Assembly: GCA_030652575.1 (NCBI GenBank)
Contig: JAUSQI010000063.1
Location: forward strand, 1 to 64,000
DNA length: 64,000 nt
From: Stagnimonas sp.
GTDB lineage: Bacteria > Pseudomonadota > Gammaproteobacteria > Nevskiales > Nevskiaceae
Direction: 5' to 3'
In this document: one piece after another, positions 1 through 64,000 of the stretch
How the letters are laid out: each line of letters opens with the position of its first letter
How positions within the stretch are numbered: the first letter of the stretch is position 1
Position numbers and translations under genes: made by a program
The notes under the pieces: model-generated
What the model saw: only the letters and a program-made list of their open reading frames with translations
The model's database searches: none
Told to the model about the DNA's origin: nothing

Positions 1-97
1 GTCATTCCCGCGCAGGCGGGAATCCAGGCATATGTAGGTCTCATCAAGTGCATCCCCTCTCCAAACACACCTGGATTCCCGCTTGCGCGGGAATGAC
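1..97. repeat. REP-like inverted repeat pair
   Basis: The first 28 bases (1-28) and bases 70-97 are reverse complements with a single mismatch, separated by 41 bases. Each arm is itself palindromic around the cores ATTCCCGCGCAGGCGGGAAT (left) and ATTCCCGCTTGCGCGGGAAT (right). Palindromic elements starting GTCATTCCCGC are widespread intergenic repeats in proteobacterial genomes. It lies just downstream of the leftward cytochrome gene and could fold as a transcript-end hairpin. The left arm touches the window edge, so the element may continue beyond it. Confidence 0.75.
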
Positions 98-107
98 AAG
101 CGAAAAA

Positions 108-1841
108 TCAAAACTCGAACAGGCCGGGCACCACGGCGCGCATGGCTTCCAGCAGCTTCGGATTCTGCTGGATCGCCGCTTCCATCGCCGCATGTTGCGG
201 CGCATCCACCGGCGGCATCAGCTTGGCGGCCTTGTCGGTGCCGCGATAGCGGTCCCAGTCCAGCGCGTCGCGGATCTCGCTCTTGGCCTCGATGTTCTGG
301 CGCACCTCGGCCTCAGTCGCACCACTCATGAAGTTGAGCCGCTTGCTGGGATTGCCGCGATGGCAGGCGAAGCAGAAGTGCGCGAAGGGTTGAAGATTGG
401 AGTCGGCCGCCAACTGCACCGGCGGCTCGCCGCTGGCAATGGGCGGCGACATTTCGCTGACGTTGAGGCAGCAATAGGTAGGCACGCTGCGCGCCGGCGG
501 CTCGTGGCGCACATCCACAATCACACCAAGTGCGAGCAAGGCCTGCATGGTCTTGATGCGCGAGAACGGCGCGGCGGCGAAGAAGGCATCCGGCAGGCGC
601 GCAACACCTGCATCGACCTCAGCCCACACGAAGCCGCTGGCGCTTTGCAGGCGCGCCACGTCGTCGGGCGTGAACAGGCTGGCGAGGCCATACACACCGT
701 CAATGTCGTTGGCGGCGAGCAGGCGCTTGGGCGCGCGCGAACTCAGCGGGTCCTGCTCGGTCGGCAGCTTTGGCAGGCGGTCAAAGGCTTCGAGATCTTC
801 GTTGGTCTTGGCCCCATCGCCGAGCTTGATCTTGGTTTTGAACAAGCCGCGCCACCAGCCCTTGAGCCCCAAGGCCTCGCCGATGGGATCGCGGTTGGGC
901 AGGTCGGATTGCGGCACTGCGATGGGCTTGGCCTTCGCTGCCGCTTGCAGCTGGCGCAGCTCGGCAACGGCAGGGCCGTCGGCGACGAAATCGCCCGGGG
1001 CTTTCGCATAGCTCAACGCGAGCTTGAGCAGCGCGCGGCGGCAGGCGGCATCGGCGCATTGATCGAGCCAGAGCTTCTGCGCCGCAGCGATGAAGTTGCC
1101 GACGTCCGTGAGTTCGTCGTATCGCTCGGGCACCGCCAGCGGCACGCTGGTGGGGAAGTTGAGATAGCGCTCGCCACCTACCGCGGCGGTGATGCGCGCA
1201 GCCGTCTCCGGCTGGCCGTTGGTCTCGTTCCAGGGTCGCACCGAGAAGATTGGCGTGCCGCCTTGGTGGCAGCTTTCGCAGATGGCACGCTTGGCGTAGA
1301 CCAGCTTGCGCGCGCCATTGGCGGTGTAGTCCTGCACCAGCTGAAACTCGAAGCGACCGGCCGCCTCGTTGTAGCTGATCACCTCGATCTCGTTGGCCTG
1401 CGCGGTGAAGCCCAAGAACAGCTGACCGCGTGGTGCAAGGCCCAGTGAGGCAGGCGAACCGGGTGCCTGGAAATCGGCCGCCATGAGGATGCGCGGGTGC
1501 GCGTAGTCGGCCTGGCCTTTCAGCAGCGAGCGGCCGTCCGGCACCAGCAGCACCAGCGGCTGCGCGCCGGACGAGTCTTGCTTGGCGACGAGCGCGACGA
1601 GCTTCTCGAACGGCCAGGGCACGCCATCGGCCTGCGCCACCAGATGGTCGAACAGCGCCCGCGTACCGTCGGGCGGCAAGTCTTCGCGCGAGATGATCTT
1701 GCTGGAGCGCGCTGTCGCATCCGTCACAGGTGGCCGCTTCGCCAACTCCGCAATCGCCGGCCCTTCCTGATGCGACTTGCGACCACTGTAGACGGCAGCG
1801 GCGATTGCAATCGCCACCACCACCGACAGGGCAAGACGCAT
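108..1841 (-). CDS. exported diheme c-type cytochrome-like protein
   Basis: A 577-residue protein with an N-terminal hydrophobic export signal (about residues 1-20). It has two heme-binding CxxCH motifs: C188-E-S-C191-H192 and C490-F-A-C493-H494. The wide spacing suggests two separate heme domains and a periplasmic or surface location. I do not recognise a named family. The ATG start lies 10 nt after the stop of the larger cytochrome gene at 1852-4296, so the two are very probably one operon and may form a redox pair. The substrate is unknown. Heme attachment is inferred from the motifs only. Confidence 0.7.
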   Translation of the reverse strand: MRLALSVVVAIAIAAAVYSGRKSHQEGPAIAELAKRPPVTDATARSSKIISREDLPPDGTRALFDHLVAQADGVPWPFEKLVALVAKQDSSGAQPLVLLVPDGRSLLKGQADYAHPRILMAADFQAPGSPASLGLAPRGQLFLGFTAQANEIEVISYNEAAGRFEFQLVQDYTANGARKLVYAKRAICESCHQGGTPIFSVRPWNETNGQPETAARITAAVGGERYLNFPTSVPLAVPERYDELTDVGNFIAAAQKLWLDQCADAACRRALLKLALSYAKAPGDFVADGPAVAELRQLQAAAKAKPIAVPQSDLPNRDPIGEALGLKGWWRGLFKTKIKLGDGAKTNEDLEAFDRLPKLPTEQDPLSSRAPKRLLAANDIDGVYGLASLFTPDDVARLQSASGFVWAEVDAGVARLPDAFFAAAPFSRIKTMQALLALGVIVDVRHEPPARSVPTYCCLNVSEMSPPIASGEPPVQLAADSNLQPFAHFCFACHRGNPSKRLNFMSGATEAEVRQNIEAKSEIRDALDWDRYRGTDKAAKLMPPVDAPQHAAMEAAIQQNPKLLEAMRAVVPGLFEF

Positions 1842-1851
1842 CAGTGCGACC

Positions 1852-4296
1852 TCACATCAGCTTCAGGAATTCGCGCAGCGCCAGCTTGTCTTCGGCCGAA
1901 AGAGAGACGCCGAACTGGTGGCCCTTGTTCTCCACCAGGTCGTCGCACTTCATGAACAGCGGGCTGTGCGGATTGCTGCTCGCGAAGTAGGCGATGGGCG
2001 TGCCGGCCTTGACCGGCAGCTTGATGAAGCCCTGCCCGTCTTCGCGCGGGGCGAGCTTGAAGTCGATGCTGGTCACCGTGGTTTTTTGCGGGCGCGCGTT
2101 GGCATCAGCGGGGTTATCGCTACGCATCAATTCATCGAACGACAGCTCGAACTGCTTGATGCGCCCGGCCACGGTGGTGTCGAGCGTTTTGCCATCCGCG
2201 GTCTTGGTGAGTTCGCCGATGGCGTTGTTGTGCAGGAAGGGCGAGGTGGCCCACACCGACAGCAGCGAGATGTTGCGCAGGTAGCCGGGGCCGCCTTCGA
2301 TCTTCTGCTCACCCCACTTCAAGCCACCCACCAGCGGCAACATGCGGCCGATGATGCGCGGCACGCTGCCAGGGCTGGGGCGCTCCTTGTAATCGAGCGA
2401 GGAGAACTCTTCCCAGATATGCCCCTCGTTGTGATTGTCGTGGCGGGCGCGGCAGTTGTTGGTGCCGACGATGTTGAAGGGTGTGGGCTCGTCGTTGCCG
2501 AGCCAGTCCTGGCCGAACACTTCGCCGCCGTTCACGCCTTCGGCGGTGAACTGCTTGGGCCGGTAGTTGCCGCTGGCATCGCGCACCAGGTTTTGCGCCA
2601 CAAAGCCAGGGTCGTTGCGCTCGGCTTCGGTGAACTCGTTCTGCCAATAGTCTTCCTTGCCGAACACATGGCCTTCGTAGAAGCGTTCGAGTGCGGCGCG
2701 GTCGGCACGCACGTTCTCGGGCGCGACCTTGGTCGAGTGGCAGGCCGCACATTCGCGTGCGAACACCTTGCGGCCTTGCGGCACCTTGTCGAGCTGGATG
2801 AAAGAGGCACCCGGCTTGGCGTCCACATCCTGTGCCGCCATCAGATAGGTCGGGCCGCCGGTAACGAGAAAGGCAGCGAGGTCGTCCATCTTCGCGTCGG
2901 CGTAGTTCCAGGGTTCGCAGTCCTTGGCGCATTGCGCGATGCGGAAAGGTTTCTGATGCGCCTTGTCGCCAAAGAAACTGCCCGGCGTGGGGAAGTTCGG
3001 CGCCCAGCATTCCTCGGTGCACATGCCGATGTTGACGTAGACACGAATGAGGGCGAGGTGATCGCCGACCGAATCCTCACCACCCTTCAGTACATGTTGT
3101 GTGAGGCCCTCGCGAACCTCGCCAGTGACCGGGTCTTTCATGCGGTTGGTGAACACGCGCCGGTTCTGGAAATCCATGATGTTGTTCTGCGTGCCGGGAT
3201 TGTTCATGAAGTCGTTCGCCACCAGCGAGGTGTCGATGGTGCCGGGCCGGCCGGCTTCGAGTGCGATGCGCGCGAGCGCATCGTGCGGCGCGCCCTGGAA
3301 GAACATCTCCGGCTGCTTGATGTGCTGGTTGCCGATGGTGCCGCTCAAGTTCTCCCACTCGGGTTCGTTGGGGTTGGCGGCGGGGTTTGTCGGGTCGATG
3401 CCAACGTGGCACTGCACGCAGGGGTGGCCGATGATGAAGCGCTTGTTCTGCTTCAGCTCGGTGGCTTCATAGGGCGCAGTCTGCGGGTCGAACACCACCT
3501 TGCCAGCCTCATCCGTGGTCGGGTCGGCGAAATACTTGCGATAGCCGAGCACGCCGCTGCTGTGCGGGTCTGGGCACTTGTCCCACCAGTACGTGCTGGC
3601 GTCGCCCTCCTTGCAGTCCGGGTCGTTGATGAGGCCGTATTTGGTGAAGCGTTGCGAACGCTCGCGGGTATCCAGCCAGGGATACCAGATGTCAGCGAGG
3701 CCATTCGGCGTGGTGCGCGAAAAGTGCTGGTAGATCTCGTCCTGATTGCCGAAGGTGCCCTTGAACCACACGTCGCGGCCGCGCCGCACGCGCTCGCGCG
3801 CGGCTTGAGCCTTGGCAGCGTCAGTCTTCGCCAACTCGGTGAACAGCGCCTTCACGTAGCGGCAGCTCTCGGCGTCGTAGCCGGTCGGCTGCGCCTGGTC
3901 GCAAGGCGGCGGTGCGGCCTGCGGGATGGGCGCGAAACCCCAGGTGATCTTGCCCTTGAAGGCGTGCGTGGCCGGACTGGTGCCGGGGAACCACACCTTG
4001 CGGGCGGCGAGCGTGGCGTAGAGGTTCTTCTCGTACCAGTCGCGGCGCGCGTTCAACTGCGGCGTGCCCTTGTAGATGCCCAGCGGCAGCAGCTTTTTGG
4101 CATCGAGGTCTTCGAGCGAGACCGAGCGCAGCGTGTGGCGGTACGGCGTGGTCGGCACCGGATATTTGCCCGGCTCCGGCCAGTAGTCCGCACCCGCATC
4201 GACCATCGGCGCGGCAGGCGCGGTGACAGCGGTGGAGCGCGCCGCAAAAGTGACGATGCCAACCGCAGCTAGGGCGATGTACAGGGCAGCGCGCAT
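1852..4296 (-). CDS. RoxA/diheme peroxidase-like c-type cytochrome
   Basis: An 814-residue exported protein (hydrophobic signal, residues 1-20) with two CxxCH motifs, C293-V-Q-C296-H297 and C516-A-A-C519-H520. The C-terminal part has the pattern GYLRNISLLSVWATSPFLHN (about 671-690), like the 'hWAtaPYLHNGs' signature of diheme peroxidase-like proteins and the rubber oxygenase RoxA group. A conserved-looking stretch GHIWEEFSS sits near residues 625-633. Family placement is by remembered motif similarity, not a search, and any oxygenase substrate is unknown. The ATG start at 4296 is supported by a strong AGGAGA ribosome site about 6 nt upstream. It is followed directly by the second cytochrome gene. 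Confidence 0.65.
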   Translation of the reverse strand: MRAALYIALAAVGIVTFAARSTAVTAPAAPMVDAGADYWPEPGKYPVPTTPYRHTLRSVSLEDLDAKKLLPLGIYKGTPQLNARRDWYEKNLYATLAARKVWFPGTSPATHAFKGKITWGFAPIPQAAPPPCDQAQPTGYDAESCRYVKALFTELAKTDAAKAQAARERVRRGRDVWFKGTFGNQDEIYQHFSRTTPNGLADIWYPWLDTRERSQRFTKYGLINDPDCKEGDASTYWWDKCPDPHSSGVLGYRKYFADPTTDEAGKVVFDPQTAPYEATELKQNKRFIIGHPCVQCHVGIDPTNPAANPNEPEWENLSGTIGNQHIKQPEMFFQGAPHDALARIALEAGRPGTIDTSLVANDFMNNPGTQNNIMDFQNRRVFTNRMKDPVTGEVREGLTQHVLKGGEDSVGDHLALIRVYVNIGMCTEECWAPNFPTPGSFFGDKAHQKPFRIAQCAKDCEPWNYADAKMDDLAAFLVTGGPTYLMAAQDVDAKPGASFIQLDKVPQGRKVFARECAACHSTKVAPENVRADRAALERFYEGHVFGKEDYWQNEFTEAERNDPGFVAQNLVRDASGNYRPKQFTAEGVNGGEVFGQDWLGNDEPTPFNIVGTNNCRARHDNHNEGHIWEEFSSLDYKERPSPGSVPRIIGRMLPLVGGLKWGEQKIEGGPGYLRNISLLSVWATSPFLHNNAIGELTKTADGKTLDTTVAGRIKQFELSFDELMRSDNPADANARPQKTTVTSIDFKLAPREDGQGFIKLPVKAGTPIAYFASSNPHSPLFMKCDDLVENKGHQFGVSLSAEDKLALREFLKLM

Positions 4297-4395
4297 GGGT
4301 TCTCCTCTCTCGTTATTTTGGCCTTGCCGCCCTCGTGCCCGAGGTGCTGCTGGGATGCGCGAGTCTAGGCGCGCGACGGGGACGCGACAAGCCAG

Positions 4396-5022
4396 TCAGG
4401 CGGCTGGCAGAGGCACCCTCAACAGCACTTTGGTGCCGCCCTGCGTGGCCTCATCCCAGACGATGTGGCCGCTCAAGCCCGCTGCGTGCTCACGCATGTT
4501 GCGGGTGCCCTGCCCCTCGCCGATGGCCTGTGGTGCGTAGTGGCCGAAGTCGGTCACGTCCAGCACCAGCTCATCCACCAGGTGACTGACGCGGATGCGC
4601 AGCGCCTGCGTGCCGCTGTGGCGCAAGGCATTGCTGATGGCCTCGCGGACAATGCGTGCCAGGTGCAGCACCTGCGCCTGATCGAGCATCGGGTCGGGCA
4701 TGTCGTCGGCCTGCTGCCAGGCGAGGGCGACGCTGGCGGCATTGAGTCGGTCCATGGCTTCGGCATGGACGGCATCCAGTGCAGCCGATAGTGGCCCCGG
4801 TGGACGCGCCGATTGCGACACCACGTCGCGCAATATGTGCAGCGCCTCGCGGGCGCGATCGGCCTGTTGCGGCGACTCGGCGCCGTAGACGAGGTCGAGC
4901 AGCTTCGCGCCGAGATCGTCGTGCAGGTTCTGGTAGATGCGCTGGCGCTCTTGCAGCAGCGCCCGGGCTTGGGCCAGGGCGGTATTCGCGGCGGCGGGCG
5001 AAGCGCGTTGCCAGAACCTCAT
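4396..5022 (-). CDS. soluble NarX/DegS-type sensor histidine kinase
   Basis: A short 208-residue histidine kinase with no membrane segment and no sensor domain. The dimerisation region holds the phospho-acceptor His34 in the HDDLGAKLL box typical of the HisKA_3 (NarL-partner) class. The ATPase N-box is REAISNALRHSG (Asn131), followed by GEGQGTRNM as the G-box. Its start overlaps the stop of the Ser/Thr kinase gene as ATGA (5019-5022), so translation is coupled. With no input domain of its own, it probably receives its signal from the adjacent membrane kinase or another partner and phosphorylates the regulator at 7535-8188. That wiring is inference. Confidence 0.85.
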   Translation of the reverse strand: MRFWQRASPAAANTALAQARALLQERQRIYQNLHDDLGAKLLDLVYGAESPQQADRAREALHILRDVVSQSARPPGPLSAALDAVHAEAMDRLNAASVALAWQQADDMPDPMLDQAQVLHLARIVREAISNALRHSGTQALRIRVSHLVDELVLDVTDFGHYAPQAIGEGQGTRNMREHAAGLSGHIVWDEATQGGTKVLLRVPLPAA

Positions 5023-7448
5023 GATGCCTTCCGCTTGGCCGCAGGCTGTGCCGCGCGGATGGCGGCCAGAAAACCCTGCACTTTCACCACGCGCGGATGA
5101 TCCGGCTTGAGCACGGTCAGCAGGATCGGCAGCGAATGTTCGAGCATCGCGCGCGCCTCCTCGTCGCGACCGGCAACATGCAGGGCCTGGCCGTATCCGG
5201 CCTCGAACACCGCGACGTTGAAGCTGTCCGCGCCGAACACGGCGGTCGCCTCCGCGCGTAGCGCCTTGTAGAGCGCCAGGGACTCCGCAATGCGCTGCTG
5301 ATCGATGAGAAACAGGCCCAGATCGTGACGCGCCCTGAACGGCTCCGGGTGTTTCGCCCCCATCGCTTTCGGCAACCCGGCGATGGCATGGCGGAACAGG
5401 CGCTCGGCCTCGGCCACGTCCGCAGCGACGCCGGTCTGCGCCAGGCCGCGCGCCAGATTGCGTTCGCCCATCAGGGCCGAGCGGCTGTCCACGCCCATCG
5501 TCTGCCGGGCCGCTTCGACATTGGCCTTGCCCAGCACCGCGGCTTCATCCCATTTTTTCTGGTTGAGCAGGGTGTTCACCAGGTTGCCGCGCGACACCAC
5601 GGTGCTGAAGCCTTGTTCGCCGTAAATGGCGACATTGATCGGCTCCAGCTCGCGCAGCACCGCTTCGGCGGCAGGGAAATCGCCCGCACTCATGTGCAGC
5701 AGTGCCATCTCGTTGAGGGTGGTGGCAGTGAGCGGATGCTGCGGCCCGAGCGCGCGGCGGGTGCGTTCGAGCAGGGCCTTCTGCGCGGCAAGCGTGTTGG
5801 CGGTGTCGTCACTCGAAAGCCGCAATGCATAGGTGAGCCGATAGACGTTGTAGAGCGTGTAGAGGTCGTCCTTCGGCAGGGTCGCTTCGCTCTCGGCCAC
5901 CACCGTGCGCAGAAAGGCGATGACGTTCTGGTAGTCCTCGCGCGCCATCTGCTGGTCGGCGATGTGGCCGGCCAGCACCATGCGCAAGCGCTGGGCCTCG
6001 CCAGTGGCGGGCGGCAGTTGCTCGCGCAGTTGCAGCAGCGTTTTCAGTGCGCCTTCGCGATCGCCCGCATCGCCTCTGGCGGTGGCATGCAGCGCCTCGA
6101 TCTCGATGCGCAGCAGCGGGTCGGTGTAGCTGCCCGCGGGCACGGCGACGAGCCGCTCGCGGGCTTTCTCGAACAGCGCCAGCGCGTTGGGATGGCGCTC
6201 CAGTGCCTGCTGCGTGCTGCCCAGCGTCTTGTAGAGCTGTGCGGCCACCAGCGGCGGCACGCTCAAGTCCGTCGCCAGCACTTTTTCGGTGTTGGCGAGA
6301 AAGCCTTCCAGGGTGCGCGGGCTGTCGGGGCGGGCCAGCATCGGGTCGGGGGTGGCGAGCGCGTCTTCCAGAAACTTGTTGACCGCGCGCAGCTCGCCCG
6401 CACGACTCTCGGCAGCGTTGCGGGCCAGCGCCTCTTCCGCACGCGCCGCGTTCTCGCTCAGCGCAAAGCGGGTGCTGACGAGGGCCGCAAGCAGCAGCGA
6501 AACCACCGCCACGCCGATCGCCGCCGACAAGCCGCGGTGGCGACGCACGAAGCGCGAGGCCGCATAGGTGGCGGTGAGCGGCCGCGCCTCGATGGGGCGG
6601 TAGTCCAGAAACCGTTGCAGGTCACCGGCGAGATCAGACGCCGATTCGTAGCGGTCGCGCGCCTCGAAGGACATCGCCTTGTGGATGATCGTCTCCACAT
6701 CGCCACGCGCTTCTGCAACCTTCAGCGAGAGGCGCTGCGGGGCCGTCTTGCGGCGTTGTTCCAGTACCGCCGTCAGCGAGGCCGACGCCGGCTGCGGATA
6801 CGGCCGCTCGCCCGCCAGCAGCTCGTAGCCGATGACCCCGAGCGCGAACACATCGCTGCGCGGGTCGAGTGCTGCCGCCTCGCCGCCCAGCTGCTCCCAG
6901 CTCATGTAGGGCAGCGTGCCCAGCACTTCGCCCGCGCGGGTCAGCAGCGTTTCGCCATCGGGGTCGATGACGTGGGCAATGCCGAAGTCCAGCACCTTGG
7001 GCCCGCCGTGGGCATCGACCAGGATGTTGGCGGGCTTCAAGTCGCGGTGGATGACGCCGCGCGTGTGTGCGAAATGCACCGCCTTGCAGACCGCGGCGAG
7101 CAGCGCCAGCTTGTCGCGCAGCGGCAACGTGCGCGCGTGGGTGAGCAGGTCGGCACCCGGCACGTATTCCATTGCCAGGTACGGCTGCGGGCCGCTCGGC
7201 GTATCGGCCACATCGGCGGCGTAGAGGCGGGCGATGCCGGGGTGTTCGAGCAGCGCCAGCAATTTGGCTTCGCGCGCAAAGCGGGCGCGGGCCTCGTGCG
7301 TGGTGGCCACGCCACGCAACAACTTGAGTGCAACCTGCCGCGTGGGCTGCGTCTGCTCGGCCAGCATCACGCGGCCACTGGCACCATCGCCCAGCAATTT
7401 GAGAATGCGATAGGGGCCGATACTTCTGGGTAGATCGTCAGGTGACAT
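5019..7448 (-). CDS. membrane Ser/Thr protein kinase with TPR-like extracytoplasmic region
   Basis: An 809-residue PknB-type (Hanks) kinase. The glycine loop is GDGASGRV (20-27), the catalytic lysine K42, the catalytic loop HRDLKPAN (134-141) and the DFG motif 154-156. A single transmembrane helix lies near residues 308-328. The long C-terminal half is alpha-helical repeat-like (TPR-type, e.g. about residues 390-800). I place the start at ATG 7448 (MSPDDLP); the frame extends to a TTG at 7481, but the ATG fits the kinase fold. It is translationally coupled to the histidine kinase and divergent from a response regulator, which suggests a combined Ser/Thr and His-Asp signalling module. Confidence 0.88.
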   Translation of the reverse strand: MSPDDLPRSIGPYRILKLLGDGASGRVMLAEQTQPTRQVALKLLRGVATTHEARARFAREAKLLALLEHPGIARLYAADVADTPSGPQPYLAMEYVPGADLLTHARTLPLRDKLALLAAVCKAVHFAHTRGVIHRDLKPANILVDAHGGPKVLDFGIAHVIDPDGETLLTRAGEVLGTLPYMSWEQLGGEAAALDPRSDVFALGVIGYELLAGERPYPQPASASLTAVLEQRRKTAPQRLSLKVAEARGDVETIIHKAMSFEARDRYESASDLAGDLQRFLDYRPIEARPLTATYAASRFVRRHRGLSAAIGVAVVSLLLAALVSTRFALSENAARAEEALARNAAESRAGELRAVNKFLEDALATPDPMLARPDSPRTLEGFLANTEKVLATDLSVPPLVAAQLYKTLGSTQQALERHPNALALFEKARERLVAVPAGSYTDPLLRIEIEALHATARGDAGDREGALKTLLQLREQLPPATGEAQRLRMVLAGHIADQQMAREDYQNVIAFLRTVVAESEATLPKDDLYTLYNVYRLTYALRLSSDDTANTLAAQKALLERTRRALGPQHPLTATTLNEMALLHMSAGDFPAAEAVLRELEPINVAIYGEQGFSTVVSRGNLVNTLLNQKKWDEAAVLGKANVEAARQTMGVDSRSALMGERNLARGLAQTGVAADVAEAERLFRHAIAGLPKAMGAKHPEPFRARHDLGLFLIDQQRIAESLALYKALRAEATAVFGADSFNVAVFEAGYGQALHVAGRDEEARAMLEHSLPILLTVLKPDHPRVVKVQGFLAAIRAAQPAAKRKAS

Positions 7449-7534
7449 GGACGGTGCCAGTGGTCCGCAAAGAGAAGCCAATACAGCCCGAGAGTGTCCA
7501 TTGTCGCGTGCGATTCGGATAGCCTTAGCCGGTT

Positions 7535-8188
7535 ATGCAATCGGCTTCCTTCCTGCCCCGCACCGCGCTCGTCTTGGACGACCACGCGGGCGCGCGTGGC
7601 TGGCTGGCCGCGGCAGTGGCGACGGCCTTTCCCGATGCCGTCTGCATACAGGCCGCGACCGTTGCCGACGCCTGCCGGCACATCGCAGCTCAGCCGTTTG
7701 ACCTCGCCCTGCTCGACCTCAACCTGCCCGACGGCAGCGGCCTGGATTTGCTGGCTCGCCTGCAAGCCCAGCAGCCGCCGGCGCTGTGTGTGATCGCCAC
7801 CATCTACGATGACGACGAGCATCTGTTCAGTGCCTTGCAACGCGGTGCGACCGGCTATGTGTTGAAAGAGCAATCGCGCGATGCGCTGGCCACCATGTTG
7901 CGCGGAATGGTTGAAGGTCAGCCGCCGCTGTCGCCGGCTATTGCGCGACGCCTGCTGCGACAGTTCGCCGCACCGACACCCGTCGCCAAAACGATCAACC
8001 CGCTGACCCCGCGCGAGAGCGAAGCGCTGGCGCTGATCGGCAAGGGCTTCTCGGTGGCACAGGCGGCTGCGGCACTTGCCGTGAGTCACCACACCGCGCA
8101 CGACTACGTGCGCAGCATCTACCGCAAGCTGGCCATCGCCAGTCGTGCGGAGGCGGCCATTGCGGCGCGGGAGCTGGGGCTGGCGTAG
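7535..8188 (+). CDS. NarL/FixJ family response regulator
   Basis: A 217-residue two-domain regulator. The receiver has acidic residues DD near 15-16, phospho-acceptor D61 in LLDLNLPDGSG, and the conserved lysine in GYVLKEQS. A LuxR-type helix-turn-helix (LTPRESEALALIGKGFSVAQ...) occupies roughly residues 150-210. It is divergent from the Ser/Thr kinase gene across about 86 bp, which must contain both promoters. The HisKA_3-class kinase at 4396-5022 is the natural partner. Target genes are not evident; the adjacent exported-protein cluster downstream is a possibility only. Confidence 0.9.
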   Translation: MQSASFLPRTALVLDDHAGARGWLAAAVATAFPDAVCIQAATVADACRHIAAQPFDLALLDLNLPDGSGLDLLARLQAQQPPALCVIATIYDDDEHLFSALQRGATGYVLKEQSRDALATMLRGMVEGQPPLSPAIARRLLRQFAAPTPVAKTINPLTPRESEALALIGKGFSVAQAAAALAVSHHTAHDYVRSIYRKLAIASRAEAAIAARELGLA

Positions 8189-8261
8189 CGCGTATTGGCA
8201 TCAGGGGAGCTGGCGCATCCAAGCCATCCCTGGCGCGACTTCATCTCCCTGAACAACCCCT

Positions 8262-8283
8262 GCCAGGGCATCCATGCCCTGGC
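8262..8283. terminator. perfect hairpin downstream of response regulator
   Basis: Bases 8262-8283 form a perfect palindrome (GCCAGGGCAT facing ATGCCCTGGC) about 75 nt after the regulator stop. A second small hairpin, GCGAGC/GCTCGC, lies at 8297-8311. There is no T-run, so factor-independent termination is uncertain. The rest of the 218-bp gap (8189-8406) shows nothing clear. Confidence 0.4.
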
Positions 8284-8406
8284 GTTCGACCCCGATGCGA
8301 GCGGTGCTCGCACGCACTCGGCGTCTCACCCCCACGTTCATGGGATGGGCGAGGGCGCTGCGGCTGCGCACGCTGCACGCACTTCAAAGTCAGACCGGTG
8401 CGCGCC

Positions 8407-11034
8407 ATGCTCTCCAACACCCTTTCACTCCGCCGCACCGTCTGGGCCAGCACACTGGCGAGCAGCCTCACCATGCTCGGCGGCTGCAACGACAACAACA
8501 CGCCGTCGGCGCCGATCCTCACCGTGCCGACGCCCAGCCCCGCACCGGCTCCAGTACCCGTTCCGGCGCCTGCACAGACCATCACCATCGTGCCCTCGCT
8601 CGGCCAGTTCAGCGCCGGTGCGCAGGTGCTGCTGCGGCGGCTGGGCAGTCCGCAGAGCGTGGCCGGCGTGACCAACGCTGCGGGCACCGCGACGCTCGAT
8701 ATCGCTCCACTCACGGGCAGCGGCCCCTTGCTGGTCACGCTCACTGGCGCAAACGGCGTGACGTACTTCGACGAAGGCACGCGTCAGGATCGCCCGTTCA
8801 CCGCCAGCGACCGCTTGCGCGCGCTGGTGCCCACCGCAGCCGCCGGCAACAGCGTGGCGCTGACCGCACTCACCACCTTGGCGGCGCAGTACGCCGAAAG
8901 CCTCGGGGCCATCGAGGCTCTCACGCCGACACAGATCGAGCAGGCCAACGATGCCGTGCGCCGCGCCTTCAGCGCCGAGTTGCCCAGCTTGATCGCCACA
9001 CTGCCGACATTGGTCAACAGCGGCACCGGTACCGGCACACTCGCGGCGGCGGATGGCGGCGAATACGCGCTCAAGCTGGCGGCCCTCGCCCAGCTCGCCG
9101 CCACCAACGGCAGCAATGCACTGAGCTTGCTGGCTGCACTGGCACTGGATATTTCCCGCGACGGCAAAGTCGATGGTCAAGACTGCCTCGCCGCCGCCTG
9201 CACGCCGGTGACGAACGCGCCCTACGCCCCGGCCAGCTTCATCGCCGACATGAACACCGCGCTCAGCGCCGTTGCGGCGAGCTTTGCCAATGGCGAGCTG
9301 CAACAGGCAGTGCGCGATGGCTTGCTGGCGCTGCATTCCACCGACTTCGCGCAGCCGGATGGCCCGGCCCCAAGCCCCACGCCAGAGCCGACGCCGACGC
9401 CGACGCCGACGCCAACTCCGACACCGACACCAACACCAACACCAACACCAACACCGACTCCCATCCCCAGCGACTACCCGCCCGCCGAACCCGGACAGGG
9501 CGCGAACGGCGCGGGCTTTGCGGTAGCGCGCTACCTCGCCCCGGTGGCGGGCAACTACGTCTTCACCTGCCAGCGCTCCGGTCGTGGCAGCGGCCCGGTG
9601 TCGCCGCGCCTCACCATCAACACCGATGGCTCGGTGGTGCTCGACGGCGTCACTGCCAACCCCAACACCCGCAGCCGCTGGGCCTCGCTGGTCAGCCAGC
9701 AGCAGCGCATGGGGCAGTCGAGCTATCAGTTCGATTTCAACAACGGCACCGTCACCGGCAATTTCACCGCCACCACGGCGGCAGACGGCAGTGCGCTGAG
9801 GGTGGACAACTTCAGCGGCAACGATGCCACCAGCCCCTACAACAACTGCGTTGTAGCCGAGCAACCCGCAGCGGCAGCGGCACTCGAAATCCGCCGCGAC
9901 ATCGTGCCGCGTGCCGGCAGCTACACGGCGAACTGCGTCAAGCGCAGCGGCTACAGCACCAGCGTGATCGCCGATGGCGTGCAGAACGTGCGTATCAGCC
10001 GCGCGGGCGTCATCAAGCTCGGCAGCTTCAAGCTGCCGTATTCCGAGATCATCCTGCGCCAGTACAGCGAGTCGCTCAGCGGCACGCCCACCTTCACCAA
10101 CAGCACGCTGCTGCTCGCCACCGCCACCGGCAGCACCAAGAGCGCGAGCCTCGCCTTTGATGCCTACAGCGGCGCGATCAGCCGCTTCACGCTCAACGAA
10201 ACCGACAGCCGTGCAACGGTGTGCACCGTCACCGGCTTCAGCGCGACCGACGACGCCATCGAGGCCACCGACGACGGCGGCCTGCCGGCAGGCGTGCAGA
10301 CCATCACCGCTGGCGTCAGCAGCGCGCTGGTCGGCAGCTACGGCTTGAACTGCGCCGAGGGCGGCAGCATGGTGGCGCGCACGGCCACCATCGCGGCCAA
10401 CGGCCGCACCACTTTTGAAGGCAGCCGCATCACCGATGTCACCGAGGGTTTTGGTTCGTTGACCTACAACGCCAATCCGCCGGTCAACATCTATTCGGCC
10501 ACCTACACCCGCTCGGATGGCTTCAACACACTGCCGGAGGGCACGCCCACCAGTTTCACGCTGGCATTCAATCGCAGCGGTCAGGTGGTCTCGGCCTTGT
10601 ATGCCGCTACCGCGCGCGGCTCCTTCAGTTGCACGGCGGCGAGCGGCACCGCGGCGAGCGTGCCAGGTGGTGCGAGCGTGCTGGGCGCTTCGCTGGCGCG
10701 CAGCGAGATGCTCAACTGCGCACGGCGCGGCAGCAACGAGGCACTGCCCAATGGCCTCACCGCCTTCAGCATCGGCAGCGACGGCAGCTTCACGCTCGGC
10801 AGCCTCACCTATGCACCGGCGGACTATCAAGGCACCGGTTCGGGCAGCGGTGCCGCCTTTGCCGACAGCTACGCCTACAACACCCGCGTGCCGGGCACCG
10901 CGCCAGAAATCGTCTCGCTGCGCCGCAGCGGGCAGTCGCTGGAGTTCACCGCCACGCAAGACAGCCAGCGCAACACCGACCGGGTGTTCATCAATATGGA
11001 CGGCGACAACAACACCAACTGCAGCCGTCCCTGA
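8407..11034 (+). CDS. large Pro-Thr-linker lipoprotein with repeated C-terminal units
   Basis: An 875-residue predicted lipoprotein. The N-terminus (MLSNTLSLRRTVW...LTMLGGC) has a lipobox ending at about Cys27, followed by a Pro-rich stretch. The middle domain contains DISRDGKVDGQDC, a calcium-loop-like segment. A Pro-Thr repeat (about residues 324-352) links it to a C-terminal half. That half holds about four related units, each with a short Gly/Ser-x-Tyr...Cys pattern (AGNYVFTC, AGSYTANC, VGSYGLNC and a weaker SEMLNC). I chose ATG 8407 over an in-frame GTG at 8398. Function unknown; the layout suggests a cell-surface binding protein. It leads a run of four same-strand exported-protein genes. 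Confidence 0.75.
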   Translation: MLSNTLSLRRTVWASTLASSLTMLGGCNDNNTPSAPILTVPTPSPAPAPVPVPAPAQTITIVPSLGQFSAGAQVLLRRLGSPQSVAGVTNAAGTATLDIAPLTGSGPLLVTLTGANGVTYFDEGTRQDRPFTASDRLRALVPTAAAGNSVALTALTTLAAQYAESLGAIEALTPTQIEQANDAVRRAFSAELPSLIATLPTLVNSGTGTGTLAAADGGEYALKLAALAQLAATNGSNALSLLAALALDISRDGKVDGQDCLAAACTPVTNAPYAPASFIADMNTALSAVAASFANGELQQAVRDGLLALHSTDFAQPDGPAPSPTPEPTPTPTPTPTPTPTPTPTPTPTPTPIPSDYPPAEPGQGANGAGFAVARYLAPVAGNYVFTCQRSGRGSGPVSPRLTINTDGSVVLDGVTANPNTRSRWASLVSQQQRMGQSSYQFDFNNGTVTGNFTATTAADGSALRVDNFSGNDATSPYNNCVVAEQPAAAAALEIRRDIVPRAGSYTANCVKRSGYSTSVIADGVQNVRISRAGVIKLGSFKLPYSEIILRQYSESLSGTPTFTNSTLLLATATGSTKSASLAFDAYSGAISRFTLNETDSRATVCTVTGFSATDDAIEATDDGGLPAGVQTITAGVSSALVGSYGLNCAEGGSMVARTATIAANGRTTFEGSRITDVTEGFGSLTYNANPPVNIYSATYTRSDGFNTLPEGTPTSFTLAFNRSGQVVSALYAATARGSFSCTAASGTAASVPGGASVLGASLARSEMLNCARRGSNEALPNGLTAFSIGSDGSFTLGSLTYAPADYQGTGSGSGAAFADSYAYNTRVPGTAPEIVSLRRSGQSLEFTATQDSQRNTDRVFINMDGDNNTNCSRP
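9376..9462 (+). repeat. hexanucleotide (Pro-Thr codon) tandem repeat
   Basis: Twenty-nine consecutive codons that alternate Pro and Thr almost perfectly (one Glu), built from CCGACG units that change to CCAACA units. Because the unit is 6 nt, copy-number slippage changes linker length without a frameshift. It lies inside the lipoprotein gene. Confidence 0.9.
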
Positions 11035-11082
11035 TCCGCCAAAATCTCGTGCACTGAACCCCACCCGCAACTGGAACTCCCG

Positions 11083-11781
11083 ATGAAACTTGCCCCGCTG
11101 TTGATGTTGCTGTTGTGCACCGGGGCAAGCCATGCCGCCGCCACCCGCGACGAGATCACCAAGGAGGCCTTGGCGCGCGGCTACAACAGCGCCGACGCCG
11201 AGCGTCGATACGAGGCCTACAAACGCGACCCGCAGGCGCATATCAACGCAGCAACGGGGGCGATGGCGAATGCCTTCGGCACGATGGCGGCCAATGCACA
11301 GCGACGCATGGATGCCGACCAGAGCACCTACCTCGCCATGTACGACGCCGTGCGCGCGGGCGTGGACTACCCGCTGCAAACCCGTGCCGATGCCGATGCG
11401 ATGAAGAGCATGCTGGAGATCAATGCCCGCACCGACGGCGAGGGCTACCGCTACTTCGCGCGCAAGCGGCTGATCGAGTACGCGCTGCATCTCAGGCCGC
11501 ATTCGAAAGAGTTTTTCGCGAAGCCTGACTACGAGTACGCGGCCTCGAACCTGCGCAAGAACGCCTACAGCGACGATGATTTCTTTCCCTGGAGCGCGCT
11601 GATGCTGAGCCGCCTGTATCTCACCGGCCGCGGTGTGCCGCAAGACGATGTCGAGGCTTGGCGGCTGATCAAGCTCTGCCTCAAATACCGCAGCGACAAG
11701 ACCGACTACAACAACAAGCCAGACCACGAGCAGTGCCGCGAGACGCAGGCCGTCATGGTGCAGCAGGGGTGGGCACAATGA
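11083..11781 (+). CDS. exported Sel1-repeat-like protein
   Basis: A 232-residue protein with a clear signal peptide (MKLAPLLMLLLCTGASHA). Near the C-terminus the stretch SALMLSRLYLTGRGVPQDDVEAW (about 164-186) matches one Sel1-like (TPR-related) helical repeat; upstream helices are less regular. Such repeats usually mediate protein-protein contacts, so a periplasmic adaptor role is possible. The stop codon overlaps the next gene as ATGA, indicating coupled expression with the protein at 11778-13067. No enzymatic motif is visible. Confidence 0.7.
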   Translation: MKLAPLLMLLLCTGASHAAATRDEITKEALARGYNSADAERRYEAYKRDPQAHINAATGAMANAFGTMAANAQRRMDADQSTYLAMYDAVRAGVDYPLQTRADADAMKSMLEINARTDGEGYRYFARKRLIEYALHLRPHSKEFFAKPDYEYAASNLRKNAYSDDDFFPWSALMLSRLYLTGRGVPQDDVEAWRLIKLCLKYRSDKTDYNNKPDHEQCRETQAVMVQQGWAQ

Positions 11782-13067
11782 ACCGCACAACATCGATGAA
11801 ATCACTGACGTCGTTCCTGTTCTTTCTGGCGGTGGCGACCAATCACTCGGCGGCCCGCGCGGGCACGGTGGCATTCAGCGATGACTTCAGCCAGAAAAAG
11901 GACTGGAGCAACCCGGCAAAAGGCGTGACCGCAGCACCCGACCAAGGCGGCCTGCTGATGAGCAACAGCGATGTCGCCTTGCAGAACACGTCCATCACGC
12001 ACTCTTTCTTGCTGACGGGTGCGCTCAACTATCGCGTCAGCGCGAAAATCGCCTTCACCCAGCTCGGCGGCAAAGATGCCTATGCGGGCATCGAGCTGGT
12101 CTCGCCCGCGGGCGATGCGATCGGCTTCGTGCTCACACCCAAAATCAGCAAAGTCACGGTGACCCATTGGAGCCACGACGCCTGGGCGCCGAATCTGCTC
12201 CAGCTGACTTCAACGGCGTTGAAATCAGAGCTGGGGGCGATCAACACGCTCACCGTGGAGAGCAACAACGGCGCGTTTACGGTGTTCGTGAATGAGGTGC
12301 AGGTGGGCACCACCAAGGCCGTCGATTTCGCGCCGAGCGAAATCGGCCTGCGCGGCGGCGATCTGTTTACCGCGCGCTTCGACGACGTGAGCGTGACCGA
12401 GACCACGCTCGATACCCGCATGGCGCGGTATCAGCTGATGGAAATGGTGCCGGGCCAAACGCAGCTGGCGTTCGACGACTTCACCAGCTATTCGGGCTTG
12501 AGCAAGTTGATGTCGCTGACCAAGGGTAAAAACGACAAGCCGGAATGGGGCGAGATGTTCGACAACGACATCGGTCGCATCCAGATCGACGGCAAGCGCA
12601 AGCGGATGGTGATGGAGGCCAAGACCGAAGAGCGCGGCGTCAGCAAGACCATCGACTCCTGGTCGCCCCTCGCCTACTCCGGGGTTTCAATCAACGCCCG
12701 TCTCAACCTGGTGAAACTCGCCGAGGATGCGGACTGCGCGGGCATCGTGGTGGAGAGCACGAGCGGCAAGGACGACGACCGCGATCTGCTCTTCGGCTGC
12801 ATCAACCAGAACCAGGCAATGCTGAAATTCTTCGACAGCAGCACCGGCAAATGGCAGGAGCTGCAAGCGGGCGACCTGGTGGAGCCCAACCCGACCACCG
12901 TGAGCCTGCGTCTGGTCATCAACGACGATCAGCTGCTGCTGTTTGTGGACACTCGCCTGCACGTCACGGCCAAGAAACCGCAGGGCTTCAAGTATTACGT
13001 GCCGGGCGTGAAGATTGATCCTGCGCAGACGATCGAGGTTCTGGAGTTTCAGGCGGCGGAGATCTAG
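11778..13067 (+). CDS. exported two-domain beta-sandwich-like protein, unknown function
   Basis: A 429-residue protein, start chosen at ATG 11778, which overlaps the previous stop (ATGA) and gives a signal peptide (FLFFLAVATNHSAARAG). It has two similar halves, each beginning with a short DDF motif (AFSDDFSQKKDW near residue 32 and AFDDFTSYSG near 232) and followed by alternating beta-strand-like segments. This resembles laminin-G/concanavalin-like or DUF1080-like folds that bind carbohydrates, but I see no diagnostic catalytic residues. Probably co-translated with the Sel1-like protein. Confidence 0.65.
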   Translation: MNRTTSMKSLTSFLFFLAVATNHSAARAGTVAFSDDFSQKKDWSNPAKGVTAAPDQGGLLMSNSDVALQNTSITHSFLLTGALNYRVSAKIAFTQLGGKDAYAGIELVSPAGDAIGFVLTPKISKVTVTHWSHDAWAPNLLQLTSTALKSELGAINTLTVESNNGAFTVFVNEVQVGTTKAVDFAPSEIGLRGGDLFTARFDDVSVTETTLDTRMARYQLMEMVPGQTQLAFDDFTSYSGLSKLMSLTKGKNDKPEWGEMFDNDIGRIQIDGKRKRMVMEAKTEERGVSKTIDSWSPLAYSGVSINARLNLVKLAEDADCAGIVVESTSGKDDDRDLLFGCINQNQAMLKFFDSSTGKWQELQAGDLVEPNPTTVSLRLVINDDQLLLFVDTRLHVTAKKPQGFKYYVPGVKIDPAQTIEVLEFQAAEI

Positions 13068-13166
13068 CGCCGCACACCACGAACGTGGGATAGGCGCAAA
13101 CCTTGTGCTGCGCGACGCTGTGTCCGCGGTGAATCCAGCCCCAGACCACGATCAGCAGACCACACC

Positions 13167-14240
13167 ATGAAAACCAAAATCCTCGTCACTGCGCTGCTGC
13201 TCGGCGCCCACGCCGCCAGCGCGCAAGAACCCGCTGCTCTGCCCAGCAAATCCGACGCCGAGAAAATCCTCAAGGCGGACAAGGTGAGCAAGGGTGGCAA
13301 CATCAGCCGCCTCGCCATCACCAGCTGCAACGTGCTGTTCGCCAACGAGACCAGCGCCAACGCCGAGACGCAGCGCGGCTTTGGCGATAGCACGGCCAAG
13401 CGGGTCGAGTCGCGGATTGATGCCACCTACACGATGCAGGGTATGGATGCGGCAACGCTGCAAGCTCTCGCGACGCAGATCTGCGCTGACGCCAGCGCGC
13501 AACTGGGCGCAGCGGGCTACACGATGGTGCCGGCGGCTGAAGTCGCCGCGCGGCCCGAGTTTGCCAAGCTGCACGCCAAGGGCAAACCAGTGCCGTATGC
13601 CTACGAGCGCAACGGCACCAAGTACACCAACTACGCGCCGCCCGGCGAGCAGGTGATCGACCTCAACTATCTGTCGACGCGCGATGTGTTCGGCGCGGCC
13701 TTCAGCGCGATGAGCGCGACCGAAAACCCGGCGATCATCGAAGGCACGCTGTTGAACGGCCTGCAAGCCAGCGGCGCGCACATCAACGTGATGGTCGATT
13801 TCGCCAAGCCGACATCGAACAGCGTGAAAGGGTTCTTCGGCAAGATCGCCGGCAGCGACACCGCCAAGGTGGAGGCCAAGATGCAGCTCAGCATCTCGGG
13901 CCTGATCACGCTCATCCCGCTCGAATACATTGATTGCGGCAGCGGCTATTGCATCGGTGCCAGCGACGCCAGCAAGGCCCCGCGCTTCACCAGCAAAGCG
14001 CCTTTGGTATCGGGTGCAAACGCGGTGCTGGATGTGGTCGACATCCAGAGCAAGGCCGAGAAAGGCGGCGAGCTGGCGGTGAACGCCATGGCCACCGTGA
14101 TTGCACTCAGTGGCTACAGCTCGGCCACCACCAGCATCGAACGCAACGGCGTGGTGGTGGACCCGACGATCTACCAGAGCGAAGTACGGCGCATGGCGCG
14201 CGAGTTCGTCGGCATGGCGGCGGTGCTCGCCAAACCCTAA
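13167..14240 (+). CDS. exported hypothetical protein
   Basis: A 357-residue protein with a signal peptide (MKTKILVTALLLGAHAASAQ). I do not recognise the family. It has few cysteines (pairs near C55/C110 and C252/C257) that could form disulfides in the periplasm. A Ser/Gly-rich middle and a C-terminal amphipathic region suggest a soluble protein. It follows the three other exported-protein genes after a 99-bp gap and ends just before a hairpin terminator, so it closes that cluster. Confidence 0.6.
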   Translation: MKTKILVTALLLGAHAASAQEPAALPSKSDAEKILKADKVSKGGNISRLAITSCNVLFANETSANAETQRGFGDSTAKRVESRIDATYTMQGMDAATLQALATQICADASAQLGAAGYTMVPAAEVAARPEFAKLHAKGKPVPYAYERNGTKYTNYAPPGEQVIDLNYLSTRDVFGAAFSAMSATENPAIIEGTLLNGLQASGAHINVMVDFAKPTSNSVKGFFGKIAGSDTAKVEAKMQLSISGLITLIPLEYIDCGSGYCIGASDASKAPRFTSKAPLVSGANAVLDVVDIQSKAEKGGELAVNAMATVIALSGYSSATTSIERNGVVVDPTIYQSEVRRMAREFVGMAAVLAKP

Positions 14241-14279
14241 CGATCCACGGGAGGGCCGCGCACGGGAGCGCGTTGCTTC

Positions 14280-14319
14280 AAACCGCCGCCGCAGTGCGCA
14301 CAGCACGCGGCGGCGGTTT
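14280..14319. terminator. bidirectional hairpin terminator
   Basis: AAACCGCCGCCG (14280-14291) pairs with CGGCGGCGGTTT (14308-14319) around a 16-nt loop that can itself partly pair. It lies between convergent genes, 39 nt after the rightward stop and 5 nt before the leftward one. The terminal T-run is short, so strength is uncertain. Confidence 0.6.
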
Positions 14320-14324
14320 CGTAT

Positions 14325-15608
14325 TCAGCGGTGGAACTGCCGCCAGTTGGTGCTCGCCGCATAGCCGCCGGGGAACACCGTCTCCAGCTCCGACTCGGGC
14401 ACGCCGAGACGCTTCACCAGGATCTCGCCCAGCACGCTGCGGAAGTCGGTGGTGGGTTCCAGGTCTTCGCCCTGATACAGCTTGCTGGCCTCCATGCCCG
14501 GCCACTGGCCGTAGACCTTGCCGCCGGTCACCTGCCCGCCCATGACCAGCATCGAAGACGCCGTGCCGTGGTCGGTGCCGCCGAGGTTCTCGACCGCCTT
14601 GCGGCCGAACTCGGTCATGGTCACCACCGTGACCTTGTCCATCAGCGCGCCCATGTCGTCGTTGAAAGCCTTGAAGGCCGCAGCGAACGCCGGCAGTGAA
14701 CTGTTGTGGCGGCTGAGCTGGTTGACGTGGGTATCCCAGTCGTCGTCGGAGGTGATGGTGATGACGCGTGGTGCCAGGCCGCCCTTGAGGGCCTGCGCGG
14801 CAACCTTCAGGCCCTGCCCCAGCGAGTTGGTGGGATAGGTCACGGTGGGCGCGGGCAGCGGCTCGGCAGCCAGCGCGCCGATGCTGCGCGCGAGGCGAAG
14901 CTCCGGCGCGCCGGGCGCACCGGCAATCTCGGCCAGCGCCTGCTGCAGGCCGGTGGCGGCATCGGCCATCACCGAGCCGTGGTTGTAGTCGGCGAAGTCG
15001 CGCACCGCGATGGCATTGGCGAAGCCTTGCAAGCTGTTGGGCACGGAAGATTCGGCGGCGAGTGCGGCCCAGATGTCTTCGTTGTGGGCGCTGTCGCGCT
15101 GCATCACGCGGCCGAGCCAGCCGCTGTTCACGCCGCTGCGCGCGCCGGATTCGGCAATCGTCTGCGCGAAGAAATGCGAGCGGTCGCGGCTGTCGGTGGG
15201 CACCCAGCCGGTGGCGGCGACGAAGCCCAGGCTGCCGGCGTCGAACAGGGTCTTGAGGTCGGTGAGCGCAGGGTGCAGGCCGAAGAAACCATCGAGCGGC
15301 AGCGGGTTGGTGATCTTCAGATTGGGTCGCGCGCTGGCATAGGCCGGGTCGCCCATCGGCACCAAGAGGTTCATCCAGTCCGCGGCAAAGCGCTGGAACA
15401 CCACCACCAGCGTGCCTTCGAGTGTCGGCGCGCTGCTGGCGTCCGATGCGGTCGGGCTGCTCGTGCCCGTCACGGCGGGCGGGATGACGCCGGTTGCCGG
15501 CGTGCCGGAAGGCGTTGCCGCGGCCAAGGGAGATTGGGCAGCCTGCTGGCTGCAGGCGGTGGCGGCACCGGCCGCGAGCAGCGGCAGCAACATCCGTCGG
15601 GTCAGCAT
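14325..15608 (-). CDS. DUF1501 family exported protein
   Basis: A 427-residue protein matching the DUF1501 group (sulfatase-like fold), with landmarks FQRFAADWMNLLVPMGDPAY, SHFFAQTIAESG and TDHGTASSMLVMGG. The N-terminus has a twin-arginine-like start (TRRMLLPLLAAGAATAC) with a lipobox-like cysteine near residue 19, so it may be a Tat-exported lipoprotein. The start lies 4 nt after the stop of the DUF1800 gene. DUF1501 and DUF1800 genes are habitual neighbours in many bacteria, but their joint function is not established. Confidence 0.85.
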   Translation of the reverse strand: MLTRRMLLPLLAAGAATACSQQAAQSPLAAATPSGTPATGVIPPAVTGTSSPTASDASSAPTLEGTLVVVFQRFAADWMNLLVPMGDPAYASARPNLKITNPLPLDGFFGLHPALTDLKTLFDAGSLGFVAATGWVPTDSRDRSHFFAQTIAESGARSGVNSGWLGRVMQRDSAHNEDIWAALAAESSVPNSLQGFANAIAVRDFADYNHGSVMADAATGLQQALAEIAGAPGAPELRLARSIGALAAEPLPAPTVTYPTNSLGQGLKVAAQALKGGLAPRVITITSDDDWDTHVNQLSRHNSSLPAFAAAFKAFNDDMGALMDKVTVVTMTEFGRKAVENLGGTDHGTASSMLVMGGQVTGGKVYGQWPGMEASKLYQGEDLEPTTDFRSVLGEILVKRLGVPESELETVFPGGYAASTNWRQFHR

Positions 15609-15612
15609 GGCA

Positions 15613-17193
15613 TTACCTCAACAAGAACCAGGGGGAAGACAGCAGCACGAACACCAGGCCCTTGACGCGCTGTTCGAGCAGGCCCGCTTCCATCACGGCA
15701 TCGGGGTCGGCCTCCTGTGCGACAAAGGCGAGTGCGGCGGTCACGGCCGCAGGCGGCAGCGTGGTGAACAGCAGGTTGGCGATGGCATTGGTGACGGCCG
15801 CGCGCGGTGTGGTGGCGCGTGTCACACCGGCCGCCACCGAAGTGCCGTTGAGCACAGCCAGCGGATCAGCCAGCACACGGCCAAAGCCAATGCCTTCCAC
15901 CATGCCGACCAGAAACTTCTGCTGGTAGAGCAGCGAGTTGCTGTTGCCCCAGTACGCGGCCACATCCGGGTAGCCATTGGGCGGCACCCAGCCGAAGGGT
16001 TCGTGCCCGGCCTTGGTCAGGCCGGTGAACAGCGTGCCGTTGGGGCTCGCCACCGGCGTGCCGAACAGGTTGGTGTTGAGCACGGCGTCGAACGTGTTGA
16101 TGCCGCAGGCGCGCATCGCGCCCACCATCGTCTCCAGCGGGCGCTTCTGCTTGGCACCGGCGCTGGCCGCGAATTCGGGCGAGGCGAGGATCAGCCGCAG
16201 CAGGGTCTTGATGTCACCGCTGCTGGCGGTGAAGGCGGCGGCGGCGCGGTCCACCAGCGACACCGGCGGCTCGTCCGCCACGAACTTGCGGCAGAGTTTG
16301 GTCGCGATGAAGCGCGCGGTGCTGGGGTGGTCGACGATGAGCTGCAGGGCCTTGTCGATTTCCGCCTCGCCAACCCCGGCGGGGAACAGCACGCCGAGAA
16401 AGGTTTTTTCGGTGGCGTCGTGCTGCGCGGCATTGAACTGCACCGTGCCGTAGCTCACCGCACTCAGCGGCAGGTCGGTGACGAAACCCAGGCCGCTCAG
16501 GATGCGCGCCAGTGCTTTGAGGTCGGCTTCGGTATAGCCGCCGCCCTTGCCGAGCGTGTGCAACTCCAGCAGCTCGCGGCTGTAGTTCTCGTTGATGGCA
16601 TCGACACGGTTCAGCCAGTTGTCGAGGTAGTGCAGCATCTCGCTGCTGCGCACCACGGCGCGCAGCAGCGTCTTGAAGTTGCCCAGCGCATTGGGGCGGA
16701 TCACGTCGCGGTCGAGATCGAGCTTGAGCGGAATCGGGTTCTTGCGGATGTAGGTGTTGAAGTGGTCGTTCCAGAAATCGACCATCACTTCCTTCAACTG
16801 CGCGGTGGAGAACAGCGCGCGGTGGAGCATCGCGCTCTGCAAGTGCAGCTGGTGCACGTTCACCACAAAGCCCGCGCCGGTGCTCAGGTACGCACCCGCA
16901 CCGCCGGTGCTGATGAGCGGAAACAGCGCCGCGGTCAGCAGCTCGGTCTGGCCATCGCTGGCCACCAGCTGTTCTTCAATGAAAGCCGCGCGGCCGATGG
17001 ACTTCACCCGTGCCAGTTCGGCCACGGTGGGGCCGAAACTGATGCGTCGCAGCAGATGCAGATCAGGGTCGCTGCCCGCGATTTCGGCAGGCGCCAAGGC
17101 CTGCGCGGTCGTAAAGAGATCTGCTGCCAGACTGCCGTAGAGCGCCGTGTAGGCAAACCCCTGCAGGAATGTTCTGCGCTTCATCGCGGTCAT
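15613..17193 (-). CDS. DUF1800 family exported protein
   Basis: A 526-residue DUF1800-type protein. Landmarks are HLLRRISFGPTVAEL (47-61 region), the MVDFWNDHFNTYI stretch, NENYSRELLELHTLG and HEPFGWVPPNGYPD. A twin-arginine-like signal (KRRTFLQGF) at the N-terminus points to Tat export. It is the upstream partner of the DUF1501 gene in a two-gene operon. Biochemical role unknown. The ATG at 17193 has an in-frame second Met three codons later, either of which keeps the signal. Confidence 0.85.
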   Translation of the reverse strand: MTAMKRRTFLQGFAYTALYGSLAADLFTTAQALAPAEIAGSDPDLHLLRRISFGPTVAELARVKSIGRAAFIEEQLVASDGQTELLTAALFPLISTGGAGAYLSTGAGFVVNVHQLHLQSAMLHRALFSTAQLKEVMVDFWNDHFNTYIRKNPIPLKLDLDRDVIRPNALGNFKTLLRAVVRSSEMLHYLDNWLNRVDAINENYSRELLELHTLGKGGGYTEADLKALARILSGLGFVTDLPLSAVSYGTVQFNAAQHDATEKTFLGVLFPAGVGEAEIDKALQLIVDHPSTARFIATKLCRKFVADEPPVSLVDRAAAAFTASSGDIKTLLRLILASPEFAASAGAKQKRPLETMVGAMRACGINTFDAVLNTNLFGTPVASPNGTLFTGLTKAGHEPFGWVPPNGYPDVAAYWGNSNSLLYQQKFLVGMVEGIGFGRVLADPLAVLNGTSVAAGVTRATTPRAAVTNAIANLLFTTLPPAAVTAALAFVAQEADPDAVMEAGLLEQRVKGLVFVLLSSPWFLLR

Positions 17194-17279
17194 GATTTCC
17201 CTTGCCGACGCCGGGTTGTGTCCGTGCGTTCAGCAGAGCCTCATGCAATGAGCATTCCAAGGCAACTAGCAAATAGCGC

Positions 17280-17714
17280 TCAGCAGACCGGTGCGATCAG
17301 CCCCGGCAATGCCTGCTGCAATTGCCGCATGCGTTCGTCAGCCACGCCGGGCTCATAGGGCTGCGCGGGGTGCTTGCCCCAGACCGGCGCAGGCCAGGCC
17401 GGGTCGCCGTGAAAGCGCGCGATGTGGTGCAGATGCAGCTGCGGCACCATGTTGCCGAGGGCGGCGAGGTTCATCTTGTGGGGCTTGAAGATCAGCTCCA
17501 TCGCACGCGCAAGCGCCACCGATTCGCGCAGCACCTGCAGCTGGTCGGCGTCATCGAGCCTGTGCAGCTCCTTCGCGCCGACGATGCGCGGCACCAGGAT
17601 GCACCAGGGATACTGCGCATCGTTCATCAGCAGCAGACGGCAGCAGGGGAAGTCACCAACCAAATAGGTATCGGCCGCCAGCTGTGCGTGCAACGTAAAG
17701 AGGGGCTCAGACAA
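17280..17714 (-). CDS. HIT-family nucleotide hydrolase
   Basis: A 144-residue histidine-triad protein. The triad is visible as QLHLHHIARF (about 91-100), close to the consensus HxHxHxx. Members hydrolyse or transfer nucleotidyl groups (e.g. Ap4A, AMP-lysine), probably in the cytoplasm. The start is a TTG at 17714; no in-frame ATG exists that would keep the N-terminal part of the fold. A gap of 211 bp separates it from the next gene upstream, with nothing clear in it. Confidence 0.85.
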   Translation of the reverse strand: MSEPLFTLHAQLAADTYLVGDFPCCRLLLMNDAQYPWCILVPRIVGAKELHRLDDADQLQVLRESVALARAMELIFKPHKMNLAALGNMVPQLHLHHIARFHGDPAWPAPVWGKHPAQPYEPGVADERMRQLQQALPGLIAPVC

Positions 17715-17925
17715 GTGACACCGCCTGCGGCTGGATCTTGGAGCGTGGCGACATTTGTTGGCCTGCCATATAAGAGATTGAGCGCGCAGTGTGCCGTCTT
17801 CACCGCACTTCGCAACTGCGCGATCGCGAAAATCCGCGAGCCGCCACTACGCCATGCCGCGCTGACAAATCGCACTCTCCAGCCCGCTGCAATGAACCGA
17901 ATCGTTGCCCACTGGCACGTCCCGC

Positions 17926-18549
17926 TCAGCGATCAACACCTTGTTCGATCCACATGCCGACGCCCGCTGCCTGGTCCACAGCCCCTGGCAATTGTTCCGC
18001 TTCGGGCGGCATGGCAGCGCAGCCGCCGTAGAGCTTGAGGCGATGGTGCCGGCCGTCCAGCTGCCATTCGACTTCGCTGCTGGGCATGTCGGTGGTGACG
18101 GCCCCGCAGCCCGGCTGGCCGGGGCGGTAGATGTCTTTCAATGCGGCCACCTTCGGCTGGCGCAACAGACTCAGCAGCGCGTCCAGCGCTGCGCCCCCGG
18201 CCTGGCCCTGCTGCTCGCCCAGCGCGGCGACGAAACGCTCGCCGTTGAACGTGACGCGACCACCGCCGTCGATGCGCACCGTGTATTGCGGGCAGCGCCC
18301 GAAGCAGGCGCCGCGCTTGAGCTGCACGTAGAAATCGCCTGCTGCCGGGCTGGCGGCATCGGCGGGTGCTTTTTTGGCTACCGACGGCTGTGTCGTGACG
18401 CGGCCGGGACTGGTTTTTTCGGCGTCCGAAGCTGTCGGAATATCCGCGGCCTTGACCACGCCGGTTGCCGGTTTCTCGGCCGCGACACAGGCCGAGAGCC
18501 CGAGCAGAAACACCACCGATGTGCACCGTGCCGTGTTGATCGTCTTCAT
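17926..18549 (-). CDS. DUF6438-like lipoprotein
   Basis: A 207-residue predicted lipoprotein (lipobox LLGLSAC, Cys near residue 21). The C-terminal half begins FYVQLKRGACFGRCPQY, which matches the DUF6438 pattern with paired cysteines, continues through a beta-rich region and has a third cysteine in GQPGCGAV. I chose ATG 18549 because a GAGGAG ribosome site sits 8-10 nt upstream; an in-frame GTG at 18558 overlaps that site. Function unknown. Confidence 0.7.
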   Translation of the reverse strand: MKTINTARCTSVVFLLGLSACVAAEKPATGVVKAADIPTASDAEKTSPGRVTTQPSVAKKAPADAASPAAGDFYVQLKRGACFGRCPQYTVRIDGGGRVTFNGERFVAALGEQQGQAGGAALDALLSLLRQPKVAALKDIYRPGQPGCGAVTTDMPSSEVEWQLDGRHHRLKLYGGCAAMPPEAEQLPGAVDQAAGVGMWIEQGVDR

Positions 18550-18569
18550 GTTGCGCACTCCTCAAGACC

Positions 18570-18603
18570 AAAAAAATCCCGGGACGGTCACCCGTCCCGG
18601 GAT
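18570..18603 (-). terminator. rho-independent terminator of the M36 peptidase gene
   Basis: On the minus strand a perfect 12-bp stem (ATCCCGGGACGG facing CCGTCCCGGGAT) with a 4-nt loop is followed by seven Ts (the A-run 18570-18576 on the plus strand). It begins 22 nt after the peptidase stop codon. Confidence 0.92.
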
Positions 18604-18624
18604 GCTATGCCTAGCGTCTGAACG

Positions 18625-21600
18625 TCAGACCCGGCGACGGCGGCGCAGTGCGATCGCGGCAAAGGCAGGCAGCAGCAGCCAGAACCCGAACGCGCCGCCC
18701 TGGCCCGTCAGGTTCACCAGCGCGGGATTGGCAGCGACCGTCACCGTATCGGTCGCGGTGCCGCCGCTGCTGTCGGTCACCGTCACCTGGAACACATAGG
18801 TGCCCGCTATCGGCAGGGTGGTGGTGGCCTGCACGCTGGCGGCACTGAACACCGTCGTCGGCGGGCCGCTCAGCTGCGTCCAGCTGTAGCTGAGCGCATC
18901 GCCGTCCGGGTCGCTGGAGCCGCTGCCATCGAGCGTCACCGGGTTGAGCGCAATCACTTGGCTGTCGGTGCCGGCGTTGGCCACCGGCAAGCGGTTCACC
19001 GTCACGGTGACCGTATCGCTGCCGCTGATGCCCAGCGCATCGGTCACCGTCAGCGTGAACACGTACGATCCCGGCGCCGTCGGTGCCACCGAGGCCGAGG
19101 CCTGCGTGGCATTAGCGATGGGCGTGCTGACCCCGGCGGTCTGCGTCCAGGCGTAGCTCAGGGCATCGCCGTCGGCATCGCTCGACGCGCTGCCGTCCAG
19201 CGTGGCGGTGCCACCCGGCTCGATCACGCGGTCCGCCCCTGCGTTCGCCACCGGCGCACGGGTGACGATGAGCGTCACCGTGTCGGTGCTGGTCACGGCG
19301 CGCACATCGGTCACGGTCAGCGTGAACCCATAGCTACCTGCGGCCAGTGGCGCGACCGAGGCCGAGGCCTGGTTGGCGTCGCTGATCGGCGTGGTGGTGC
19401 CCGCCGTCTGCGTCCAGGCATAGCTCAGGGCGTCGCCATCCGGGTCGCTGGAGGCGGTGCCGTCGAGCGTGGCCACGCTGCCGAGCACGATCACGCCGTC
19501 CGCACCCGCACTGGCAACCGGAGCGCGGTTGTCGCTGACGCTGTCTTCGGCGACGACCGCACTGAACGGCAGGTTGGTGATGCCGGTGAAGCTGACGTTG
19601 TCCACGCCCCAGCCGAAATCACCGACGCCGCCATCGCTGACGTGACGGAAGCGCAGCTGCACGGTCTTGCCGCTGTAGGCGGTGCCGAAACTCAGCACCA
19701 CCGGCTCCAGGAAGCCGTTGTTGGCAGCGAAGTTGTTGCCGACGAAGCCGACATGCTCGCCGCTGCCGTCGGGCGTTGCGGTGCCATCCGGCGCCAGCGC
19801 CACGAAAGTGCCGTTGTAGCCGTTGTTGCTGGTGAACGTGCCACCGGCATCGACGACATCGGCCCAGGTTGCACCGTTGTCGCTGCTGATTTCGAGAAGG
19901 CTGCCGTCGTAGCCGATCTGGTTGCCGGCGGCGTCGGTGCCGAGGAACTCGAACTGGTAGTAGTGCTCGAAACGCATCGAGAACTCGGCACGGCCCACGT
20001 TCAGCGGCGGCGTGGTCATGCGCACATCGGCATAGCTGCTGTTGTCCGGCGTGAACCAGAGCAGGCCGGTGTCGAAGGCCAGCGAGGGATCGTTGCCGTC
20101 TGCGACCGTCCAGCCGGTGCCGGTGCCGATCAGCGCGGGCGCCCAATCCTTCACGGCGGCTTCGGGCTGCTCCACGTCTTCGCTCGCGCGCAGGGCGGCA
20201 ACGATGTCGTAGTTGACCGTCAGCACCAGTTGCAGCGGGCCTGCTTCGACCACTTCGCCTGCGGTGCTGCCCGCCTGCGGGAAATCGATGCTCAGCGTCA
20301 GCTGCTCGGCCGTGGTGGTCGAGGCATTGAGCTTGACGGTGATGGTGCCGGTGACAGTGCCGCCATAGGTGACCGGTGCCGCCGCCGAAGCCGGGAAGGT
20401 GATGCTGCCGCCGTTGCCGAAGGTGGTGTCGCCGTCGGAGGTCAGCTGCGCCGTCACCGGCTGGGTGAGGTCCTGGGTGCCGGTGCTGCGCAGGGTCACG
20501 CTCAGCAGCGCGGTTTCGCCCGGGTCCAGTTCGCCGTCGTTGTCGATGAAGCCATCGGCCCCGTTGGCATAGCCGAAATCGATGTCGGCATCGACGACTT
20601 CGAATGCGCCGGCCTGCGCCACGAAGCTCTCGACCACACCCGTGTTGTTGGCGTCGTCGCGATCTGGCGCGACCGCGCCCACACCCATGCCGCGCTTGGC
20701 GAAGGCGGCGGCCATCAGGTTGAAGTCGGTCGCGTCCGTCACGTAGGCGGCCGCCAGCAGGCCGTCGCGTGCTTCCAGCAGCGTCGGCGCGTTCGGCGTC
20801 ATCTTCAGGCCCGCGATGATGTAGTTCTTCATCCGCGTCTGCGCCTGCGCAAAGCTGTTGCGCGGGTCGTTGAGCAGGCTGGCGTAGATTTCCCACAGCG
20901 TGTTGGCCCAGATCTCGCCGGTGTTGTGCACTTCGGAGTTGTCGGCACCGCTGGCGCCATAGGCGATCGGGGCGGTGGTCGGCAGCGGCACGCCATCCTC
21001 GATGTGCTTGAACGTCATCGGGAAGACCGACAGGCTGGTGGAATACGGCGCCCTGCGGATGCCGAAGTAGGCATTGCCCGCCGAGTAGTACGACTGCGGA
21101 TAGGCACCCTGGTAGAGGTCGTTGCCGCTCACATTGCGGTCTTCGGGACGCACCGTCAGCATCATGCCGCTGAAGTCCGCCCAGCCCTCGCCCATGCCGA
21201 CGCCCTGCTGGCTCGAAAGCCCCAGCGCGTCGCCCACCAGACGGTTGCTGGCGTAGTGGAACCATTCGTGCGCGACGATCTGTGCATCGACCGTGCTGTC
21301 GACATCCGCGTCGGTGCGCAGGCGCAGCCGGACGGTGACCGGATTCACGGCCTTGTCAGCGCGGATTTTCTGGCCGTCGGCCTGCGAAATGGCGAGCGTG
21401 CCGATGGTGATGCTGGCATCCGCTCCACCCAGGCCAGGTGCGGCGCCCGGCGCGTTGTTGGCGATGAGCACGCCGATGGCACCGGCGTCCTGCGCAAGAC
21501 GTGCCTTCACGGCGAAGCCGCAGACACCACGGTCGATGAGCACGACCTTGCCCGACACGTCTGCGGCATTGGTGAATGCCGTGCAGCCGTTGGCCGGCAC

Positions 21601-23265
21601 GCTCTCGATCAATACGCTGCTGACATCGAAGTTCTTGGCGCCGAACGAGGCGGTGTTGAACAGCGGGCTGTAGGCCGCTGCCGCCGTGGGCGTGACGGTG
21701 ACTTCGCCGTCCTGAAAGCCGTCCCACAGGTACTGCTGCATGCGCGGGTTGCCGCCATCCGGCGGCGTGCTCATGTTGGCGTTGTTGCGGCCGCTGAAAT
21801 CCTGCGCCTCGACCAGCAGCGCGTCGCCTTCGACACCGCCGCGACCGTAGTTGCTGGTTTGTCCGTTGCCGGCGGCCTCGTTGAAGCCGTTGTCGTACCA
21901 CCAGTCGTGCAGCCAGTTGTTGAGATAGAACAGGTCGACGATCGCGAACTGCCGCTGGCTGGCAGTGGTGGGGTCGGTGTCCGGCAGGTAGGGATAATCG
22001 AAGGTGCCGGCCGCGGTGATCGCACCGCGGATATCGGTGGTGCCCGGGTCGAAGCCCTGCCCTGTGGCCACCACCGTTTGGCCGGCACTGTTGACGCGTG
22101 TGGTGCCGAACAGATCGGCGTAGGCATCGACGTTGTTGCCGGTGGTTTCCGTGGCACCCGGCGGCAGCCAGGGGTCGTTTGTGGAGATCGGCCCGTTCTG
22201 CAGGCTCACCAGATTGGTCGCCGCCGCAACACGCGGCGCATTGGCATCGGCCGGCGTGCCGACGAAGGGATTTCCCGTATTGCCCAGCGGGCTGTCGAAG
22301 GGCTGGAACGGCGCCGTCGCATCGGCATAGGTGCGGTAGGTGTAGGCGTCGTAGGCGATCAGGCTTTTGCGGAACAGCACCTTGCCGTCGCGCGCGGAGA
22401 TGAGATAACCCATCGCGTATTCGTCGGCCAGATCCTGGCTCTGGGCATGGATTTCGGCATACCAGGCCGGCACCAGTTCACCGTTGAGCGGGTACCAGAA
22501 CTTGCGGCTGCGCTGCTCGCCGACCGGGCGGATTTCGCCGGTCAGTTTCTGCGCCTTGAACACGCCGTAGTTGCCCAGCGTGCGCTGGCCGCCGAAGGCC
22601 GTCGACTCCAGCGACTCGCCGCTGAGATCGGTGAACGCGATCGCCAGCGCCTGCTCGGCGGAAAGGCTGAAGCCGCTGCTGCGGAAAGACTTTGCCGCCG
22701 CAGAATCGGCGCTGGCGAAATTGCCGGAGGTGGCCACCAGCTTCATGCCGCGGTCCATCATCACGTTCACGCGCTTGCCGAACACCTCGATGCCGTCGTG
22801 CATCTGCTGGTAGCGGGCGATGATCGGCCCCTTCTGGGTTTCATGCACATCGACCAGCTTGGCATCGGCGATCGAGCGCTTGCTGACATTCAAGCGGGTG
22901 GCCTGGCGGCCGAGATAATCGCGCGCGGCGGCATCGGTCATCAGCTCGGCCTTCAGCGGTGCCAGCGCAGCGGTCTTGATGCCGGCATCGCTCCACAGAA
23001 AAGTGCTTGCGCCTTGTTTCGCATCCCATTGCGAGCGGTAGCCGCTCAGTGACGGCAGCGTGGCTGCGGGCAGTTTGAGGCTCACGCTGCGGCGCACGGC
23101 GCCGGTTTTGGCATCGCGCGACTTGCCGTTGAGACTCTTCAGAAGCGCCGGATCACTGACCGCCGCAAAGCCGGGCAAGGCATGGGTTTGGCCGGCCTGG
23201 CCTGCCAGTGCGGCAGACGCCGTGGTGAGTGCCGCGAACAAGGCCACGCAGAACTGCTTGAGCAT
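18625..23265 (-). CDS. secreted M36 (fungalysin-type) metallopeptidase with PA and PKD domains
   Basis: A 1546-residue secreted protease. Order: signal peptide (1-21), FTP-type propeptide, and a catalytic M36 domain with zinc motif H666-E-W-F-H670 and third ligand E693 in GEGWADF. A PA-like insert lies just before the catalytic core (DVSGKVVLIDRGVCGFAVK). Three PKD/Ig-like repeats follow near the C-terminus, each containing DPDGDALSYAWTQ or a variant. The tail is GQGG, then a hydrophobic stretch, then RRRRR, matching GlyGly-CTERM sorting signals. It is probably exported by type II secretion and trimmed by a rhomboid-type protease. The ATG has a GGGAGAG ribosome site. Possible role: extracellular protein degradation. 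Confidence 0.92.
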   Translation of the reverse strand: MLKQFCVALFAALTTASAALAGQAGQTHALPGFAAVSDPALLKSLNGKSRDAKTGAVRRSVSLKLPAATLPSLSGYRSQWDAKQGASTFLWSDAGIKTAALAPLKAELMTDAAARDYLGRQATRLNVSKRSIADAKLVDVHETQKGPIIARYQQMHDGIEVFGKRVNVMMDRGMKLVATSGNFASADSAAAKSFRSSGFSLSAEQALAIAFTDLSGESLESTAFGGQRTLGNYGVFKAQKLTGEIRPVGEQRSRKFWYPLNGELVPAWYAEIHAQSQDLADEYAMGYLISARDGKVLFRKSLIAYDAYTYRTYADATAPFQPFDSPLGNTGNPFVGTPADANAPRVAAATNLVSLQNGPISTNDPWLPPGATETTGNNVDAYADLFGTTRVNSAGQTVVATGQGFDPGTTDIRGAITAAGTFDYPYLPDTDPTTASQRQFAIVDLFYLNNWLHDWWYDNGFNEAAGNGQTSNYGRGGVEGDALLVEAQDFSGRNNANMSTPPDGGNPRMQQYLWDGFQDGEVTVTPTAAAAYSPLFNTASFGAKNFDVSSVLIESVPANGCTAFTNAADVSGKVVLIDRGVCGFAVKARLAQDAGAIGVLIANNAPGAAPGLGGADASITIGTLAISQADGQKIRADKAVNPVTVRLRLRTDADVDSTVDAQIVAHEWFHYASNRLVGDALGLSSQQGVGMGEGWADFSGMMLTVRPEDRNVSGNDLYQGAYPQSYYSAGNAYFGIRRAPYSTSLSVFPMTFKHIEDGVPLPTTAPIAYGASGADNSEVHNTGEIWANTLWEIYASLLNDPRNSFAQAQTRMKNYIIAGLKMTPNAPTLLEARDGLLAAAYVTDATDFNLMAAAFAKRGMGVGAVAPDRDDANNTGVVESFVAQAGAFEVVDADIDFGYANGADGFIDNDGELDPGETALLSVTLRSTGTQDLTQPVTAQLTSDGDTTFGNGGSITFPASAAAPVTYGGTVTGTITVKLNASTTTAEQLTLSIDFPQAGSTAGEVVEAGPLQLVLTVNYDIVAALRASEDVEQPEAAVKDWAPALIGTGTGWTVADGNDPSLAFDTGLLWFTPDNSSYADVRMTTPPLNVGRAEFSMRFEHYYQFEFLGTDAAGNQIGYDGSLLEISSDNGATWADVVDAGGTFTSNNGYNGTFVALAPDGTATPDGSGEHVGFVGNNFAANNGFLEPVVLSFGTAYSGKTVQLRFRHVSDGGVGDFGWGVDNVSFTGITNLPFSAVVAEDSVSDNRAPVASAGADGVIVLGSVATLDGTASSDPDGDALSYAWTQTAGTTTPISDANQASASVAPLAAGSYGFTLTVTDVRAVTSTDTVTLIVTRAPVANAGADRVIEPGGTATLDGSASSDADGDALSYAWTQTAGVSTPIANATQASASVAPTAPGSYVFTLTVTDALGISGSDTVTVTVNRLPVANAGTDSQVIALNPVTLDGSGSSDPDGDALSYSWTQLSGPPTTVFSAASVQATTTLPIAGTYVFQVTVTDSSGGTATDTVTVAANPALVNLTGQGGAFGFWLLLPAFAAIALRRRRRV

Positions 23266-23508
23266 TTTCTCTCTCCCTGAGATGACGAAGCCGGCGATTC
23301 ATTCGCACGGATATGGCACGCGTTTACTGGGTTCTACAGGCCGTTCGTCGCGTGCCGAAACGCTGGGTGGCAACCCCGCGTTCAAGCACGTCAAACAATC
23401 ACCGACACGGCCACTCGACCCGAATCTACGCCACAAGTTACTCGAAAACTACTATCAAGCGATGTGCCAAATGGCCTGTTGTTTCCCACTGTTTTTTCTG
23501 AACAGGAG

Positions 23509-23684
23509 TCAGTTGGCACCCGCATCGATCCACTGACCGATCAAGACCAGGCCTTCAGTATCGACGACATGGCTGGCGATCGGCGGCATGCGATCGCGCC
23601 GCCGCATGCGCTCCCACACCAGGCTCTGTGCCTTGTTGCCCGCGCGGATGCGCTGCGCGCTGGCGATCTGTAGAACTGTTGCAT
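23509..23684 (-). pseudogene. orphan C-terminus of a c-type cytochrome
   Basis: The minus-strand frame ending at 23509 reads LQIASAQRIRAGNKAQSLV, then RDRMPPIASHVVDTEG and LIGQWIDAGAN. This looks like the last ~50 residues of periplasmic c-type cytochromes, with the typical RMPPLA...VD...ALI.WI ending. No heme motif or N-terminus precedes it. A strong AGGAGG ribosome site and an ATG at 23684 lie just upstream but in a different frame (offset about 10 nt in). The simplest reading is a deletion scar that joins the start of one gene to the end of another. The rest of 23266-23508 shows nothing clear beyond presumed promoter DNA of the peptidase. Confidence 0.5.
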
Positions 23685-23714
23685 CGCACCCTCCTGACAA
23701 GACGCCGTGCGAAT

Positions 23715-23766
23715 GGTCTACCTCAACTGCGCCGCACCTGAATGGTGCGGCGCAGTTGATTAGACC
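23715..23766. terminator. long perfect hairpin terminator
   Basis: A perfect 16-bp stem (23723-23738 with 23744-23759, loop TGAAT) rich in GC, extended by an outer GGTCTA/TAGACC pairing (23715-23720 with 23761-23766). It overlaps the stop codon of the thioesterase gene (23760-23762). No T-run follows on the minus strand. Confidence 0.65.
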
Positions 23767-24191
23767 TTGGTCTTGCTCACCACGGCCATCGTCAGGCGTG
23801 AGATGCAGGCGAGCTGCCCCTTGTCGTCTTCGATGCGGATTTCCCACACCTGGGTCGTGCGGCCGATGTGTACGGGCCTCGCGGTGCCCGTGACGATGCC
23901 GCTGGTGACGCCGCGCAGATGGTTGGCGTTGATGTCGAGCCCCACCGCAAACGACTCGTTGGGATCCAGGCACATGTTGGCGGCAAGGCTGCCCAGCTCT
24001 TCGGCGAGCACCACGTTCGCACCGCCGTGCAGGCGACCCCAGGGCTGCACGGTGCGGTGATCCACCGGCAGGGTGCCGCGCACGAAGTCGTCGCCGATTT
24101 CGGTGACCACCAGGCCGATGTGTGCGCTCATCGACTTGGCCGAGAGTTTCTGCGTGGCTTCGAGGCCGGGGTTCCATTTCCAGATGCTCAT
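23760..24191 (-). CDS. hotdog-fold acyl-CoA thioesterase (YdiI/MenI-like)
   Basis: A 143-residue hotdog thioesterase. The core LHGGANVVLAEELGSLAAN, then VGLDINANHLRG and VWEIRIEDDKGQLACISRLT, closely follow the PaaI/YdiI layout, including the catalytic Glu in the LAEELGS segment. YdiI-type enzymes hydrolyse 1,4-dihydroxy-2-naphthoyl-CoA and other aromatic acyl-CoAs; without men genes nearby the substrate here is open. Start chosen at ATG 24191, with GGAGAAGG just upstream and a length matching the family; the frame runs longer upstream. Divergent from the gene at 24272 across 80 bp. Confidence 0.87.
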   Translation of the reverse strand: MSIWKWNPGLEATQKLSAKSMSAHIGLVVTEIGDDFVRGTLPVDHRTVQPWGRLHGGANVVLAEELGSLAANMCLDPNESFAVGLDINANHLRGVTSGIVTGTARPVHIGRTTQVWEIRIEDDKGQLACISRLTMAVVSKTKV

Positions 24192-24271
24192 GCCTTCTCC
24201 GTGGATTGAAAGTGCGAACGGCATCACAGTTGCTTGGTTAAACTGCCCGCCTCGCTGCTGCCCACTTTGCC

Positions 24272-24934
24272 ATGACTACCACGCCTTCAGTCCGCACCGC
24301 CCTTGTTGCCGGGGCCACCGGTGCCGTGGGCAGCGCCCTGCTGACCCGCCTGCTGGCCGATGCCCGTTACGGCAGCGTCAAGGTGCTGGTGCGCCGGCCG
24401 CTCGCGCAGTCGCACGCCAAGCTGGTGCAGCTGTTGCTCGACGACACCGGCCCGGCGCTGCTGGGGGCGAAGCTCGTGGCAGACGACGTGTTTTGCTGCC
24501 TCGGCACCACGCAGAAAAAAGCAGGCTCCAAGGCCGCGTTCGAGCGCATTGATTACCACCTGGTGTTGGAACTCGCCCGCGCCGCGCTGGCGCAGGGCGC
24601 CAGGCAGTTTCTGGTGGTGTCGTCAGTCGGCGCGTCGCTCAAGGGCTCGTCGTTCTACCTGCGTGTGAAAGCGCGCATGGAGCAAGCGGTGCTCGACCTC
24701 GGCTACGGCAGCGCGCACATCCTCCGGCCTTCGCTGCTCATCGCGGCCCGCGGCGAAAGACGCCCCGGCGAATGGCTGGCGCAGAAGATCGCGCCGCTCG
24801 TCGACCCGCTGCTCGCGGGCAGGCTCGCCATTTACCGCACGGTGCGGGCTGAAGACGTGGCCGACGCGATGGTGACGCTGGCGCTGCGCAACATCCCCGG
24901 CGGGCACACGCACCACTTGCCGTTACCAGATTAG
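24272..24934 (+). CDS. NAD(P)-binding Rossmann oxidoreductase (HTATIP2/YwnB-like)
   Basis: A 220-residue short epimerase-like protein. The dinucleotide loop is VAGATGAVGSALL (about 12-24), followed by VLVRRPL. VSSVGAS and SSFYLRVKARME (with the YxxxK-like pattern YLRVK) mark the substrate side. ILRPSLLIAARGERRPGEW is typical of NAD-dependent epimerase/dehydratase relatives. The substrate is unknown. The stop codon interlocks with that of the convergent aroE gene in the 4-nt TTAG at 24931-24934. Confidence 0.85.
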   Translation: MTTTPSVRTALVAGATGAVGSALLTRLLADARYGSVKVLVRRPLAQSHAKLVQLLLDDTGPALLGAKLVADDVFCCLGTTQKKAGSKAAFERIDYHLVLELARAALAQGARQFLVVSSVGASLKGSSFYLRVKARMEQAVLDLGYGSAHILRPSLLIAARGERRPGEWLAQKIAPLVDPLLAGRLAIYRTVRAEDVADAMVTLALRNIPGGHTHHLPLPD

Positions 24935-25821
24935 TCCTGCCCGATGCGGTTGGGATGCACCGGCTTGGGTGGCTGGCGATGGGTTTCGCCGCAGCCGGCC
25001 AGCTCCGGCTCGCGCAGGCTGACGAGCACGGGGTCCACATCTGGCTTGCTGCCGCGCCAGAGCGCGAAGGCCTCCGCCGCTTGCGCGACCAGCATGCCCA
25101 GACCGTCGGCGATCACCGCCGCGCCCTGCAACTTGGCCCAGGCCGCAAACGGCGCGTGGGCGCTGCCGTAGCTCAGGTCGTAGGCCGCACCGCCCGCCGC
25201 CAGCAACTGACCCGGCAGACGCGGTATCGCGCCAGCGTGGCCCGCGCTGGTGGCGTTGATGATGAGGTCGTAGCTGTCGCCTTTTAGCGCCAGATGCGTG
25301 CGCGGCACGATGTTGCCGAGCGGCTTGAAACGTTCGGCGAGTTCTTCGGGCTTCCAGGGATTGCGATTGGAAATCGCCAGCTCCTTGGGTTGGCGCGACA
25401 GCAGCGGTGCGATCAAGCCGCGCGCGGCACCACCCGCTCCCAGCAGCAGCACCGTCTTGCCTTCAAGCGCGATGCCGAGGCGATCCAGATCGGCCAGAAA
25501 GCCCGCGCCATCGGTGTTGTCGCCGGCCCAGCCGCTGTCGGTGCGCGTCAGCGTGTTGACGGCCCCGGCGCGCTCGGCGCGCTCGCTGATCGACTCACAC
25601 AGGCCCGCGACGGCGGTCTTGTGCGGCAGCGTCACGTTGATGCCGAGGTAGGGTTCGGCGTGCAGCTGCTTGAGCGTCTCAGCCAGCGCCGCCGGCATCA
25701 CCTCCAGCGCCTCGTAGCTCAGCTTGTCACCGGCCGCCCGGGCAAAGGCCGCGTGGATGAAGGGCGATTTGCTGTGGGCGATGGGCTGGCCGATGACGGC
25801 GTAGCGGTCGAGCTGGCTCAT
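24931..25821 (-). CDS. aroE: shikimate dehydrogenase
   Basis: A 296-residue enzyme that reduces 3-dehydroshikimate to shikimate with NADPH in aromatic amino-acid synthesis. Landmarks: substrate site SKSPFIHAAF, catalytic lysine in NVTLPHK, NTDGAGF, dinucleotide loop GAGGAARG and the NRN segment (ISNRNPWKP). ATG 25821 (MSQLDRY) overlaps the hemB stop as ATGA, so the two are translationally coupled. The frame is open further upstream inside hemB, but the coupled ATG gives the normal N-terminus. The C-terminal tail is about 20 residues longer than usual and Pro/His-rich. Confidence 0.96.
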   Translation of the reverse strand: MSQLDRYAVIGQPIAHSKSPFIHAAFARAAGDKLSYEALEVMPAALAETLKQLHAEPYLGINVTLPHKTAVAGLCESISERAERAGAVNTLTRTDSGWAGDNTDGAGFLADLDRLGIALEGKTVLLLGAGGAARGLIAPLLSRQPKELAISNRNPWKPEELAERFKPLGNIVPRTHLALKGDSYDLIINATSAGHAGAIPRLPGQLLAAGGAAYDLSYGSAHAPFAAWAKLQGAAVIADGLGMLVAQAAEAFALWRGSKPDVDPVLVSLREPELAGCGETHRQPPKPVHPNRIGQD

Positions 25822-26828
25822 GCCTTGCCCTCGCGCAACCATTGCGCCGCCTGCTTGGCGTAATAGCTCAGCACCAGATCGGCACCAGCACGGCGGAAGC
25901 ACAGCAACGCTTCCATCAGCGCCTTCTTCTCATCGAGCCAGCCATTGCCAATGGCGGCGCGCAACATCGCGTATTCGCCGCTCACTTGATACGCCGCCGT
26001 CGGCATGGCGAACTCGCGCTTCACGCGGCTGACGATGTCGAGATAGGGCATGCCGGGTTTCACCATCACGAGATCAGCGCCCTCAGCGATGTCCTGCGCC
26101 ACTTCGCGCAGCGCCTCGTCGGTATTGGCCGGGTCCATCTGGTAGTTGCGCTTGTCGCCCTTGAGCGCGCCGGTGGTGCCGACGGCATCGCGGAACGGGC
26201 CATAGAAGCTGCTGGCGTACTTGGCGGCGTAACTCATGATGAGCACGTCTTTGTAGCCATCGCGTTCGAGCACGCTGCGAATCTGCCCGACGCGGCCATC
26301 CATCATGTCGCTGGGAGCCACCATGTCGGCACCGGCGCGGGCGTAGCAGAGCGCTTGGCGACGCAGGATTTCGACCGTGGGGTCGTTGTCGACATTGCCG
26401 CGGGCGTCGAGCAGGCCATCGTGGCCATGCGTGGTGTAAGGGTCGAGGGCGATGTCGACCATCACGCCCAACTCCGGCACGGCAGCCTTGATCGCCTTGA
26501 TCGCGCGCGGCACCAGTCCATCGGCATTCAGCGCTTCGCGGCCGTCATCGGTTTTAAGGTTCTGCGGGATGACCGGGAACAGGGCGACGAGCTTGATACC
26601 GAGCGCGTGCAGGGCGCGGCACTCGTCCACCAGCTGCGCCAGTGCCAGGCGCGACACGCCGGGCATCGAGGCAATCGGCCCGGCCAGATCCCCTTCCGCC
26701 ACGAACAGCGGCTGGATGAGATGCTCGGGCGAAAGCTGCGTTTCGCGCACCATGTCGCGGATGAAGGCAGATTGGCGGGTGCGGCGCAGGCGGGCGTGGG
26801 GAAACTGTCCAGCGTTCAATGCGGTCAT
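25818..26828 (-). CDS. hemB: delta-aminolevulinic acid dehydratase (porphobilinogen synthase)
   Basis: A 336-residue HemB, which condenses two 5-aminolevulinate molecules to porphobilinogen in heme synthesis. The two active-site lysines are in MSYAAKYASSFYGPFRDA and VMVKPGMPYLD. The metal region reads DIALDPYTTHGHDG, with Asp/Thr in place of the zinc-binding cysteines, so this is the Mg-type enzyme known from Pseudomonas. The start ATG 26828 is divergent from the sterol-desaturase-like gene (36 bp apart). It is followed by aroE in a coupled operon. Confidence 0.97.
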   Translation of the reverse strand: MTALNAGQFPHARLRRTRQSAFIRDMVRETQLSPEHLIQPLFVAEGDLAGPIASMPGVSRLALAQLVDECRALHALGIKLVALFPVIPQNLKTDDGREALNADGLVPRAIKAIKAAVPELGVMVDIALDPYTTHGHDGLLDARGNVDNDPTVEILRRQALCYARAGADMVAPSDMMDGRVGQIRSVLERDGYKDVLIMSYAAKYASSFYGPFRDAVGTTGALKGDKRNYQMDPANTDEALREVAQDIAEGADLVMVKPGMPYLDIVSRVKREFAMPTAAYQVSGEYAMLRAAIGNGWLDEKKALMEALLCFRRAGADLVLSYYAKQAAQWLREGKA

Positions 26829-26864
26829 CCAGTAAGACGTGTTGGAGCGGCGATTATAGAAACC

Positions 26865-27665
26865 ATGACACTCGAAGGCGCGGTGCAGATGACGATGGCG
26901 GCAATGCTGCGCACGGCGCCCGTGCTGCTGGTGCTCGCCGCGTTACTGTTTGCGGAGCGGCGCTGGCCTTGGCGTGCTGCCCTGCCACGGCACTGGGCGG
27001 GCAATCTGCTGCTGGGCGGGCTGTCGTTCCTGAGTGTGCTGGTGCTGCCCCTGGCGTCGATGACTGCCGCTGCGCAGTGGGCGGCGGCGCATGACTTTGG
27101 CCTGCTCAACCAGCTGGCGATGCCGCAGTGGCTGCGAATAACGCTGGCCGTCGTCGCACTCGACTTGGCGCTATACGCCCAACACCGCGCGTTGCACACA
27201 GGGCCGCTGTGGGCGCTGCATCGCGTGCATCACCTCGACCCGATGCTGGATGTGACCAGCGGCGTGCGCTTTCACCCGCTGGAGGCGGGTGCCTCCGCAC
27301 TCTACAAATCGCTCGTCGTGTTGCTGCTGGGCGCGCCGGTCGCGGCTGCGGGGCTGTCTGCCCTGCTGACCCTGCTGGGCAGCCTGTTCACCCACGCCAA
27401 CATCCGGCTGCCTTCGCGGGTGGAGCGCTGGCTGCGCAAGCTCGTCGTCACGCCGGCGCTGCATCGTATCCACCATTCGACCGTCTCAGCGGAAACGCAA
27501 AGCAATTTCGGTTCGGTGCTGTGGGTGTGGGATCACCTGTTCGGCAGCGCCAAGCCCCGTTCGAGTGCTGGCGAGGCGTTGCAACTGGGCGTCGCAAACC
27601 TGCTCGAACAAACAACTATTGCCAAAATGCTGTTAGAACCTTTCCACCGTCGCCCAGTCCAGTAA
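26865..27665 (+). CDS. fatty acid hydroxylase/sterol desaturase superfamily membrane protein
   Basis: A 266-residue integral membrane protein with several hydrophobic helices in the first half. Its histidine clusters are those of the di-iron superfamily: HRALH (HxxxH), HRVHH and HRIHH (HxxHH), plus FHPLE. Members hydroxylate or desaturate lipids, sterols or carotenoids in the inner membrane. ATG 26865 is the first start that fits; the frame runs upstream through the opposite hemB gene. It is 28 nt upstream of an ECF sigma factor gene on the same strand, so both may be co-transcribed. Confidence 0.87.
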   Translation: MTLEGAVQMTMAAMLRTAPVLLVLAALLFAERRWPWRAALPRHWAGNLLLGGLSFLSVLVLPLASMTAAAQWAAAHDFGLLNQLAMPQWLRITLAVVALDLALYAQHRALHTGPLWALHRVHHLDPMLDVTSGVRFHPLEAGASALYKSLVVLLLGAPVAAAGLSALLTLLGSLFTHANIRLPSRVERWLRKLVVTPALHRIHHSTVSAETQSNFGSVLWVWDHLFGSAKPRSSAGEALQLGVANLLEQTTIAKMLLEPFHRRPVQ

Positions 27666-27693
27666 CCTAGCGACTCCTATTATTCAAAGCGCC

Positions 27694-28263
27694 ATGCAAG
27701 ACGCCGCCCGCCTCGAATCCCTGATTGCTGCCACCGCTGGCGGTGATGCCGCTGCATTCCGCCAGCTCTACACCGAGACCAGTTCGCATCTGTTTGCACT
27801 TTTGTTGCGTATGTTGAAGCGACGGGATTGGGCGGAGGAAGCGTTGCAGGACTGCTTGCTGAAAGTCTGGCGCAAATCTGAAACCTACGACCCCGGCAAA
27901 GGCTCGCCATCGACCTGGCTCTTCACCATCGCCCGCCACCGCGCACTCGACCTGCTGCGGCAAAAGCGCCCCGAAGACAGCATGACGGTGACGAATGACG
28001 AAGACGGCTCGTCGACCATGATGGATGTGGTGGACGAGGACGAAAACCCCGAGGCACGCGCGATGGAAGGCGAAGGCATGGGGCGACTGGAGCGGTGCAT
28101 GAAAGGCTTGCTGGACACCGAACGCAAGAGTGTGATGCTGGCCTATTACGAGGGCTATACGCATCCCGAACTCGCGTCCGCGATGTCGGCACCGCTGGGT
28201 ACGGTCAAGAGCTGGGTGCGGCGCGGCCTGACCAAGTTGCGCAGCTGCCTGGAGTCAAACTGA
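27694..28263 (+). CDS. ECF RNA polymerase sigma factor (SigK-like)
   Basis: A 189-residue extracytoplasmic-function sigma factor. Region 2 reads DWAEEALQDCLLKVWRKS...PSTWLFTIARHRALDLLRQK. An acidic linker follows, then region 4, ERKSVMLAYYEGYTHPELASAMSAPLGTVKSWVRRGLTKLRSCL, with the HTH. It is directly followed (2-nt gap) by a RskA-type anti-sigma factor, the usual arrangement for SigK-like ECFs that respond to envelope or redox stress. The promoter probably lies inside the upstream membrane-protein gene, because the intergenic gap is only 28 nt. Confidence 0.93.
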   Translation: MQDAARLESLIAATAGGDAAAFRQLYTETSSHLFALLLRMLKRRDWAEEALQDCLLKVWRKSETYDPGKGSPSTWLFTIARHRALDLLRQKRPEDSMTVTNDEDGSSTMMDVVDEDENPEARAMEGEGMGRLERCMKGLLDTERKSVMLAYYEGYTHPELASAMSAPLGTVKSWVRRGLTKLRSCLESN

Positions 28264-28265
28264 CC

Positions 28266-29057
28266 ATGCGCTATCAAAACCCCGAGATGCGCGGTCAGCT
28301 CGCCGCCGAATATGCACTGGGCACCTTGCGCGGCCTGGCCCGCGCGCGCTTTGAAAAATTGTTGCGGGGCGACGCGACCCTGCGCGAAGAAGTCACTTTC
28401 TGGCACGAACGCTTCAGCGAGTTTGCCACCCGCCTCAAGCCGGTGGCACCCCGCGCCGTGGTGTGGACCGCGCTCGAACGCACCATCAGCCAAGGTCAGA
28501 TGACCGAAGCCCACAAGATCGTGCCGATCTCGTCACGTCGCGCTGCGGCCGCCACCGAGACCAAGCCCCCGCGCGCGCTCATGTGGAAGACCTGGGCAGC
28601 GGCAGCCACCGTGGCGGCCGTCGCGATGGGCATCGGCCTGCAACGCGAGCAGAGCCGCGGCAACCAACTGGCGGCGTCTCTCGAAGCCGCGCAGAACAAG
28701 GTGCTGCCTTATGTGGCGGTGATCCAGCCTGCCGGCGGCGATGCGCGCTGGGCGATCAGCCTGCATACCGACAAGAACATCATGCGCGTGGTGCTCTCGG
28801 GCACCAAGATGCCGGCCGATGTGAAAGCCCGCAGCCTCGAACTCTGGCTGCTCGACTCGCACGGCAAGCCGCATTCGCTGGGTCTGTTGCCGGTGACCGG
28901 CAGCCGCTCTTTCGACATGCCGCTGCCGACCATTCCGGCGGAAGAAATGGGTGCGGCGCTGACCTTGGCCATCAGCGAGGAGCCGCGTGGCGGCTCACCC
29001 ACCGGCCTGCCCACCGGCAAGGTGCTGGGTGCCGTGCCTGCCGTGCGGCCGATCTAG
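28266..29057 (+). CDS. RskA-type anti-sigma factor
   Basis: A 263-residue membrane anti-sigma factor. The cytoplasmic N-terminal part (about 1-100) includes LAAEYALGTLRGLARARFEKLL, typical of the sigma-binding region. A single transmembrane helix (TWAAAATVAAVAMGIGL) lies near residues 103-119. The C-terminal extracytoplasmic RskA domain has the usual LELWLLDSHGKPHSLG, FDMPLP and ALTLAISEEPRGGSPTGLPTG pattern. It should hold the adjacent sigma factor inactive until a signal triggers release. ATG 28266 lies 2 nt after the sigma stop. Its stop interlocks with the convergent DUF547 gene (29054-29057). Confidence 0.92.
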   Translation: MRYQNPEMRGQLAAEYALGTLRGLARARFEKLLRGDATLREEVTFWHERFSEFATRLKPVAPRAVVWTALERTISQGQMTEAHKIVPISSRRAAAATETKPPRALMWKTWAAAATVAAVAMGIGLQREQSRGNQLAASLEAAQNKVLPYVAVIQPAGGDARWAISLHTDKNIMRVVLSGTKMPADVKARSLELWLLDSHGKPHSLGLLPVTGSRSFDMPLPTIPAEEMGAALTLAISEEPRGGSPTGLPTGKVLGAVPAVRPI

Positions 29058-29881
29058 CGCGCGTCGTTCAAGGCCCAGTCGTAGCGGTCGCTGTTGTCGC
29101 CGAGTGATTTGAACGGCGCCAGTGCCATCTGCTTGGTGGGCGCAGCGTATTGCCGCAGGTGCGCGAGGATGCCGGCATCGTTGCCGCCGAAATCCTCCAT
29201 GAACCAGACGTAGATGCTGGAGACGACCAGCTTGCCGCCCTCCACCTTGGCGCCGCGCGGATGGTTCACATAGGCCCTGGCACCGGCGTCGAGCAAGGTT
29301 TCCGTGCGTTCGGCGGTGTAGGCCTGGGTGGCGAGATTGGGGCAGCCGATGCTCGCGCAGTTGACGGCATAGTGGATGCGCGGGTCGCGCCAGATCGGGC
29401 GCAGGATGCGGTGCTCGACATCGTCCAGCGCCACCTGCGTGCCCTCGACCTTCAGCGTTTTCGCCGCCCACGGCCCGCCGAAAAACTGCGCCAGGAGGCC
29501 GCCGCCGAGACGAATGTCGCGGATGCTGGCCACCGGATATTTATCGACCACCAGCTGCATCGTCTGGGCGTTGTAGAGGTTGATCCAGTACGGCCGCTGT
29601 TCGGCGCGTGCGTAGCGGCTGATCGGCACCGACTGCAAGCGTTGCAGATAGGCCGCGAGCGCCGCCTTGTCGGCCACGCTGATGCGGCTGTAGGCCACGC
29701 GGTTGATGCCGTCGGCGCCGACTTTCACGTACTGCGCCAGCAGACGATCCCACTCTTCGTGGCCGATGCGCTCGGCGTTGGCGTCATCGTGCGCCTGCCA
29801 GCGCGGCCACAAATCCGCCTTTGGCGCGGCGTGCACGCCGCAGGTGACCAGAAACAACAGCAGCAGGGAAGCGAAGCGCAT
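29054..29881 (-). CDS. DUF547 exported protein
   Basis: A 275-residue secreted protein with a signal peptide (MRFASLLLLFLVTCGVHA). DUF547 landmarks: RPYWINLYNAQTMQLVV, HYAVNCASIGCPNL (conserved NCAS...CP) and FMEDFGGNDAGILAHLRQY. The family is found outside the cytoplasm and lies in the broad cysteine-protease/transglutaminase-like area, but activity is unproven. ATG 29881 is 5 nt after the lipase stop, suggesting an operon; a GTG start further upstream would overlap the lipase and is less likely. Confidence 0.88.
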   Translation of the reverse strand: MRFASLLLLFLVTCGVHAAPKADLWPRWQAHDDANAERIGHEEWDRLLAQYVKVGADGINRVAYSRISVADKAALAAYLQRLQSVPISRYARAEQRPYWINLYNAQTMQLVVDKYPVASIRDIRLGGGLLAQFFGGPWAAKTLKVEGTQVALDDVEHRILRPIWRDPRIHYAVNCASIGCPNLATQAYTAERTETLLDAGARAYVNHPRGAKVEGGKLVVSSIYVWFMEDFGGNDAGILAHLRQYAAPTKQMALAPFKSLGDNSDRYDWALNDAR

Positions 29882-29886
29882 CGGTA

Positions 29887-30819
29887 TCACGGGGTTTGCA
29901 GGCGCTCGTCGAACCAATCGAGCAAGTCCGCTGTGACTTCCGCACTACAGGTTTCGTTCAACAGCTCGTGGCGCGCACCTTCGTAGACGACCGTGGTCAC
30001 CGTGGTGAGCCCTCGCTTGCGATAGTGCTCGGCCAGCAGATGCGTGCCGCGGCCGCCGTCGCACACGGGGTCTGTGCTGCCCGCAATCAACAGCACCGGC
30101 AGGGAGGCGGGGATGCGCTTCAGGCGCTCGGCATCCAGCAACACCGACCCTGCTTGCAGTAGCCCGGCCCACAAGGATGCCGAGCAGCGGAATCCGCAGT
30201 AGGGATCGGCCAGGTAGGCATCGACTTCCGCGGTGTCGCGCGAGAGCCAGTCCGATGCGGTGCGATTGGGCTTGAACGCCTTGTTGAAGGTTTTAAAGGT
30301 CAGCGCTTCGGTCAAGGCACTGCGGTGATCCGGCGCGAACAGCTTGATCTGGGCACGATTGAGCGCGAGCCCCACTGCGCGCAAGGGCCCCAGGGTGCCA
30401 CTGGTGGCCGAGAGCACCACGCCCGCCAGCCCCGCGCCGTGCTCCACCAGATGGTGCTGCGCGATGAAGCTGCCCATGCTGTGCCCGAGCAGGAACAGCG
30501 GCAGGCCCGCATGGCGCTGCTCGATGTGCGCGCGCACGCCATGCACGGCCGAAAGCAGTGTTTCCCAGCTGCCTTCGTCGGCCACATGGCCGAGTGCGGC
30601 GATGCTCTCGACGGTCTGGCCGTGACCGGGCAGATCCTGTGCATAGACTGCAAACCCGCGCGCATTGAGTGCTGCCGCCAGTGCGGCATAGCGGCCCGCA
30701 TGTTCGGCCATGCCGTGGACGATCTGCACCACGGCCTTCGGCTGGGTTTGTGGCAGCCAGGCATGGAGCCAGGCGCGGCGGCCCTCCGGCAGAGTCATGA
30801 ATTGCGCTGTTTCGCCCAT
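29887..30819 (-). CDS. alpha/beta hydrolase, monoacylglycerol-lipase-like
   Basis: A 310-residue serine hydrolase of the S33/Hydrolase_4 group. The nucleophile elbow is GHSMG (around residues 112-116), the acid is probably in STDPVC and the His in GARHELLNE. The oxyanion segment [11 protein letters not shown] is typical of monoglyceride lipases and lysophospholipases. It probably cleaves monoacylglycerols or lysophospholipids, giving glycerol that could feed the divergent glpK. Its start at 30819 shares a mirrored ribosome-binding region with glpK. Confidence 0.9.
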
Positions 30820-30826
30820 GTTGCTT

Positions 30827-30867
30827 GTTCTCCTCTTGTGCCGCGATGCTACTCAAAAGAGGAGAAC
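30827..30867. promoter_or_regulatory. mirrored Shine-Dalgarno inverted repeat between lipase and glpK
   Basis: An 11-bp perfect inverted repeat (GTTCTCCTCTT at 30827-30837 and AAGAGGAGAAC at 30857-30867) with a 19-bp spacer. Each arm contains the AGGAG ribosome site of one divergent gene. The whole start-to-start gap is only 51 bp. Confidence 0.75.
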
Positions 30868-30870
30868 ACC

Positions 30871-32373
30871 ATGACGGCACTGTTGGCGATAGACCAGGGC
30901 ACGACTTCGACGCGCGCCCTCATTTTCGATCGCGATGGAAATAAGCTCGGCAGCCATCAGGTGGAGCTGCCGCAATCGTTCCCGCACAGCGGCTGGGTCG
31001 AGCACGACGCGCTGCACATCTGGTCCGATGTGCAGGCCTGCGTGAAAGGCGCACTGCATGCGGCTGCACTCGCGGCATCGCAAATCACCGCGATCGGCAT
31101 TACCAACCAGCGCGAGACCACCGTGCTGTGGGATCGCGCCAGCGGCCAGCCCATCGCCCCGGCCATCGTCTGGCAGGACCGACGCACGGCCGATTTCTGC
31201 GCCGCGCACGCCGGCCGCAGCGCCTGGCTCGCCAGCAAGACCGGCCTGCTGCTCGACCCGTATTTCTCGGCCACCAAGATCGCCTGGCTGCTCGACCACA
31301 CGCCGGGTGCGCGCGAAAAAGCCGAAGCGGGCGCACTGGCGTTCGGCACCATCGACGCGTGGCTGCTGTGGAATCTCACCGGCGGCAGCGTCCACGCCAC
31401 CGATGCCACCAACGCCAGCCGCACGGCGCTGTTCAACATCCACACCCAGCAATGGGACGACGAGCTGCTGGCCTTCTTCAAAGTGCCGCGCAGCCTGCTG
31501 CCCAAAGTACGCGATTGCGCCGCCGATTTCGGCAGCAGCGATGCCGCACTCTTCGGCCATGCCATACCAATCCGCGGCATCGCGGGCGATCAGCAGGCGG
31601 CACTCGTCGGCCAGGCCTGCTTCACACCCGGCATGGCCAAATCCACTTATGGCACCGGCTGCTTCGTGGTGCTCAACACGGGTAGCACCTGTGTCGCTTC
31701 CGCCAACCGCCTGCTCTCCACCGTCGCCTATCGGCTGGGTGGCAAAACCACGTACGCCTTGGAGGGCAGCATCTTCGTTGCTGGCGCCGCCGTGCAATGG
31801 CTACGCGATGCCGTGCACCTCATCAAGTCAGCCGGCGAAACCGAGGCGCTGGCGCGGTCGCTCGAAGATTCGCAAGGCGTTTACCTGGTGCCGGCCTTCA
31901 CTGGGCTGGGGGCTCCATACTGGGACCCGCAAGCGCGCGGGGCGATTCTGGGCCTCACCCGCGATACCGGCCTGGCACACATCGTTCGCGCCGCGCTCGA
32001 ATCCGTGGCCTATCAGAGCCGCGATCTGCTGGAGGCGATGACTGCCGACAGCCTGGCCCCCACCGAGCTGCGCGTGGATGGCGGCATGGTCATCAACGAC
32101 TGGCTGACGCAGTTTCTGGCAGACACCCTGCAAACCGCCGTCGTGCGTCCGCGCGTGACCGAAACCACCGCGCTGGGTGCCGCCTTTCTGGCCGGCTTGG
32201 GCGCGGGGGTGTATGCCTCTCTGGATGAACTTTCGGCGCTTTGGGCCGAAGAACGCCGCTTCTTGCCGGGCATGTCGGCGTCTCAAGCCCGGCATGCACA
32301 TGAGGGCTGGCGTGCGGCGGTGGAGAGCGTGCTGCATTACGCACAACCGGCTGCACGCGTACGGCAAGCATAA
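30871..32373 (+). CDS. glpK: glycerol kinase
   Basis: A 500-residue FGGY-family kinase that phosphorylates glycerol to glycerol 3-phosphate. The ATP loop is [15 protein letters not shown] at the N-terminus. [29 protein letters not shown] and AIVWQDRRT give the glycerol site. [30 protein letters not shown] is diagnostic, and [17 protein letters not shown] is near the C-terminus. The length is normal. Start at ATG 30871 with GAGGAGA upstream. No glpF or glpD is next to it; the divergent lipase may supply glycerol. A terminator follows at once. Confidence 0.97.
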
Positions 32374-32374
32374 A

Positions 32375-32398
32375 AAAAGCCCGCCGAGGCGGGCTTTT
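32375..32398. terminator. bidirectional rho-independent terminator
   Basis: AAAAGCCCGC faces GCGGGCTTTT around a 4-nt loop, with T-runs on both strands. It starts right after the glpK stop and lies 19 nt after the stop of the leftward DUF4394 gene, so it serves both. Confidence 0.93.
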
Positions 32399-32417
32399 CA
32401 GTGCAGCTTGCTTCTAC

Positions 32418-33287
32418 TTACTGTTTCACCGCGAAAGAGCGCACGGGGACGATCTTGGGGTTCATTGCCGTCAGGAAGGTCAGGGCGCCCGTGGTGAGGC
32501 TCACGGAATACAGATTGTAGGTGCCGTCCTTGAACGCGGTGGCGTAGGCGGTGTTGGCGCCGAGGATGTCGAAGCCGACCACGCCGTTCACGGAGATGTT
32601 CAAGGGGCCAACGGTGGTCAGCTGACCGCAGTTGGGGTTGGTGCTGTTGGGGCAGGCCGCGCCATCGGCAGGGTTGCCGCCGAGAATCGTCAGCACCGCG
32701 TTCTGGCTGTCGATGGCATAGACAGTCGTCGAGGCGGGCACTGCGGTGTTCAGCTGGCTGTTGGTGTAGGCAATGCCGGAGACCACGACCGATTTCCCGG
32801 CATTGACGTCGCCCGTCTTGTAGAAGAACTGGCTGTCGGTGCCCGGTTTGGCGCCGGTGGTGTCGTTGCGGCGGTAGTTCTGGCCCGTGCTGGTCGTGAC
32901 GCGATAGACCTGCTGGTTGGCGACGGTGGGGTTGTAGTCGATTTCCACGGCCTTGTTGGTCAAGGGCTCCGTGGTATCAGGCGCGCCCATTTTGGTGGCA
33001 GCGCCAGTGGCCGGGTTGATCAGGTAGGACTGGCCATCCGAACCGATGCCATTCAGACCGCCGCCCTTGGGGTTGACGTCGATGGCGTACAACAGAGTGC
33101 CACTGTTGAGGCCGGTCAGGGCCTTTTCGTCAGCGAGCAGGGTGTTGAGGCCGTTGCCGGTGTAGATCGAAGTGCCGTCGGTGACGTAGAAGGTCACGTT
33201 CGAGACGGCCGGGAGGTCGGTACCACCATCGCAGCCAGCAATCAACAATGTCGCGGCAGCGAGTGCCAAGGCAGATTTCTTCAGCAT
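32418..33287 (-). CDS. DUF4394-type lipoprotein
   Basis: A 289-residue predicted lipoprotein ([19 protein letters not shown], lipobox Cys19). The body alternates short beta-strand segments with repeated VYAID.../LLYAID... phrases ([43 protein letters not shown]), as in DUF4394 beta-propeller-like proteins. Function unknown. I chose ATG 33287, which has GGAGAA 8-10 nt upstream; the open frame continues upstream across the ubiE promoter but without a signal peptide. Confidence 0.8.
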
Positions 33288-33309
33288 TAGGTTGTTCTCC
33301 AAGTGGGTT

Positions 33310-33329
33310 GAATATATCGCGATAAATTC
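33310..33329. promoter_or_regulatory. near-perfect palindrome in the DUF4394/ubiE divergent region
   Basis: GAATATATCGCGATAAATTC contains a perfect 10-bp core TATCGCGATA and matching GAAT/ATTC ends (18 of 20 positions symmetric). It sits 23 nt upstream of the lipoprotein start and about 100 nt upstream of ubiE, a suitable place for an operator. The regulator is unknown. Confidence 0.5.
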
Positions 33330-33429
33330 GTTGCCAACCGCCGTTGCGATGACACCGATAGAATCATGCCAGTTTCTAAAGATTAATTTCAAAAAACTGA
33401 CCCATGCCAGCGCCCATTCGAGTGTATTT

Positions 33430-34236
33430 GTGAGCAGCCCCAACAATCCCACAGCGTCCGAGTCGGCAAGCGCGCATTCCATTACGCCGGATAAACCCGA
33501 CCAGACGCATTTCGGCTTTACCGCCGTTCCTATTACCGAAAAGCAAAAACGTGTCGCGGGCGTTTTCACTTCAGTGGCCAGCAAATATGACGTGATGAAT
33601 GACTTGATGTCGTTCGGCGTGCATCGGCTGTGGAAGCGCTTTGTCATCGACCTCGCCGGCGTGCGCAGCGGCGAAAAGGTGCTGGATGTGGCCGGCGGCA
33701 CCGGCGATTTGACCAAGGAGTTCGCCAAGCTCGTCGGCCCCAAGGGCCTGGCGATATTGAGCGACATCAACGCCGCCATGCTGGGCGAAGGCCGCACGCG
33801 GCTTGCCGACAAGGGCGTCGTGCAAGCCCCCGCCGTGCAGCTCAACGCCGAGCAGATCCCTTTTGCCGAAGGCACTTTCGACTGCATCACCATCGGCTTT
33901 GGCCTGCGCAACGTCACCGACAAGGACAAGGCGCTGGCGAGCATGACCAAGTCGCTGAAGCTCGGCGGGCGCCTGCTGGTGCTGGAGTTCAGCAAGCCGC
34001 TGCTGGAGCCGCTGTCGAAAATCTACGACGCCTACAGCTTCAAGCTGCTGCCGCTGATGGGCAAGCTGGTTGCCAACGACGCCGACAGCTACCGCTATCT
34101 GGCCGAATCGATCCGCATGCACCCCGATCAGGACACGCTCAAGGGCATGATGGAGCGCGCAGGCTTGAGCCGCGTGCAGGTCTACAACCTCACCGGCGGC
34201 ATCGTCGCGGTGCATCGCGGATTTCGCCTCGAATGA
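33430..34236 (+). CDS. ubiE: ubiquinone/menaquinone biosynthesis C-methyltransferase
   Basis: A SAM-dependent methyltransferase that C-methylates the demethylated benzoquinol ring in ubiquinone (and menaquinone) synthesis. The start of the conserved family region is [17 protein letters not shown]. Motif I is [12 protein letters not shown] and the later motif is [14 protein letters not shown]. The C-terminus [15 protein letters not shown] is typical. I propose the GTG at 33430, giving 268 residues with a short Ser/Pro-rich extension; the open frame runs further upstream through AT-rich promoter-like DNA. It overlaps ubiJ as ATGA. Confidence 0.95.
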
Positions 34237-34844
34237 CCCCCGCATTGATTTGCGCTGCCGTCGAGGTGGCGCTGAACCGCACGCTGCGCCTGGAGCCGGA
34301 AGTGCTGGAAGACTTCGCCACGCTTGATGGCCGCGTGCTGGCCTTCACCGTGGATGGCCTCGAATGGGATTTCTTCATCGAATGCATTCCCACCGGCGTG
34401 CGGGTGCTGCCCAGCTTCGAGCGCAAGGCCGATGCCCATGTGCGTGGCGGCGCGATCGGCTATGCGCAGCTGGCGCGGCAGTTCAAGAGTGGCGACACCC
34501 ATCTGCCGCCGGGTGTGACGGTGGATGGCGATGCCGAACTGCTGCACCGCTTCACCAAACTCCTGGCCCGCATCGGCTTCGAGCCGGCCGAGCTGATCGC
34601 CCGGTTCACCGGCGACGGCGTCGCGCAACGTCTGGTCGGCGGCCTGCAAGGGCTGTTCGGCTGGGGCGGCAAGAGTGCGAAGACGATGACGCTCAATGCC
34701 TCCGAATACCTGCGCGAGGAAACCTACGACCTGGCGCGCAAGATCGACGCCGAAGAATGGGGCGCTGGCGTCGAGACCCTGCGCGACGATGTGGCGCGGC
34801 TGGAAGCACGGCTGAATAGATTGAACAAACCCGTCGCATCCTGA
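34233..34844 (+). CDS. ubiJ: ubiquinone biosynthesis accessory factor (SCP2 domain)
   Basis: A 203-residue protein with the size, position and SCP2-like fold of UbiJ, which binds hydrophobic ubiquinone intermediates and scaffolds the Ubi complex. Landmarks are an N-terminal SCP2-like domain ([33 protein letters not shown]-type region) and a charged C-terminal coiled coil ([22 protein letters not shown]...RLEARLNRL). Its start overlaps the ubiE stop (ATGA). In most relatives ubiB follows directly; here two foreign genes lie between. Confidence 0.9.
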
Positions 34845-34860
34845 AATTTTGGGGCGATCC

Positions 34861-35763
34861 ATGAGCTCATATCCAGTCATCTCAGTGCTTGCGAATGAGA
34901 TTGACCAAGACGAGCAACTCGGTAGCAAAACCAAGTTCTGGATCCGTCGCGGCGAAGATCGTTGGCTCTTTAAAGAGGCTCGCCCCAATACCGGGGAAGA
35001 CTGGGCCGAGAAAGTCGCCTCTGAAATCGCCAAGCGACTCAATATCAACACTGCCCAGGTTGAACTCGCGGAGTTCGCAGGCAAGCGAGGCTGCCTTTGC
35101 CAATCCTTTCTCAATCGTGACAAATCTTGGACGCTGATCCACGGCAACGAGGTGTTGGCAAAGCTCGGCGTCTATGATGGTTCTAAGAAAAAGCGGCAGG
35201 CGGATCACACTTTTGCGAACATCGCTAAATCGCTGGCTCATCTCAAGCCATTCCCTGAAGATGCCGTTCGTGATTACGTATTGCCTCTGCTTGCAAGCTA
35301 CGTCGTTTTCGATGCCCTCATCAGCAACACGGATCGCCACCACGAAAACTGGGGCCTACTTTGGAGTGAAGCGGCGACAGACGCGTTGCACATCGAACTG
35401 GATGTTGCTCCGACCTTCGATCACGCCTCATCGCTGGGACGTGAACTCACCGAAGCGGCGTGCGAAACGAATCTGGCCCGGAAAGATGCTATACCCACAT
35501 ACATCCGTCGCGGCCGTGGTGGCATTTACCTTGATGCCTCTGATCAACACGGCGCAAACCCTTTGGCCTTGGTCGAAGCATCCGCTGTGCAATATCCGGC
35601 CTATTTCATGCCGACATTAAGCCGGTTGAGAGACATACCGCTCGTCGACCTCTTGCAGCCCCTTGATTTGATTCCCGATGGACTCATCGGGAATGCCAAC
35701 CGTATATTTGCCAAAGCCATGTTGTCCTACTCGCACACCGCATTGTCCAAGCTCGCGCCATGA
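34861..35763 (+). CDS. HipA-like (stand-alone) kinase domain protein
   Basis: A 300-residue protein resembling the kinase part of HipA without its usual N-terminal segment. Likely residues: ATP lysine K38 in LFKEARP, catalytic D158 in ISNTDRHHENWG with N163, and metal-binding D187 in DVAPTFDHASSLG. HipA-family kinases phosphorylate translation components, giving growth arrest. It is coupled to the next gene by an ATGA overlap. Base composition is visibly lower in G+C than in the flanking ubi genes, suggesting transfer. I chose ATG 34861 over a TTG at 34849. The target is unknown. Confidence 0.75.
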   Translation: MSSYPVISVLANEIDQDEQLGSKTKFWIRRGEDRWLFKEARPNTGEDWAEKVASEIAKRLNINTAQVELAEFAGKRGCLCQSFLNRDKSWTLIHGNEVLAKLGVYDGSKKKRQADHTFANIAKSLAHLKPFPEDAVRDYVLPLLASYVVFDALISNTDRHHENWGLLWSEAATDALHIELDVAPTFDHASSLGRELTEAACETNLARKDAIPTYIRRGRGGIYLDASDQHGANPLALVEASAVQYPAYFMPTLSRLRDIPLVDLLQPLDLIPDGLIGNANRIFAKAMLSYSHTALSKLAP

Positions 35764-36524
35764 ACACTCTTTTTCTGGCCTGGCAGGCACCAGACCCCAA
35801 GCGGGCATGGTTTCCGATTGGCCGTCTCGATGTTTCCGATAACCGGAAAGACTATTACTTCCGCTATTTGGAGGGTGCCCGCTCTGCGAAGCTAAGCGAA
35901 GGCTTCAAACCGATGCCCGTGTTCCCTGATCTTGAGCAGATTTATCATTCCCCGGAATTGTTCAGCATGTTCCAGAACCGGGTGATGACTCCGCAAAGAA
36001 AGGACTTTGATGCTTACCTGTCCAGCCTGAACCTGGATAGCGCCTCATACGATCCGCTCGAAGTTCTTGCTGTGACGGGTGGTGAGCGGGCGACCGACAA
36101 TTTCGAGGTATTCCCGAAAATCAGCAAGCTCGCTGACGGCAGCTTCAAATGCCGTTTTTTCTTGCACGGATTGCGACATACAGCGGCCAGCGCTCAGCGA
36201 AGAGCCGAAACTCTTGTCCCGGCTGAGAAGCTGGGGGTATCCATTGAGCTGACGAATCCGGCTACCCGAACCGCACTGCAATTGCTGACCTCTGACTACC
36301 AGATGATTGGCTGGGCACCGCGCTACCTGGTCAACGATCTGCTCAGGGCGATTGCCAATCAGCACCAACTGCAAGCAACTGTTGTGCGTATCAACGAGGC
36401 CCCAGCACCCGAAAAAAGGCGGTTGCTGATCGAGCTACAAGGACAGCTTCCGAGCGACTACGAACCCATGTCCAGCGAATTGTTTCGCCCCATTTCCGCC
36501 CTGACCTCTGATCAGGATGATTAG
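35760..36524 (+). CDS. HIRAN-domain protein with HipA-N-like front half
   Basis: A 254-residue protein, partner of the HipA-like kinase. The first ~95 residues (IGRLDVSDNRKDYYFRYLEGA...VFPDLEQIYHSPELFSMF...NRVMTPQRKDFDAYL) resemble the N-terminal part of HipA. The second half (FFLHGLRHTAAS...LGVSIELTNPATRTAL...MIGWAPRYLVNDL) fits a HIRAN domain, a fold that binds DNA ends or single strands in eukaryotic HLTF. It is as if HipA were split, with a DNA-binding module added. ATG overlaps the kinase stop. G+C is lower than in neighbours. Role in a toxin-antitoxin or defence module is inference. Confidence 0.7.
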   Translation: MNTLFLAWQAPDPKRAWFPIGRLDVSDNRKDYYFRYLEGARSAKLSEGFKPMPVFPDLEQIYHSPELFSMFQNRVMTPQRKDFDAYLSSLNLDSASYDPLEVLAVTGGERATDNFEVFPKISKLADGSFKCRFFLHGLRHTAASAQRRAETLVPAEKLGVSIELTNPATRTALQLLTSDYQMIGWAPRYLVNDLLRAIANQHQLQATVVRINEAPAPEKRRLLIELQGQLPSDYEPMSSELFRPISALTSDQDD

Positions 36525-36584
36525 CCAAGCGAGCTGTAAATTTCGCTTTTGCAGTGCCTCAGCGATGTTTAAAAAAATCTTCCA

Positions 36585-38177
36585 ATGAAGTCTCTGGCCC
36601 GCCTCTGGACCATCCACCGCGTCATCCGCCGCTACGGCTTGCAGGAGTTCTGGAACGGCAAGCCCGCCAGCGACCCACGCCCGCGCGGCGAGCGTCTGCG
36701 GCTGGCGCTGGAAGAGCTCGGCACGGTCTTCATCAAGTTCGGGCAGGCGCTCTCGACGCGGCCGGACGTCATCCCGCCCGACATCGCGCTGGAACTGCAG
36801 AAGCTGCAAGACCAGGTGCCGCCCTTCCCCACCGAAGTGGCGAAGCAGCTGATTGAAACCGCGCTGGAAAAACCGCTGCCGGAGCTGTTCGCGCGCTTCG
36901 ACGACGTACCGCTCGCCTCCGCTTCGGTGGCGCAAGTGCACACCGCCAAGCTGCACGGCGAGCCGGGGCTGGAGGTCATCGTCAAGGTGCTGCGCCCCGG
37001 CATCGAGATCAATGTGGAGAAGGACATTGGCCTCTTGCACACGCTCGCCTCGCTGGTGGAGCGCCTGCATCCCGAGGGCCATCGCATCCAGCCCGTGGCC
37101 ATCGTCGCCGAGTACGCCAAGAGCCTGCGCGACGAGCTGGACCTGATGCGCGAGGCCGCCAACTGCGGGCTGCTGCGTCGCAACTGGCTGGGCTCGGAGC
37201 TGATCTACCACCCGCTGATCTTCTGGGATTTCACCCGCCCCAACGTCATGGTGCAGGAGCGGCTCTACGGCCACTCGGTGCGCGAGCTGGATTACTTCCG
37301 CGAGCAGGGCGTGGATTTTTCGGTGCTGGCCGAACGCGGCGTGGAAATCTTCTTCAAGCAGGTGTTCCGCGACAACTTCTTTCACGCCGACATGCACCCC
37401 GGCAACATCTTCGTCGACATCAGCAACCCGAAGAAGCCGAGTTATCTCGCCCTCGATTTCGGCATCGTCGGCCAGCTCACGCCGCAGGATCAGCGCTATC
37501 TGGCCGAGAACTTCCTCGCCTTCTTCAACCGCGACTACAAGCGCGTCGCCGAGCTGCACGTCGAGAGCGGCTGGATTCCGCCCGGCACCCGCGTCGAAGA
37601 TTTCGAGAGCGCGATCCGCACCGTCTGCGAACCGATTTTCGGCCGGCCGATCAAGGAAATCTCGTTCGGATTCTTTCTGCTGCGCCTGTTCCAGATCGCG
37701 CGGCGCTTCCAGTATCAGGTGCAGCCGCAGCTGGTGCTGCTGCAAAAAACCCTGCTGCAGGTCGAAGGCCTCGGCCGCCAGCTTTATCCCGATCTCGACC
37801 TGTGGAAGTCGGCCAAGCCGATCATGGAAGACTGGATGAAGAAGCGGCTGGCGCCGTCCACTGCCTTCATGAAGCTGCGCAACCAGGCCCCGGCGCTGGC
37901 CGAGACTTTGCCGCTCTTGGCCGAGAACGCGCTCAAGCGGCTGGAGCGCGGCGAGCCCCTGGGCGGTGGTGTGTCCGCGAAGGAGCTGGCCGGCTTCAAG
38001 GCCGAGCTGCTCGGCAGCCAGCGCAAGACCCGCGCGGTGGTGTTTGCCGCAGGCGCGCTCATCGCCGCCGCCCTGCTCTACGGCTACACACCCTCGCAGT
38101 CGCACTGGCTTGGCCTGCCGCCGCTGTCCTGGGGTTTGCTGGTGGCCGGCGGCATTGCACTCTGGCGGCAGCGCTGA
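36585..38177 (+). CDS. ubiB: ubiquinone biosynthesis protein kinase-like protein UbiB
   Basis: A 530-residue member of the ABC1/ADCK family of atypical kinases, required for ubiquinone synthesis. The signature KxGQ is in FIKFGQALSTRPD, the Ala-rich loop is ASVAQVHTAKL, and the catalytic segment is FFHADMHPGNIFV with LALDFGIVG. Two hydrophobic helices at the C-terminus (VVFAAGALIAAALLYGY and LSWGLLVAGGIALW) anchor it to the inner membrane. It belongs with ubiE-ubiJ but is separated from them by the 1.7-kb HipA-like/HIRAN pair and must use its own or read-through transcription. Confidence 0.96.
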   Translation: MKSLARLWTIHRVIRRYGLQEFWNGKPASDPRPRGERLRLALEELGTVFIKFGQALSTRPDVIPPDIALELQKLQDQVPPFPTEVAKQLIETALEKPLPELFARFDDVPLASASVAQVHTAKLHGEPGLEVIVKVLRPGIEINVEKDIGLLHTLASLVERLHPEGHRIQPVAIVAEYAKSLRDELDLMREAANCGLLRRNWLGSELIYHPLIFWDFTRPNVMVQERLYGHSVRELDYFREQGVDFSVLAERGVEIFFKQVFRDNFFHADMHPGNIFVDISNPKKPSYLALDFGIVGQLTPQDQRYLAENFLAFFNRDYKRVAELHVESGWIPPGTRVEDFESAIRTVCEPIFGRPIKEISFGFFLLRLFQIARRFQYQVQPQLVLLQKTLLQVEGLGRQLYPDLDLWKSAKPIMEDWMKKRLAPSTAFMKLRNQAPALAETLPLLAENALKRLERGEPLGGGVSAKELAGFKAELLGSQRKTRAVVFAAGALIAAALLYGYTPSQSHWLGLPPLSWGLLVAGGIALWRQR

Positions 38178-38184
38178 GCGCACG

Positions 38185-38943
38185 ATGGAGGTCGGCGTCC
38201 AACTACTGAAGGCGCTGACCGTGCTGCTCACGCCGCTGGGTCTGGCGCTGACGCTGATCCTGATCGGGCTCGCATTGAGCCGCCGTAGCCTGGTGTTTCT
38301 GGCCGCGATCTGGCTCTGGGTATGGAGCACGCCGATGGCGGCCGAGTGGCTGGGCGGCACGCTGGAATACCAGCACGTCATCCAGCCGATCGCCGCACTA
38401 CCCGGCGCCGATGCCATCGTCATTCTCGGCGGCGCGGTGGATGCACCGGTGCCACCTTGGTTCCCCGAGCCCAACCTGAGCGCGGCCGCTGACCGTATCG
38501 TGTTTGGCGCCAAGCTCTGGCATGCGGGCAAGGCGCCGCTGGTGTTCTTCAGCGGCGGCGCGCTGCCCGACCAGCCGTCGGAGGCCGCTGTGGCCGCCGA
38601 GTTGCTGGTGCTGATGGGCGTGCCGGCCAACGCCATCGCGCAAGAGGGCGAAAGCCGCACCACGCGCGCCAATGCCGCCTTGAGCGCGCCACTGCTGCGT
38701 GCGCGCGGCATCAAGCGCGCCTTGCTGGTCACCTCGGTATGGCACCTGCCGCGTGCCCTGCAAAACTTCGAGGCCGCGGCGCCCGACATCGAATGGATCG
38801 CCGCAGGCTGCGATCAGCATACGTTTGCGGATGTCGGCTTCGTCGGCAGCCGGCTCATGCCCAACACCGAGGCGCTCGACTTCTCGCGCAAGATGTTCAA
38901 GGAGTGGCTGGGTATTGCCTGGGCGCGCATCGGCGGCAGCTGA
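38185..38943 (+). CDS. YdcF/ElyC family (DUF218) membrane protein
   Basis: A 252-residue protein with two N-terminal transmembrane helices (about residues 5-25 and 28-55) and a DUF218 domain. Landmarks: ADAIVILGGAV, LVFFSGGALPDQPSEAAVAA, GESRTTRANA and LVTSVWHLPRALQNFE. ElyC members influence the undecaprenyl-phosphate carrier and cell-wall integrity; the molecular activity is unclear. It starts 7 nt after ubiB, so it is in the same operon. Confidence 0.85.
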   Translation: MEVGVQLLKALTVLLTPLGLALTLILIGLALSRRSLVFLAAIWLWVWSTPMAAEWLGGTLEYQHVIQPIAALPGADAIVILGGAVDAPVPPWFPEPNLSAAADRIVFGAKLWHAGKAPLVFFSGGALPDQPSEAAVAAELLVLMGVPANAIAQEGESRTTRANAALSAPLLRARGIKRALLVTSVWHLPRALQNFEAAAPDIEWIAAGCDQHTFADVGFVGSRLMPNTEALDFSRKMFKEWLGIAWARIGGS

Positions 38944-39039
38944 TTTTTATCGGCGTCAGCGTCACGGTTTCACACAAGTTGCATCAGCCTGTCATCGCCG
39001 CTGCTTAACTTTCGGAACCGACCTTCGCCGTCCTCCGTC

Positions 39040-40374
39040 ATGGAAAGCCCCGCTGCCAAACCCGCCCTCAATGTGCTGGCCTTGCGCCGCAGCGTGGAGC
39101 CGATTGCCCCCACCACCACGGTCAGCGAGGCCGCAGACCAGATCCTGTCGGAGGGCTATGCCGAGATGCTGTGCCTGCCCATCGTCGAGGAGGGTCGCCC
39201 GGTAGGCGTGATTTCACGGCATCGCTTCAACGAGATTTTCCTCACCCGCTTCGGCCGCGAGATCTATGGCCGCAAGCCGGTGGTGCGATTCATGAACCCG
39301 ACGCCGCTGACGGTCGAATACGACCTGCCGCTCGAAAACGCCGCCGAGCTGGTGGGCGCACAACTGGCCGCACCGATCACCGAGGATTACATCATCACCC
39401 ACGAGGGCCGTTACATCGGCATGGGCGTGGTGGTCGATCTGCTCGCGGCCATGCAGAAGCGGCTGGCCTTGCAGGTGCAGCAGACCGCCGTTGCCTACCG
39501 CAAGCTCAAGTCCAGCCAGGCTGCACTGGTGCAGGCCGAGAAAATGGCCTCGCTCGGCCAGATGGTGGCCGGCGTGGCACACGAGATGAACACGCCGCTC
39601 GGCTACGTGCGCAACAACGTCGAGATGCTCGAAGGCGTATTCGCGCAAATGAACGAGGCGCTGACGCAGCATGAAGCACTCAGCCAGCTGCTGACCGACC
39701 CCAACGCCGACGAACAGATGCTGGGCAGACTGCTCTCGGTCGTCGCCGCCCTCGATTCAGACCTGCGTGGCAGCGGCATGGTGGAAGAAGCGCAATCGCT
39801 GTTCGGCGACACGCTCTACGGGATCGACCAGGTGAAAGACCTGGTGGTCAACCTGCGCAACTTCTCGCGTCTGGATGCCGCGCAGACCAGCGATGTGCAT
39901 TTGAACGACTGCATCGAACAAACGCTGACCATCGCCAACAGCGTGGTCAAGGACAGGGCCCGCATCGTCAAGCAGCTCGCCGCGCAACTGCCGGTATTCA
40001 AGGGCGGCCCTTCGCAGATCAACCAGATCATCCTCAACCTCGTCACCAATGCTGCGCAGGCGATTGGTCATGGCGATGGCGAGATCACGCTCACGACCTG
40101 GAGCGACGCGAAAAGCGTGCATCTCTCGGTGGCCGACAACGGCAAGGGCATCGCCGCCGATCATCTGCCTCGCGTGTTCGACCCTTTCTTCACCACCAAA
40201 CCGCAAGGCGAAGGCACTGGACTGGGCCTTTCGATCAGCTTCCAGATCGCACAGGCGCACGGCGGCAGCCTGGGCGTGCGCTCCGAAGTCGGGCGCGGCA
40301 CCACCTTCACGCTGAGCCTGCCGCTGACCGCCAGCAAAATCCCGGTTTCGAGTTTCGCGGAGGAAGCCGCATGA
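39040..40374 (+). CDS. CBS-domain soluble sensor histidine kinase
   Basis: A 444-residue kinase. The first ~135 residues look like a pair of CBS domains (TTVSEAADQILSEGYAEMLCLPIVEEGRPVGVISR, then TEDYIITHEGRYIGMGVVVDLL), which often bind nucleotides. A coiled linker follows, then the H-box ASLGQMVAGVAHEMNTPLGYV with phospho-His181. The ATPase has NLVTNAAQAIG, DNGKGIA, DPFFTTKPQGEGTGLGLSI. There are no transmembrane segments. The stop overlaps the next gene as ATGA. It is expected to phosphorylate the double-receiver protein, perhaps in response to an intracellular nucleotide; that signal is inferred. Confidence 0.92.
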   Translation: MESPAAKPALNVLALRRSVEPIAPTTTVSEAADQILSEGYAEMLCLPIVEEGRPVGVISRHRFNEIFLTRFGREIYGRKPVVRFMNPTPLTVEYDLPLENAAELVGAQLAAPITEDYIITHEGRYIGMGVVVDLLAAMQKRLALQVQQTAVAYRKLKSSQAALVQAEKMASLGQMVAGVAHEMNTPLGYVRNNVEMLEGVFAQMNEALTQHEALSQLLTDPNADEQMLGRLLSVVAALDSDLRGSGMVEEAQSLFGDTLYGIDQVKDLVVNLRNFSRLDAAQTSDVHLNDCIEQTLTIANSVVKDRARIVKQLAAQLPVFKGGPSQINQIILNLVTNAAQAIGHGDGEITLTTWSDAKSVHLSVADNGKGIAADHLPRVFDPFFTTKPQGEGTGLGLSISFQIAQAHGGSLGVRSEVGRGTTFTLSLPLTASKIPVSSFAEEAA

Positions 40375-41423
40375 GCACGCCGTATCCCCTGCAGGCACGA
40401 CTCGGTGCGGCGGCGCGGTTCGCCGATGCCAACAGCGGCCCCGCCATCGTCAAGCCCAAGCTGCTATTGGTCGATGACGAAGAACGCATCCTGCGCTCGC
40501 TGGCCATGCTGTTCCGCGCGCAGTACGACCTGCGTACCACCACCGATGCCCACGAGGCGCTGCGCATCGTCGAACGGGAGCAGATTCACGTCATCGTCTC
40601 CGACCAGAAGATGCCGATCATGCGCGGCGCCGACCTGCTCAGGCAGGTGAAAGAGAAAAGCCCCCACACCATGCGCCTGCTGCTCACCGGCTACTCGGAA
40701 CTCGACGCCGTGGTGGACTCGGTGAACGAGGGCGAGATCTTCCGGTTTCTCAACAAGCCCTGGGATGCGCAGGAGCTGCGCACAACCGTTTCGCAGGCGA
40801 TGGAAATTGCACAGGCGTCATTCGCAGCACCGCCGCAAATGGCCAGCACCATGCCTGAGTCGGCACCGTCGATCGCACCATCGGCCGCGCAACTGATGAC
40901 GGCCACCGGCAGCTTCGTCTCGCCGATGTCGGGCGAAATGATCCTGGTGGTGGACGACGACCCCGAGGTCGCACGGGTGATCCAGGAAGTCGCCGGCCCC
41001 AATCAACCCGTGCGCTGGGCGCGCTCCATCGACGAAGCCTTCACCATCATCGCGCAGGACAACATCGGCGTGGTGGTGGCCGAAATCGAAGTCGGCGGCG
41101 AGCGCTTCACCGGTGCGCTGAAGGTGCTCAAGCGGCAGCACCCCGAGGTGGTGAGCATGGTCATCACACCGTTCAACGATGCGGGTCTGCTGATCGGCCT
41201 CATCAACGAGGGGCAGATTTTTCGCCTCATCCCCAAGCCCATCCGCAAAGGACCGCTGGCGATGAACCTCGCCTCGGCCCTCAAGCAGCACCGCCTGTTG
41301 AAAGCCGCGCCCAAGGCCTTCACCGCGCGCTATGCCGTGCAGGCCAGCAAGTCCGCCGATGATTTGAGTATTGCCAGTCGGGTGATGGGCTTGCTGTCGC
41401 GTTTTCGCAGTCGCACGGCTTGA
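40371..41423 (+). CDS. tandem-receiver response regulator without an output domain
   Basis: A 350-residue protein with two receiver domains. The first (about 28-145) has DDE near 35-37, phospho-acceptor D78 in IVSDQKMP, and the conserved lysine in FRFLNKPWD. The second (about 190-320) begins MILVVDDDPEVARVI but has VVVAEIEVGG where the phospho-Asp should be (Glu, likely unphosphorylated or constitutive), though FRLIPKP keeps the lysine. A Pro/Ala/Ser linker joins them. No DNA-binding or enzymatic output is visible. Coupled to the CBS kinase. Confidence 0.92.
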   Translation: MSTPYPLQARLGAAARFADANSGPAIVKPKLLLVDDEERILRSLAMLFRAQYDLRTTTDAHEALRIVEREQIHVIVSDQKMPIMRGADLLRQVKEKSPHTMRLLLTGYSELDAVVDSVNEGEIFRFLNKPWDAQELRTTVSQAMEIAQASFAAPPQMASTMPESAPSIAPSAAQLMTATGSFVSPMSGEMILVVDDDPEVARVIQEVAGPNQPVRWARSIDEAFTIIAQDNIGVVVAEIEVGGERFTGALKVLKRQHPEVVSMVITPFNDAGLLIGLINEGQIFRLIPKPIRKGPLAMNLASALKQHRLLKAAPKAFTARYAVQASKSADDLSIASRVMGLLSRFRSRTA

Positions 41424-41444
41424 ATGACCTTATGCGCCGCCCAC

Positions 41445-41459
41445 AAAAAAAGCCCGGCG
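41445..41459. terminator. left arm of a split bidirectional terminator
   Basis: AAAAAAAGCCCGGCG, 21 nt after the response regulator stop, is the exact reverse complement of the arm at 46152-46166, 4.7 kb away. Alone it cannot fold. The DNA between the arms is the cassette, so termination here is probably lost or changed. Confidence 0.8.
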
Positions 41460-41463
41460 GTGC

Positions 41464-41486
41464 CTAGCCGTTGGTTAAAGGTGTTG
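41464..41486 (+). repeat. left terminal inverted repeat of the cassette
   Basis: CTAGCCGTTGGT then TAAAGGTGTTG. It matches the reverse complement of 46123-46145 at 22 of 23 positions (T versus C at position 13). Confidence 0.9.
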
Positions 41487-41608
41487 ATTTTTTTGAAGTC
41501 AGTTCCCTCTACAACTACTGCATCGTGGGCAAAGACAAGCAGACCCACGCGATGCGGCTTGGCCTTGCCAAGGGCAAGGTGAGCCTCGAAGACATCATCT
41601 ATTTTTAA
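41468..41608 (+). pseudogene. possible transposase C-terminal remnant
   Basis: An open frame after a stop at 41465-41467 reads through the inverted repeat and ends with a recognisable-looking tail (SLYNYCIVGKDKQTHAMRLG, then LAKGKVSLEDIIYF and stop). The 'N-Y-C ... AMRLGL ... EDIIYF' arrangement resembles C-termini of DDE transposases ('...PAMAAGLT...'). It has no start and no N-terminal part. Function as a gene is unlikely. The family match is from memory and tentative. Confidence 0.35.
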
Positions 41609-41705
41609 CGCATGTAGGTGCTGTGAAAGCTCAAGCAATCAGTCGGTACCTCCTACAGGTAACCAACTAGGTCAGAGTCGCAATGTGAAAGAGGGTGCCG
41701 ATGCC

Positions 41706-41721
41706 TTGAATTACAATTCAA
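41706..41721. promoter_or_regulatory. 16-bp palindrome upstream of the methyltransferase
   Basis: TTGAATTACAATTCAA is perfectly symmetric except for the central AC and lies about 280 bp before the methyltransferase start. AT-rich dyads like this are typical operator shapes. A GC-rich dyad, CTGGAGG...CCTCCAG, follows near 41727-41754. No regulator gene is in the cassette. Confidence 0.4.
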
Positions 41722-41758
41722 ATATGCTGGAGGGCGACCGCCTCTGGCCTCCAGCTCT

Positions 41759-41806
41759 GGTCAATTCTCAATCGGCAGCGATAGTCAGTTTTGAGTCGGC
41801 AGCAAC
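41759..41806 (+). repeat. tandem 24-bp repeats resembling IS21-family ends
   Basis: Two adjacent units (41759-41782 and 41783-41806), each with GTCA..TT...A.TCGGCAGC. Multiple repeats of this kind are found at the ends of IS21-family elements. No istA/istB genes are nearby, so this may be a leftover end. The remaining DNA to 41997 shows nothing clear. Confidence 0.5.
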
Positions 41807-41997
41807 ACTCGGTAGCCTGAAAACATGAAAATTGCGGCCACAGATACTTCGAGAGGTAGTTGCGAAGAGCAAGCGCCATTCTTTGCGCCTTCCCCCGTGG
41901 CTGATTTCATGGTGTCGATGTTCTGGTTTCTTCCGAAAAATCCGTACTGGGTAGATGCGACATCGGTCAGTGTGAAGCCGCAAGTAAGAGCTGCCTG

Positions 41998-44900
41998 ATG
42001 TCGGCAACGACTTACACCACTGATACTCGTCCGCTGGCACAGCGTCTCGCTGCTTATGGGTGTACGAGCGTCATTCGCCTAGACGAAAAGCTCTCTGGCC
42101 CTCTTCAGCTTGACTACCTCGACCTGTTGCCCAAGCAGAGTAACCATACGCCTGTTCTTTCAGCTGTTGCTGAGCATCAAGGCACCGCATTGCTTTATCT
42201 CGTGGATGTAAGCGGCGACGTGAAAAGCGATCCGGGTTCACTGGCTAAAGTGCGCTGCCAACTCGCCAATCGTAGCGACCCAGCGTGGCTCGGCGTAGTG
42301 CGCAGTGGCTCGTTGGAAATTTTCCCCATCGGTTTCCACGAAACTGCCGATTCGCTTCCCGTCAGAATTATTGAGGAAAACAGCGCAACGGCACCGCTGT
42401 TTTTCCAGGGCCTTGTGCATGGCACCTTTGAGGAAAACCATCGGTTGCGGGGCACCGACTACGTCTTCCAAAAAATCTTCGACCTGCTCACACGCACGAC
42501 CAATGAGTTCGTTCCGAAAGATGGTAAAGGTCGATTGGACGCACTCGAAGTTCTCTCGATGGCCGGACGTGCCTTGTTCTTCCGCTTCCTCATCGATCGG
42601 CGCATCGTGCTGGAAAACGAGCGTGGCGAAATCTGTCCAGCAGCGAGCGAACTTAAAGACGCCTTCTCCTCGGCAGAGAGAGCCGCACAAACATCAGCTT
42701 GGCTCGATGCGACCTTCAACGGTGACTTCCTCCCGCTCATCGACGAATCCATCCCCGCCGACAATCACGATGCTCGTCAGACGGCCTACCTTCGTTTCTT
42801 TAAGCGTACTGAGCATCTCGTTGGAAAACGAATTTTCACCCATCTCGATGCGATTCTCAGGGGCTGGCGTGCCTCTGGAGACTTTGTCCAAACCGAACTC
42901 GACTGGGGCGACCTTGATTTTGCGCACATTCCTGTAGGCGTGCTAAGTCAGGTGTATGAGAGCTTCTCTCATCGTGCCGACCCACTCACGGCGCGTGATA
43001 CGAGCGTCCATTACACCCCGCGCACCATCGCCAGCTTGATGGTCGAGGAAGCCTTTGCCGCCACGAAAGACAAGGCGGGTGCAAAGGTACTTGATAGCTC
43101 ATGCGGAGCGGGCATTTTTCTTGTGCTCGCGTTCCGCCGCCTCGTCCGCGAGCAATGGAATGGCGGTGAGCGCCCCAAAACCTCGGTCATCCAAGACATT
43201 CTCTACAAACAGGTCCGCGGCTTCGACATTAGCGAATCCGCGCTGCGCCTCGCTGCACTCGCGCTCTACATCACCGCTATCGAACTCAATGCCAGCCCGC
43301 GCCCCCCGCAGGCGCTCAAGTTCCCGCGCAACCTGCGCGGTGAAGTTCTATACCGTTTCGGTGGCGAGGAGGGCGATGGCAAGAAGGTGTTCCCACTTGG
43401 CAGTCTCGGCTCGGAAGTTTCACCGAAATTCAACAAAACCTTTGACATCGTTATCGGGAACCCGCCGTGGACTCGCCTTCGAGACGATAAAGATACGAAT
43501 GCAGTTAAGAATGAGGCGAAATCCGCCAGCGATGAGTTAAACAAAGAGTTCACTGCCATTGGCCAAAGAGTGCTTGCCGCACGCGGTTTAGCGGATCTTG
43601 CTAGACGATTTCAAAACCCAGACAAGAATCCTGACCTGCCATTTCTATGGCGTGCAATGGAGTGGGCGACAGATGGAGGCGTTATTGCCCTCGCCATGCC
43701 TGCCCGACTGTTTGGGCGAACATCGGGGAAAGGCTTCGAGGCTTGGCGCGCCGTGCTGCATAGCGTTGAGATTACAGGGCTTATCAACGGAGCTGACTTG
43801 AGGAAGACTGCCGTGTGGGAAGGCGTGGACATGCCGTTCTGCCTGTTCTTTGCGCGCAATTCAAAACCCGGTCCAGACCACCGCTTCCAATATGCCGCGC
43901 CCAGTTACGAACCTGACCTCAATGGAGGCGGACGCTTCCGCATTGATTACGAATCAGCCAATCCACTCAGCATTGCACGTTTGGAGAAGCAGCCGTGGCT
44001 GCTCAAGACGCTTTCGCTCGGAACTTGGCTGGATGTGGAAGTGATGGAAGGACTAACTCAAAAGTCATCTGTCACCCTCGCAGCGACATGGAAGGCATGG
44101 AACAAGAGTCGGAACAAAACCGGACAGGGTTACAACCTGTCTAGTGAGCTTGAGCAAATGGCGGCACCGTTTTTGGCGAAACTGAAAGACTTCGCTCGCT
44201 CAGAAGGTGACTTCGCAATCCAATATGACGAACTGACAACTTTCAAATCGAGGTATGGGAGGGAGACTGTTTATTGGACCAAGGGTGAAGACCTTTACCA
44301 ATCGCCGCTCGTCATCATTCCAAAGGCGCCGGGTGACGATCCATATTCACCAAAGGCCTATCTCTCCACGCAGGCGTTGGCATTCTCGCAAAGCTATTAC
44401 GGCTACTCCTGTACTGGACATCCAGACGAGCAGACGCTTGCGTCTCTAATCTTCCTTTTGGCACACAGCACTCTTTTTAGATACTTCGCCTTGATGGTCA
44501 GTGTGTCGCAGGGAGCCGACCACATGATTTTTACGAAGCAGGATTTCGATGCACTGCCATTTCCAGACCTCGACAAACTTACCTCTGCAACCAAAGCCTC
44601 TATCCGTAATCTAGCGGCGCAGCTTCAACATGACGCAAGCAAGCCGTGGCGCGAGATAAACGAGTTCATCTTTCGTCTATACGGCCTTGATGCAGACACA
44701 GTGCAGGTTGCAGAGGACACCCTCTTCGCAGCCGCCTCGTATCGCAAGGCAGGCAAGGCCGCACTCGACCGCACGACCCGCGAAACCCGCACCGTTTTCG
44801 TTCAGACGCTGCGCAACGAGCTGGAGCCGTATTTCGATGTCTGCGGCGAACACGTGGTCGTGCGCGAGGCGGAATTCCAGCCGGACACTTGGCGTGAACC

Positions 44901-45153
44901 GTGGTTCTTCCTCGCACTATCCCGTGAAGCCGCCGTTTCGGTGCCAATCAATCCCAGCCTGATGCGGAAAGCTATGGAAGCAGCCAATCAGCGGGGATGC
45001 AGCCGTATCATTGTCCACGCGCCAGGCAAGCGTGGTCTACTCATCGGCTTGCTCAACCAGCGTCGCTGGTGGACAGCCACCCGTGCCCGTCTCTGCGCTC
45101 AACACATCATCCGCGAACGACTAGGCGCATGCGGTCTCCCCGAGCACGCATGA
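41998..45153 (+). CDS. gamma-class N6-adenine DNA methyltransferase, type II/IIG-like
   Basis: A 1051-residue protein. The methyltransferase core has H338-Y-T-P (motif X region), motif I V364-L-D-S-S-C-G-A-G, and catalytic motif IV N488-P-P-W491. The 330-residue front domain has no clear nuclease motif. The long C-terminal part (about 620-1051) includes target-recognition-like segments such as SQSYYGYSCTGHPDEQTLASL and FTKQDFDALPFPDLD. It modifies adenine in a specific DNA sequence, probably as part of a restriction or defence system with the coupled next gene (ATGA overlap). Lower G+C than flanks. Target site unknown. Confidence 0.88.
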   Translation: MSATTYTTDTRPLAQRLAAYGCTSVIRLDEKLSGPLQLDYLDLLPKQSNHTPVLSAVAEHQGTALLYLVDVSGDVKSDPGSLAKVRCQLANRSDPAWLGVVRSGSLEIFPIGFHETADSLPVRIIEENSATAPLFFQGLVHGTFEENHRLRGTDYVFQKIFDLLTRTTNEFVPKDGKGRLDALEVLSMAGRALFFRFLIDRRIVLENERGEICPAASELKDAFSSAERAAQTSAWLDATFNGDFLPLIDESIPADNHDARQTAYLRFFKRTEHLVGKRIFTHLDAILRGWRASGDFVQTELDWGDLDFAHIPVGVLSQVYESFSHRADPLTARDTSVHYTPRTIASLMVEEAFAATKDKAGAKVLDSSCGAGIFLVLAFRRLVREQWNGGERPKTSVIQDILYKQVRGFDISESALRLAALALYITAIELNASPRPPQALKFPRNLRGEVLYRFGGEEGDGKKVFPLGSLGSEVSPKFNKTFDIVIGNPPWTRLRDDKDTNAVKNEAKSASDELNKEFTAIGQRVLAARGLADLARRFQNPDKNPDLPFLWRAMEWATDGGVIALAMPARLFGRTSGKGFEAWRAVLHSVEITGLINGADLRKTAVWEGVDMPFCLFFARNSKPGPDHRFQYAAPSYEPDLNGGGRFRIDYESANPLSIARLEKQPWLLKTLSLGTWLDVEVMEGLTQKSSVTLAATWKAWNKSRNKTGQGYNLSSELEQMAAPFLAKLKDFARSEGDFAIQYDELTTFKSRYGRETVYWTKGEDLYQSPLVIIPKAPGDDPYSPKAYLSTQALAFSQSYYGYSCTGHPDEQTLASLIFLLAHSTLFRYFALMVSVSQGADHMIFTKQDFDALPFPDLDKLTSATKASIRNLAAQLQHDASKPWREINEFIFRLYGLDADTVQVAEDTLFAAASYRKAGKAALDRTTRETRTVFVQTLRNELEPYFDVCGEHVVVREAEFQPDTWREPWFFLALSREAAVSVPINPSLMRKAMEAANQRGCSRIIVHAPGKRGLLIGLLNQRRWWTATRARLCAQHIIRERLGACGLPEHA

Positions 45154-45899
45154 GCCCAGCGGATACAGCGGGCTTCTTCACGCTCGGCGTTCCGCCAGAG
45201 CGTTACCATCTCCCGCATCCGCGCCTCGGTCTCCCAGTCATCCTACTTATTCGCCGCGTGCTCCTCCGCGCCTTCGAGTTGTTGCGCGAACAGAAATACA
45301 ATCTCTCTGAGGCCAGCGAAGACCAAGTCACCGCTGCGCTTCGCAGCACGATTGAGAACAATCTGCGCCAGAGCGGCGAAGTCCAGGGCTTCAACAAACG
45401 CAGATTCGAGACCGTCATTCGTCAGGGCCAGTGGGCCAATTACGATGGCACGCGTCTAACCAAGGCCCCCGACCTCTTCTTCAAACTCCGCGACGACGAA
45501 TCTGAACCGCAGCCCGTTCTTTCCGAGTTCGACGGCCTGTTCATCGAAGCTAAACCCGTTGATTCTACTCACCCTGCTGGCAGCAAATACTGCGACGATG
45601 GCCTCATCCGCTTTGTGCGCGGCGACTACGCTTGGGCAATGCAAGAAGCGATGATGCTCGCCTATTCGCGCGACGCCAGAACTATCGCTGGTCATTTAGT
45701 TTCTGCGATGAGCGAGGCGACGCGCATAGACTCACTCGATACCATCCAGCTTCCTGAAGTTTGTCTCATGCCTGCCGCCGCAGCGTGTCCCGAGGCTGAG
45801 GCTGTTCACATCAGCCTTCACCGCCGCACCTTTAGGTGGCTAGATGGCAAGGGGCCAGCAACCGATATAGCGGTGTATCACCTCTGGCACCAGTGCTAA
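45150..45899 (+). CDS. putative PD-(D/E)xK restriction endonuclease or partner
   Basis: A 249-residue protein co-translated with the methyltransferase (ATG 45150 overlaps its stop). The stretch around D128 reads FDGLFIEAKPVD, with D128 then E133-A-K135, the classic PD-(D/E)xK nuclease spacing. An upstream helical region ends NNLRQSGEVQGFNKRRFETVI. The pairing with a methyltransferase strongly suggests the cutting partner. I do not recognise the specific family, and the nuclease assignment rests on this one motif plus context. An 11-bp hairpin follows the stop. Confidence 0.65.
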   Translation: MSPADTAGFFTLGVPPERYHLPHPRLGLPVILLIRRVLLRAFELLREQKYNLSEASEDQVTAALRSTIENNLRQSGEVQGFNKRRFETVIRQGQWANYDGTRLTKAPDLFFKLRDDESEPQPVLSEFDGLFIEAKPVDSTHPAGSKYCDDGLIRFVRGDYAWAMQEAMMLAYSRDARTIAGHLVSAMSEATRIDSLDTIQLPEVCLMPAAAACPEAEAVHISLHRRTFRWLDGKGPATDIAVYHLWHQC

Positions 45900-45904
45900 G
45901 TTTG

Positions 45905-45931
45905 AGCTGGCGGCGGCGATCGCCGCCAGCT
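45905..45931. terminator. hairpin after the cassette operon
   Basis: AGCTGGCGGCG pairs with CGCCGCCAGCT around a 5-nt loop, 5 nt after the stop of the nuclease-like gene. No T-run follows, so termination is only possible. The 190 bp from here to the right inverted repeat show no gene. Confidence 0.55.
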
Positions 45932-46122
45932 GGACACATAGCCGCTGCAACAAGCCAGATCGCCACTCAAAAGCAGGGAGGCGCATCTCAGCCGCCCTAA
46001 CTGCCGAATCGGGGCTGCCTTCGTGTTGCCCGCACCTCATTTGTTCATTCAAATCTACTTTGGGGAGGCAATCGCAACGTGCAATTACTTCCCCATTCGA
46101 TCAAATAGGCACTGTCAATTTC

Positions 46123-46145
46123 CAACACCTTTGACCAACGGCTAG
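46123..46145 (-). repeat. right terminal inverted repeat of the cassette
   Basis: Reverse complement of the left repeat with one mismatch. It is followed directly by CGGCGG and the right terminator arm. Confidence 0.9.
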
Positions 46146-46151
46146 CGGCGG

Positions 46152-46166
46152 CGCCGGGCTTTTTTT
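46152..46166. terminator. right arm of the split bidirectional terminator
   Basis: CGCCGGGCTTTTTTT, 16 nt downstream of the ctpA stop (ctpA reads leftwards into it). It pairs with 41445-41459 only when the cassette is removed. Confidence 0.8.
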
Positions 46167-46182
46167 GTGTCGCGTGAGACTC

Positions 46183-47532
46183 TCAATAACCGCGTGCGAT
46201 GGTCAGGCCCTTGAGCAGATTCAGTGCTTCGTAGAGCTGGTAATCGGTTTCCGCCAGATTGCTTTCGGCCTCTTCTGATTTCTTGGTATCCGTCGCGGTT
46301 TTGCCTTCGGCCTTCACGGCTTCTTCGACCAGCTTCTTGGCTTCCGGGTTGTCGAGGCGGCCTTTCAGGTCGGCCTCTTTCTCGCGCACGGACTCGAACG
46401 GATCGGCATCGGCGCGGCTGATCTTCATCGGCTGGAAGGTGATGTCCGGCTCGATGCCCTCGGCCTGGATGCTGCGGCCGGAGGGCGTGTAGTAGCGCGC
46501 CGTGGTGATCTTGATCGCAGACTGGTTGGCGAGCGGCAGGATGGTCTGCACGCTGCCCTTGCCGAAGGTCTTGCTGCCGACGATCACCGCACGGTGGGTA
46601 TCTTGCAACGCACCGGCCACGATCTCGGCGGCGGAGGCCGAACCGCCGTTGACCAGCACGACGATCGGGCGCCCGGAAAGCTCGTCGCCCGGTGTGGCGC
46701 TGAAAATGCGGTTGGAATCGGCATCGCGGCCCTTGATGCTGACGATCTGGCCCTTTTCGATGAAGGCGTCCGACACATCCACGGCCGCATTCAGCACGCC
46801 GCCCGGGTTGTTGCGCAGGTCCAGGATCAGGCCACGCAGCTCGCCGTCCTTCTTCACTTTCTTCAGTTCATCCAGCATCAGCTTGCCGGTGGTGGTGGTG
46901 AACTGGCTGACGCGCAGATAGCCGTAGCCAGGTTCGAGCAGCTTGCTCTTGGCCGAGGCGACGTTGATGGTCTCGCGCTTGAGATCAAACACCAGCGGCT
47001 TCTCGGCATCCTTGCGCAGCACGGTGAGCTGCACCTTGCTGCCGGGGTCGCCGCGCATCTTGTCGACGGCCTCTTTCAGGCTCAGGCCGCGCACCGGGTC
47101 GGCACCGATCTTGGCGATGTAGTCACCGGCCTGGATGCCGGCCTTGAACGCCGGGGTGTCGTCGATGGGGCTGACCACGAACACGAGGCCGTCCTTCATC
47201 TGCACTTCAATGCCCAGACCACCGAACTTGCCGGTGGTGGCGGTGTTCATTTCCTTGAACTCTTCCTTGTCCAGATAGGACGAGTGCGGGTCGAGCCCGC
47301 TCAACATGCCGCGCACCGCGTTTTCGAGCAGCTTGTCGTCTTCGACCGGCTCGACGTAATCGGTCTTGACGCGATTGAGGATTTCGACGAACGCCTGCAA
47401 GTCCTTCAGCGGCAGTGTGTCGCTGGGCGTCTCCTTCACCGCGAACACACCGGTGGTCAGGGTAATACCGGCACCCACGAGGGCGCTGGCGAGCATCGCA
47501 ATAGAGACACGGACTTTGGAGGACATGGGCAT
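46183..47532 (-). CDS. ctpA: C-terminal processing peptidase (S41)
   Basis: A 449-residue periplasmic S41 protease. It has an N-terminal signal or anchor helix (VSIAMLASALVGAGITLTTG), a PDZ domain (FGGLGIEVQMKDGLVFVVSPIDDTPAFKAGIQAGDYI) and a catalytic region with the serine in GGSASAAEIVAGAL and the lysine in SKTFGKGSVQ. CtpA-type enzymes degrade cell-wall hydrolases and other envelope proteins, often with a lipoprotein adaptor. I chose ATG 47532; an in-frame GTG at 47574 is possible. It follows envC in the same direction, linking it to wall remodelling at division. Confidence 0.94.
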   Translation of the reverse strand: MPMSSKVRVSIAMLASALVGAGITLTTGVFAVKETPSDTLPLKDLQAFVEILNRVKTDYVEPVEDDKLLENAVRGMLSGLDPHSSYLDKEEFKEMNTATTGKFGGLGIEVQMKDGLVFVVSPIDDTPAFKAGIQAGDYIAKIGADPVRGLSLKEAVDKMRGDPGSKVQLTVLRKDAEKPLVFDLKRETINVASAKSKLLEPGYGYLRVSQFTTTTGKLMLDELKKVKKDGELRGLILDLRNNPGGVLNAAVDVSDAFIEKGQIVSIKGRDADSNRIFSATPGDELSGRPIVVLVNGGSASAAEIVAGALQDTHRAVIVGSKTFGKGSVQTILPLANQSAIKITTARYYTPSGRSIQAEGIEPDITFQPMKISRADADPFESVREKEADLKGRLDNPEAKKLVEEAVKAEGKTATDTKKSEEAESNLAETDYQLYEALNLLKGLTIARGY

Positions 47533-47620
47533 CGACAGAAAGGGAGGAGTGAAGCGCGGTTTTGACAATAGCACTTAGGGTTTCGTTGCGTGCCTTAACA
47601 CGTAGGCACGGTGTCGATAT

Positions 47621-48805
47621 TCAAGGCTGCAACCAGCCCCGCGGATCGAGCGGCTCGGTGCCCTTGCGCAGCTCGAAATAGAGGCCGGTCTGGTCGTGGC
47701 CGCCAGAGTCGCCGACCTGGCCGATGGTTTCGCCGACACCGACGGTTTCGCCCGCCGTGGTCGCCACATTGTCGAGATGGCCGTAGAGCGTGAAGTGGCT
47801 GTCTTCGTGTTCGACGATGACGATCAGCCCGTAGCGGTGCATGAAACCGACGTAGGCCACGCGCCCGCGGGCTGCGGCCTTCACCGGCGTGCCGCGGCTG
47901 GCGGCGATCCACAGACCTTTCCACGCCAGCTTGCCGCCCACCTTGGGGTCGCCGTAGTTGGCCAGCAGCTCGCCGCGCAAGGGCCAGGCCAGGCGACCGC
48001 GGCCCTGGCCGAAGGCGCGTGCGGGCGTGCCGTCGCGCTCTGGCACTGCGGGCGTTTTTACGGGTTCGTCAGCCAATACGGTTTTGATGTTGTCGATGAC
48101 GCGGGTGAGGTCTTTTTCATCTTGCAGAAGGCTTTTCAGACGGTCTTCTTCGTCGTCGATGCGCTCATTGAGCTTTGCGAGCAGCGTCGCGCGCTGCACT
48201 TTGAGGCGCGTGTCTTCCGCCACTATTTTTTCGTTTTCTTCCTTCAATAGCTTCAGCTGCGCCGTTTCTTGTTGCAGCCGCGCTTGCGCGGTGGACAGGC
48301 GCAGGCCTTCGTCGCGCATCCGTGTCACGCGCTCTGCACGGGCGCGGCTCAGATAATCCTGATACGTCAGCAGGCGACCGACCGGCCCTGCGCTGTCTTG
48401 CGACAGCAGCAGCTTGGCTTGCTCGCGCTGGCCGGTGATGTAGATGGCGCGCAGCTCCTGGCCCAAGGCGGTGCGCTCGGCTTCGTGATTGTCGCGGGCG
48501 TGGTTGCGGGCGGCTTCGGCCTTGCTCAGCTCGGCCTGGCGCGCGCTCAGCTCGCCCGCCATGCGCTCCAGCTCGGCGCGGCTGGCGGCGAGCTTTTTTT
48601 CGGCGTCTTCCATGTCCGCATCGAGCGCATCGCGCTTCTGGCGGTCTTGCTCCAGCGTGCGGTTGAGCGCCTGGATTCGCAGCTGGATCCGGTCGAGTTC
48701 TTTCTGCCGCGGCTTGCTGACCGGGGCCGCCGCAGCGAGGCTCATCGGCAGCAGCAGAATGGCCAGCAGCAGGCGGAATCGGCGAAAGGGGAAACGAGCG
48801 CGCAT
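47621..48805 (-). CDS. envC: EnvC-type murein hydrolase activator
   Basis: A 394-residue exported protein. It has a signal peptide (about 1-27), then a long coiled coil (28-240) and a C-terminal LytM/M23 domain (about 280-390). The metal-binding motifs are degenerate: GLWIAAS in place of HxxxD and GLYFELR in place of HLHFE. As in E. coli EnvC, this indicates it activates amidases instead of cutting peptidoglycan itself. It acts in daughter-cell separation. It is upstream of ctpA and divergent from the rhodanese gene. Confidence 0.93.
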   Translation of the reverse strand: MRARFPFRRFRLLLAILLLPMSLAAAAPVSKPRQKELDRIQLRIQALNRTLEQDRQKRDALDADMEDAEKKLAASRAELERMAGELSARQAELSKAEAARNHARDNHEAERTALGQELRAIYITGQREQAKLLLSQDSAGPVGRLLTYQDYLSRARAERVTRMRDEGLRLSTAQARLQQETAQLKLLKEENEKIVAEDTRLKVQRATLLAKLNERIDDEEDRLKSLLQDEKDLTRVIDNIKTVLADEPVKTPAVPERDGTPARAFGQGRGRLAWPLRGELLANYGDPKVGGKLAWKGLWIAASRGTPVKAAARGRVAYVGFMHRYGLIVIVEHEDSHFTLYGHLDNVATTAGETVGVGETIGQVGDSGGHDQTGLYFELRKGTEPLDPRGWLQP

Positions 48806-48867
48806 CGTCGGGGGAGCAGTGAGATAATCGAAGCTAACTCATTTTGAGTGAACCACGGAAATCTTTG

Positions 48868-49293
48868 ATGGATCAGTATCTGCAATTCGCCAACGCACAC
48901 CCTTTGCTGATGGTGGTGCTGGCTGCGGCCTTCCTTGCCATCGTCGCCAACGAGGTGCACGGCAACCTCACCGCCGGCAAAAAACTCTCGGCCCCCGAAG
49001 CGGTGCGACTCATCAACGACCGCGATGCGCGGGTGATCGACGTGCGCCCGGTGGCAGACTTCAAGAAAGCCCATCTGCTCGGTGCGATCAACATCCCCAG
49101 CGACAAGCTCAAGGCCCGCATCGGCGAGATCGAGAAAGACAAGGCCAAGCCAGTGATCGTTTACTGCGCGCTGGGCGGCACCGCCAGCGAAGCCGCCAAG
49201 ACCCTGCGCGCGAATGGCTTTGCCGAAGCGCTGCCGCTGCGTGGTGGCCTCAACGCCTGGCTCGCCGCCAGCCTGCCCGTGACCGCGAAATAA
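48868..49293 (+). CDS. membrane-anchored rhodanese (YibN-like)
   Basis: A 141-residue protein with one N-terminal membrane helix (PLLMVVLAAAFLAIVANEV) and a rhodanese domain. Landmarks: VIDVRPVADFKKAHLLGAINIP, with the active Cys in IVYCALGGTASEAA. It probably handles sulfane sulfur at the membrane. It heads the conserved run rhodanese-grxC-secB-gpsA known from other gammaproteobacteria. I chose ATG 48868; a TTG at 48844 is in frame but gives no better signal. Confidence 0.9.
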   Translation: MDQYLQFANAHPLLMVVLAAAFLAIVANEVHGNLTAGKKLSAPEAVRLINDRDARVIDVRPVADFKKAHLLGAINIPSDKLKARIGEIEKDKAKPVIVYCALGGTASEAAKTLRANGFAEALPLRGGLNAWLAASLPVTAK

Positions 49294-49305
49294 GGGTGCC
49301 AAGCC

Positions 49306-49563
49306 ATGAAACTGGTGCGCATGTATACGACCGGCGTCTGCCCCTACTGCACGATGGCCAAGCGGCTGCTGCAGGGCCGCGGTGTGGCGGCCATCGAAGA
49401 GCTGCGTGTTGACCAGAACCCGGCCCTGCGCGAGGCCATGATGAGCAGCACCGGTCGTCGCACCGTACCGCAAATCTATGTCGGCGAGACCTATGTCGGC
49501 GGCTTCGATGACCTGGCAGCGCTCGACCGCGCCGGCCGTCTCGAAACGCTGCTGAAAGACTAA
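49306..49563 (+). CDS. grxC: glutaredoxin 3
   Basis: An 85-residue monothiol/dithiol reductase with the active site C12-P-Y-C15, the cis-Pro in TVPQIYVG and the GGFDDLAALD glutathione-binding end. It uses glutathione to reduce protein disulfides in the cytoplasm. It sits 12 nt after the rhodanese gene in the conserved operon. Confidence 0.96.
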   Translation: MKLVRMYTTGVCPYCTMAKRLLQGRGVAAIEELRVDQNPALREAMMSSTGRRTVPQIYVGETYVGGFDDLAALDRAGRLETLLKD

Positions 49564-49579
49564 AGAAGCACCCCACGCT

Positions 49580-49596
49580 GCCGCCCGGCGGCTTTT
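49580..49596 (+). terminator. weak hairpin between grxC and secB
   Basis: GCCGCCCGGCGGC followed by TTTT. The stem is only 4-5 bp, so it may attenuate rather than end transcription. Confidence 0.35.
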
Positions 49597-49626
49597 GATT
49601 GTTCCAACCTCCACGTAAAGAAAACC

Positions 49627-50133
49627 ATGACTGACTCCGTTGCCGCCCCCGCACCTGCCGTTGCCGACACCGCCACCGGGCCGCAAGTCGTGCTGCAAAA
49701 AATCTATCTCAAGGATGGCTCCATCGAGTTGCCCAACGCGCCGGGCATCTTCACCAAGCAGGAGCAGCCGAACATTGACCTGCAACTCAACACCAACGCG
49801 CTCAACCTCGGCAGCGACAACTATCAGGTCACCATCTCCGCCACCGTCACCGCCAAGCTCGCCACCGGCGAAGTCGCCTTTCTGATCGAGGTGCACCAGT
49901 GCGGCATCTTCGGCATCCGCAATTTCCCCAACGTGGAAGAAGTCGAAGCGGTGCTGGGCACCTACTGCCTGCAACAGATCTTTCCGTTCGCCCGCGAGAG
50001 CGTGGCCGACCTCATCCAGCGCGCGGGCTTTCCGCCCATCCTGCTGCAGCCGGTCAACTTCGACGCGCTGTACGTACAGCACCGCAACCAGCGCGCTGCG
50101 GCCGCAGCCGCCGCACCTGCCACCACGCATTGA
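49627..50133 (+). CDS. secB: protein-export chaperone SecB
   Basis: A 168-residue SecB, the tetrameric chaperone that keeps preproteins unfolded and delivers them to SecA. Landmarks: QKIYLKDGSIELPNAP, DNYQVTISATVTA, FLIEVHQCGIFGI and PFARESVADLIQRAGFPPILLQPVNFDALY. N- and C-terminal tails are Ala/Pro-rich. It fits the high number of exported proteins in this window. Confidence 0.97.
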   Translation: MTDSVAAPAPAVADTATGPQVVLQKIYLKDGSIELPNAPGIFTKQEQPNIDLQLNTNALNLGSDNYQVTISATVTAKLATGEVAFLIEVHQCGIFGIRNFPNVEEVEAVLGTYCLQQIFPFARESVADLIQRAGFPPILLQPVNFDALYVQHRNQRAAAAAAAPATTH

Positions 50134-50151
50134 TCGGTTAGGCCCAAGCTC

Positions 50152-51153
50152 ATGGATGCGCGACTCGCGGTGCTGGGTGCCGGTTCGTTCGGCACCGCAC
50201 TCGCCATCCATCTCGCCCGTCGCGGCCACCCCACGCTGCTGTGGGGACGCGATGCGGCCCGCATGGCGGCGATGGAAGACAGCCGTGAAAACGCGGGCTA
50301 CCTGCCCGGCACGCCATTCCCCGCCAAGCTCTTTGCAACCAGCGATCTGGCCTTGGCAGTGACCGGTGCTGAAGACCTGCTGCTGGCCACCCCCAGCGCC
50401 GCACTGGCCGAAACCATTGCCGCCATTGCACCGCTGTTGCGACCCGGCCAAGGTCTGGTCTGCGCCTGCAAGGGGCTGGAACCCGGCACGGCCAGATTGG
50501 CGCACGAGGTGATCGCCGATGGCCTGTCGGCGGGTCATCCGGTTGCCATTCTCTCAGGCCCCACCTTTGCCAAAGAGCTGGCAATGGGCCTGCCGACGGC
50601 GGTGGCGATTGCCTCCAGCGACGCCGCCTTTGCCGAAAAGATCGCCCACACGTTTCACGGCGATGGTTTTCGCGCGTACCCCAGCGACGACGTGATCGGC
50701 GTCGAGATCGGCGGTGCGGCAAAGAACGTGATGGCGATCGGCGTCGGCATCGCCGATGGCCTTGGCCTGGGTGCCAACACCCGCGCGGGCTTCATCACCC
50801 GCAGCCTCAACGAGCTGATGCGGCTGGGCGTTGCGGCCGGTGCCAAGCCCGAAACCTTCATGGGTCTCGCGGGTTTGGGTGATCTGGTACTCACCTGCAC
50901 CGACAACCAATCACGCAACCGCCGCTTTGGCCTGCTGCTGGCCGAGGGCAAGACGCCCGACGAAGCGCGGCAGGTGATCGGCCAGGTGGTCGAGGGTGCC
51001 AAAGCCGCGCAGGAGGTGCTGCGCTTCGCCGGCAAGCTGGGCGTGCAGGTGCCGATCACCGAAGTGATTTCAAGAGTCATCTCCGGCGAGATCAAGCCGG
51101 TGGAAGCGTTCACGACACTCGCGCAGCGGCCCTTGCGCAACGAGCAGGACTAG
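50152..51153 (+). CDS. gpsA: glycerol-3-phosphate dehydrogenase [NAD(P)+]
   Basis: A 333-residue enzyme that reduces dihydroxyacetone phosphate to sn-glycerol 3-phosphate for phospholipid synthesis. The cofactor loop is LAVLGAGSFGTALAIHLA. SGPTFAKELAMGLPTAV, the active-site lysine in EIGGAAKNVMAIGVGIADGLGLG, and MGLAGLGDLVLTCTDNQSRNRRFG are diagnostic. It starts 18 nt after secB. Its stop interlocks with that of the convergent trmL (51150-51153). Confidence 0.97.
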   Translation: MDARLAVLGAGSFGTALAIHLARRGHPTLLWGRDAARMAAMEDSRENAGYLPGTPFPAKLFATSDLALAVTGAEDLLLATPSAALAETIAAIAPLLRPGQGLVCACKGLEPGTARLAHEVIADGLSAGHPVAILSGPTFAKELAMGLPTAVAIASSDAAFAEKIAHTFHGDGFRAYPSDDVIGVEIGGAAKNVMAIGVGIADGLGLGANTRAGFITRSLNELMRLGVAAGAKPETFMGLAGLGDLVLTCTDNQSRNRRFGLLLAEGKTPDEARQVIGQVVEGAKAAQEVLRFAGKLGVQVPITEVISRVISGEIKPVEAFTTLAQRPLRNEQD

Positions 51154-51614
51154 AGCGCGCCAGCAAACCCCAGCTGCCGCCACGCTTCGTAAGTGGCGAT
51201 TGCCGCCGCATTGGCAAGATTGAGCGAGCGCGAGTTGGCCTGCATGGGCAGGCGCAGGCGTTGCTCGGGTGGGATGGTGTCGATCACCGCCGCCGGCAGG
51301 CCGCGTGTCTCGCTGCCGAACAGCAGCGCATCGCCATCGGCAAACGCCGCGTCGGTATAAAGCCGCTGCGCCTTGGTGGTGAAGGCCCACACTCTCGCAC
51401 CCGGCAGCGCCGCACGAAACGCGGCCCAGTCGGCATGCTCCTGCACCCGCGCCCACTCGTGGTAATCGAGCCCGGCGCGCTGCAACTCCTTGTCGCGCAG
51501 GTAAAAACCCAGCGGGTGGATGAGATGCAGCTGCACGCCGGTGTTGGCGGCAAGCCGCATCAGGTTGCCGGTGTTGGGCGGTATCTCGGGCTGGTGCAGA
51601 ACCAGATGCAGCAT
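51150..51614 (-). CDS. trmL: tRNA (cytidine/uridine-34 2'-O)-methyltransferase
   Basis: A 154-residue SPOUT methyltransferase that adds a 2'-O-methyl group at the wobble base of certain leucine tRNAs. Landmarks: HQPEIPPNTGNLMRLAANTG, the knot segment DALLFGSETRGLP and PMQANSRSLNLANAAAIATYEAWRQ. Length matches E. coli TrmL. Its ATG overlaps the stop of the M16 peptidase gene by one base (TGATG). Confidence 0.95.
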   Translation of the reverse strand: MLHLVLHQPEIPPNTGNLMRLAANTGVQLHLIHPLGFYLRDKELQRAGLDYHEWARVQEHADWAAFRAALPGARVWAFTTKAQRLYTDAAFADGDALLFGSETRGLPAAVIDTIPPEQRLRLPMQANSRSLNLANAAAIATYEAWRQLGFAGAL

Positions 51615-54496
51615 CAGCGCAGCTTCTCTCCACGGGCATCCAGCACCGTCACCGGCCCCAGCTTGAGCTTGCGGATGTCGGCCTCGATCTTGGCGAGATC
51701 ACCCACCACGAACCAGGTCAGCGCCTCGGGGCGCGCCAGCTTGGCGGCGGCGCGCGCCACATCGGTGCCGCTCAATGCCGCCAGCCGCGTACCGTAGCCG
51801 CTGTAGGTATCGGTGGGCAGTCCGTAGCTCAGCAGGCGTTGATACAGCGCCATCACGCCGGCGGCGGTTTCGGCCTGGCCCGGCAGCGCGCGCACCAGCG
51901 ATTTGCGCGCGGCGTCGAGTTCAGCCACGGTCGGCGGACGCTTGCCCGCCATGTCGGCAATCTCGCGCCGCATCTCCACCATCGCCGCTGCCGTGTGCGG
52001 CGTCTCGATGGCGGCACGCGCGCCGAACAGACCGGGGCCGATCGATTCCTGCAGGCCGCTGAAAGCGCCGTAGGTCCAATGCTTGTTCTCGCGCAGATTG
52101 ATGTTGAGGCGCGAGGTGAACAGGCCGCCGAGCACGGCATTGGCCAGGTCCGCCGCCTCGTGCTGCGGGTCGTTGACGGGCATCGACAGATCGGCGGCCG
52201 ACACCAGCGACTGCTCGGCACCCGGCAGATCGAACAGGAACACGCGCGCCGTCGTTGGTGTCACCGGCGGCAGCTGACGATCCAGCGCGGCGGTTGCCGG
52301 TGGCTTCCAGTTGCCAAAGGCGGCTTCGAGCAGCGGCTGCAAGCTGGCTTGATCGGTGTCGCCCACCACCAGCAGACGCGCGCCATCGGGGCGCAGCACC
52401 TGGGGTGCCAAGGCGCGCAGCGTTTCAGCTGTGAGCGACTGCGAGGCCGCTTCGAGCACCGGCAGGCTGTTGTAGCGACCGTACGGATGCGTGCCATACA
52501 TCAGCCGCATCTGGTTGAGACTCAGGATGCCGCCGGGGCTGGCGACGTTGGCGCGCAGGCTGGCAAGCTTGCGCTGCACGCGACGCGCAAGCGCCTCGGC
52601 GGGGAAATCTGGCTTGCGGATGTTGTCGGCGAACAGCTTGAGCGCAGGCGCCAGCTTGCTGCGCGGTGCGGCGAGTGTCACGCCGACACTGTCGGCATCC
52701 AGATCGCCGCCGAAGCTCGCGCCGAGTGCGCCGTAGGCTGCGGTGAGCTGCTCGGCATCGAGGCCGTTCGCGCCCTCCGACAACATGCCCATCAGCATCT
52801 CGAACTGGCCCGCGCCCGGCTGGGCAGCCGTGCCGTACGGCCAGAACATTTCGAGATTCACCAGCGGCACTTCGTGACGTTCGGCCAGCAGCACCTCGAT
52901 ACCGTTGCTGAGCTTGAACGTGGTCAGCGGCGGCAGATGAATGCCCTTAGGCTCGCCCACCGTCGGCAGCTTGCTTCGATCCACTTTCTGCACCGGGCTG
53001 CTCGCTTTCAGGTCCAGCTCCGGCACGACCGTGAGCGTCAAATGATTCGGCGTGAGCCAGCGCGCGGCAGCGGCCTGGATGCTGGCAGGCGTCGCCGCGC
53101 GGATGGTGATCCACTCCTGTTCGCAGGTCTCGGGTGAGCCCTCGAACACCTGGCAACCGGCGAGTTCGGCACCCTTGGCGGCGATACTTTCACGGCCTGC
53201 GAGACGCGCCACGTAGTAGCCGGTCTTGCGGCGCTGCACGTCATCGGCCGCAGCGGGCTTCCTGATGAAATTGGCGATCTCCTCATCCATCACCGCCTCA
53301 GCCCTGGCCACATCCACGCCGGGCTTCAAGGTGACGATGATGCCGAACTGCGAGCCGAGTTCGTTGGCATCGACATCGGCCTGCACCGACGTTGCGAGGC
53401 CATCCTTGGTGACCAGCCGCTGATACAGGCGGCTGGCCTTGTCGCCCGCCAGCAGCTCGGCGGCAAAGCTCAGCAGCAGCGCGTCTTCGCTGCCGCGACG
53501 CGGCACGTTCCACAGGCGATAGATGCGCGACTGCGTCACCCGGTCGCGCAGCTCGACGCGGCGCGGCTCATCGAAGGCCGCGATCCACTGCTCGCGGCGC
53601 GCCACCCCGGCGGCGGGTGCGATGCCGCCGAAGTACTGCTCGGCCTTGGCGATGGCGGCCTCCACCGTAATGTCACCCGCAATCACCAGCGTCGCGTTGT
53701 TGGGGCCGTAGTACTTCTTGAACCAGGCGCGCACGTCGTCGAGGCTGGCGCGGTCGAGGTCTTCCATCGAGCCGATGGTCGTCCACGAATACGGGTGGCC
53801 GACGGGATAACTGTTCTGCACGATCAGCTCGTCGGCCTTGGCATACGGCGCGGCTTCGCGCTGACGCTTTTCGTTCTTCACCACGCCGCGCTGCTCGTCG
53901 AGCTTGGCCTGCGTCACGGCGGGCAGCAGATTGCCCATGCGGTCGGATTCGAGCCACAGCGCAAGATCCAGCGCGCCGGTCGGCACCGTTTCGTAGAAGT
54001 TGGTGCGATCGACGTTGGTGGTGCCGTTGATGTCGCTGGCACCGGCGCTCTCTAACGGACGGAAAAACTCGTCGTCGTGGTGCTCGCTGCCGTTGAACAT
54101 CAGGTGCTCGAACAGGTGCGCGAAGCCGGTCTTGCCCGGCACTTCGTCCTTGCTGCCGACGTGGTACCAGACCTGCACCGAGACGAGCGGTGCCTTGTGG
54201 TCTTCGTGCACCAGCAACGTCAGGCCATTGGCCAAGATATGCTTGCGATAGGTCAGCGGTGCATCGGGAAAATCATGGTCGACAGCCGCGGCGTTGGGCT
54301 GTGATGAGGCGGTGGTAACCAGCGGTGCAGCGGTGTAGCTCAATGTCGCTTGCGGCATGGTGGTGGCCTCGGTGGTCGTGACAGGCTGGGCCGCACAAGC
54401 GCTCACGGCGATGAAGCCAACAGACAGGGCCGCAAAACGGAAGGCGGAACGGACAGTGCAGCGGAACGCAGAGAAGCGGATGAGCATGAAAGCCAT
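51614..54496 (-). CDS. M16 family zinc metallopeptidase, lipoprotein-like
   Basis: A 960-residue protein with four M16 lobes in one chain. The active lobe has the inverted zinc motif H127-L-F-E130-H131 and the downstream Glu in LDEQRGVVKNEKRQ. The C-terminal half is the inactive partner with the usual EGANGLDAEQLTAAYGALGASF pattern. The N-terminus (VGFIAVSAC) looks like a lipobox, so it may be anchored to an envelope membrane. It degrades peptides in the periplasm by family analogy. I chose ATG 54496; a second Met three codons on is possible. Confidence 0.9.
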   Translation of the reverse strand: MAFMLIRFSAFRCTVRSAFRFAALSVGFIAVSACAAQPVTTTEATTMPQATLSYTAAPLVTTASSQPNAAAVDHDFPDAPLTYRKHILANGLTLLVHEDHKAPLVSVQVWYHVGSKDEVPGKTGFAHLFEHLMFNGSEHHDDEFFRPLESAGASDINGTTNVDRTNFYETVPTGALDLALWLESDRMGNLLPAVTQAKLDEQRGVVKNEKRQREAAPYAKADELIVQNSYPVGHPYSWTTIGSMEDLDRASLDDVRAWFKKYYGPNNATLVIAGDITVEAAIAKAEQYFGGIAPAAGVARREQWIAAFDEPRRVELRDRVTQSRIYRLWNVPRRGSEDALLLSFAAELLAGDKASRLYQRLVTKDGLATSVQADVDANELGSQFGIIVTLKPGVDVARAEAVMDEEIANFIRKPAAADDVQRRKTGYYVARLAGRESIAAKGAELAGCQVFEGSPETCEQEWITIRAATPASIQAAAARWLTPNHLTLTVVPELDLKASSPVQKVDRSKLPTVGEPKGIHLPPLTTFKLSNGIEVLLAERHEVPLVNLEMFWPYGTAAQPGAGQFEMLMGMLSEGANGLDAEQLTAAYGALGASFGGDLDADSVGVTLAAPRSKLAPALKLFADNIRKPDFPAEALARRVQRKLASLRANVASPGGILSLNQMRLMYGTHPYGRYNSLPVLEAASQSLTAETLRALAPQVLRPDGARLLVVGDTDQASLQPLLEAAFGNWKPPATAALDRQLPPVTPTTARVFLFDLPGAEQSLVSAADLSMPVNDPQHEAADLANAVLGGLFTSRLNINLRENKHWTYGAFSGLQESIGPGLFGARAAIETPHTAAAMVEMRREIADMAGKRPPTVAELDAARKSLVRALPGQAETAAGVMALYQRLLSYGLPTDTYSGYGTRLAALSGTDVARAAAKLARPEALTWFVVGDLAKIEADIRKLKLGPVTVLDARGEKLR

Positions 54497-54556
54497 GAAC
54501 TTCGGTTGCTGTGGTGTGCAGAGTCTACGGGGCAGCGCCGCTGCCGACGCACTGCT

Positions 54557-55162
54557 ATGAGCGGCCGCGCCAAACAAAGTTCCAAAGCCACGCTGCCTTT
54601 GCAGCAACCGCAGTCGTGGCTCGATACCGCCACCGGATTGTGGTCCAACGCGCGGCAACTTGCATCGCCGCACTTCGACGCGCGACCCTCCGATGAAGTC
54701 TCGCTGCTGGTCATCCACAACATCTCGCTGCCGCCCGGCGCGTTCGGCGGCGGCTTCATCGACGACCTGTTTCTGGGCCGGCTCGATGCGAAGGCGCACC
54801 CTTACTTTGCCGGCATCGCGCATCTCAAGGTGTCGGCGCACGCCTGCATCTTTCGCGATGGCCGCGTCACCCAATACGTGCCCACCACCCAGCGCGCCTG
54901 GCATGCGGGCGAGAGTCTTTTTGAAGGCCGTACCCGCTGCAACGATTTCTCGATTGGCATCGAGCTGGAAGGCGCCGATGACCAGCCCTTCACCGATGCG
55001 CAATACGCCACACTCACCGCGCTGACCAAGGCCATCCTCAAGGTGTATCTCAAGATCACGCCCAAGCGCATCGTCGGCCACAGCAACATCGCGCCGGGTC
55101 GCAAGACCGATCCGGGTGAGCACTTCGACTGGCTGCGATTTCGTGCGAGCCTTGTGCCATGA
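54557..55162 (+). CDS. ampD: 1,6-anhydro-N-acetylmuramyl-L-alanine amidase AmpD
   Basis: A 201-residue cytosolic amidase that removes the peptide from anhydromuropeptides during wall recycling, and so keeps AmpR-controlled beta-lactamase off. Zinc ligands are in LLVIHNISLPPG (His), the WHAGES region and GHSNIAPGRKTDPG (His, Asp), as in AmpD. ATG 54557 is the natural start, divergent from the M16 gene by 60 bp. It is coupled to ampE by ATGA overlap. Confidence 0.95.
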   Translation: MSGRAKQSSKATLPLQQPQSWLDTATGLWSNARQLASPHFDARPSDEVSLLVIHNISLPPGAFGGGFIDDLFLGRLDAKAHPYFAGIAHLKVSAHACIFRDGRVTQYVPTTQRAWHAGESLFEGRTRCNDFSIGIELEGADDQPFTDAQYATLTALTKAILKVYLKITPKRIVGHSNIAPGRKTDPGEHFDWLRFRASLVP

Positions 55163-56010
55163 ACTTTCTCGCCATCCTGCTCGCCCTCGGTGTGGAACGC
55201 GCCTTCCCGCAGGGCACGGCGCTCGGTGAATCGCACCTGCTCGCAGCACTGCTGCGTGGCCTGAAGAAGCTCGACAACGCCGCCCTGCCCTGGCTGCTCA
55301 CACTCGTCGCCATCGCCCTCACCGCCGCACTCGATCACCTGCTGCCCGGCGCGCTGGCCGAGATTCTGTTCGGCGGCGCCGTGCTGTTTGCCTGCCTCGG
55401 TCCGCGTGATCTCGCAGACGACGTGCACCGCCTCATCGCCGCCAAGGCGCGTGGCGATGCTGCCGAGGCCGAGCGCCTGAGCCGCGTGCTACAGAGCGGC
55501 CCCGCACCGGACGAAAGCCATCGCAGCCTCATCGGCGCACTCTTCATCCAGTCGCACGAAAGACTGTTCGGCGTGCTGCTGTGGTTCATGGTGCTGGGGC
55601 CTGCGGCAGCGGTGGGCTATCGCCTCGCCAGCCGCCTGCCGCTGCTGCTGGAGCAACTCGGCTACGGCACCCACACGCGGCACGCCGCCGACCAGTTGCA
55701 CGGCCTCGCCGCCTGGCTGCCCTCGCGCATCACGGCTGCCTTGTTTGCTCTCGCGGGCAGCATGGATGACGCCTTGTCAGCCTGGAAGCGCATCGGTGAA
55801 CTGCACTACCGCGAAGCCTGGCGCAGCCACAGCTGGGCAGTGCTGGCTGAGGTCGGCGCGGGCGCACTGGCGATGGAGGAAGAAGACGGCGGCATCAGCG
55901 TGGCCCCCAATCTCGCCGCCGCCTTGCATGAAGTGCTACGCATGCAGACCCGCGCGTTGCTGGTGCTGCTGGCGGGGTTCGCGGTCTATACCAGTGGGTC
56001 GTTGCTGTAG
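55159..56010 (+). CDS. ampE: AmpE-like inner membrane protein
   Basis: A 283-residue integral membrane protein with at least four hydrophobic segments (about 43-65, 66-85, 140-160 and 260-280). Landmarks: the N-terminal MNFLAILLALGVERAFP, SHERLFGVLLWFMVLGPAAAVGYRL and HSWAVLAEVGAGALA. The ampD-ampE order is conserved in gammaproteobacteria. AmpE is thought to sense or signal beta-lactam stress, but its activity is unclear. The 159-bp gap after it holds an imperfect hairpin (56113-56148). Confidence 0.9.
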   Translation: MNFLAILLALGVERAFPQGTALGESHLLAALLRGLKKLDNAALPWLLTLVAIALTAALDHLLPGALAEILFGGAVLFACLGPRDLADDVHRLIAAKARGDAAEAERLSRVLQSGPAPDESHRSLIGALFIQSHERLFGVLLWFMVLGPAAAVGYRLASRLPLLLEQLGYGTHTRHAADQLHGLAAWLPSRITAALFALAGSMDDALSAWKRIGELHYREAWRSHSWAVLAEVGAGALAMEEEDGGISVAPNLAAALHEVLRMQTRALLVLLAGFAVYTSGSLL

Positions 56011-56112
56011 GAATGCGCTGGCAAACTCTGGCCTTCGATGACTGACAATTTTGAATGCGGCTCGCGATGATCAAGGGGAATCATGGAGATGGACGGGATT
56101 TTTGGTTTGGAT

Positions 56113-56148
56113 CGTCAAACTGTTGCCGCAATAAGCGGCGGTTTGACG
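56113..56148. other. imperfect hairpin in the ampE-small ORF gap
   Basis: CGTCAAAC pairs with GTTTGACG, and inside them GCCGC pairs with GCGGC around AATAA; an unequal 4-nt versus 1-nt bulge separates the two stems. It lies 22 nt before the small membrane-protein ORF. Purpose unknown. Confidence 0.5.
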
Positions 56149-56169
56149 CCTAACTAGCATTAGCTATTT

Positions 56170-56481
56170 ATGAATCTGCTTTTCGTAGCTTGGGCCTTCG
56201 TTGGTGCCGGCGTTGTGCTCTGGCTTTGGCATGCAAGCCGTTCTGCATGGGTCGGTGCCATAGCCTTAGTTACTTGCGCATTATCCGTACTCCTAACGGT
56301 TGCGGTGGGTCTAGCCTTCAATCCAGAGATCGGCGGTGCCCTTCAGCAGATTTCTGCTGCAACAGTTCGTCACAAAATTTGGCTTTCTGTAGGTGTCGGT
56401 TTGGGCGGCTTTATTGCCGTTGCACTAAACGCTGGAACGGCGCTCATTGATCGTGCCAAAACGAACAAGGTATTCAAGTGA
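56170..56481 (+). CDS. small membrane protein, unknown
   Basis: A 103-residue protein with three hydrophobic helices (about 3-22, 28-50 and 70-90) and a short basic tail (DRAKTNKVFK). Base composition is lower in G+C than the neighbouring genes and codon use differs, suggesting a recent arrival. I do not recognise the family. The ATG lacks a clear ribosome site. A REP-like hairpin starts right after its stop. Confidence 0.55.
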   Translation: MNLLFVAWAFVGAGVVLWLWHASRSAWVGAIALVTCALSVLLTVAVGLAFNPEIGGALQQISAATVRHKIWLSVGVGLGGFIAVALNAGTALIDRAKTNKVFK

Positions 56482-56482
56482 T

Positions 56483-56549
56483 GTAACCCGGATGCAATCC
56501 GGGGCTTCTGATACGAGTGATCGCAAACCCCGGATTGCATCCGCGCTAC
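56483..56549. repeat. REP/BIME-like inverted repeat
   Basis: An arm beginning GTAACCCGGATGCAATCC (56483-56504) faces CCCCGGATTGCATCCG... (56528-56549) with a 23-nt loop and few mismatches. Palindromes of the GTAGCCCGGATGCAATCCGG type are known intergenic REP repeats in gammaproteobacteria. It is a different family from the repeat at 1-97. Confidence 0.85.
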
Positions 56550-56590
56550 AACCTTCGACACGCGTGAGCTTCAGCGTTGATCCAAGTTGT

Positions 56591-58051
56591 TCAGCGCGCC
56601 CGCAACTGCCCAAACTGCTGCACCAGCAAATCACGCCTGACCACGCCCCAGGCATCGCGCGGCAGCATCTTGCTGCGATGGAAGAATGCGGGGACGCGAG
56701 TCTCGGGTAGATAGTTCGACAACGCAGCAGCCAGTGAGGCGTCATCGCGCTGCACGCCATCCTGAAACACCACACTGGCGAGAATGGCTAGGTCGCCATT
56801 GCCATCCGCGACGCCGGCCACGGCGCAATCCATCACCGATTCGAGTTGCAGTAGGGCCGCCTCGATCTCGCCCGGATAAATCAGCGTGCCCCTGCTGACG
56901 AACGCCTCTTCGCTGCGGCCGCGATAGAGGTATTGGCCGTCGGCATCCTGCACAACGGCAATGCCACTGGCAAACGGCGTAGGCGCGGGCTCGATCGCCA
57001 CATCGGCAGCTTGCAGAGCGCCCGAAAACACCATCGGCCCCGACAGCAGCAATTGCCCGGCATCACCTTGCGTCACGGTGCTGCCGTCTGCGTCTTGCAG
57101 CATCAGCTGCACATCGGGCAACGGCAGGCCGAGCAACTCCGGGCGCGACTCGACGTCATCGAGCGTCGCGTTGAACAGGTTGGGGCCGGCCTCGGCGATG
57201 GGATACAGCGTCCGCACTTTCAGACCGCGATCCAGCAGGGCTTGCCGCACCGGCAACGGTGCCGGGCTGCCGACGCTGGCGAACCAGTTGAGGCTGGAGA
57301 GATCGGCTTCGTCGAAGTCGCCGTACTCGGTGAGCTGCCGCAGCATGAACGGCGTCAGTGCCGAGACGGTGATGCGGTGCAGCGCCAGATGCCCCAGATA
57401 TTCGTCGGTGTCGAAGCCGGACATCAGCACCACCCGCCCACCGCGATAGAGAATGGGCAGGCACAGCAGATTCAGTTCGGGGCCAAAGCACGGCAGGCAA
57501 TGCACGGTGCTGTCCTGCGCGGACAACTGCCAGGCGTCGGCCGAATGGCGTGCGTTGAGCAGCACCTGCCGATACGGCAGCACTGCAACGCCACGCGGCG
57601 TGCCATAGAAAATGTGCGGGTCATCCACCGAGAGCGCGGGCGGCGGAGGCACATCGAGGCTGCCCACGACGAGCCAGTCGCGATATTCCGAGAGCCTTGC
57701 CCACTGCACGCCGAGTGCGGCGGCGGAGGCATGGTGGCGGCTGTCGACGAACACCATCGCCGGCTTCACCAGGGCCGCCTGCGCGGCCAGCGCCTGCGCG
57801 CTCAGGTGCGGATTGAGCGGCGCGTAGACGATGCCGATCTTGGGCGCGGCCAGCAGCAGGTCGAAGTGCACCAGATGGTTGTGGGCGATGACGCTGACCC
57901 GATCACCCCGCTGGATGCCGAGCGAGCGCAGGCGGTTGGCCAGCCGGTTGGCGCGGCCTTCCATGTCACGAAAGGTGTACCAGCGCCCGTTGAAGAACAG
58001 TGCCGGCGACTCCGGCGTTTTACGTGCGCGCCACTGAATGAGATCGAGCAT
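56591..58051 (-). CDS. acyl-CoA ligase-like protein with degenerate signature motifs
   Basis: A 486-residue protein of the ANL (AMP-forming) superfamily. The fold is clear: FFNGRWYTFRDMEGRANRLANRLRSLGIQRGDRVSVI at the front, then SALTPFMLRQL. However, the ATP-phosphate loop (usually YTSGTTGxPKG) is reduced to IFYGTPRGVAV. The hinge region reads GRSEEAFVSRGTLIYPGEIEAAL, and the usual catalytic lysine near the C-terminus is replaced in LPRDAWGVVRRDLL. It may bind acyl substrates without adenylating them, or be decaying. Start ATG 58051 (the open frame runs to a TTG). It is downstream of a TetR gene. Confidence 0.82.
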   Translation of the reverse strand: MLDLIQWRARKTPESPALFFNGRWYTFRDMEGRANRLANRLRSLGIQRGDRVSVIAHNHLVHFDLLLAAPKIGIVYAPLNPHLSAQALAAQAALVKPAMVFVDSRHHASAAALGVQWARLSEYRDWLVVGSLDVPPPPALSVDDPHIFYGTPRGVAVLPYRQVLLNARHSADAWQLSAQDSTVHCLPCFGPELNLLCLPILYRGGRVVLMSGFDTDEYLGHLALHRITVSALTPFMLRQLTEYGDFDEADLSSLNWFASVGSPAPLPVRQALLDRGLKVRTLYPIAEAGPNLFNATLDDVESRPELLGLPLPDVQLMLQDADGSTVTQGDAGQLLLSGPMVFSGALQAADVAIEPAPTPFASGIAVVQDADGQYLYRGRSEEAFVSRGTLIYPGEIEAALLQLESVMDCAVAGVADGNGDLAILASVVFQDGVQRDDASLAAALSNYLPETRVPAFFHRSKMLPRDAWGVVRRDLLVQQFGQLRAR

Positions 58052-58139
58052 GGTCTTGTGATGACGGCGTTCGGTTGCGCCGCCTATCGCCAAACATTAC
58101 CGCATCCCGCCCCATCCAGTCAGTGGCTCAAACGACGAT

Positions 58140-58721
58140 CTAAACGGCCCCGATCACCGCATCAACCAGCGGCTTGCCGACCGGCTTGCCGGCCCACTGG
58201 CCGTGTTGCAGGGCAGCACTAGCGCAGGCGCCCACCAAGGCCGCCGCACGCAGCAGCGTGTCACCGCCGGCAATGCCGCGTGCGCCGACCGACAACACCT
58301 TGGCGACAGCCGCGAACAATTTTTCATGCACTTCGCGAAACACCGGGGCGTCGACGAACTGGGACTCGCTGAGAATCCGGTGACGGCCGATATCGACGGC
58401 GGCGAACTCCAGCAGCAGCGTTGCCACGCGGCGCTCGCCATCCTTGCCAGCCGCCGCCTCGGTGCTCAACGCCTCGATGCTTTTGCACAGCTCTGCGCCC
58501 AGGGTGCGCACCAGCGTCGCAAACACTTCTTCCTTGCTGTGGAAGTAGAGATAGAACGTGCCCTGGCCGACATCCGCCCGCTGGGTGATGGAACTGACGG
58601 AAGCTGCTGGAAACCCCTTGCTTCCGAACTCGATTTCGGCGGAAGAGAGCAATTTGCGACGGGTTGCCTCGCCACGCGCGGTGACGGGTACAAGTTCCTT
58701 GAGAGGGGCGTTGGTGTTCAT
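58140..58721 (-). CDS. TetR family transcriptional regulator
   Basis: A 193-residue repressor. The HTH region is TRRKLLSSAEIEFGSKGFPAASVSSITQRADVGQGTFYLYFHSKEEVFATLV, close to the family pattern. The C-terminal ligand domain is less conserved. It sits between a patatin lipase gene and the ligase-like gene on the same strand, so acyl compounds are plausible ligands (inference). I chose ATG 58721; the longer frame starts with TTG. Confidence 0.92.
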   Translation of the reverse strand: MNTNAPLKELVPVTARGEATRRKLLSSAEIEFGSKGFPAASVSSITQRADVGQGTFYLYFHSKEEVFATLVRTLGAELCKSIEALSTEAAAGKDGERRVATLLLEFAAVDIGRHRILSESQFVDAPVFREVHEKLFAAVAKVLSVGARGIAGGDTLLRAAALVGACASAALQHGQWAGKPVGKPLVDAVIGAV

Positions 58722-58807
58722 CTTGCAGGCACAGTCCTTGTGGGTAGAGCGCAACGGTTACAGCGCTGGGCAAACTCCTGTTCGCCACAATCAGCCGTTC
58801 AGATAGC

Positions 58808-60307
58808 TTAACCCGCCGTGCTGGCGTCTGCCGCCATCGTCAGGCGTTGCGCCTTGATGCGCGGCCGCATGCGCGCCATCTGGCGTTCGTCGGCGCGCTC
58901 CTTGAGCCATTGCAGGCAATCTTCAAAAGCCCGCGAGATGCGCGTCTGCATGCGGATGCGTTCCAGCTTGGGCCAGGTCGCGCGCTCGCCGTCCTTGATG
59001 TACTGGGCAATTTCAGCGGCCGAGGGGTTGGCCAGCATGCGCATCAGCTGGCGCGGCGACTGCTGCGGGAACAAGGTGACATCACCCGAATAGCGCTGCT
59101 GGAGAATGTCGTTGAGCTTGTCCACCACCCGGCCGGCGGCGTAGCCGTTGAAATGCTCGCGCGCGACCTTGATGACATCGCGTCCGGCGACCTTGACCAG
59201 ACTGCCGGCCAGATTGCCCAGCCCCTTGCTGCGCTGCACGTTGTCCTGCAAAAACGGCACGACATGGGGGTTGGTCTGGCTGACGATGTAGTGGTTGACG
59301 TTGTGCAGGCGCGCCAGCCGCAGCAGCGGCAGGTCGTTGGCGAGCGAGCCATCGACCCAGCGCTTGCTGCGCATGTAGGGCACCGGGTCGCCGTTGAAGT
59401 CGCGCGCTTCGAGCATCACCGCCTCGAACACGCCGGGGATCGCGCAGCTGGCCTGCACCGCCTTCTTGACCATCACGTTCGGCGCGGTCAGGTAGTTGAG
59501 CAAGCGTGGCTGCTGGTTGAGTTCGGCTGGCGACACCGTGACACCCAGGATGCGCCGCGTGCGCTCGAAGGCCTGCACGAAACTCTCTTCGCCGATATTG
59601 GCGTTGAGGCAGGCCGCGAGGTGCGCCGAGTCCATCAGCGTGCCGCCCTTGAACAGCTTGACGAAGCTCAGGCGCTGGAAGGCCGCGAGATTGATGCTGC
59701 TGGGGTCGAACAGCATCGGCAGCTGCGCATCGGTGCGGGTGCAGGTCATCGCCGCGATGATCGAACCAGCGGACGAACCCGAGATCACCCGCGGCAGCAG
59801 GTTGTGTTCCCACAGCGCCTTGATGACGCCCAGATGGAACATGCCGAGCGTCGCGCCGCCCGACAGCAGCAGCGCCGAGCGCCCGAAGCTCGCACCGGTG
59901 CGCTTGAAGAACAGCACCTTCTCGTCGTCGCCGAACTCCTTGAACTCGCCGACGCAGATGTAGTCGAGGCAGCGCGTCGCCTCGTCCACGTACTCCTCGA
60001 TCAGGCGCTTGGTGCCGGCGCGCGCGTAGCCGTACAGCAGCGGGTTGGAGGTGTTGGCGAGATTGCCGTGCAAGCCTTCAGCGAGATGAAAGGTCAGCTC
60101 GCGCACGTTGCCCCTGCGGCGCAGCTCGCGCATCAGCTGAAGGCGTTCGCGAATCAACAGGTAGTCGTACTCGTCGCTGGTTTCGTCCTGCTTCCAGGCC
60201 TCCGCACCTTCGAGACGATCGAGCTCCAGCGCCACTTCACGCCATACGCGGTACTCGGCGGCGGCGGCGAGATCTTTGAGGCGGCTCGCGATGAGTTTTT
60301 TCGACAT
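58808..60307 (-). CDS. patatin-like phospholipase with DUF3336 front domain
   Basis: A 499-residue protein. The N-terminal DUF3336 region ends YICVGEFKEFGDDEKVLFFKR. The patatin core has the oxyanion loop SGGATLGMFHLGV, the nucleophile GSSAGS (GxSxG), and the Asp dyad in WVDGSLANDLP. It hydrolyses phospholipids or triacylglycerols at membranes, by homology to yeast Tgl-type enzymes. It is upstream of the TetR gene with an 86-bp gap and divergent from the flippase-like gene. Confidence 0.92.
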   Translation of the reverse strand: MSKKLIASRLKDLAAAAEYRVWREVALELDRLEGAEAWKQDETSDEYDYLLIRERLQLMRELRRRGNVRELTFHLAEGLHGNLANTSNPLLYGYARAGTKRLIEEYVDEATRCLDYICVGEFKEFGDDEKVLFFKRTGASFGRSALLLSGGATLGMFHLGVIKALWEHNLLPRVISGSSAGSIIAAMTCTRTDAQLPMLFDPSSINLAAFQRLSFVKLFKGGTLMDSAHLAACLNANIGEESFVQAFERTRRILGVTVSPAELNQQPRLLNYLTAPNVMVKKAVQASCAIPGVFEAVMLEARDFNGDPVPYMRSKRWVDGSLANDLPLLRLARLHNVNHYIVSQTNPHVVPFLQDNVQRSKGLGNLAGSLVKVAGRDVIKVAREHFNGYAAGRVVDKLNDILQQRYSGDVTLFPQQSPRQLMRMLANPSAAEIAQYIKDGERATWPKLERIRMQTRISRAFEDCLQWLKERADERQMARMRPRIKAQRLTMAADASTAG

Positions 60308-60356
60308 GCCAACCTAGCTGAGTAGTTATTCTTGCCAACACTCAAAAGATTACAAC

Positions 60357-61289
60357 ATGTCGTCCAAACTCAAGTCGCGCCTGTTTGCCCTGGTCACGCT
60401 GCTGATCTTCATCGCCGCACTGTGGGTGCTGCACAAGAGCTTGGCCGACATGAACTGGGCCGACGTGCGCGCGCACATTTCCGCGCTGCCGCCTTCGCAT
60501 CTGGGCATGGCCCTGCTGTTCGTGATGGGCAGTTATCTGGCCTTGAGCTTTCACGATTTTCTCGCCGTGCGTTTCGTCGGCAGCACGCTCAGCTGGCGCG
60601 CCGTGGCACCCACCGCCTTCATCGCCGTCGCCGTGGGGCAGAACCTCGGCGTGACCACGCTCACGGGTGGTGCGGTGCGGCTGCATGATTACAGCCGCAA
60701 GGGGCTTTCCACCGCGCAGGTCGGCGGCATCGTGGCGATGTGCGCCATCACCTTTGCCTTGGGCGTGAACCTGCTACTCGATTTCTCGCTGCTGTTCGAG
60801 CCACAGCTGGCCGCGCAGATACTGCACATCGAACCGGCCGCCGCGCGCTGGCTGGGCGTAGCGAACATCGGCTTCCTGCTGGGCTGGTTCTGGCTCACCG
60901 CCGCGCGCAGCGACAAGCCCTTCACGCTCGGTGGCCACCGCTTCACGCCGCCGCGCGCCAGCCTCACCTTGCGGCAGATCGTGGTCGGCGCACTGGACCT
61001 CAGCTGCTCGGCGGCAGCGCTCTACTGGCTGCTGCCCGATCTCGGCAGCGTCGGCTTTGCGGCGTTTCTCGGCAGCTACGTGCTGGCGATGGCGGCGGGC
61101 ATCATCAGCAACGTGCCGGGTGGCTTGGGCGTGTTCGAGACCATGCTGCTGCTGACGCTGCCGGAGGTGCCCAAGGCCGAGCTGATCGGCGGCGCGCTCG
61201 CGTTCCGGGCCTGCTATTTCCTGCTGCCGTTCATGTTGGCGTTGATTCTGCTCGGCGCGCGCGAACTACCGCGCCTTTGGCGTCGCTAA
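60357..61289 (+). CDS. MprF N-terminal-like (UPF0104) membrane flippase domain protein
   Basis: A 310-residue integral membrane protein with about eight hydrophobic helices. It resembles the flippase half of MprF: TTLTGGAVRLHDYSRKGLSTAQVGGIVAM, LDLSCSAAALYWLLPDLG and SNVPGGLGVFETMLLLTLP recur as related phrases in the next gene (VLTGGAVRLRVYGAAGMDTLQVAQLMGF; LHIPGGVGIFEAMILLAYG). It has no synthase domain. It is probably a tandem duplicate of the front half of mprF. Confidence 0.88.
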   Translation: MSSKLKSRLFALVTLLIFIAALWVLHKSLADMNWADVRAHISALPPSHLGMALLFVMGSYLALSFHDFLAVRFVGSTLSWRAVAPTAFIAVAVGQNLGVTTLTGGAVRLHDYSRKGLSTAQVGGIVAMCAITFALGVNLLLDFSLLFEPQLAAQILHIEPAAARWLGVANIGFLLGWFWLTAARSDKPFTLGGHRFTPPRASLTLRQIVVGALDLSCSAAALYWLLPDLGSVGFAAFLGSYVLAMAAGIISNVPGGLGVFETMLLLTLPEVPKAELIGGALAFRACYFLLPFMLALILLGARELPRLWRR

Positions 61290-61319
61290 ACTAGCCGTCC
61301 AATTAGCCCTGACCCACTG

Positions 61320-63872
61320 ATGCCAGAGTCCCTGCAGAAATTGTTCGTGCGCGTGAAGCCCTGGCTGCCGGCGCTGGTGGCCCTGCTGCTTCTGGGTGCC
61401 GCGCTGCTGGCGCTGCGCGAGCTGACCCGCGAGATCAACTACAAGGACGTGCTGGTGCAGATGCGCAGCACCTCGGTGGATGCGCTGCTGCTGTCGGCAC
61501 TGTTCACCTTCCTGAGCTTCGTGGCACTCGCCTGTTACGACCTCTCCGGACTGGCGTATCTCAAGATCAAGCTGCCCTGGCGCACGGTGGCGCTCGGTTC
61601 GTTCGCGGGTTACGCGATGGGCAACACCGTCGGCATGGGCGTGCTCACGGGTGGGGCGGTGCGGCTCAGGGTCTACGGCGCGGCGGGCATGGATACGCTA
61701 CAGGTCGCGCAGCTCATGGGCTTCATCAGCGCGGGCTTCGGGCTCGGCATCACCTTCATCGGCGCGATCGGCCTGCTCTGGGGTGCCGAGCGCGTCGAGT
61801 CGGCGGTGGGCGTGCCGGCCTGGGTGATGCACGGCGTCGGCATCTTCACGCTCTGCTTCATCAGCTGGGTGATCTACCTGTGCATGCGCGGCCGGCCGCT
61901 GGCACTGTTCGGCAGGAGCATGATGCTGCCCTCGACGCGGCTGGCGCTGATCCAGATCGGCGTGTCGGCACTCGACCTGCTGTTTGCCGCGTTGGCACTC
62001 TGGGCGCTGCTGCCCGAGGCCGATCTGCACTTCATGGGCTTTCTCGCCTTCTATGTCATCGGCGTGTCGCTCGGCATCATCCTGCACATCCCCGGCGGCG
62101 TCGGCATCTTCGAGGCGATGATCCTGCTCGCCTACGGCGATTCGATTCCGCCCTCGCAGCTGGCCGGCGCGCTGGTGCTGTTCCGCGCCATCTACTATCT
62201 CGCCCCGCTGGCACTGGCGGTGACGCTGCTGGTGCTGCGCGAATGGCGCGCCATCGCCCAGAGCCGCGCGCGCCAGAAGGCGGCCGAGCTGTCGCCGATG
62301 TTCCTGGCCACGGCGACCATCACCGTTGGCATCATGCTGCTGGTCTCGGGTGTGACGCCCTCCACTGACGAAGCCACCGAGCTGCTGGCGCTGCACATCC
62401 CGCTGGTGTTCGTCGAGAGCGCGCACTTCATCGGCAGCATCGCGGGCCTGGGTCTGTTGTTCGTTGCGCGCGGACTGATGCTGCGGCTCGACGCGGCCTG
62501 GTGGGCAGCCCTCCTGCTTGCTGGCATCAGCTTCGTGTTCACGCTGCCCAAGGGCGTTGCCATCGGCGAGATGTGTGCGCTGGGTCTGTTGCTGATGCTG
62601 CTGGTGGCCGGCCGCAAGGAGTTCGACCGCCGCGCCTCGCTGTTCGCGCAGCCGTTCTCGCCGCAGTGGCTGATGATGATCGGCACGGTGCTGGGTGCCG
62701 TGACCTGGCTGATGTTCTTCGTCTATCGCGACGTGCCCTACGCCGACAACCTCTGGTGGCAGTTCGCCTTCGACGCCCATGCCCCGCGCGCCTTGCGCGT
62801 GACGGTCGCCGCCGTGCTGCTGACATTCGGCTTCGCGCTCTGGCAGGCCTTTCGCCCCGCCTCGGGCGAGGCCCTGCCGGCCTTGTCGGATGATCTTTCG
62901 CGCGCCTACGACATCATCCAGCGGCAGCCGCGCGCCGATGCACTGCTGGCGCTCAGCGGCGACAAGTCGCTGCTGTTCTCGGCCACCGGCAAGAGCTTCC
63001 TGATGTATGGCAAGCGCGGCCGCACCTGGGCTGCCTTGTTCGACCCGATCGGCCCCGAGCACGAATGGCCGGAGCTGATCTGGCGCTTCGTCGAGCACGC
63101 GCACGACCACGGTGGCCGCGCCTGTTTCTACCAGGCCAACAGCCGCACCATCCCGCTGTATCTGGATGTGGGCTTGTCCGCCCACAAACTCGGCGAATAC
63201 GCGATGGTGCCGCTGAAGGATTTCACCGTGCAGGGCAGCAAGCGCGCGCACCTGAGGCAGGCCGTCAACAAGGGCGAGCGCGATGGCCTGAGCTTCGAGG
63301 TGCTGCCGGCCTACGCCGGCGTCGAGCTGTTGCCGGAGCTGGAACGCATCTCCAACGCCTGGCTCGCCGAACACGCCACCCGCGAGAAGGGTTTTTCACT
63401 CGGCACCTTCGACCCCAAATATCTTGCCTGCACGCCGATTGCCGTGGTGCGCCTGCACGGCAAGCCGGTCGCCTTCGCCAACCTGATGACCACGCCGGAA
63501 CTGGCGGAGGCCACCATCGACCTCATGCGTTACACGCCCGATGCGCCGAAGGGCGTCATGGACTATCTCTTCGTCAAGCTCATGCTGCACTGCAAGGACT
63601 CGGGCTACGCGCAGTTCGGCCTCGGCATGGCGCCGATGTCCGGCATGAGCACCCACCACAAGGCACCGCACTGGCAGCGTCTGGGCAGGCTGATCTACCG
63701 CCACGGCGAGAATTTCTACAACTTCCGCGGCCTGCGCGCCTTCAAGCAGAAGTTCGACCCGGTGTGGGAGCCGCGCTATCTCTGCGCCGAGGGCGGCATA
63801 CAGCCGCTGATCGTGTTCACCGACATCGCTGCGCTGGTCAGCGGCGGCATCAAGGGTGTATTGACGAAATGA
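61320..63872 (+). CDS. mprF: bifunctional phosphatidylglycerol aminoacyltransferase/flippase
   Basis: An 850-residue MprF-type protein. The N-terminal ~520 residues carry about 13-14 hydrophobic helices (flippase). The C-terminal part (about 540-850, DUF2156) is the cytosolic synthase: LFDPIGPEHEWPELIWRF, FTVQGSKRAHLRQAVNKGERDGLSF, FAFANLMTT-like segment and GLGMAPMSGMSTH near the end. It adds lysine or another amino acid from tRNA to phosphatidylglycerol and moves it to the outer leaflet, lowering negative charge. Its stop overlaps the next gene (ATGA). Confidence 0.93.
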   Translation: MPESLQKLFVRVKPWLPALVALLLLGAALLALRELTREINYKDVLVQMRSTSVDALLLSALFTFLSFVALACYDLSGLAYLKIKLPWRTVALGSFAGYAMGNTVGMGVLTGGAVRLRVYGAAGMDTLQVAQLMGFISAGFGLGITFIGAIGLLWGAERVESAVGVPAWVMHGVGIFTLCFISWVIYLCMRGRPLALFGRSMMLPSTRLALIQIGVSALDLLFAALALWALLPEADLHFMGFLAFYVIGVSLGIILHIPGGVGIFEAMILLAYGDSIPPSQLAGALVLFRAIYYLAPLALAVTLLVLREWRAIAQSRARQKAAELSPMFLATATITVGIMLLVSGVTPSTDEATELLALHIPLVFVESAHFIGSIAGLGLLFVARGLMLRLDAAWWAALLLAGISFVFTLPKGVAIGEMCALGLLLMLLVAGRKEFDRRASLFAQPFSPQWLMMIGTVLGAVTWLMFFVYRDVPYADNLWWQFAFDAHAPRALRVTVAAVLLTFGFALWQAFRPASGEALPALSDDLSRAYDIIQRQPRADALLALSGDKSLLFSATGKSFLMYGKRGRTWAALFDPIGPEHEWPELIWRFVEHAHDHGGRACFYQANSRTIPLYLDVGLSAHKLGEYAMVPLKDFTVQGSKRAHLRQAVNKGERDGLSFEVLPAYAGVELLPELERISNAWLAEHATREKGFSLGTFDPKYLACTPIAVVRLHGKPVAFANLMTTPELAEATIDLMRYTPDAPKGVMDYLFVKLMLHCKDSGYAQFGLGMAPMSGMSTHHKAPHWQRLGRLIYRHGENFYNFRGLRAFKQKFDPVWEPRYLCAEGGIQPLIVFTDIAALVSGGIKGVLTK

Positions 63873-64000
63873 GTCATCCAATTCGCTGCACGGCACTGCT
63901 GCTGGCCGCACTGCTGTCCACTGCCGCCATCGCCAAACCGGCTGCGACCAAGAAAGCACCAGCTCACCCCGCCGCCGTTGCCAATCCGCAGGTGCTGGAT
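63869..64000 (+). CDS. exported protein, N-terminal fragment at window edge
   Basis: The first 44 codons only. It begins with a signal peptide (MSHPIRCTALLLAALLSTAAIA) and then a Lys/Ala/Pro-rich stretch. It is translationally coupled to mprF by an ATGA overlap. In agrobacteria an mprF orthologue (lpiA) is followed by acvB, an exported lipase that removes the amino-acylated lipid; this gene could be such a partner, but the visible part cannot show it. Confidence 0.6.
   Translation, partial: MSHPIRCTALLLAALLSTAAIAKPAATKKAPAHPAAVANPQVLD

What the first reader, a model, noticed from the sequence alone, without database searches (positions are those of the whole stretch)
41445..46166. Restriction-modification-like cassette sitting in the loop of a bidirectional terminator
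The sequence shows two 15-nt arms of one terminator 4.7 kb apart, with a cassette between them bounded by 23-bp inverted repeats (22/23 matching). CGGCGG lies at both edges. Joining the flanks at one copy yields a hairpin with 16-bp arms and loop CGGCG, between convergent genes whose termination it would serve. Insertion elements that target stem-loops are known (for example IS1397 in REP-type repeats), but a defence cassette without its own transposase in a terminator is unusual. A single event may have placed an accessory system where it disrupts no gene. A 3-nt TGC on the left only leaves the exact mechanism open.
Basis: partly seen in the sequence, partly recalled or inferred. Interest (0 to 1): 0.78.

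Follow-up and report, generated by a model that had tools for sequence, protein, structure and literature searches.

The report
Terminator-targeting transposon carrying a restriction-modification system
A mobile DNA element carrying an apparent restriction-modification (anti-virus) system has jumped into the exact middle of a transcription terminator, and it belongs to a wider, little-described family of transposons that do this habitually and often carry defence genes.

Summary
Window 41464-46145 (4682 bp) is a transposon relic. It sits on the axis of a bidirectional terminator. Same-genus relatives keep the uninterrupted terminator beside ctpA; one also keeps the same response-regulator gene on the other side.

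Just inside the left repeat lie the last ~35 codons of a transposase (profile hit E=4e-10). Full-length relatives (~580-650 aa, about 800 in one subgroup, mostly annotated 'hypothetical', weakly IS1-like) occur on plasmids and in other genomes. The closest have matching ends (CAAGCCGTTCGCTTAAGGTGTTG versus CTAGCCGTTGGTYAAAGGTGTTG) and 9-bp duplications.

I resolved 30 insertion sites by ends and duplications. 25 lie in terminator hairpins (intergenic null ~2%), nearly all centred within 1 nt of the hairpin axis. A test set scored with a preset rule gave 15/16. Cargo includes complete Gabija, Septu and DRT-type-4 systems, Tmn, a Mokosh-like gene and dfrG.

So the cassette is a transposase-deleted, mobile-insertion-cassette-like member of a terminator-targeting transposon family carrying an apparent type II restriction-modification pair. 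Terminator-axis targeting was not found described in the held literature.

The parts
41442..41454 (.). Left half of the split bidirectional terminator (CACAAAAAAAGCC), continuing into the target duplication
   Evidence: intact in relatives L005, L006, L007
41455..41463 (+). Left copy of the 9-bp target-site duplication, CGGCGGTGC (same letters as the empty site in G002/L006)
41464..41486 (+). Left terminal inverted repeat CTAGCCGTTGGTTAAAGGTGTTG
   Evidence: family ends
41487..41607 (+). Relic of the transposase gene: its last ~35 codons (...LYNYCIVGKDKQTHAMRLGLAKGKVSLEDIIYF*), the rest deleted up to the left terminal repeat
   Evidence: tblastn to plasmid transposases, 63% to P. aeruginosa residues 567-610, profile A1 positions 550-583 of 584, E=4.2e-10
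41998..45153 (+). Cargo gene 1: 1051-aa adenine-specific DNA methyltransferase (N6_Mtase/Eco57I; NPPW motif; type IIG-like core)
   Evidence: full-length relatives 30-35% on plasmids
45150..45899 (+). Cargo gene 2: 249-aa protein, start overlapping the stop of gene 1 (ATGA); invariant P107-D108...E133-x-K135, a PD-(D/E)xK nuclease signature; probable restriction partner
   Evidence: paired downstream of the methyltransferase in four loci
46123..46145 (-). Right terminal inverted repeat (CTAGCCGTTGGTCAAAGGTGTTG on the - strand)
46146..46154 (+). Right copy of the 9-bp target-site duplication, CGGCGGCGC (one transition from the left copy)
46155..46169 (.). Right half of the split terminator (CGGGCTTTTTTTGTG)

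Best explanation
The cassette is a non-autonomous (transposase-deleted) member of a family of DNA transposons whose large transposase (about 580-650 aa, about 800 in one subgroup, with weak IS1-like zinc-ribbon/HTH similarity at its N terminus) inserts with a 9-bp stagger centred on the dyad axis of intrinsic terminators. Shown here: terminal repeats, target duplication, empty sites in relatives, the transposase C-terminal relic, and a strong terminator preference across the family. Inferred: (a) the transposase recognises the symmetric A-tract / GC-stem / loop / GC-stem / T-tract DNA, perhaps extruded as a cruciform or as a bent palindrome, and cuts 4-5 nt either side of its axis; (b) after arrival, a deletion joined the left terminal repeat to the last ~35 transposase codons, leaving a cassette that a related transposase could still move in trans; (c) the insertion splits the terminator without breaking a gene, and read-through from the response-regulator gene may help express the two cargo genes; (d) these genes (methyltransferase plus PD-(D/E)xK partner) form a type II-like restriction-modification system.
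For: Ends and duplication: 22/23 inverted repeat with 9-bp direct repeat 8/9. Empty site: G002 has the same gene - AAAAAAGCCCGGCGGTGCCGGGCTTTTTT - ctpA without the cassette, and its loop letters equal the left duplication copy; G003 and G004 also have the intact hairpin. Transposase relic: E=5e-7 to a P. aeruginosa plasmid protein, 63% identity, profile E=4.2e-10 at the C-terminal end. The complete P. aeruginosa element has end CAAGCCGTTCGCTTAAGGTGTTGA versus window CTAGCCGTTGGTTAAAGGTGTTGA, a 9-bp duplication, and also sits in a terminator; Polaromonas has CTAGCC ends. Family: 10/14 discovery sites (p=6e-15 against a 1.9% intergenic null) and 15/16 test sites with the same rule (p=7e-24). Palindrome axis within 1 nt of the duplication centre at 22 of 25 hairpin sites. 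Cargo beside the transposase in all 16 test elements. R-M pair conserved in order on three plasmids.
Against: The exact 23-bp end is not found elsewhere and no intact cognate transposase is in this 95%-complete assembly, so mobility of this copy is unproven. Five of 30 family insertions are not in a clear hairpin (Marinobacter, Rhizobium, two dfrG sites, one G771 site). The IS1 model match of the transposase is partial and below its curated cut-off. Nuclease activity of gene 2 rests on a sequence motif; the structure prediction failed (pLDDT 39) and no solved relative was found.
Confidence: 0.9

Rival explanations
1. The cassette is an ordinary low-specificity transposon or IS derivative whose landing in this terminator is a one-off coincidence.
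For: The exact ends occur only here, and most insertion sequences have low target specificity (general knowledge; also stated in PMC6382973).
Against: 24 of 29 other family insertions also lie in terminators against a ~2% null, and the cut is centred on the hairpin axis.
Confidence: 0.04
2. A mobile insertion cassette that never had its own transposase: foreign ends captured two defence genes and were moved only in trans (as MIC231 is by IS231A).
For: No intact transposase in the cassette or the assembly; cassettes of this kind are established (PMC3913671).
Against: The in-frame transposase C-terminus directly inside the left end is best explained by deletion from an autonomous element of the family, in which the transposase usually lies next to one end.
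Confidence: 0.15
3. Homologous recombination or an assembly chimera placed the cassette; the repeats are parts of one large imperfect palindrome.
For: The genome is fragmented (177 contigs), which suggests a draft or metagenome assembly.
Against: A 9-bp duplication exactly abutting 23-bp repeats, clean empty sites in relatives and family-wide recurrence of the same anatomy.
Confidence: 0.02
4. A variant of the best explanation: the transposase does not see the hairpin itself but is guided to it, for example by paused or terminating RNA polymerase at gene ends.
For: All hairpin targets are terminator-like with A/T tracts, not just any palindrome.
Against: The near-exact centring on the axis fits direct recognition of the symmetric DNA better than a broad process.
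Confidence: 0.25

Closest known systems
Mobile insertion cassettes (MIC231, mic-qnrD, mic-qnrS2)
   Same: Passenger gene(s) between transposon-type inverted repeats, no transposase gene, target duplication (PMC3913671).
   Different: Here the ends belong to a different, IS1-like family, a transposase relic remains, the cargo is a two-gene restriction-modification pair, and the target is a terminator axis.
IS1 family and its single-ORF variants
   Same: Zinc-ribbon/HTH similarity to the IS1 transposase model (partial), ends of ~23-27 bp, 8-10-bp (mostly 9-bp) duplications; IS1-family ISAba3 has 24-bp ends and 8-bp duplications (PMC6382973).
   Different: Transposase ~580-850 aa instead of ~230 aa (IS1 size from memory), score below the curated IS1 cut-off, regular cargo, terminator targeting.
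IS1397 / ISKpn1 and other elements that insert into REP stem-loops (from memory)
   Same: Insertion into a palindromic extragenic target.
   Different: Those use IS3-type transposases and one repeated sequence; here the target sequences differ from site to site and share only the terminator form.
Tn7 at attTn7 (from memory)
   Same: A cargo-bearing transposon that avoids damage by inserting at the end of a gene, near a terminator.
   Different: Tn7 recognises the glmS sequence through TnsD and inserts at one site; here many unrelated terminators are used by one transposase family.
Type II / IIG restriction-modification systems
   Same: Adenine methyltransferase core with NPPW motif and a PD-(D/E)xK partner.
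   Different: No close relative: best plasmid homologues 30-35%; specificity and activity unknown.

Membership tests
Mobile insertion cassette (MIC) | Passenger DNA bracketed by transposon-type terminal inverted repeats | tested here: met
   22/23 repeats at 41464-41486 and 46123-46145, homologous to ends of complete elements
Mobile insertion cassette (MIC) | No transposase gene inside | tested here: met
   Only a ~35-codon C-terminal relic
Mobile insertion cassette (MIC) | Target-site duplication | tested here: met
   9 bp, 8/9, and matching empty site in a relative
Mobile insertion cassette (MIC) | Mobilisation in trans by a cognate transposase | not testable with these tools
   No intact transposase in this assembly; needs a transposition assay
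Terminator-targeting transposon family described here | Family transposase, or a relic of it, next to one end | tested here: met
   Profile A1, built without the window, E=4.2e-10
Terminator-targeting transposon family described here | 8-10-bp (mostly 9-bp) duplication centred on a terminator axis | tested here: met
   Window: stem 17, axis offset 1 nt
IS1 family | Transposase passes the curated IS1 model | tested here: not met
   Best 35.9 bits against a cut-off of 100, N-terminal part only
IS1 family | ~23-bp ends and 8-9-bp duplications | tested here: met
Type II restriction-modification system | DNA methyltransferase with catalytic motifs | tested here: met
   N6_Mtase/Eco57I hits, invariant NPPW
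Type II restriction-modification system | Cognate endonuclease | tested here: inconclusive
   Invariant PD...ExK in four homologues paired with the methyltransferase, but no profile or fold match
Type II restriction-modification system | Restriction of phage or unmodified DNA | not testable with these tools
   needs experiment

The most novel reading that the evidence does not exclude
There is a widespread, largely unannotated family of cargo-bearing transposons with large IS1-like transposases that use intrinsic terminators as a general insertion address, cutting symmetrically about the hairpin axis, and that spread complete anti-phage systems (Gabija, Septu, DRT type 4, Tmn, Mokosh-like, restriction-modification) and a resistance gene (dfrG) across Proteobacteria, Firmicutes and phages. 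Targeting would be by terminator structure, not sequence.
Probability: 0.8. Interest if true: 0.82.

Novelty: new variant of a known kind. Interest (0 to 1): 0.74.

Why it matters
Intrinsic terminators are common at gene ends in most bacterial genomes, so a transposase that reads their shape has a safe, abundant and sequence-independent landing site. This gives a concrete route by which single defence systems move between genomes outside islands, prophages and Tn7-type elements, and a marker for finding new cargo: unknown genes beside this transposase and between split terminator arms. It also raises a directly testable question, whether a transposase recognises a hairpin or cruciform or is guided by terminating polymerase, and it explains the mobility of dfrG elements whose transposase is annotated 'hypothetical'.

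Tried and rejected
Exact-end searches: only chance matches (one inside a Nitrospira gene; two singletons at 3 mismatches, no more than the reversed-pattern controls; a relaxed 18-mer gave fewer hits than its control). A guess that the ends were IS4-like led to PF01609 transposases in the genome; dropped once the IS1-like relic was found. Nucleotide searches of the cassette and its non-coding ends against plasmids found nothing. Viral-contig searches with the two cargo proteins found no relatives. Structure prediction of gene 2 failed. A second C-terminal-only relic in G051 was checked for ends and duplications without success. A ~500-aa Vibrio-type group of more distant transposases gave no resolvable ends. 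The P. aeruginosa element has no nucleotide match in E. coli genomes. Literature searches for terminator-targeting elements found no description; the library lacks most subscription journals, so this is weak evidence of novelty.

Full report
OBSERVATION. The 23-bp repeats lie at 41464-41486 and 46123-46145 with one mismatch, and no shuffled window reproduces them. Outside them are the two halves of a terminator; joined at one copy they fold as a 17-bp stem with a 3-nt loop. The one open point in the finding, three extra bases TGC on the left, disappears when the direct repeats are read next to the inverted repeats: left CGGCGGTGC, right CGGCGGCGC. That is a 9-bp direct repeat with one transition, immediately outside the inverted repeats, the usual mark of a transposase with a 9-bp stagger.

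EMPTY SITES. The gene ctpA was traced through 58 genomes of the family. In G002 (same genus) the same response-regulator gene (65% identity) and ctpA flank an uninterrupted terminator AAAAAAGCCCGGCGGTGCCGGGCTTTTTT; its loop GGT equals the left copy of the duplication. G003 and G004 have different neighbours but keep the hairpin at the end of ctpA (GCCCGGCAGTGCCGGGC, GCCCGGCGGCGCCGGGC). The insertion is therefore a derived state in the window's lineage.

TRANSPOSASE RELIC. An open frame starts at the left repeat and ends at 41607. Its protein matches the C-terminus of ~600-aa 'hypothetical proteins' on plasmids of Pseudomonas aeruginosa, Azospirillum and others. Full-length members carry a zinc ribbon and score weakly against the IS1 transposase model. 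A profile of six members (A1, without the window) finds this stretch in the window's own genome with E=4.2e-10 at its last 34 positions, and nothing else at E<=0.001 in that genome. So an element that once carried this transposase most likely lost it by a deletion reaching from the left end into the last ~35 codons.

SAME ENDS, SAME TARGET. The P. aeruginosa element (L075:2220-4229, 2010 bp) has perfect ends CAAGCCGTTCGCTTAAGGTGTTGA, recognisably the window's CTAGCCGTTGGTTAAAGGTGTTGA, a 9-bp duplication CCTGTATCG, and sits in a perfect 12-bp terminator hairpin. A 10.1-kb Polaromonas element with CTAGCC ends splits another terminator; its duplication is imperfect. Elements in G429, G595, G740, G573, Pontibacillus and a dfrG-carrying S. 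aureus plasmid do the same. Two do not (Marinobacter, Rhizobium).

TEST OF TARGETING. Apart from Polaromonas, whose end pair was read by eye from the motif scan, and the dfrG sites, found by their shared end, ends were located by inverted repeat plus direct repeat only, never by hairpin. With one rule (stem of at least 9 pairs with at most one mismatch, axis within 6 nt of the duplication centre, A or T tract), 10 of 14 distinct sites pass, against 1.9% of intergenic positions (p=6e-15). I then searched 227 further genomes of one family, fetched 20 regions and applied the same rule: 16 could be resolved, and 15 of 16 pass (null 2.4%, p=7e-24). The single failure still has a short GCCTT-gtt-AAGGC stem and a T-run. 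Over all 25 hairpin sites the hairpin axis lies within 1 nt of the duplication centre in 22, mean offset 0.6 nt. The target sequences are all different; what they share is form. The window itself was chosen because of its terminator, so it should be left out of the count: 24 of 29 others. The null takes random positions, so it does not compare with other insertion sequences; that control remains to be done.

CARGO. Every one of the 16 test elements has at least one other gene beside the transposase. By PADLOC models: complete Gabija (L212: GajA E=5e-213, GajB E=2e-163), Septu (L209: PtuA 2e-152, PtuB 7e-63), DRT type 4 (L211: RT_IV 1e-139 plus 2TM_IV 4e-46), Tmn (L200, 8e-73), a Mokosh-type MkoC gene (L139, 2e-157) beside an annotated HepT/nucleotidyltransferase pair. 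Others carry dfrG, PEP-CTERM proteins, a beta-lactamase-fold protein, a two-component system with an esterase, an acyltransferase. The Rhizobium, Marinobacter and P. aeruginosa copies are simple elements without cargo.

THE WINDOW'S CARGO. Gene 1 (1051 aa) is an adenine-specific DNA methyltransferase. Gene 2 (249 aa) starts inside its stop codon and has no family match, but it follows the methyltransferase in three plasmid loci too, with P107-D108 and E133-x-K135 invariant. That is the PD-(D/E)xK pattern, so a type II-like restriction-modification pair is the best reading. Activity is inferred.

HOW IT LIKELY WORKS. Shown: ends, duplication, empty site, transposase relic, family-wide terminator preference and axis-centred insertion. 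Inferred: the transposase recognises the two-fold symmetric terminator DNA, possibly as a cruciform or bent palindrome, and joins the transposon ends at staggered positions 4-5 nt either side of the axis. No gene is broken, but the terminator is halved, so the upstream gene may read into the cargo. This copy has since lost its transposase and gained one difference each in the repeats and the duplication, so it is not brand new. It could in principle still be moved in trans.

PLACE AMONG THE KNOWN. In structure it meets the description of a mobile insertion cassette (PMC3913671), with mobilisation in trans untested. The parent family resembles IS1 in N-terminal domains, end length and duplication length, but fails the curated IS1 cut-off, so I do not file it there. 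I found no paper describing insertion at terminator axes by such elements; the held library is incomplete and I could not consult the ISfinder database. Hence 'new variant of a known kind'.

Noticed in passing
L097, L165-L168 (plasmids of S. aureus and E. faecium; Staphylococcus phage phiSa2wa-st1633): The trimethoprim-resistance gene dfrG lies inside a ~3.27-kb member of this transposon family (ends TAAGTAGTTCAGTTTTGGAGTACA; clean 9-bp duplications at two distinct sites, a shifted one in the phage), whose transposase is annotated 'hypothetical' or 'insertion element protein'. One site is a perfect terminator; two others are weaker.
   Followed up: partly
L139:4320-14441 (Polaromonas sp. JS666 plasmid 2): A 10.1-kb member carries an AAA/Toprim protein matching Mokosh MkoC, plus HNH, SMI1-like and HepT/nucleotidyltransferase genes: a compact candidate defence island on one transposon.
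   Followed up: partly
G051:C10:4158-4310 (L132, L164): A second C-terminal-only relic of the same transposase in a genome of the window's family; no ends or duplication could be recognised.
   Followed up: partly
L145, L146, L148, L207-L213: One subgroup has ~800-aa transposases, apparently with an extra inserted domain; several of its members carry genes for PEP-CTERM proteins as cargo.
   Followed up: no
window 41750-41800: CTCAATCGGCAGCGATAGTCAGTTTTGAGTCGGCAG between the transposase relic and the methyltransferase resembles IS21-type end repeats, perhaps a further relic (from memory).
   Followed up: no
L006:1190-1440: In relative G002 long interrupted inverted repeats (CCCTCTCCC...GGGAGAGGG) lie between the response-regulator gene and the intact terminator.
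   Followed up: no
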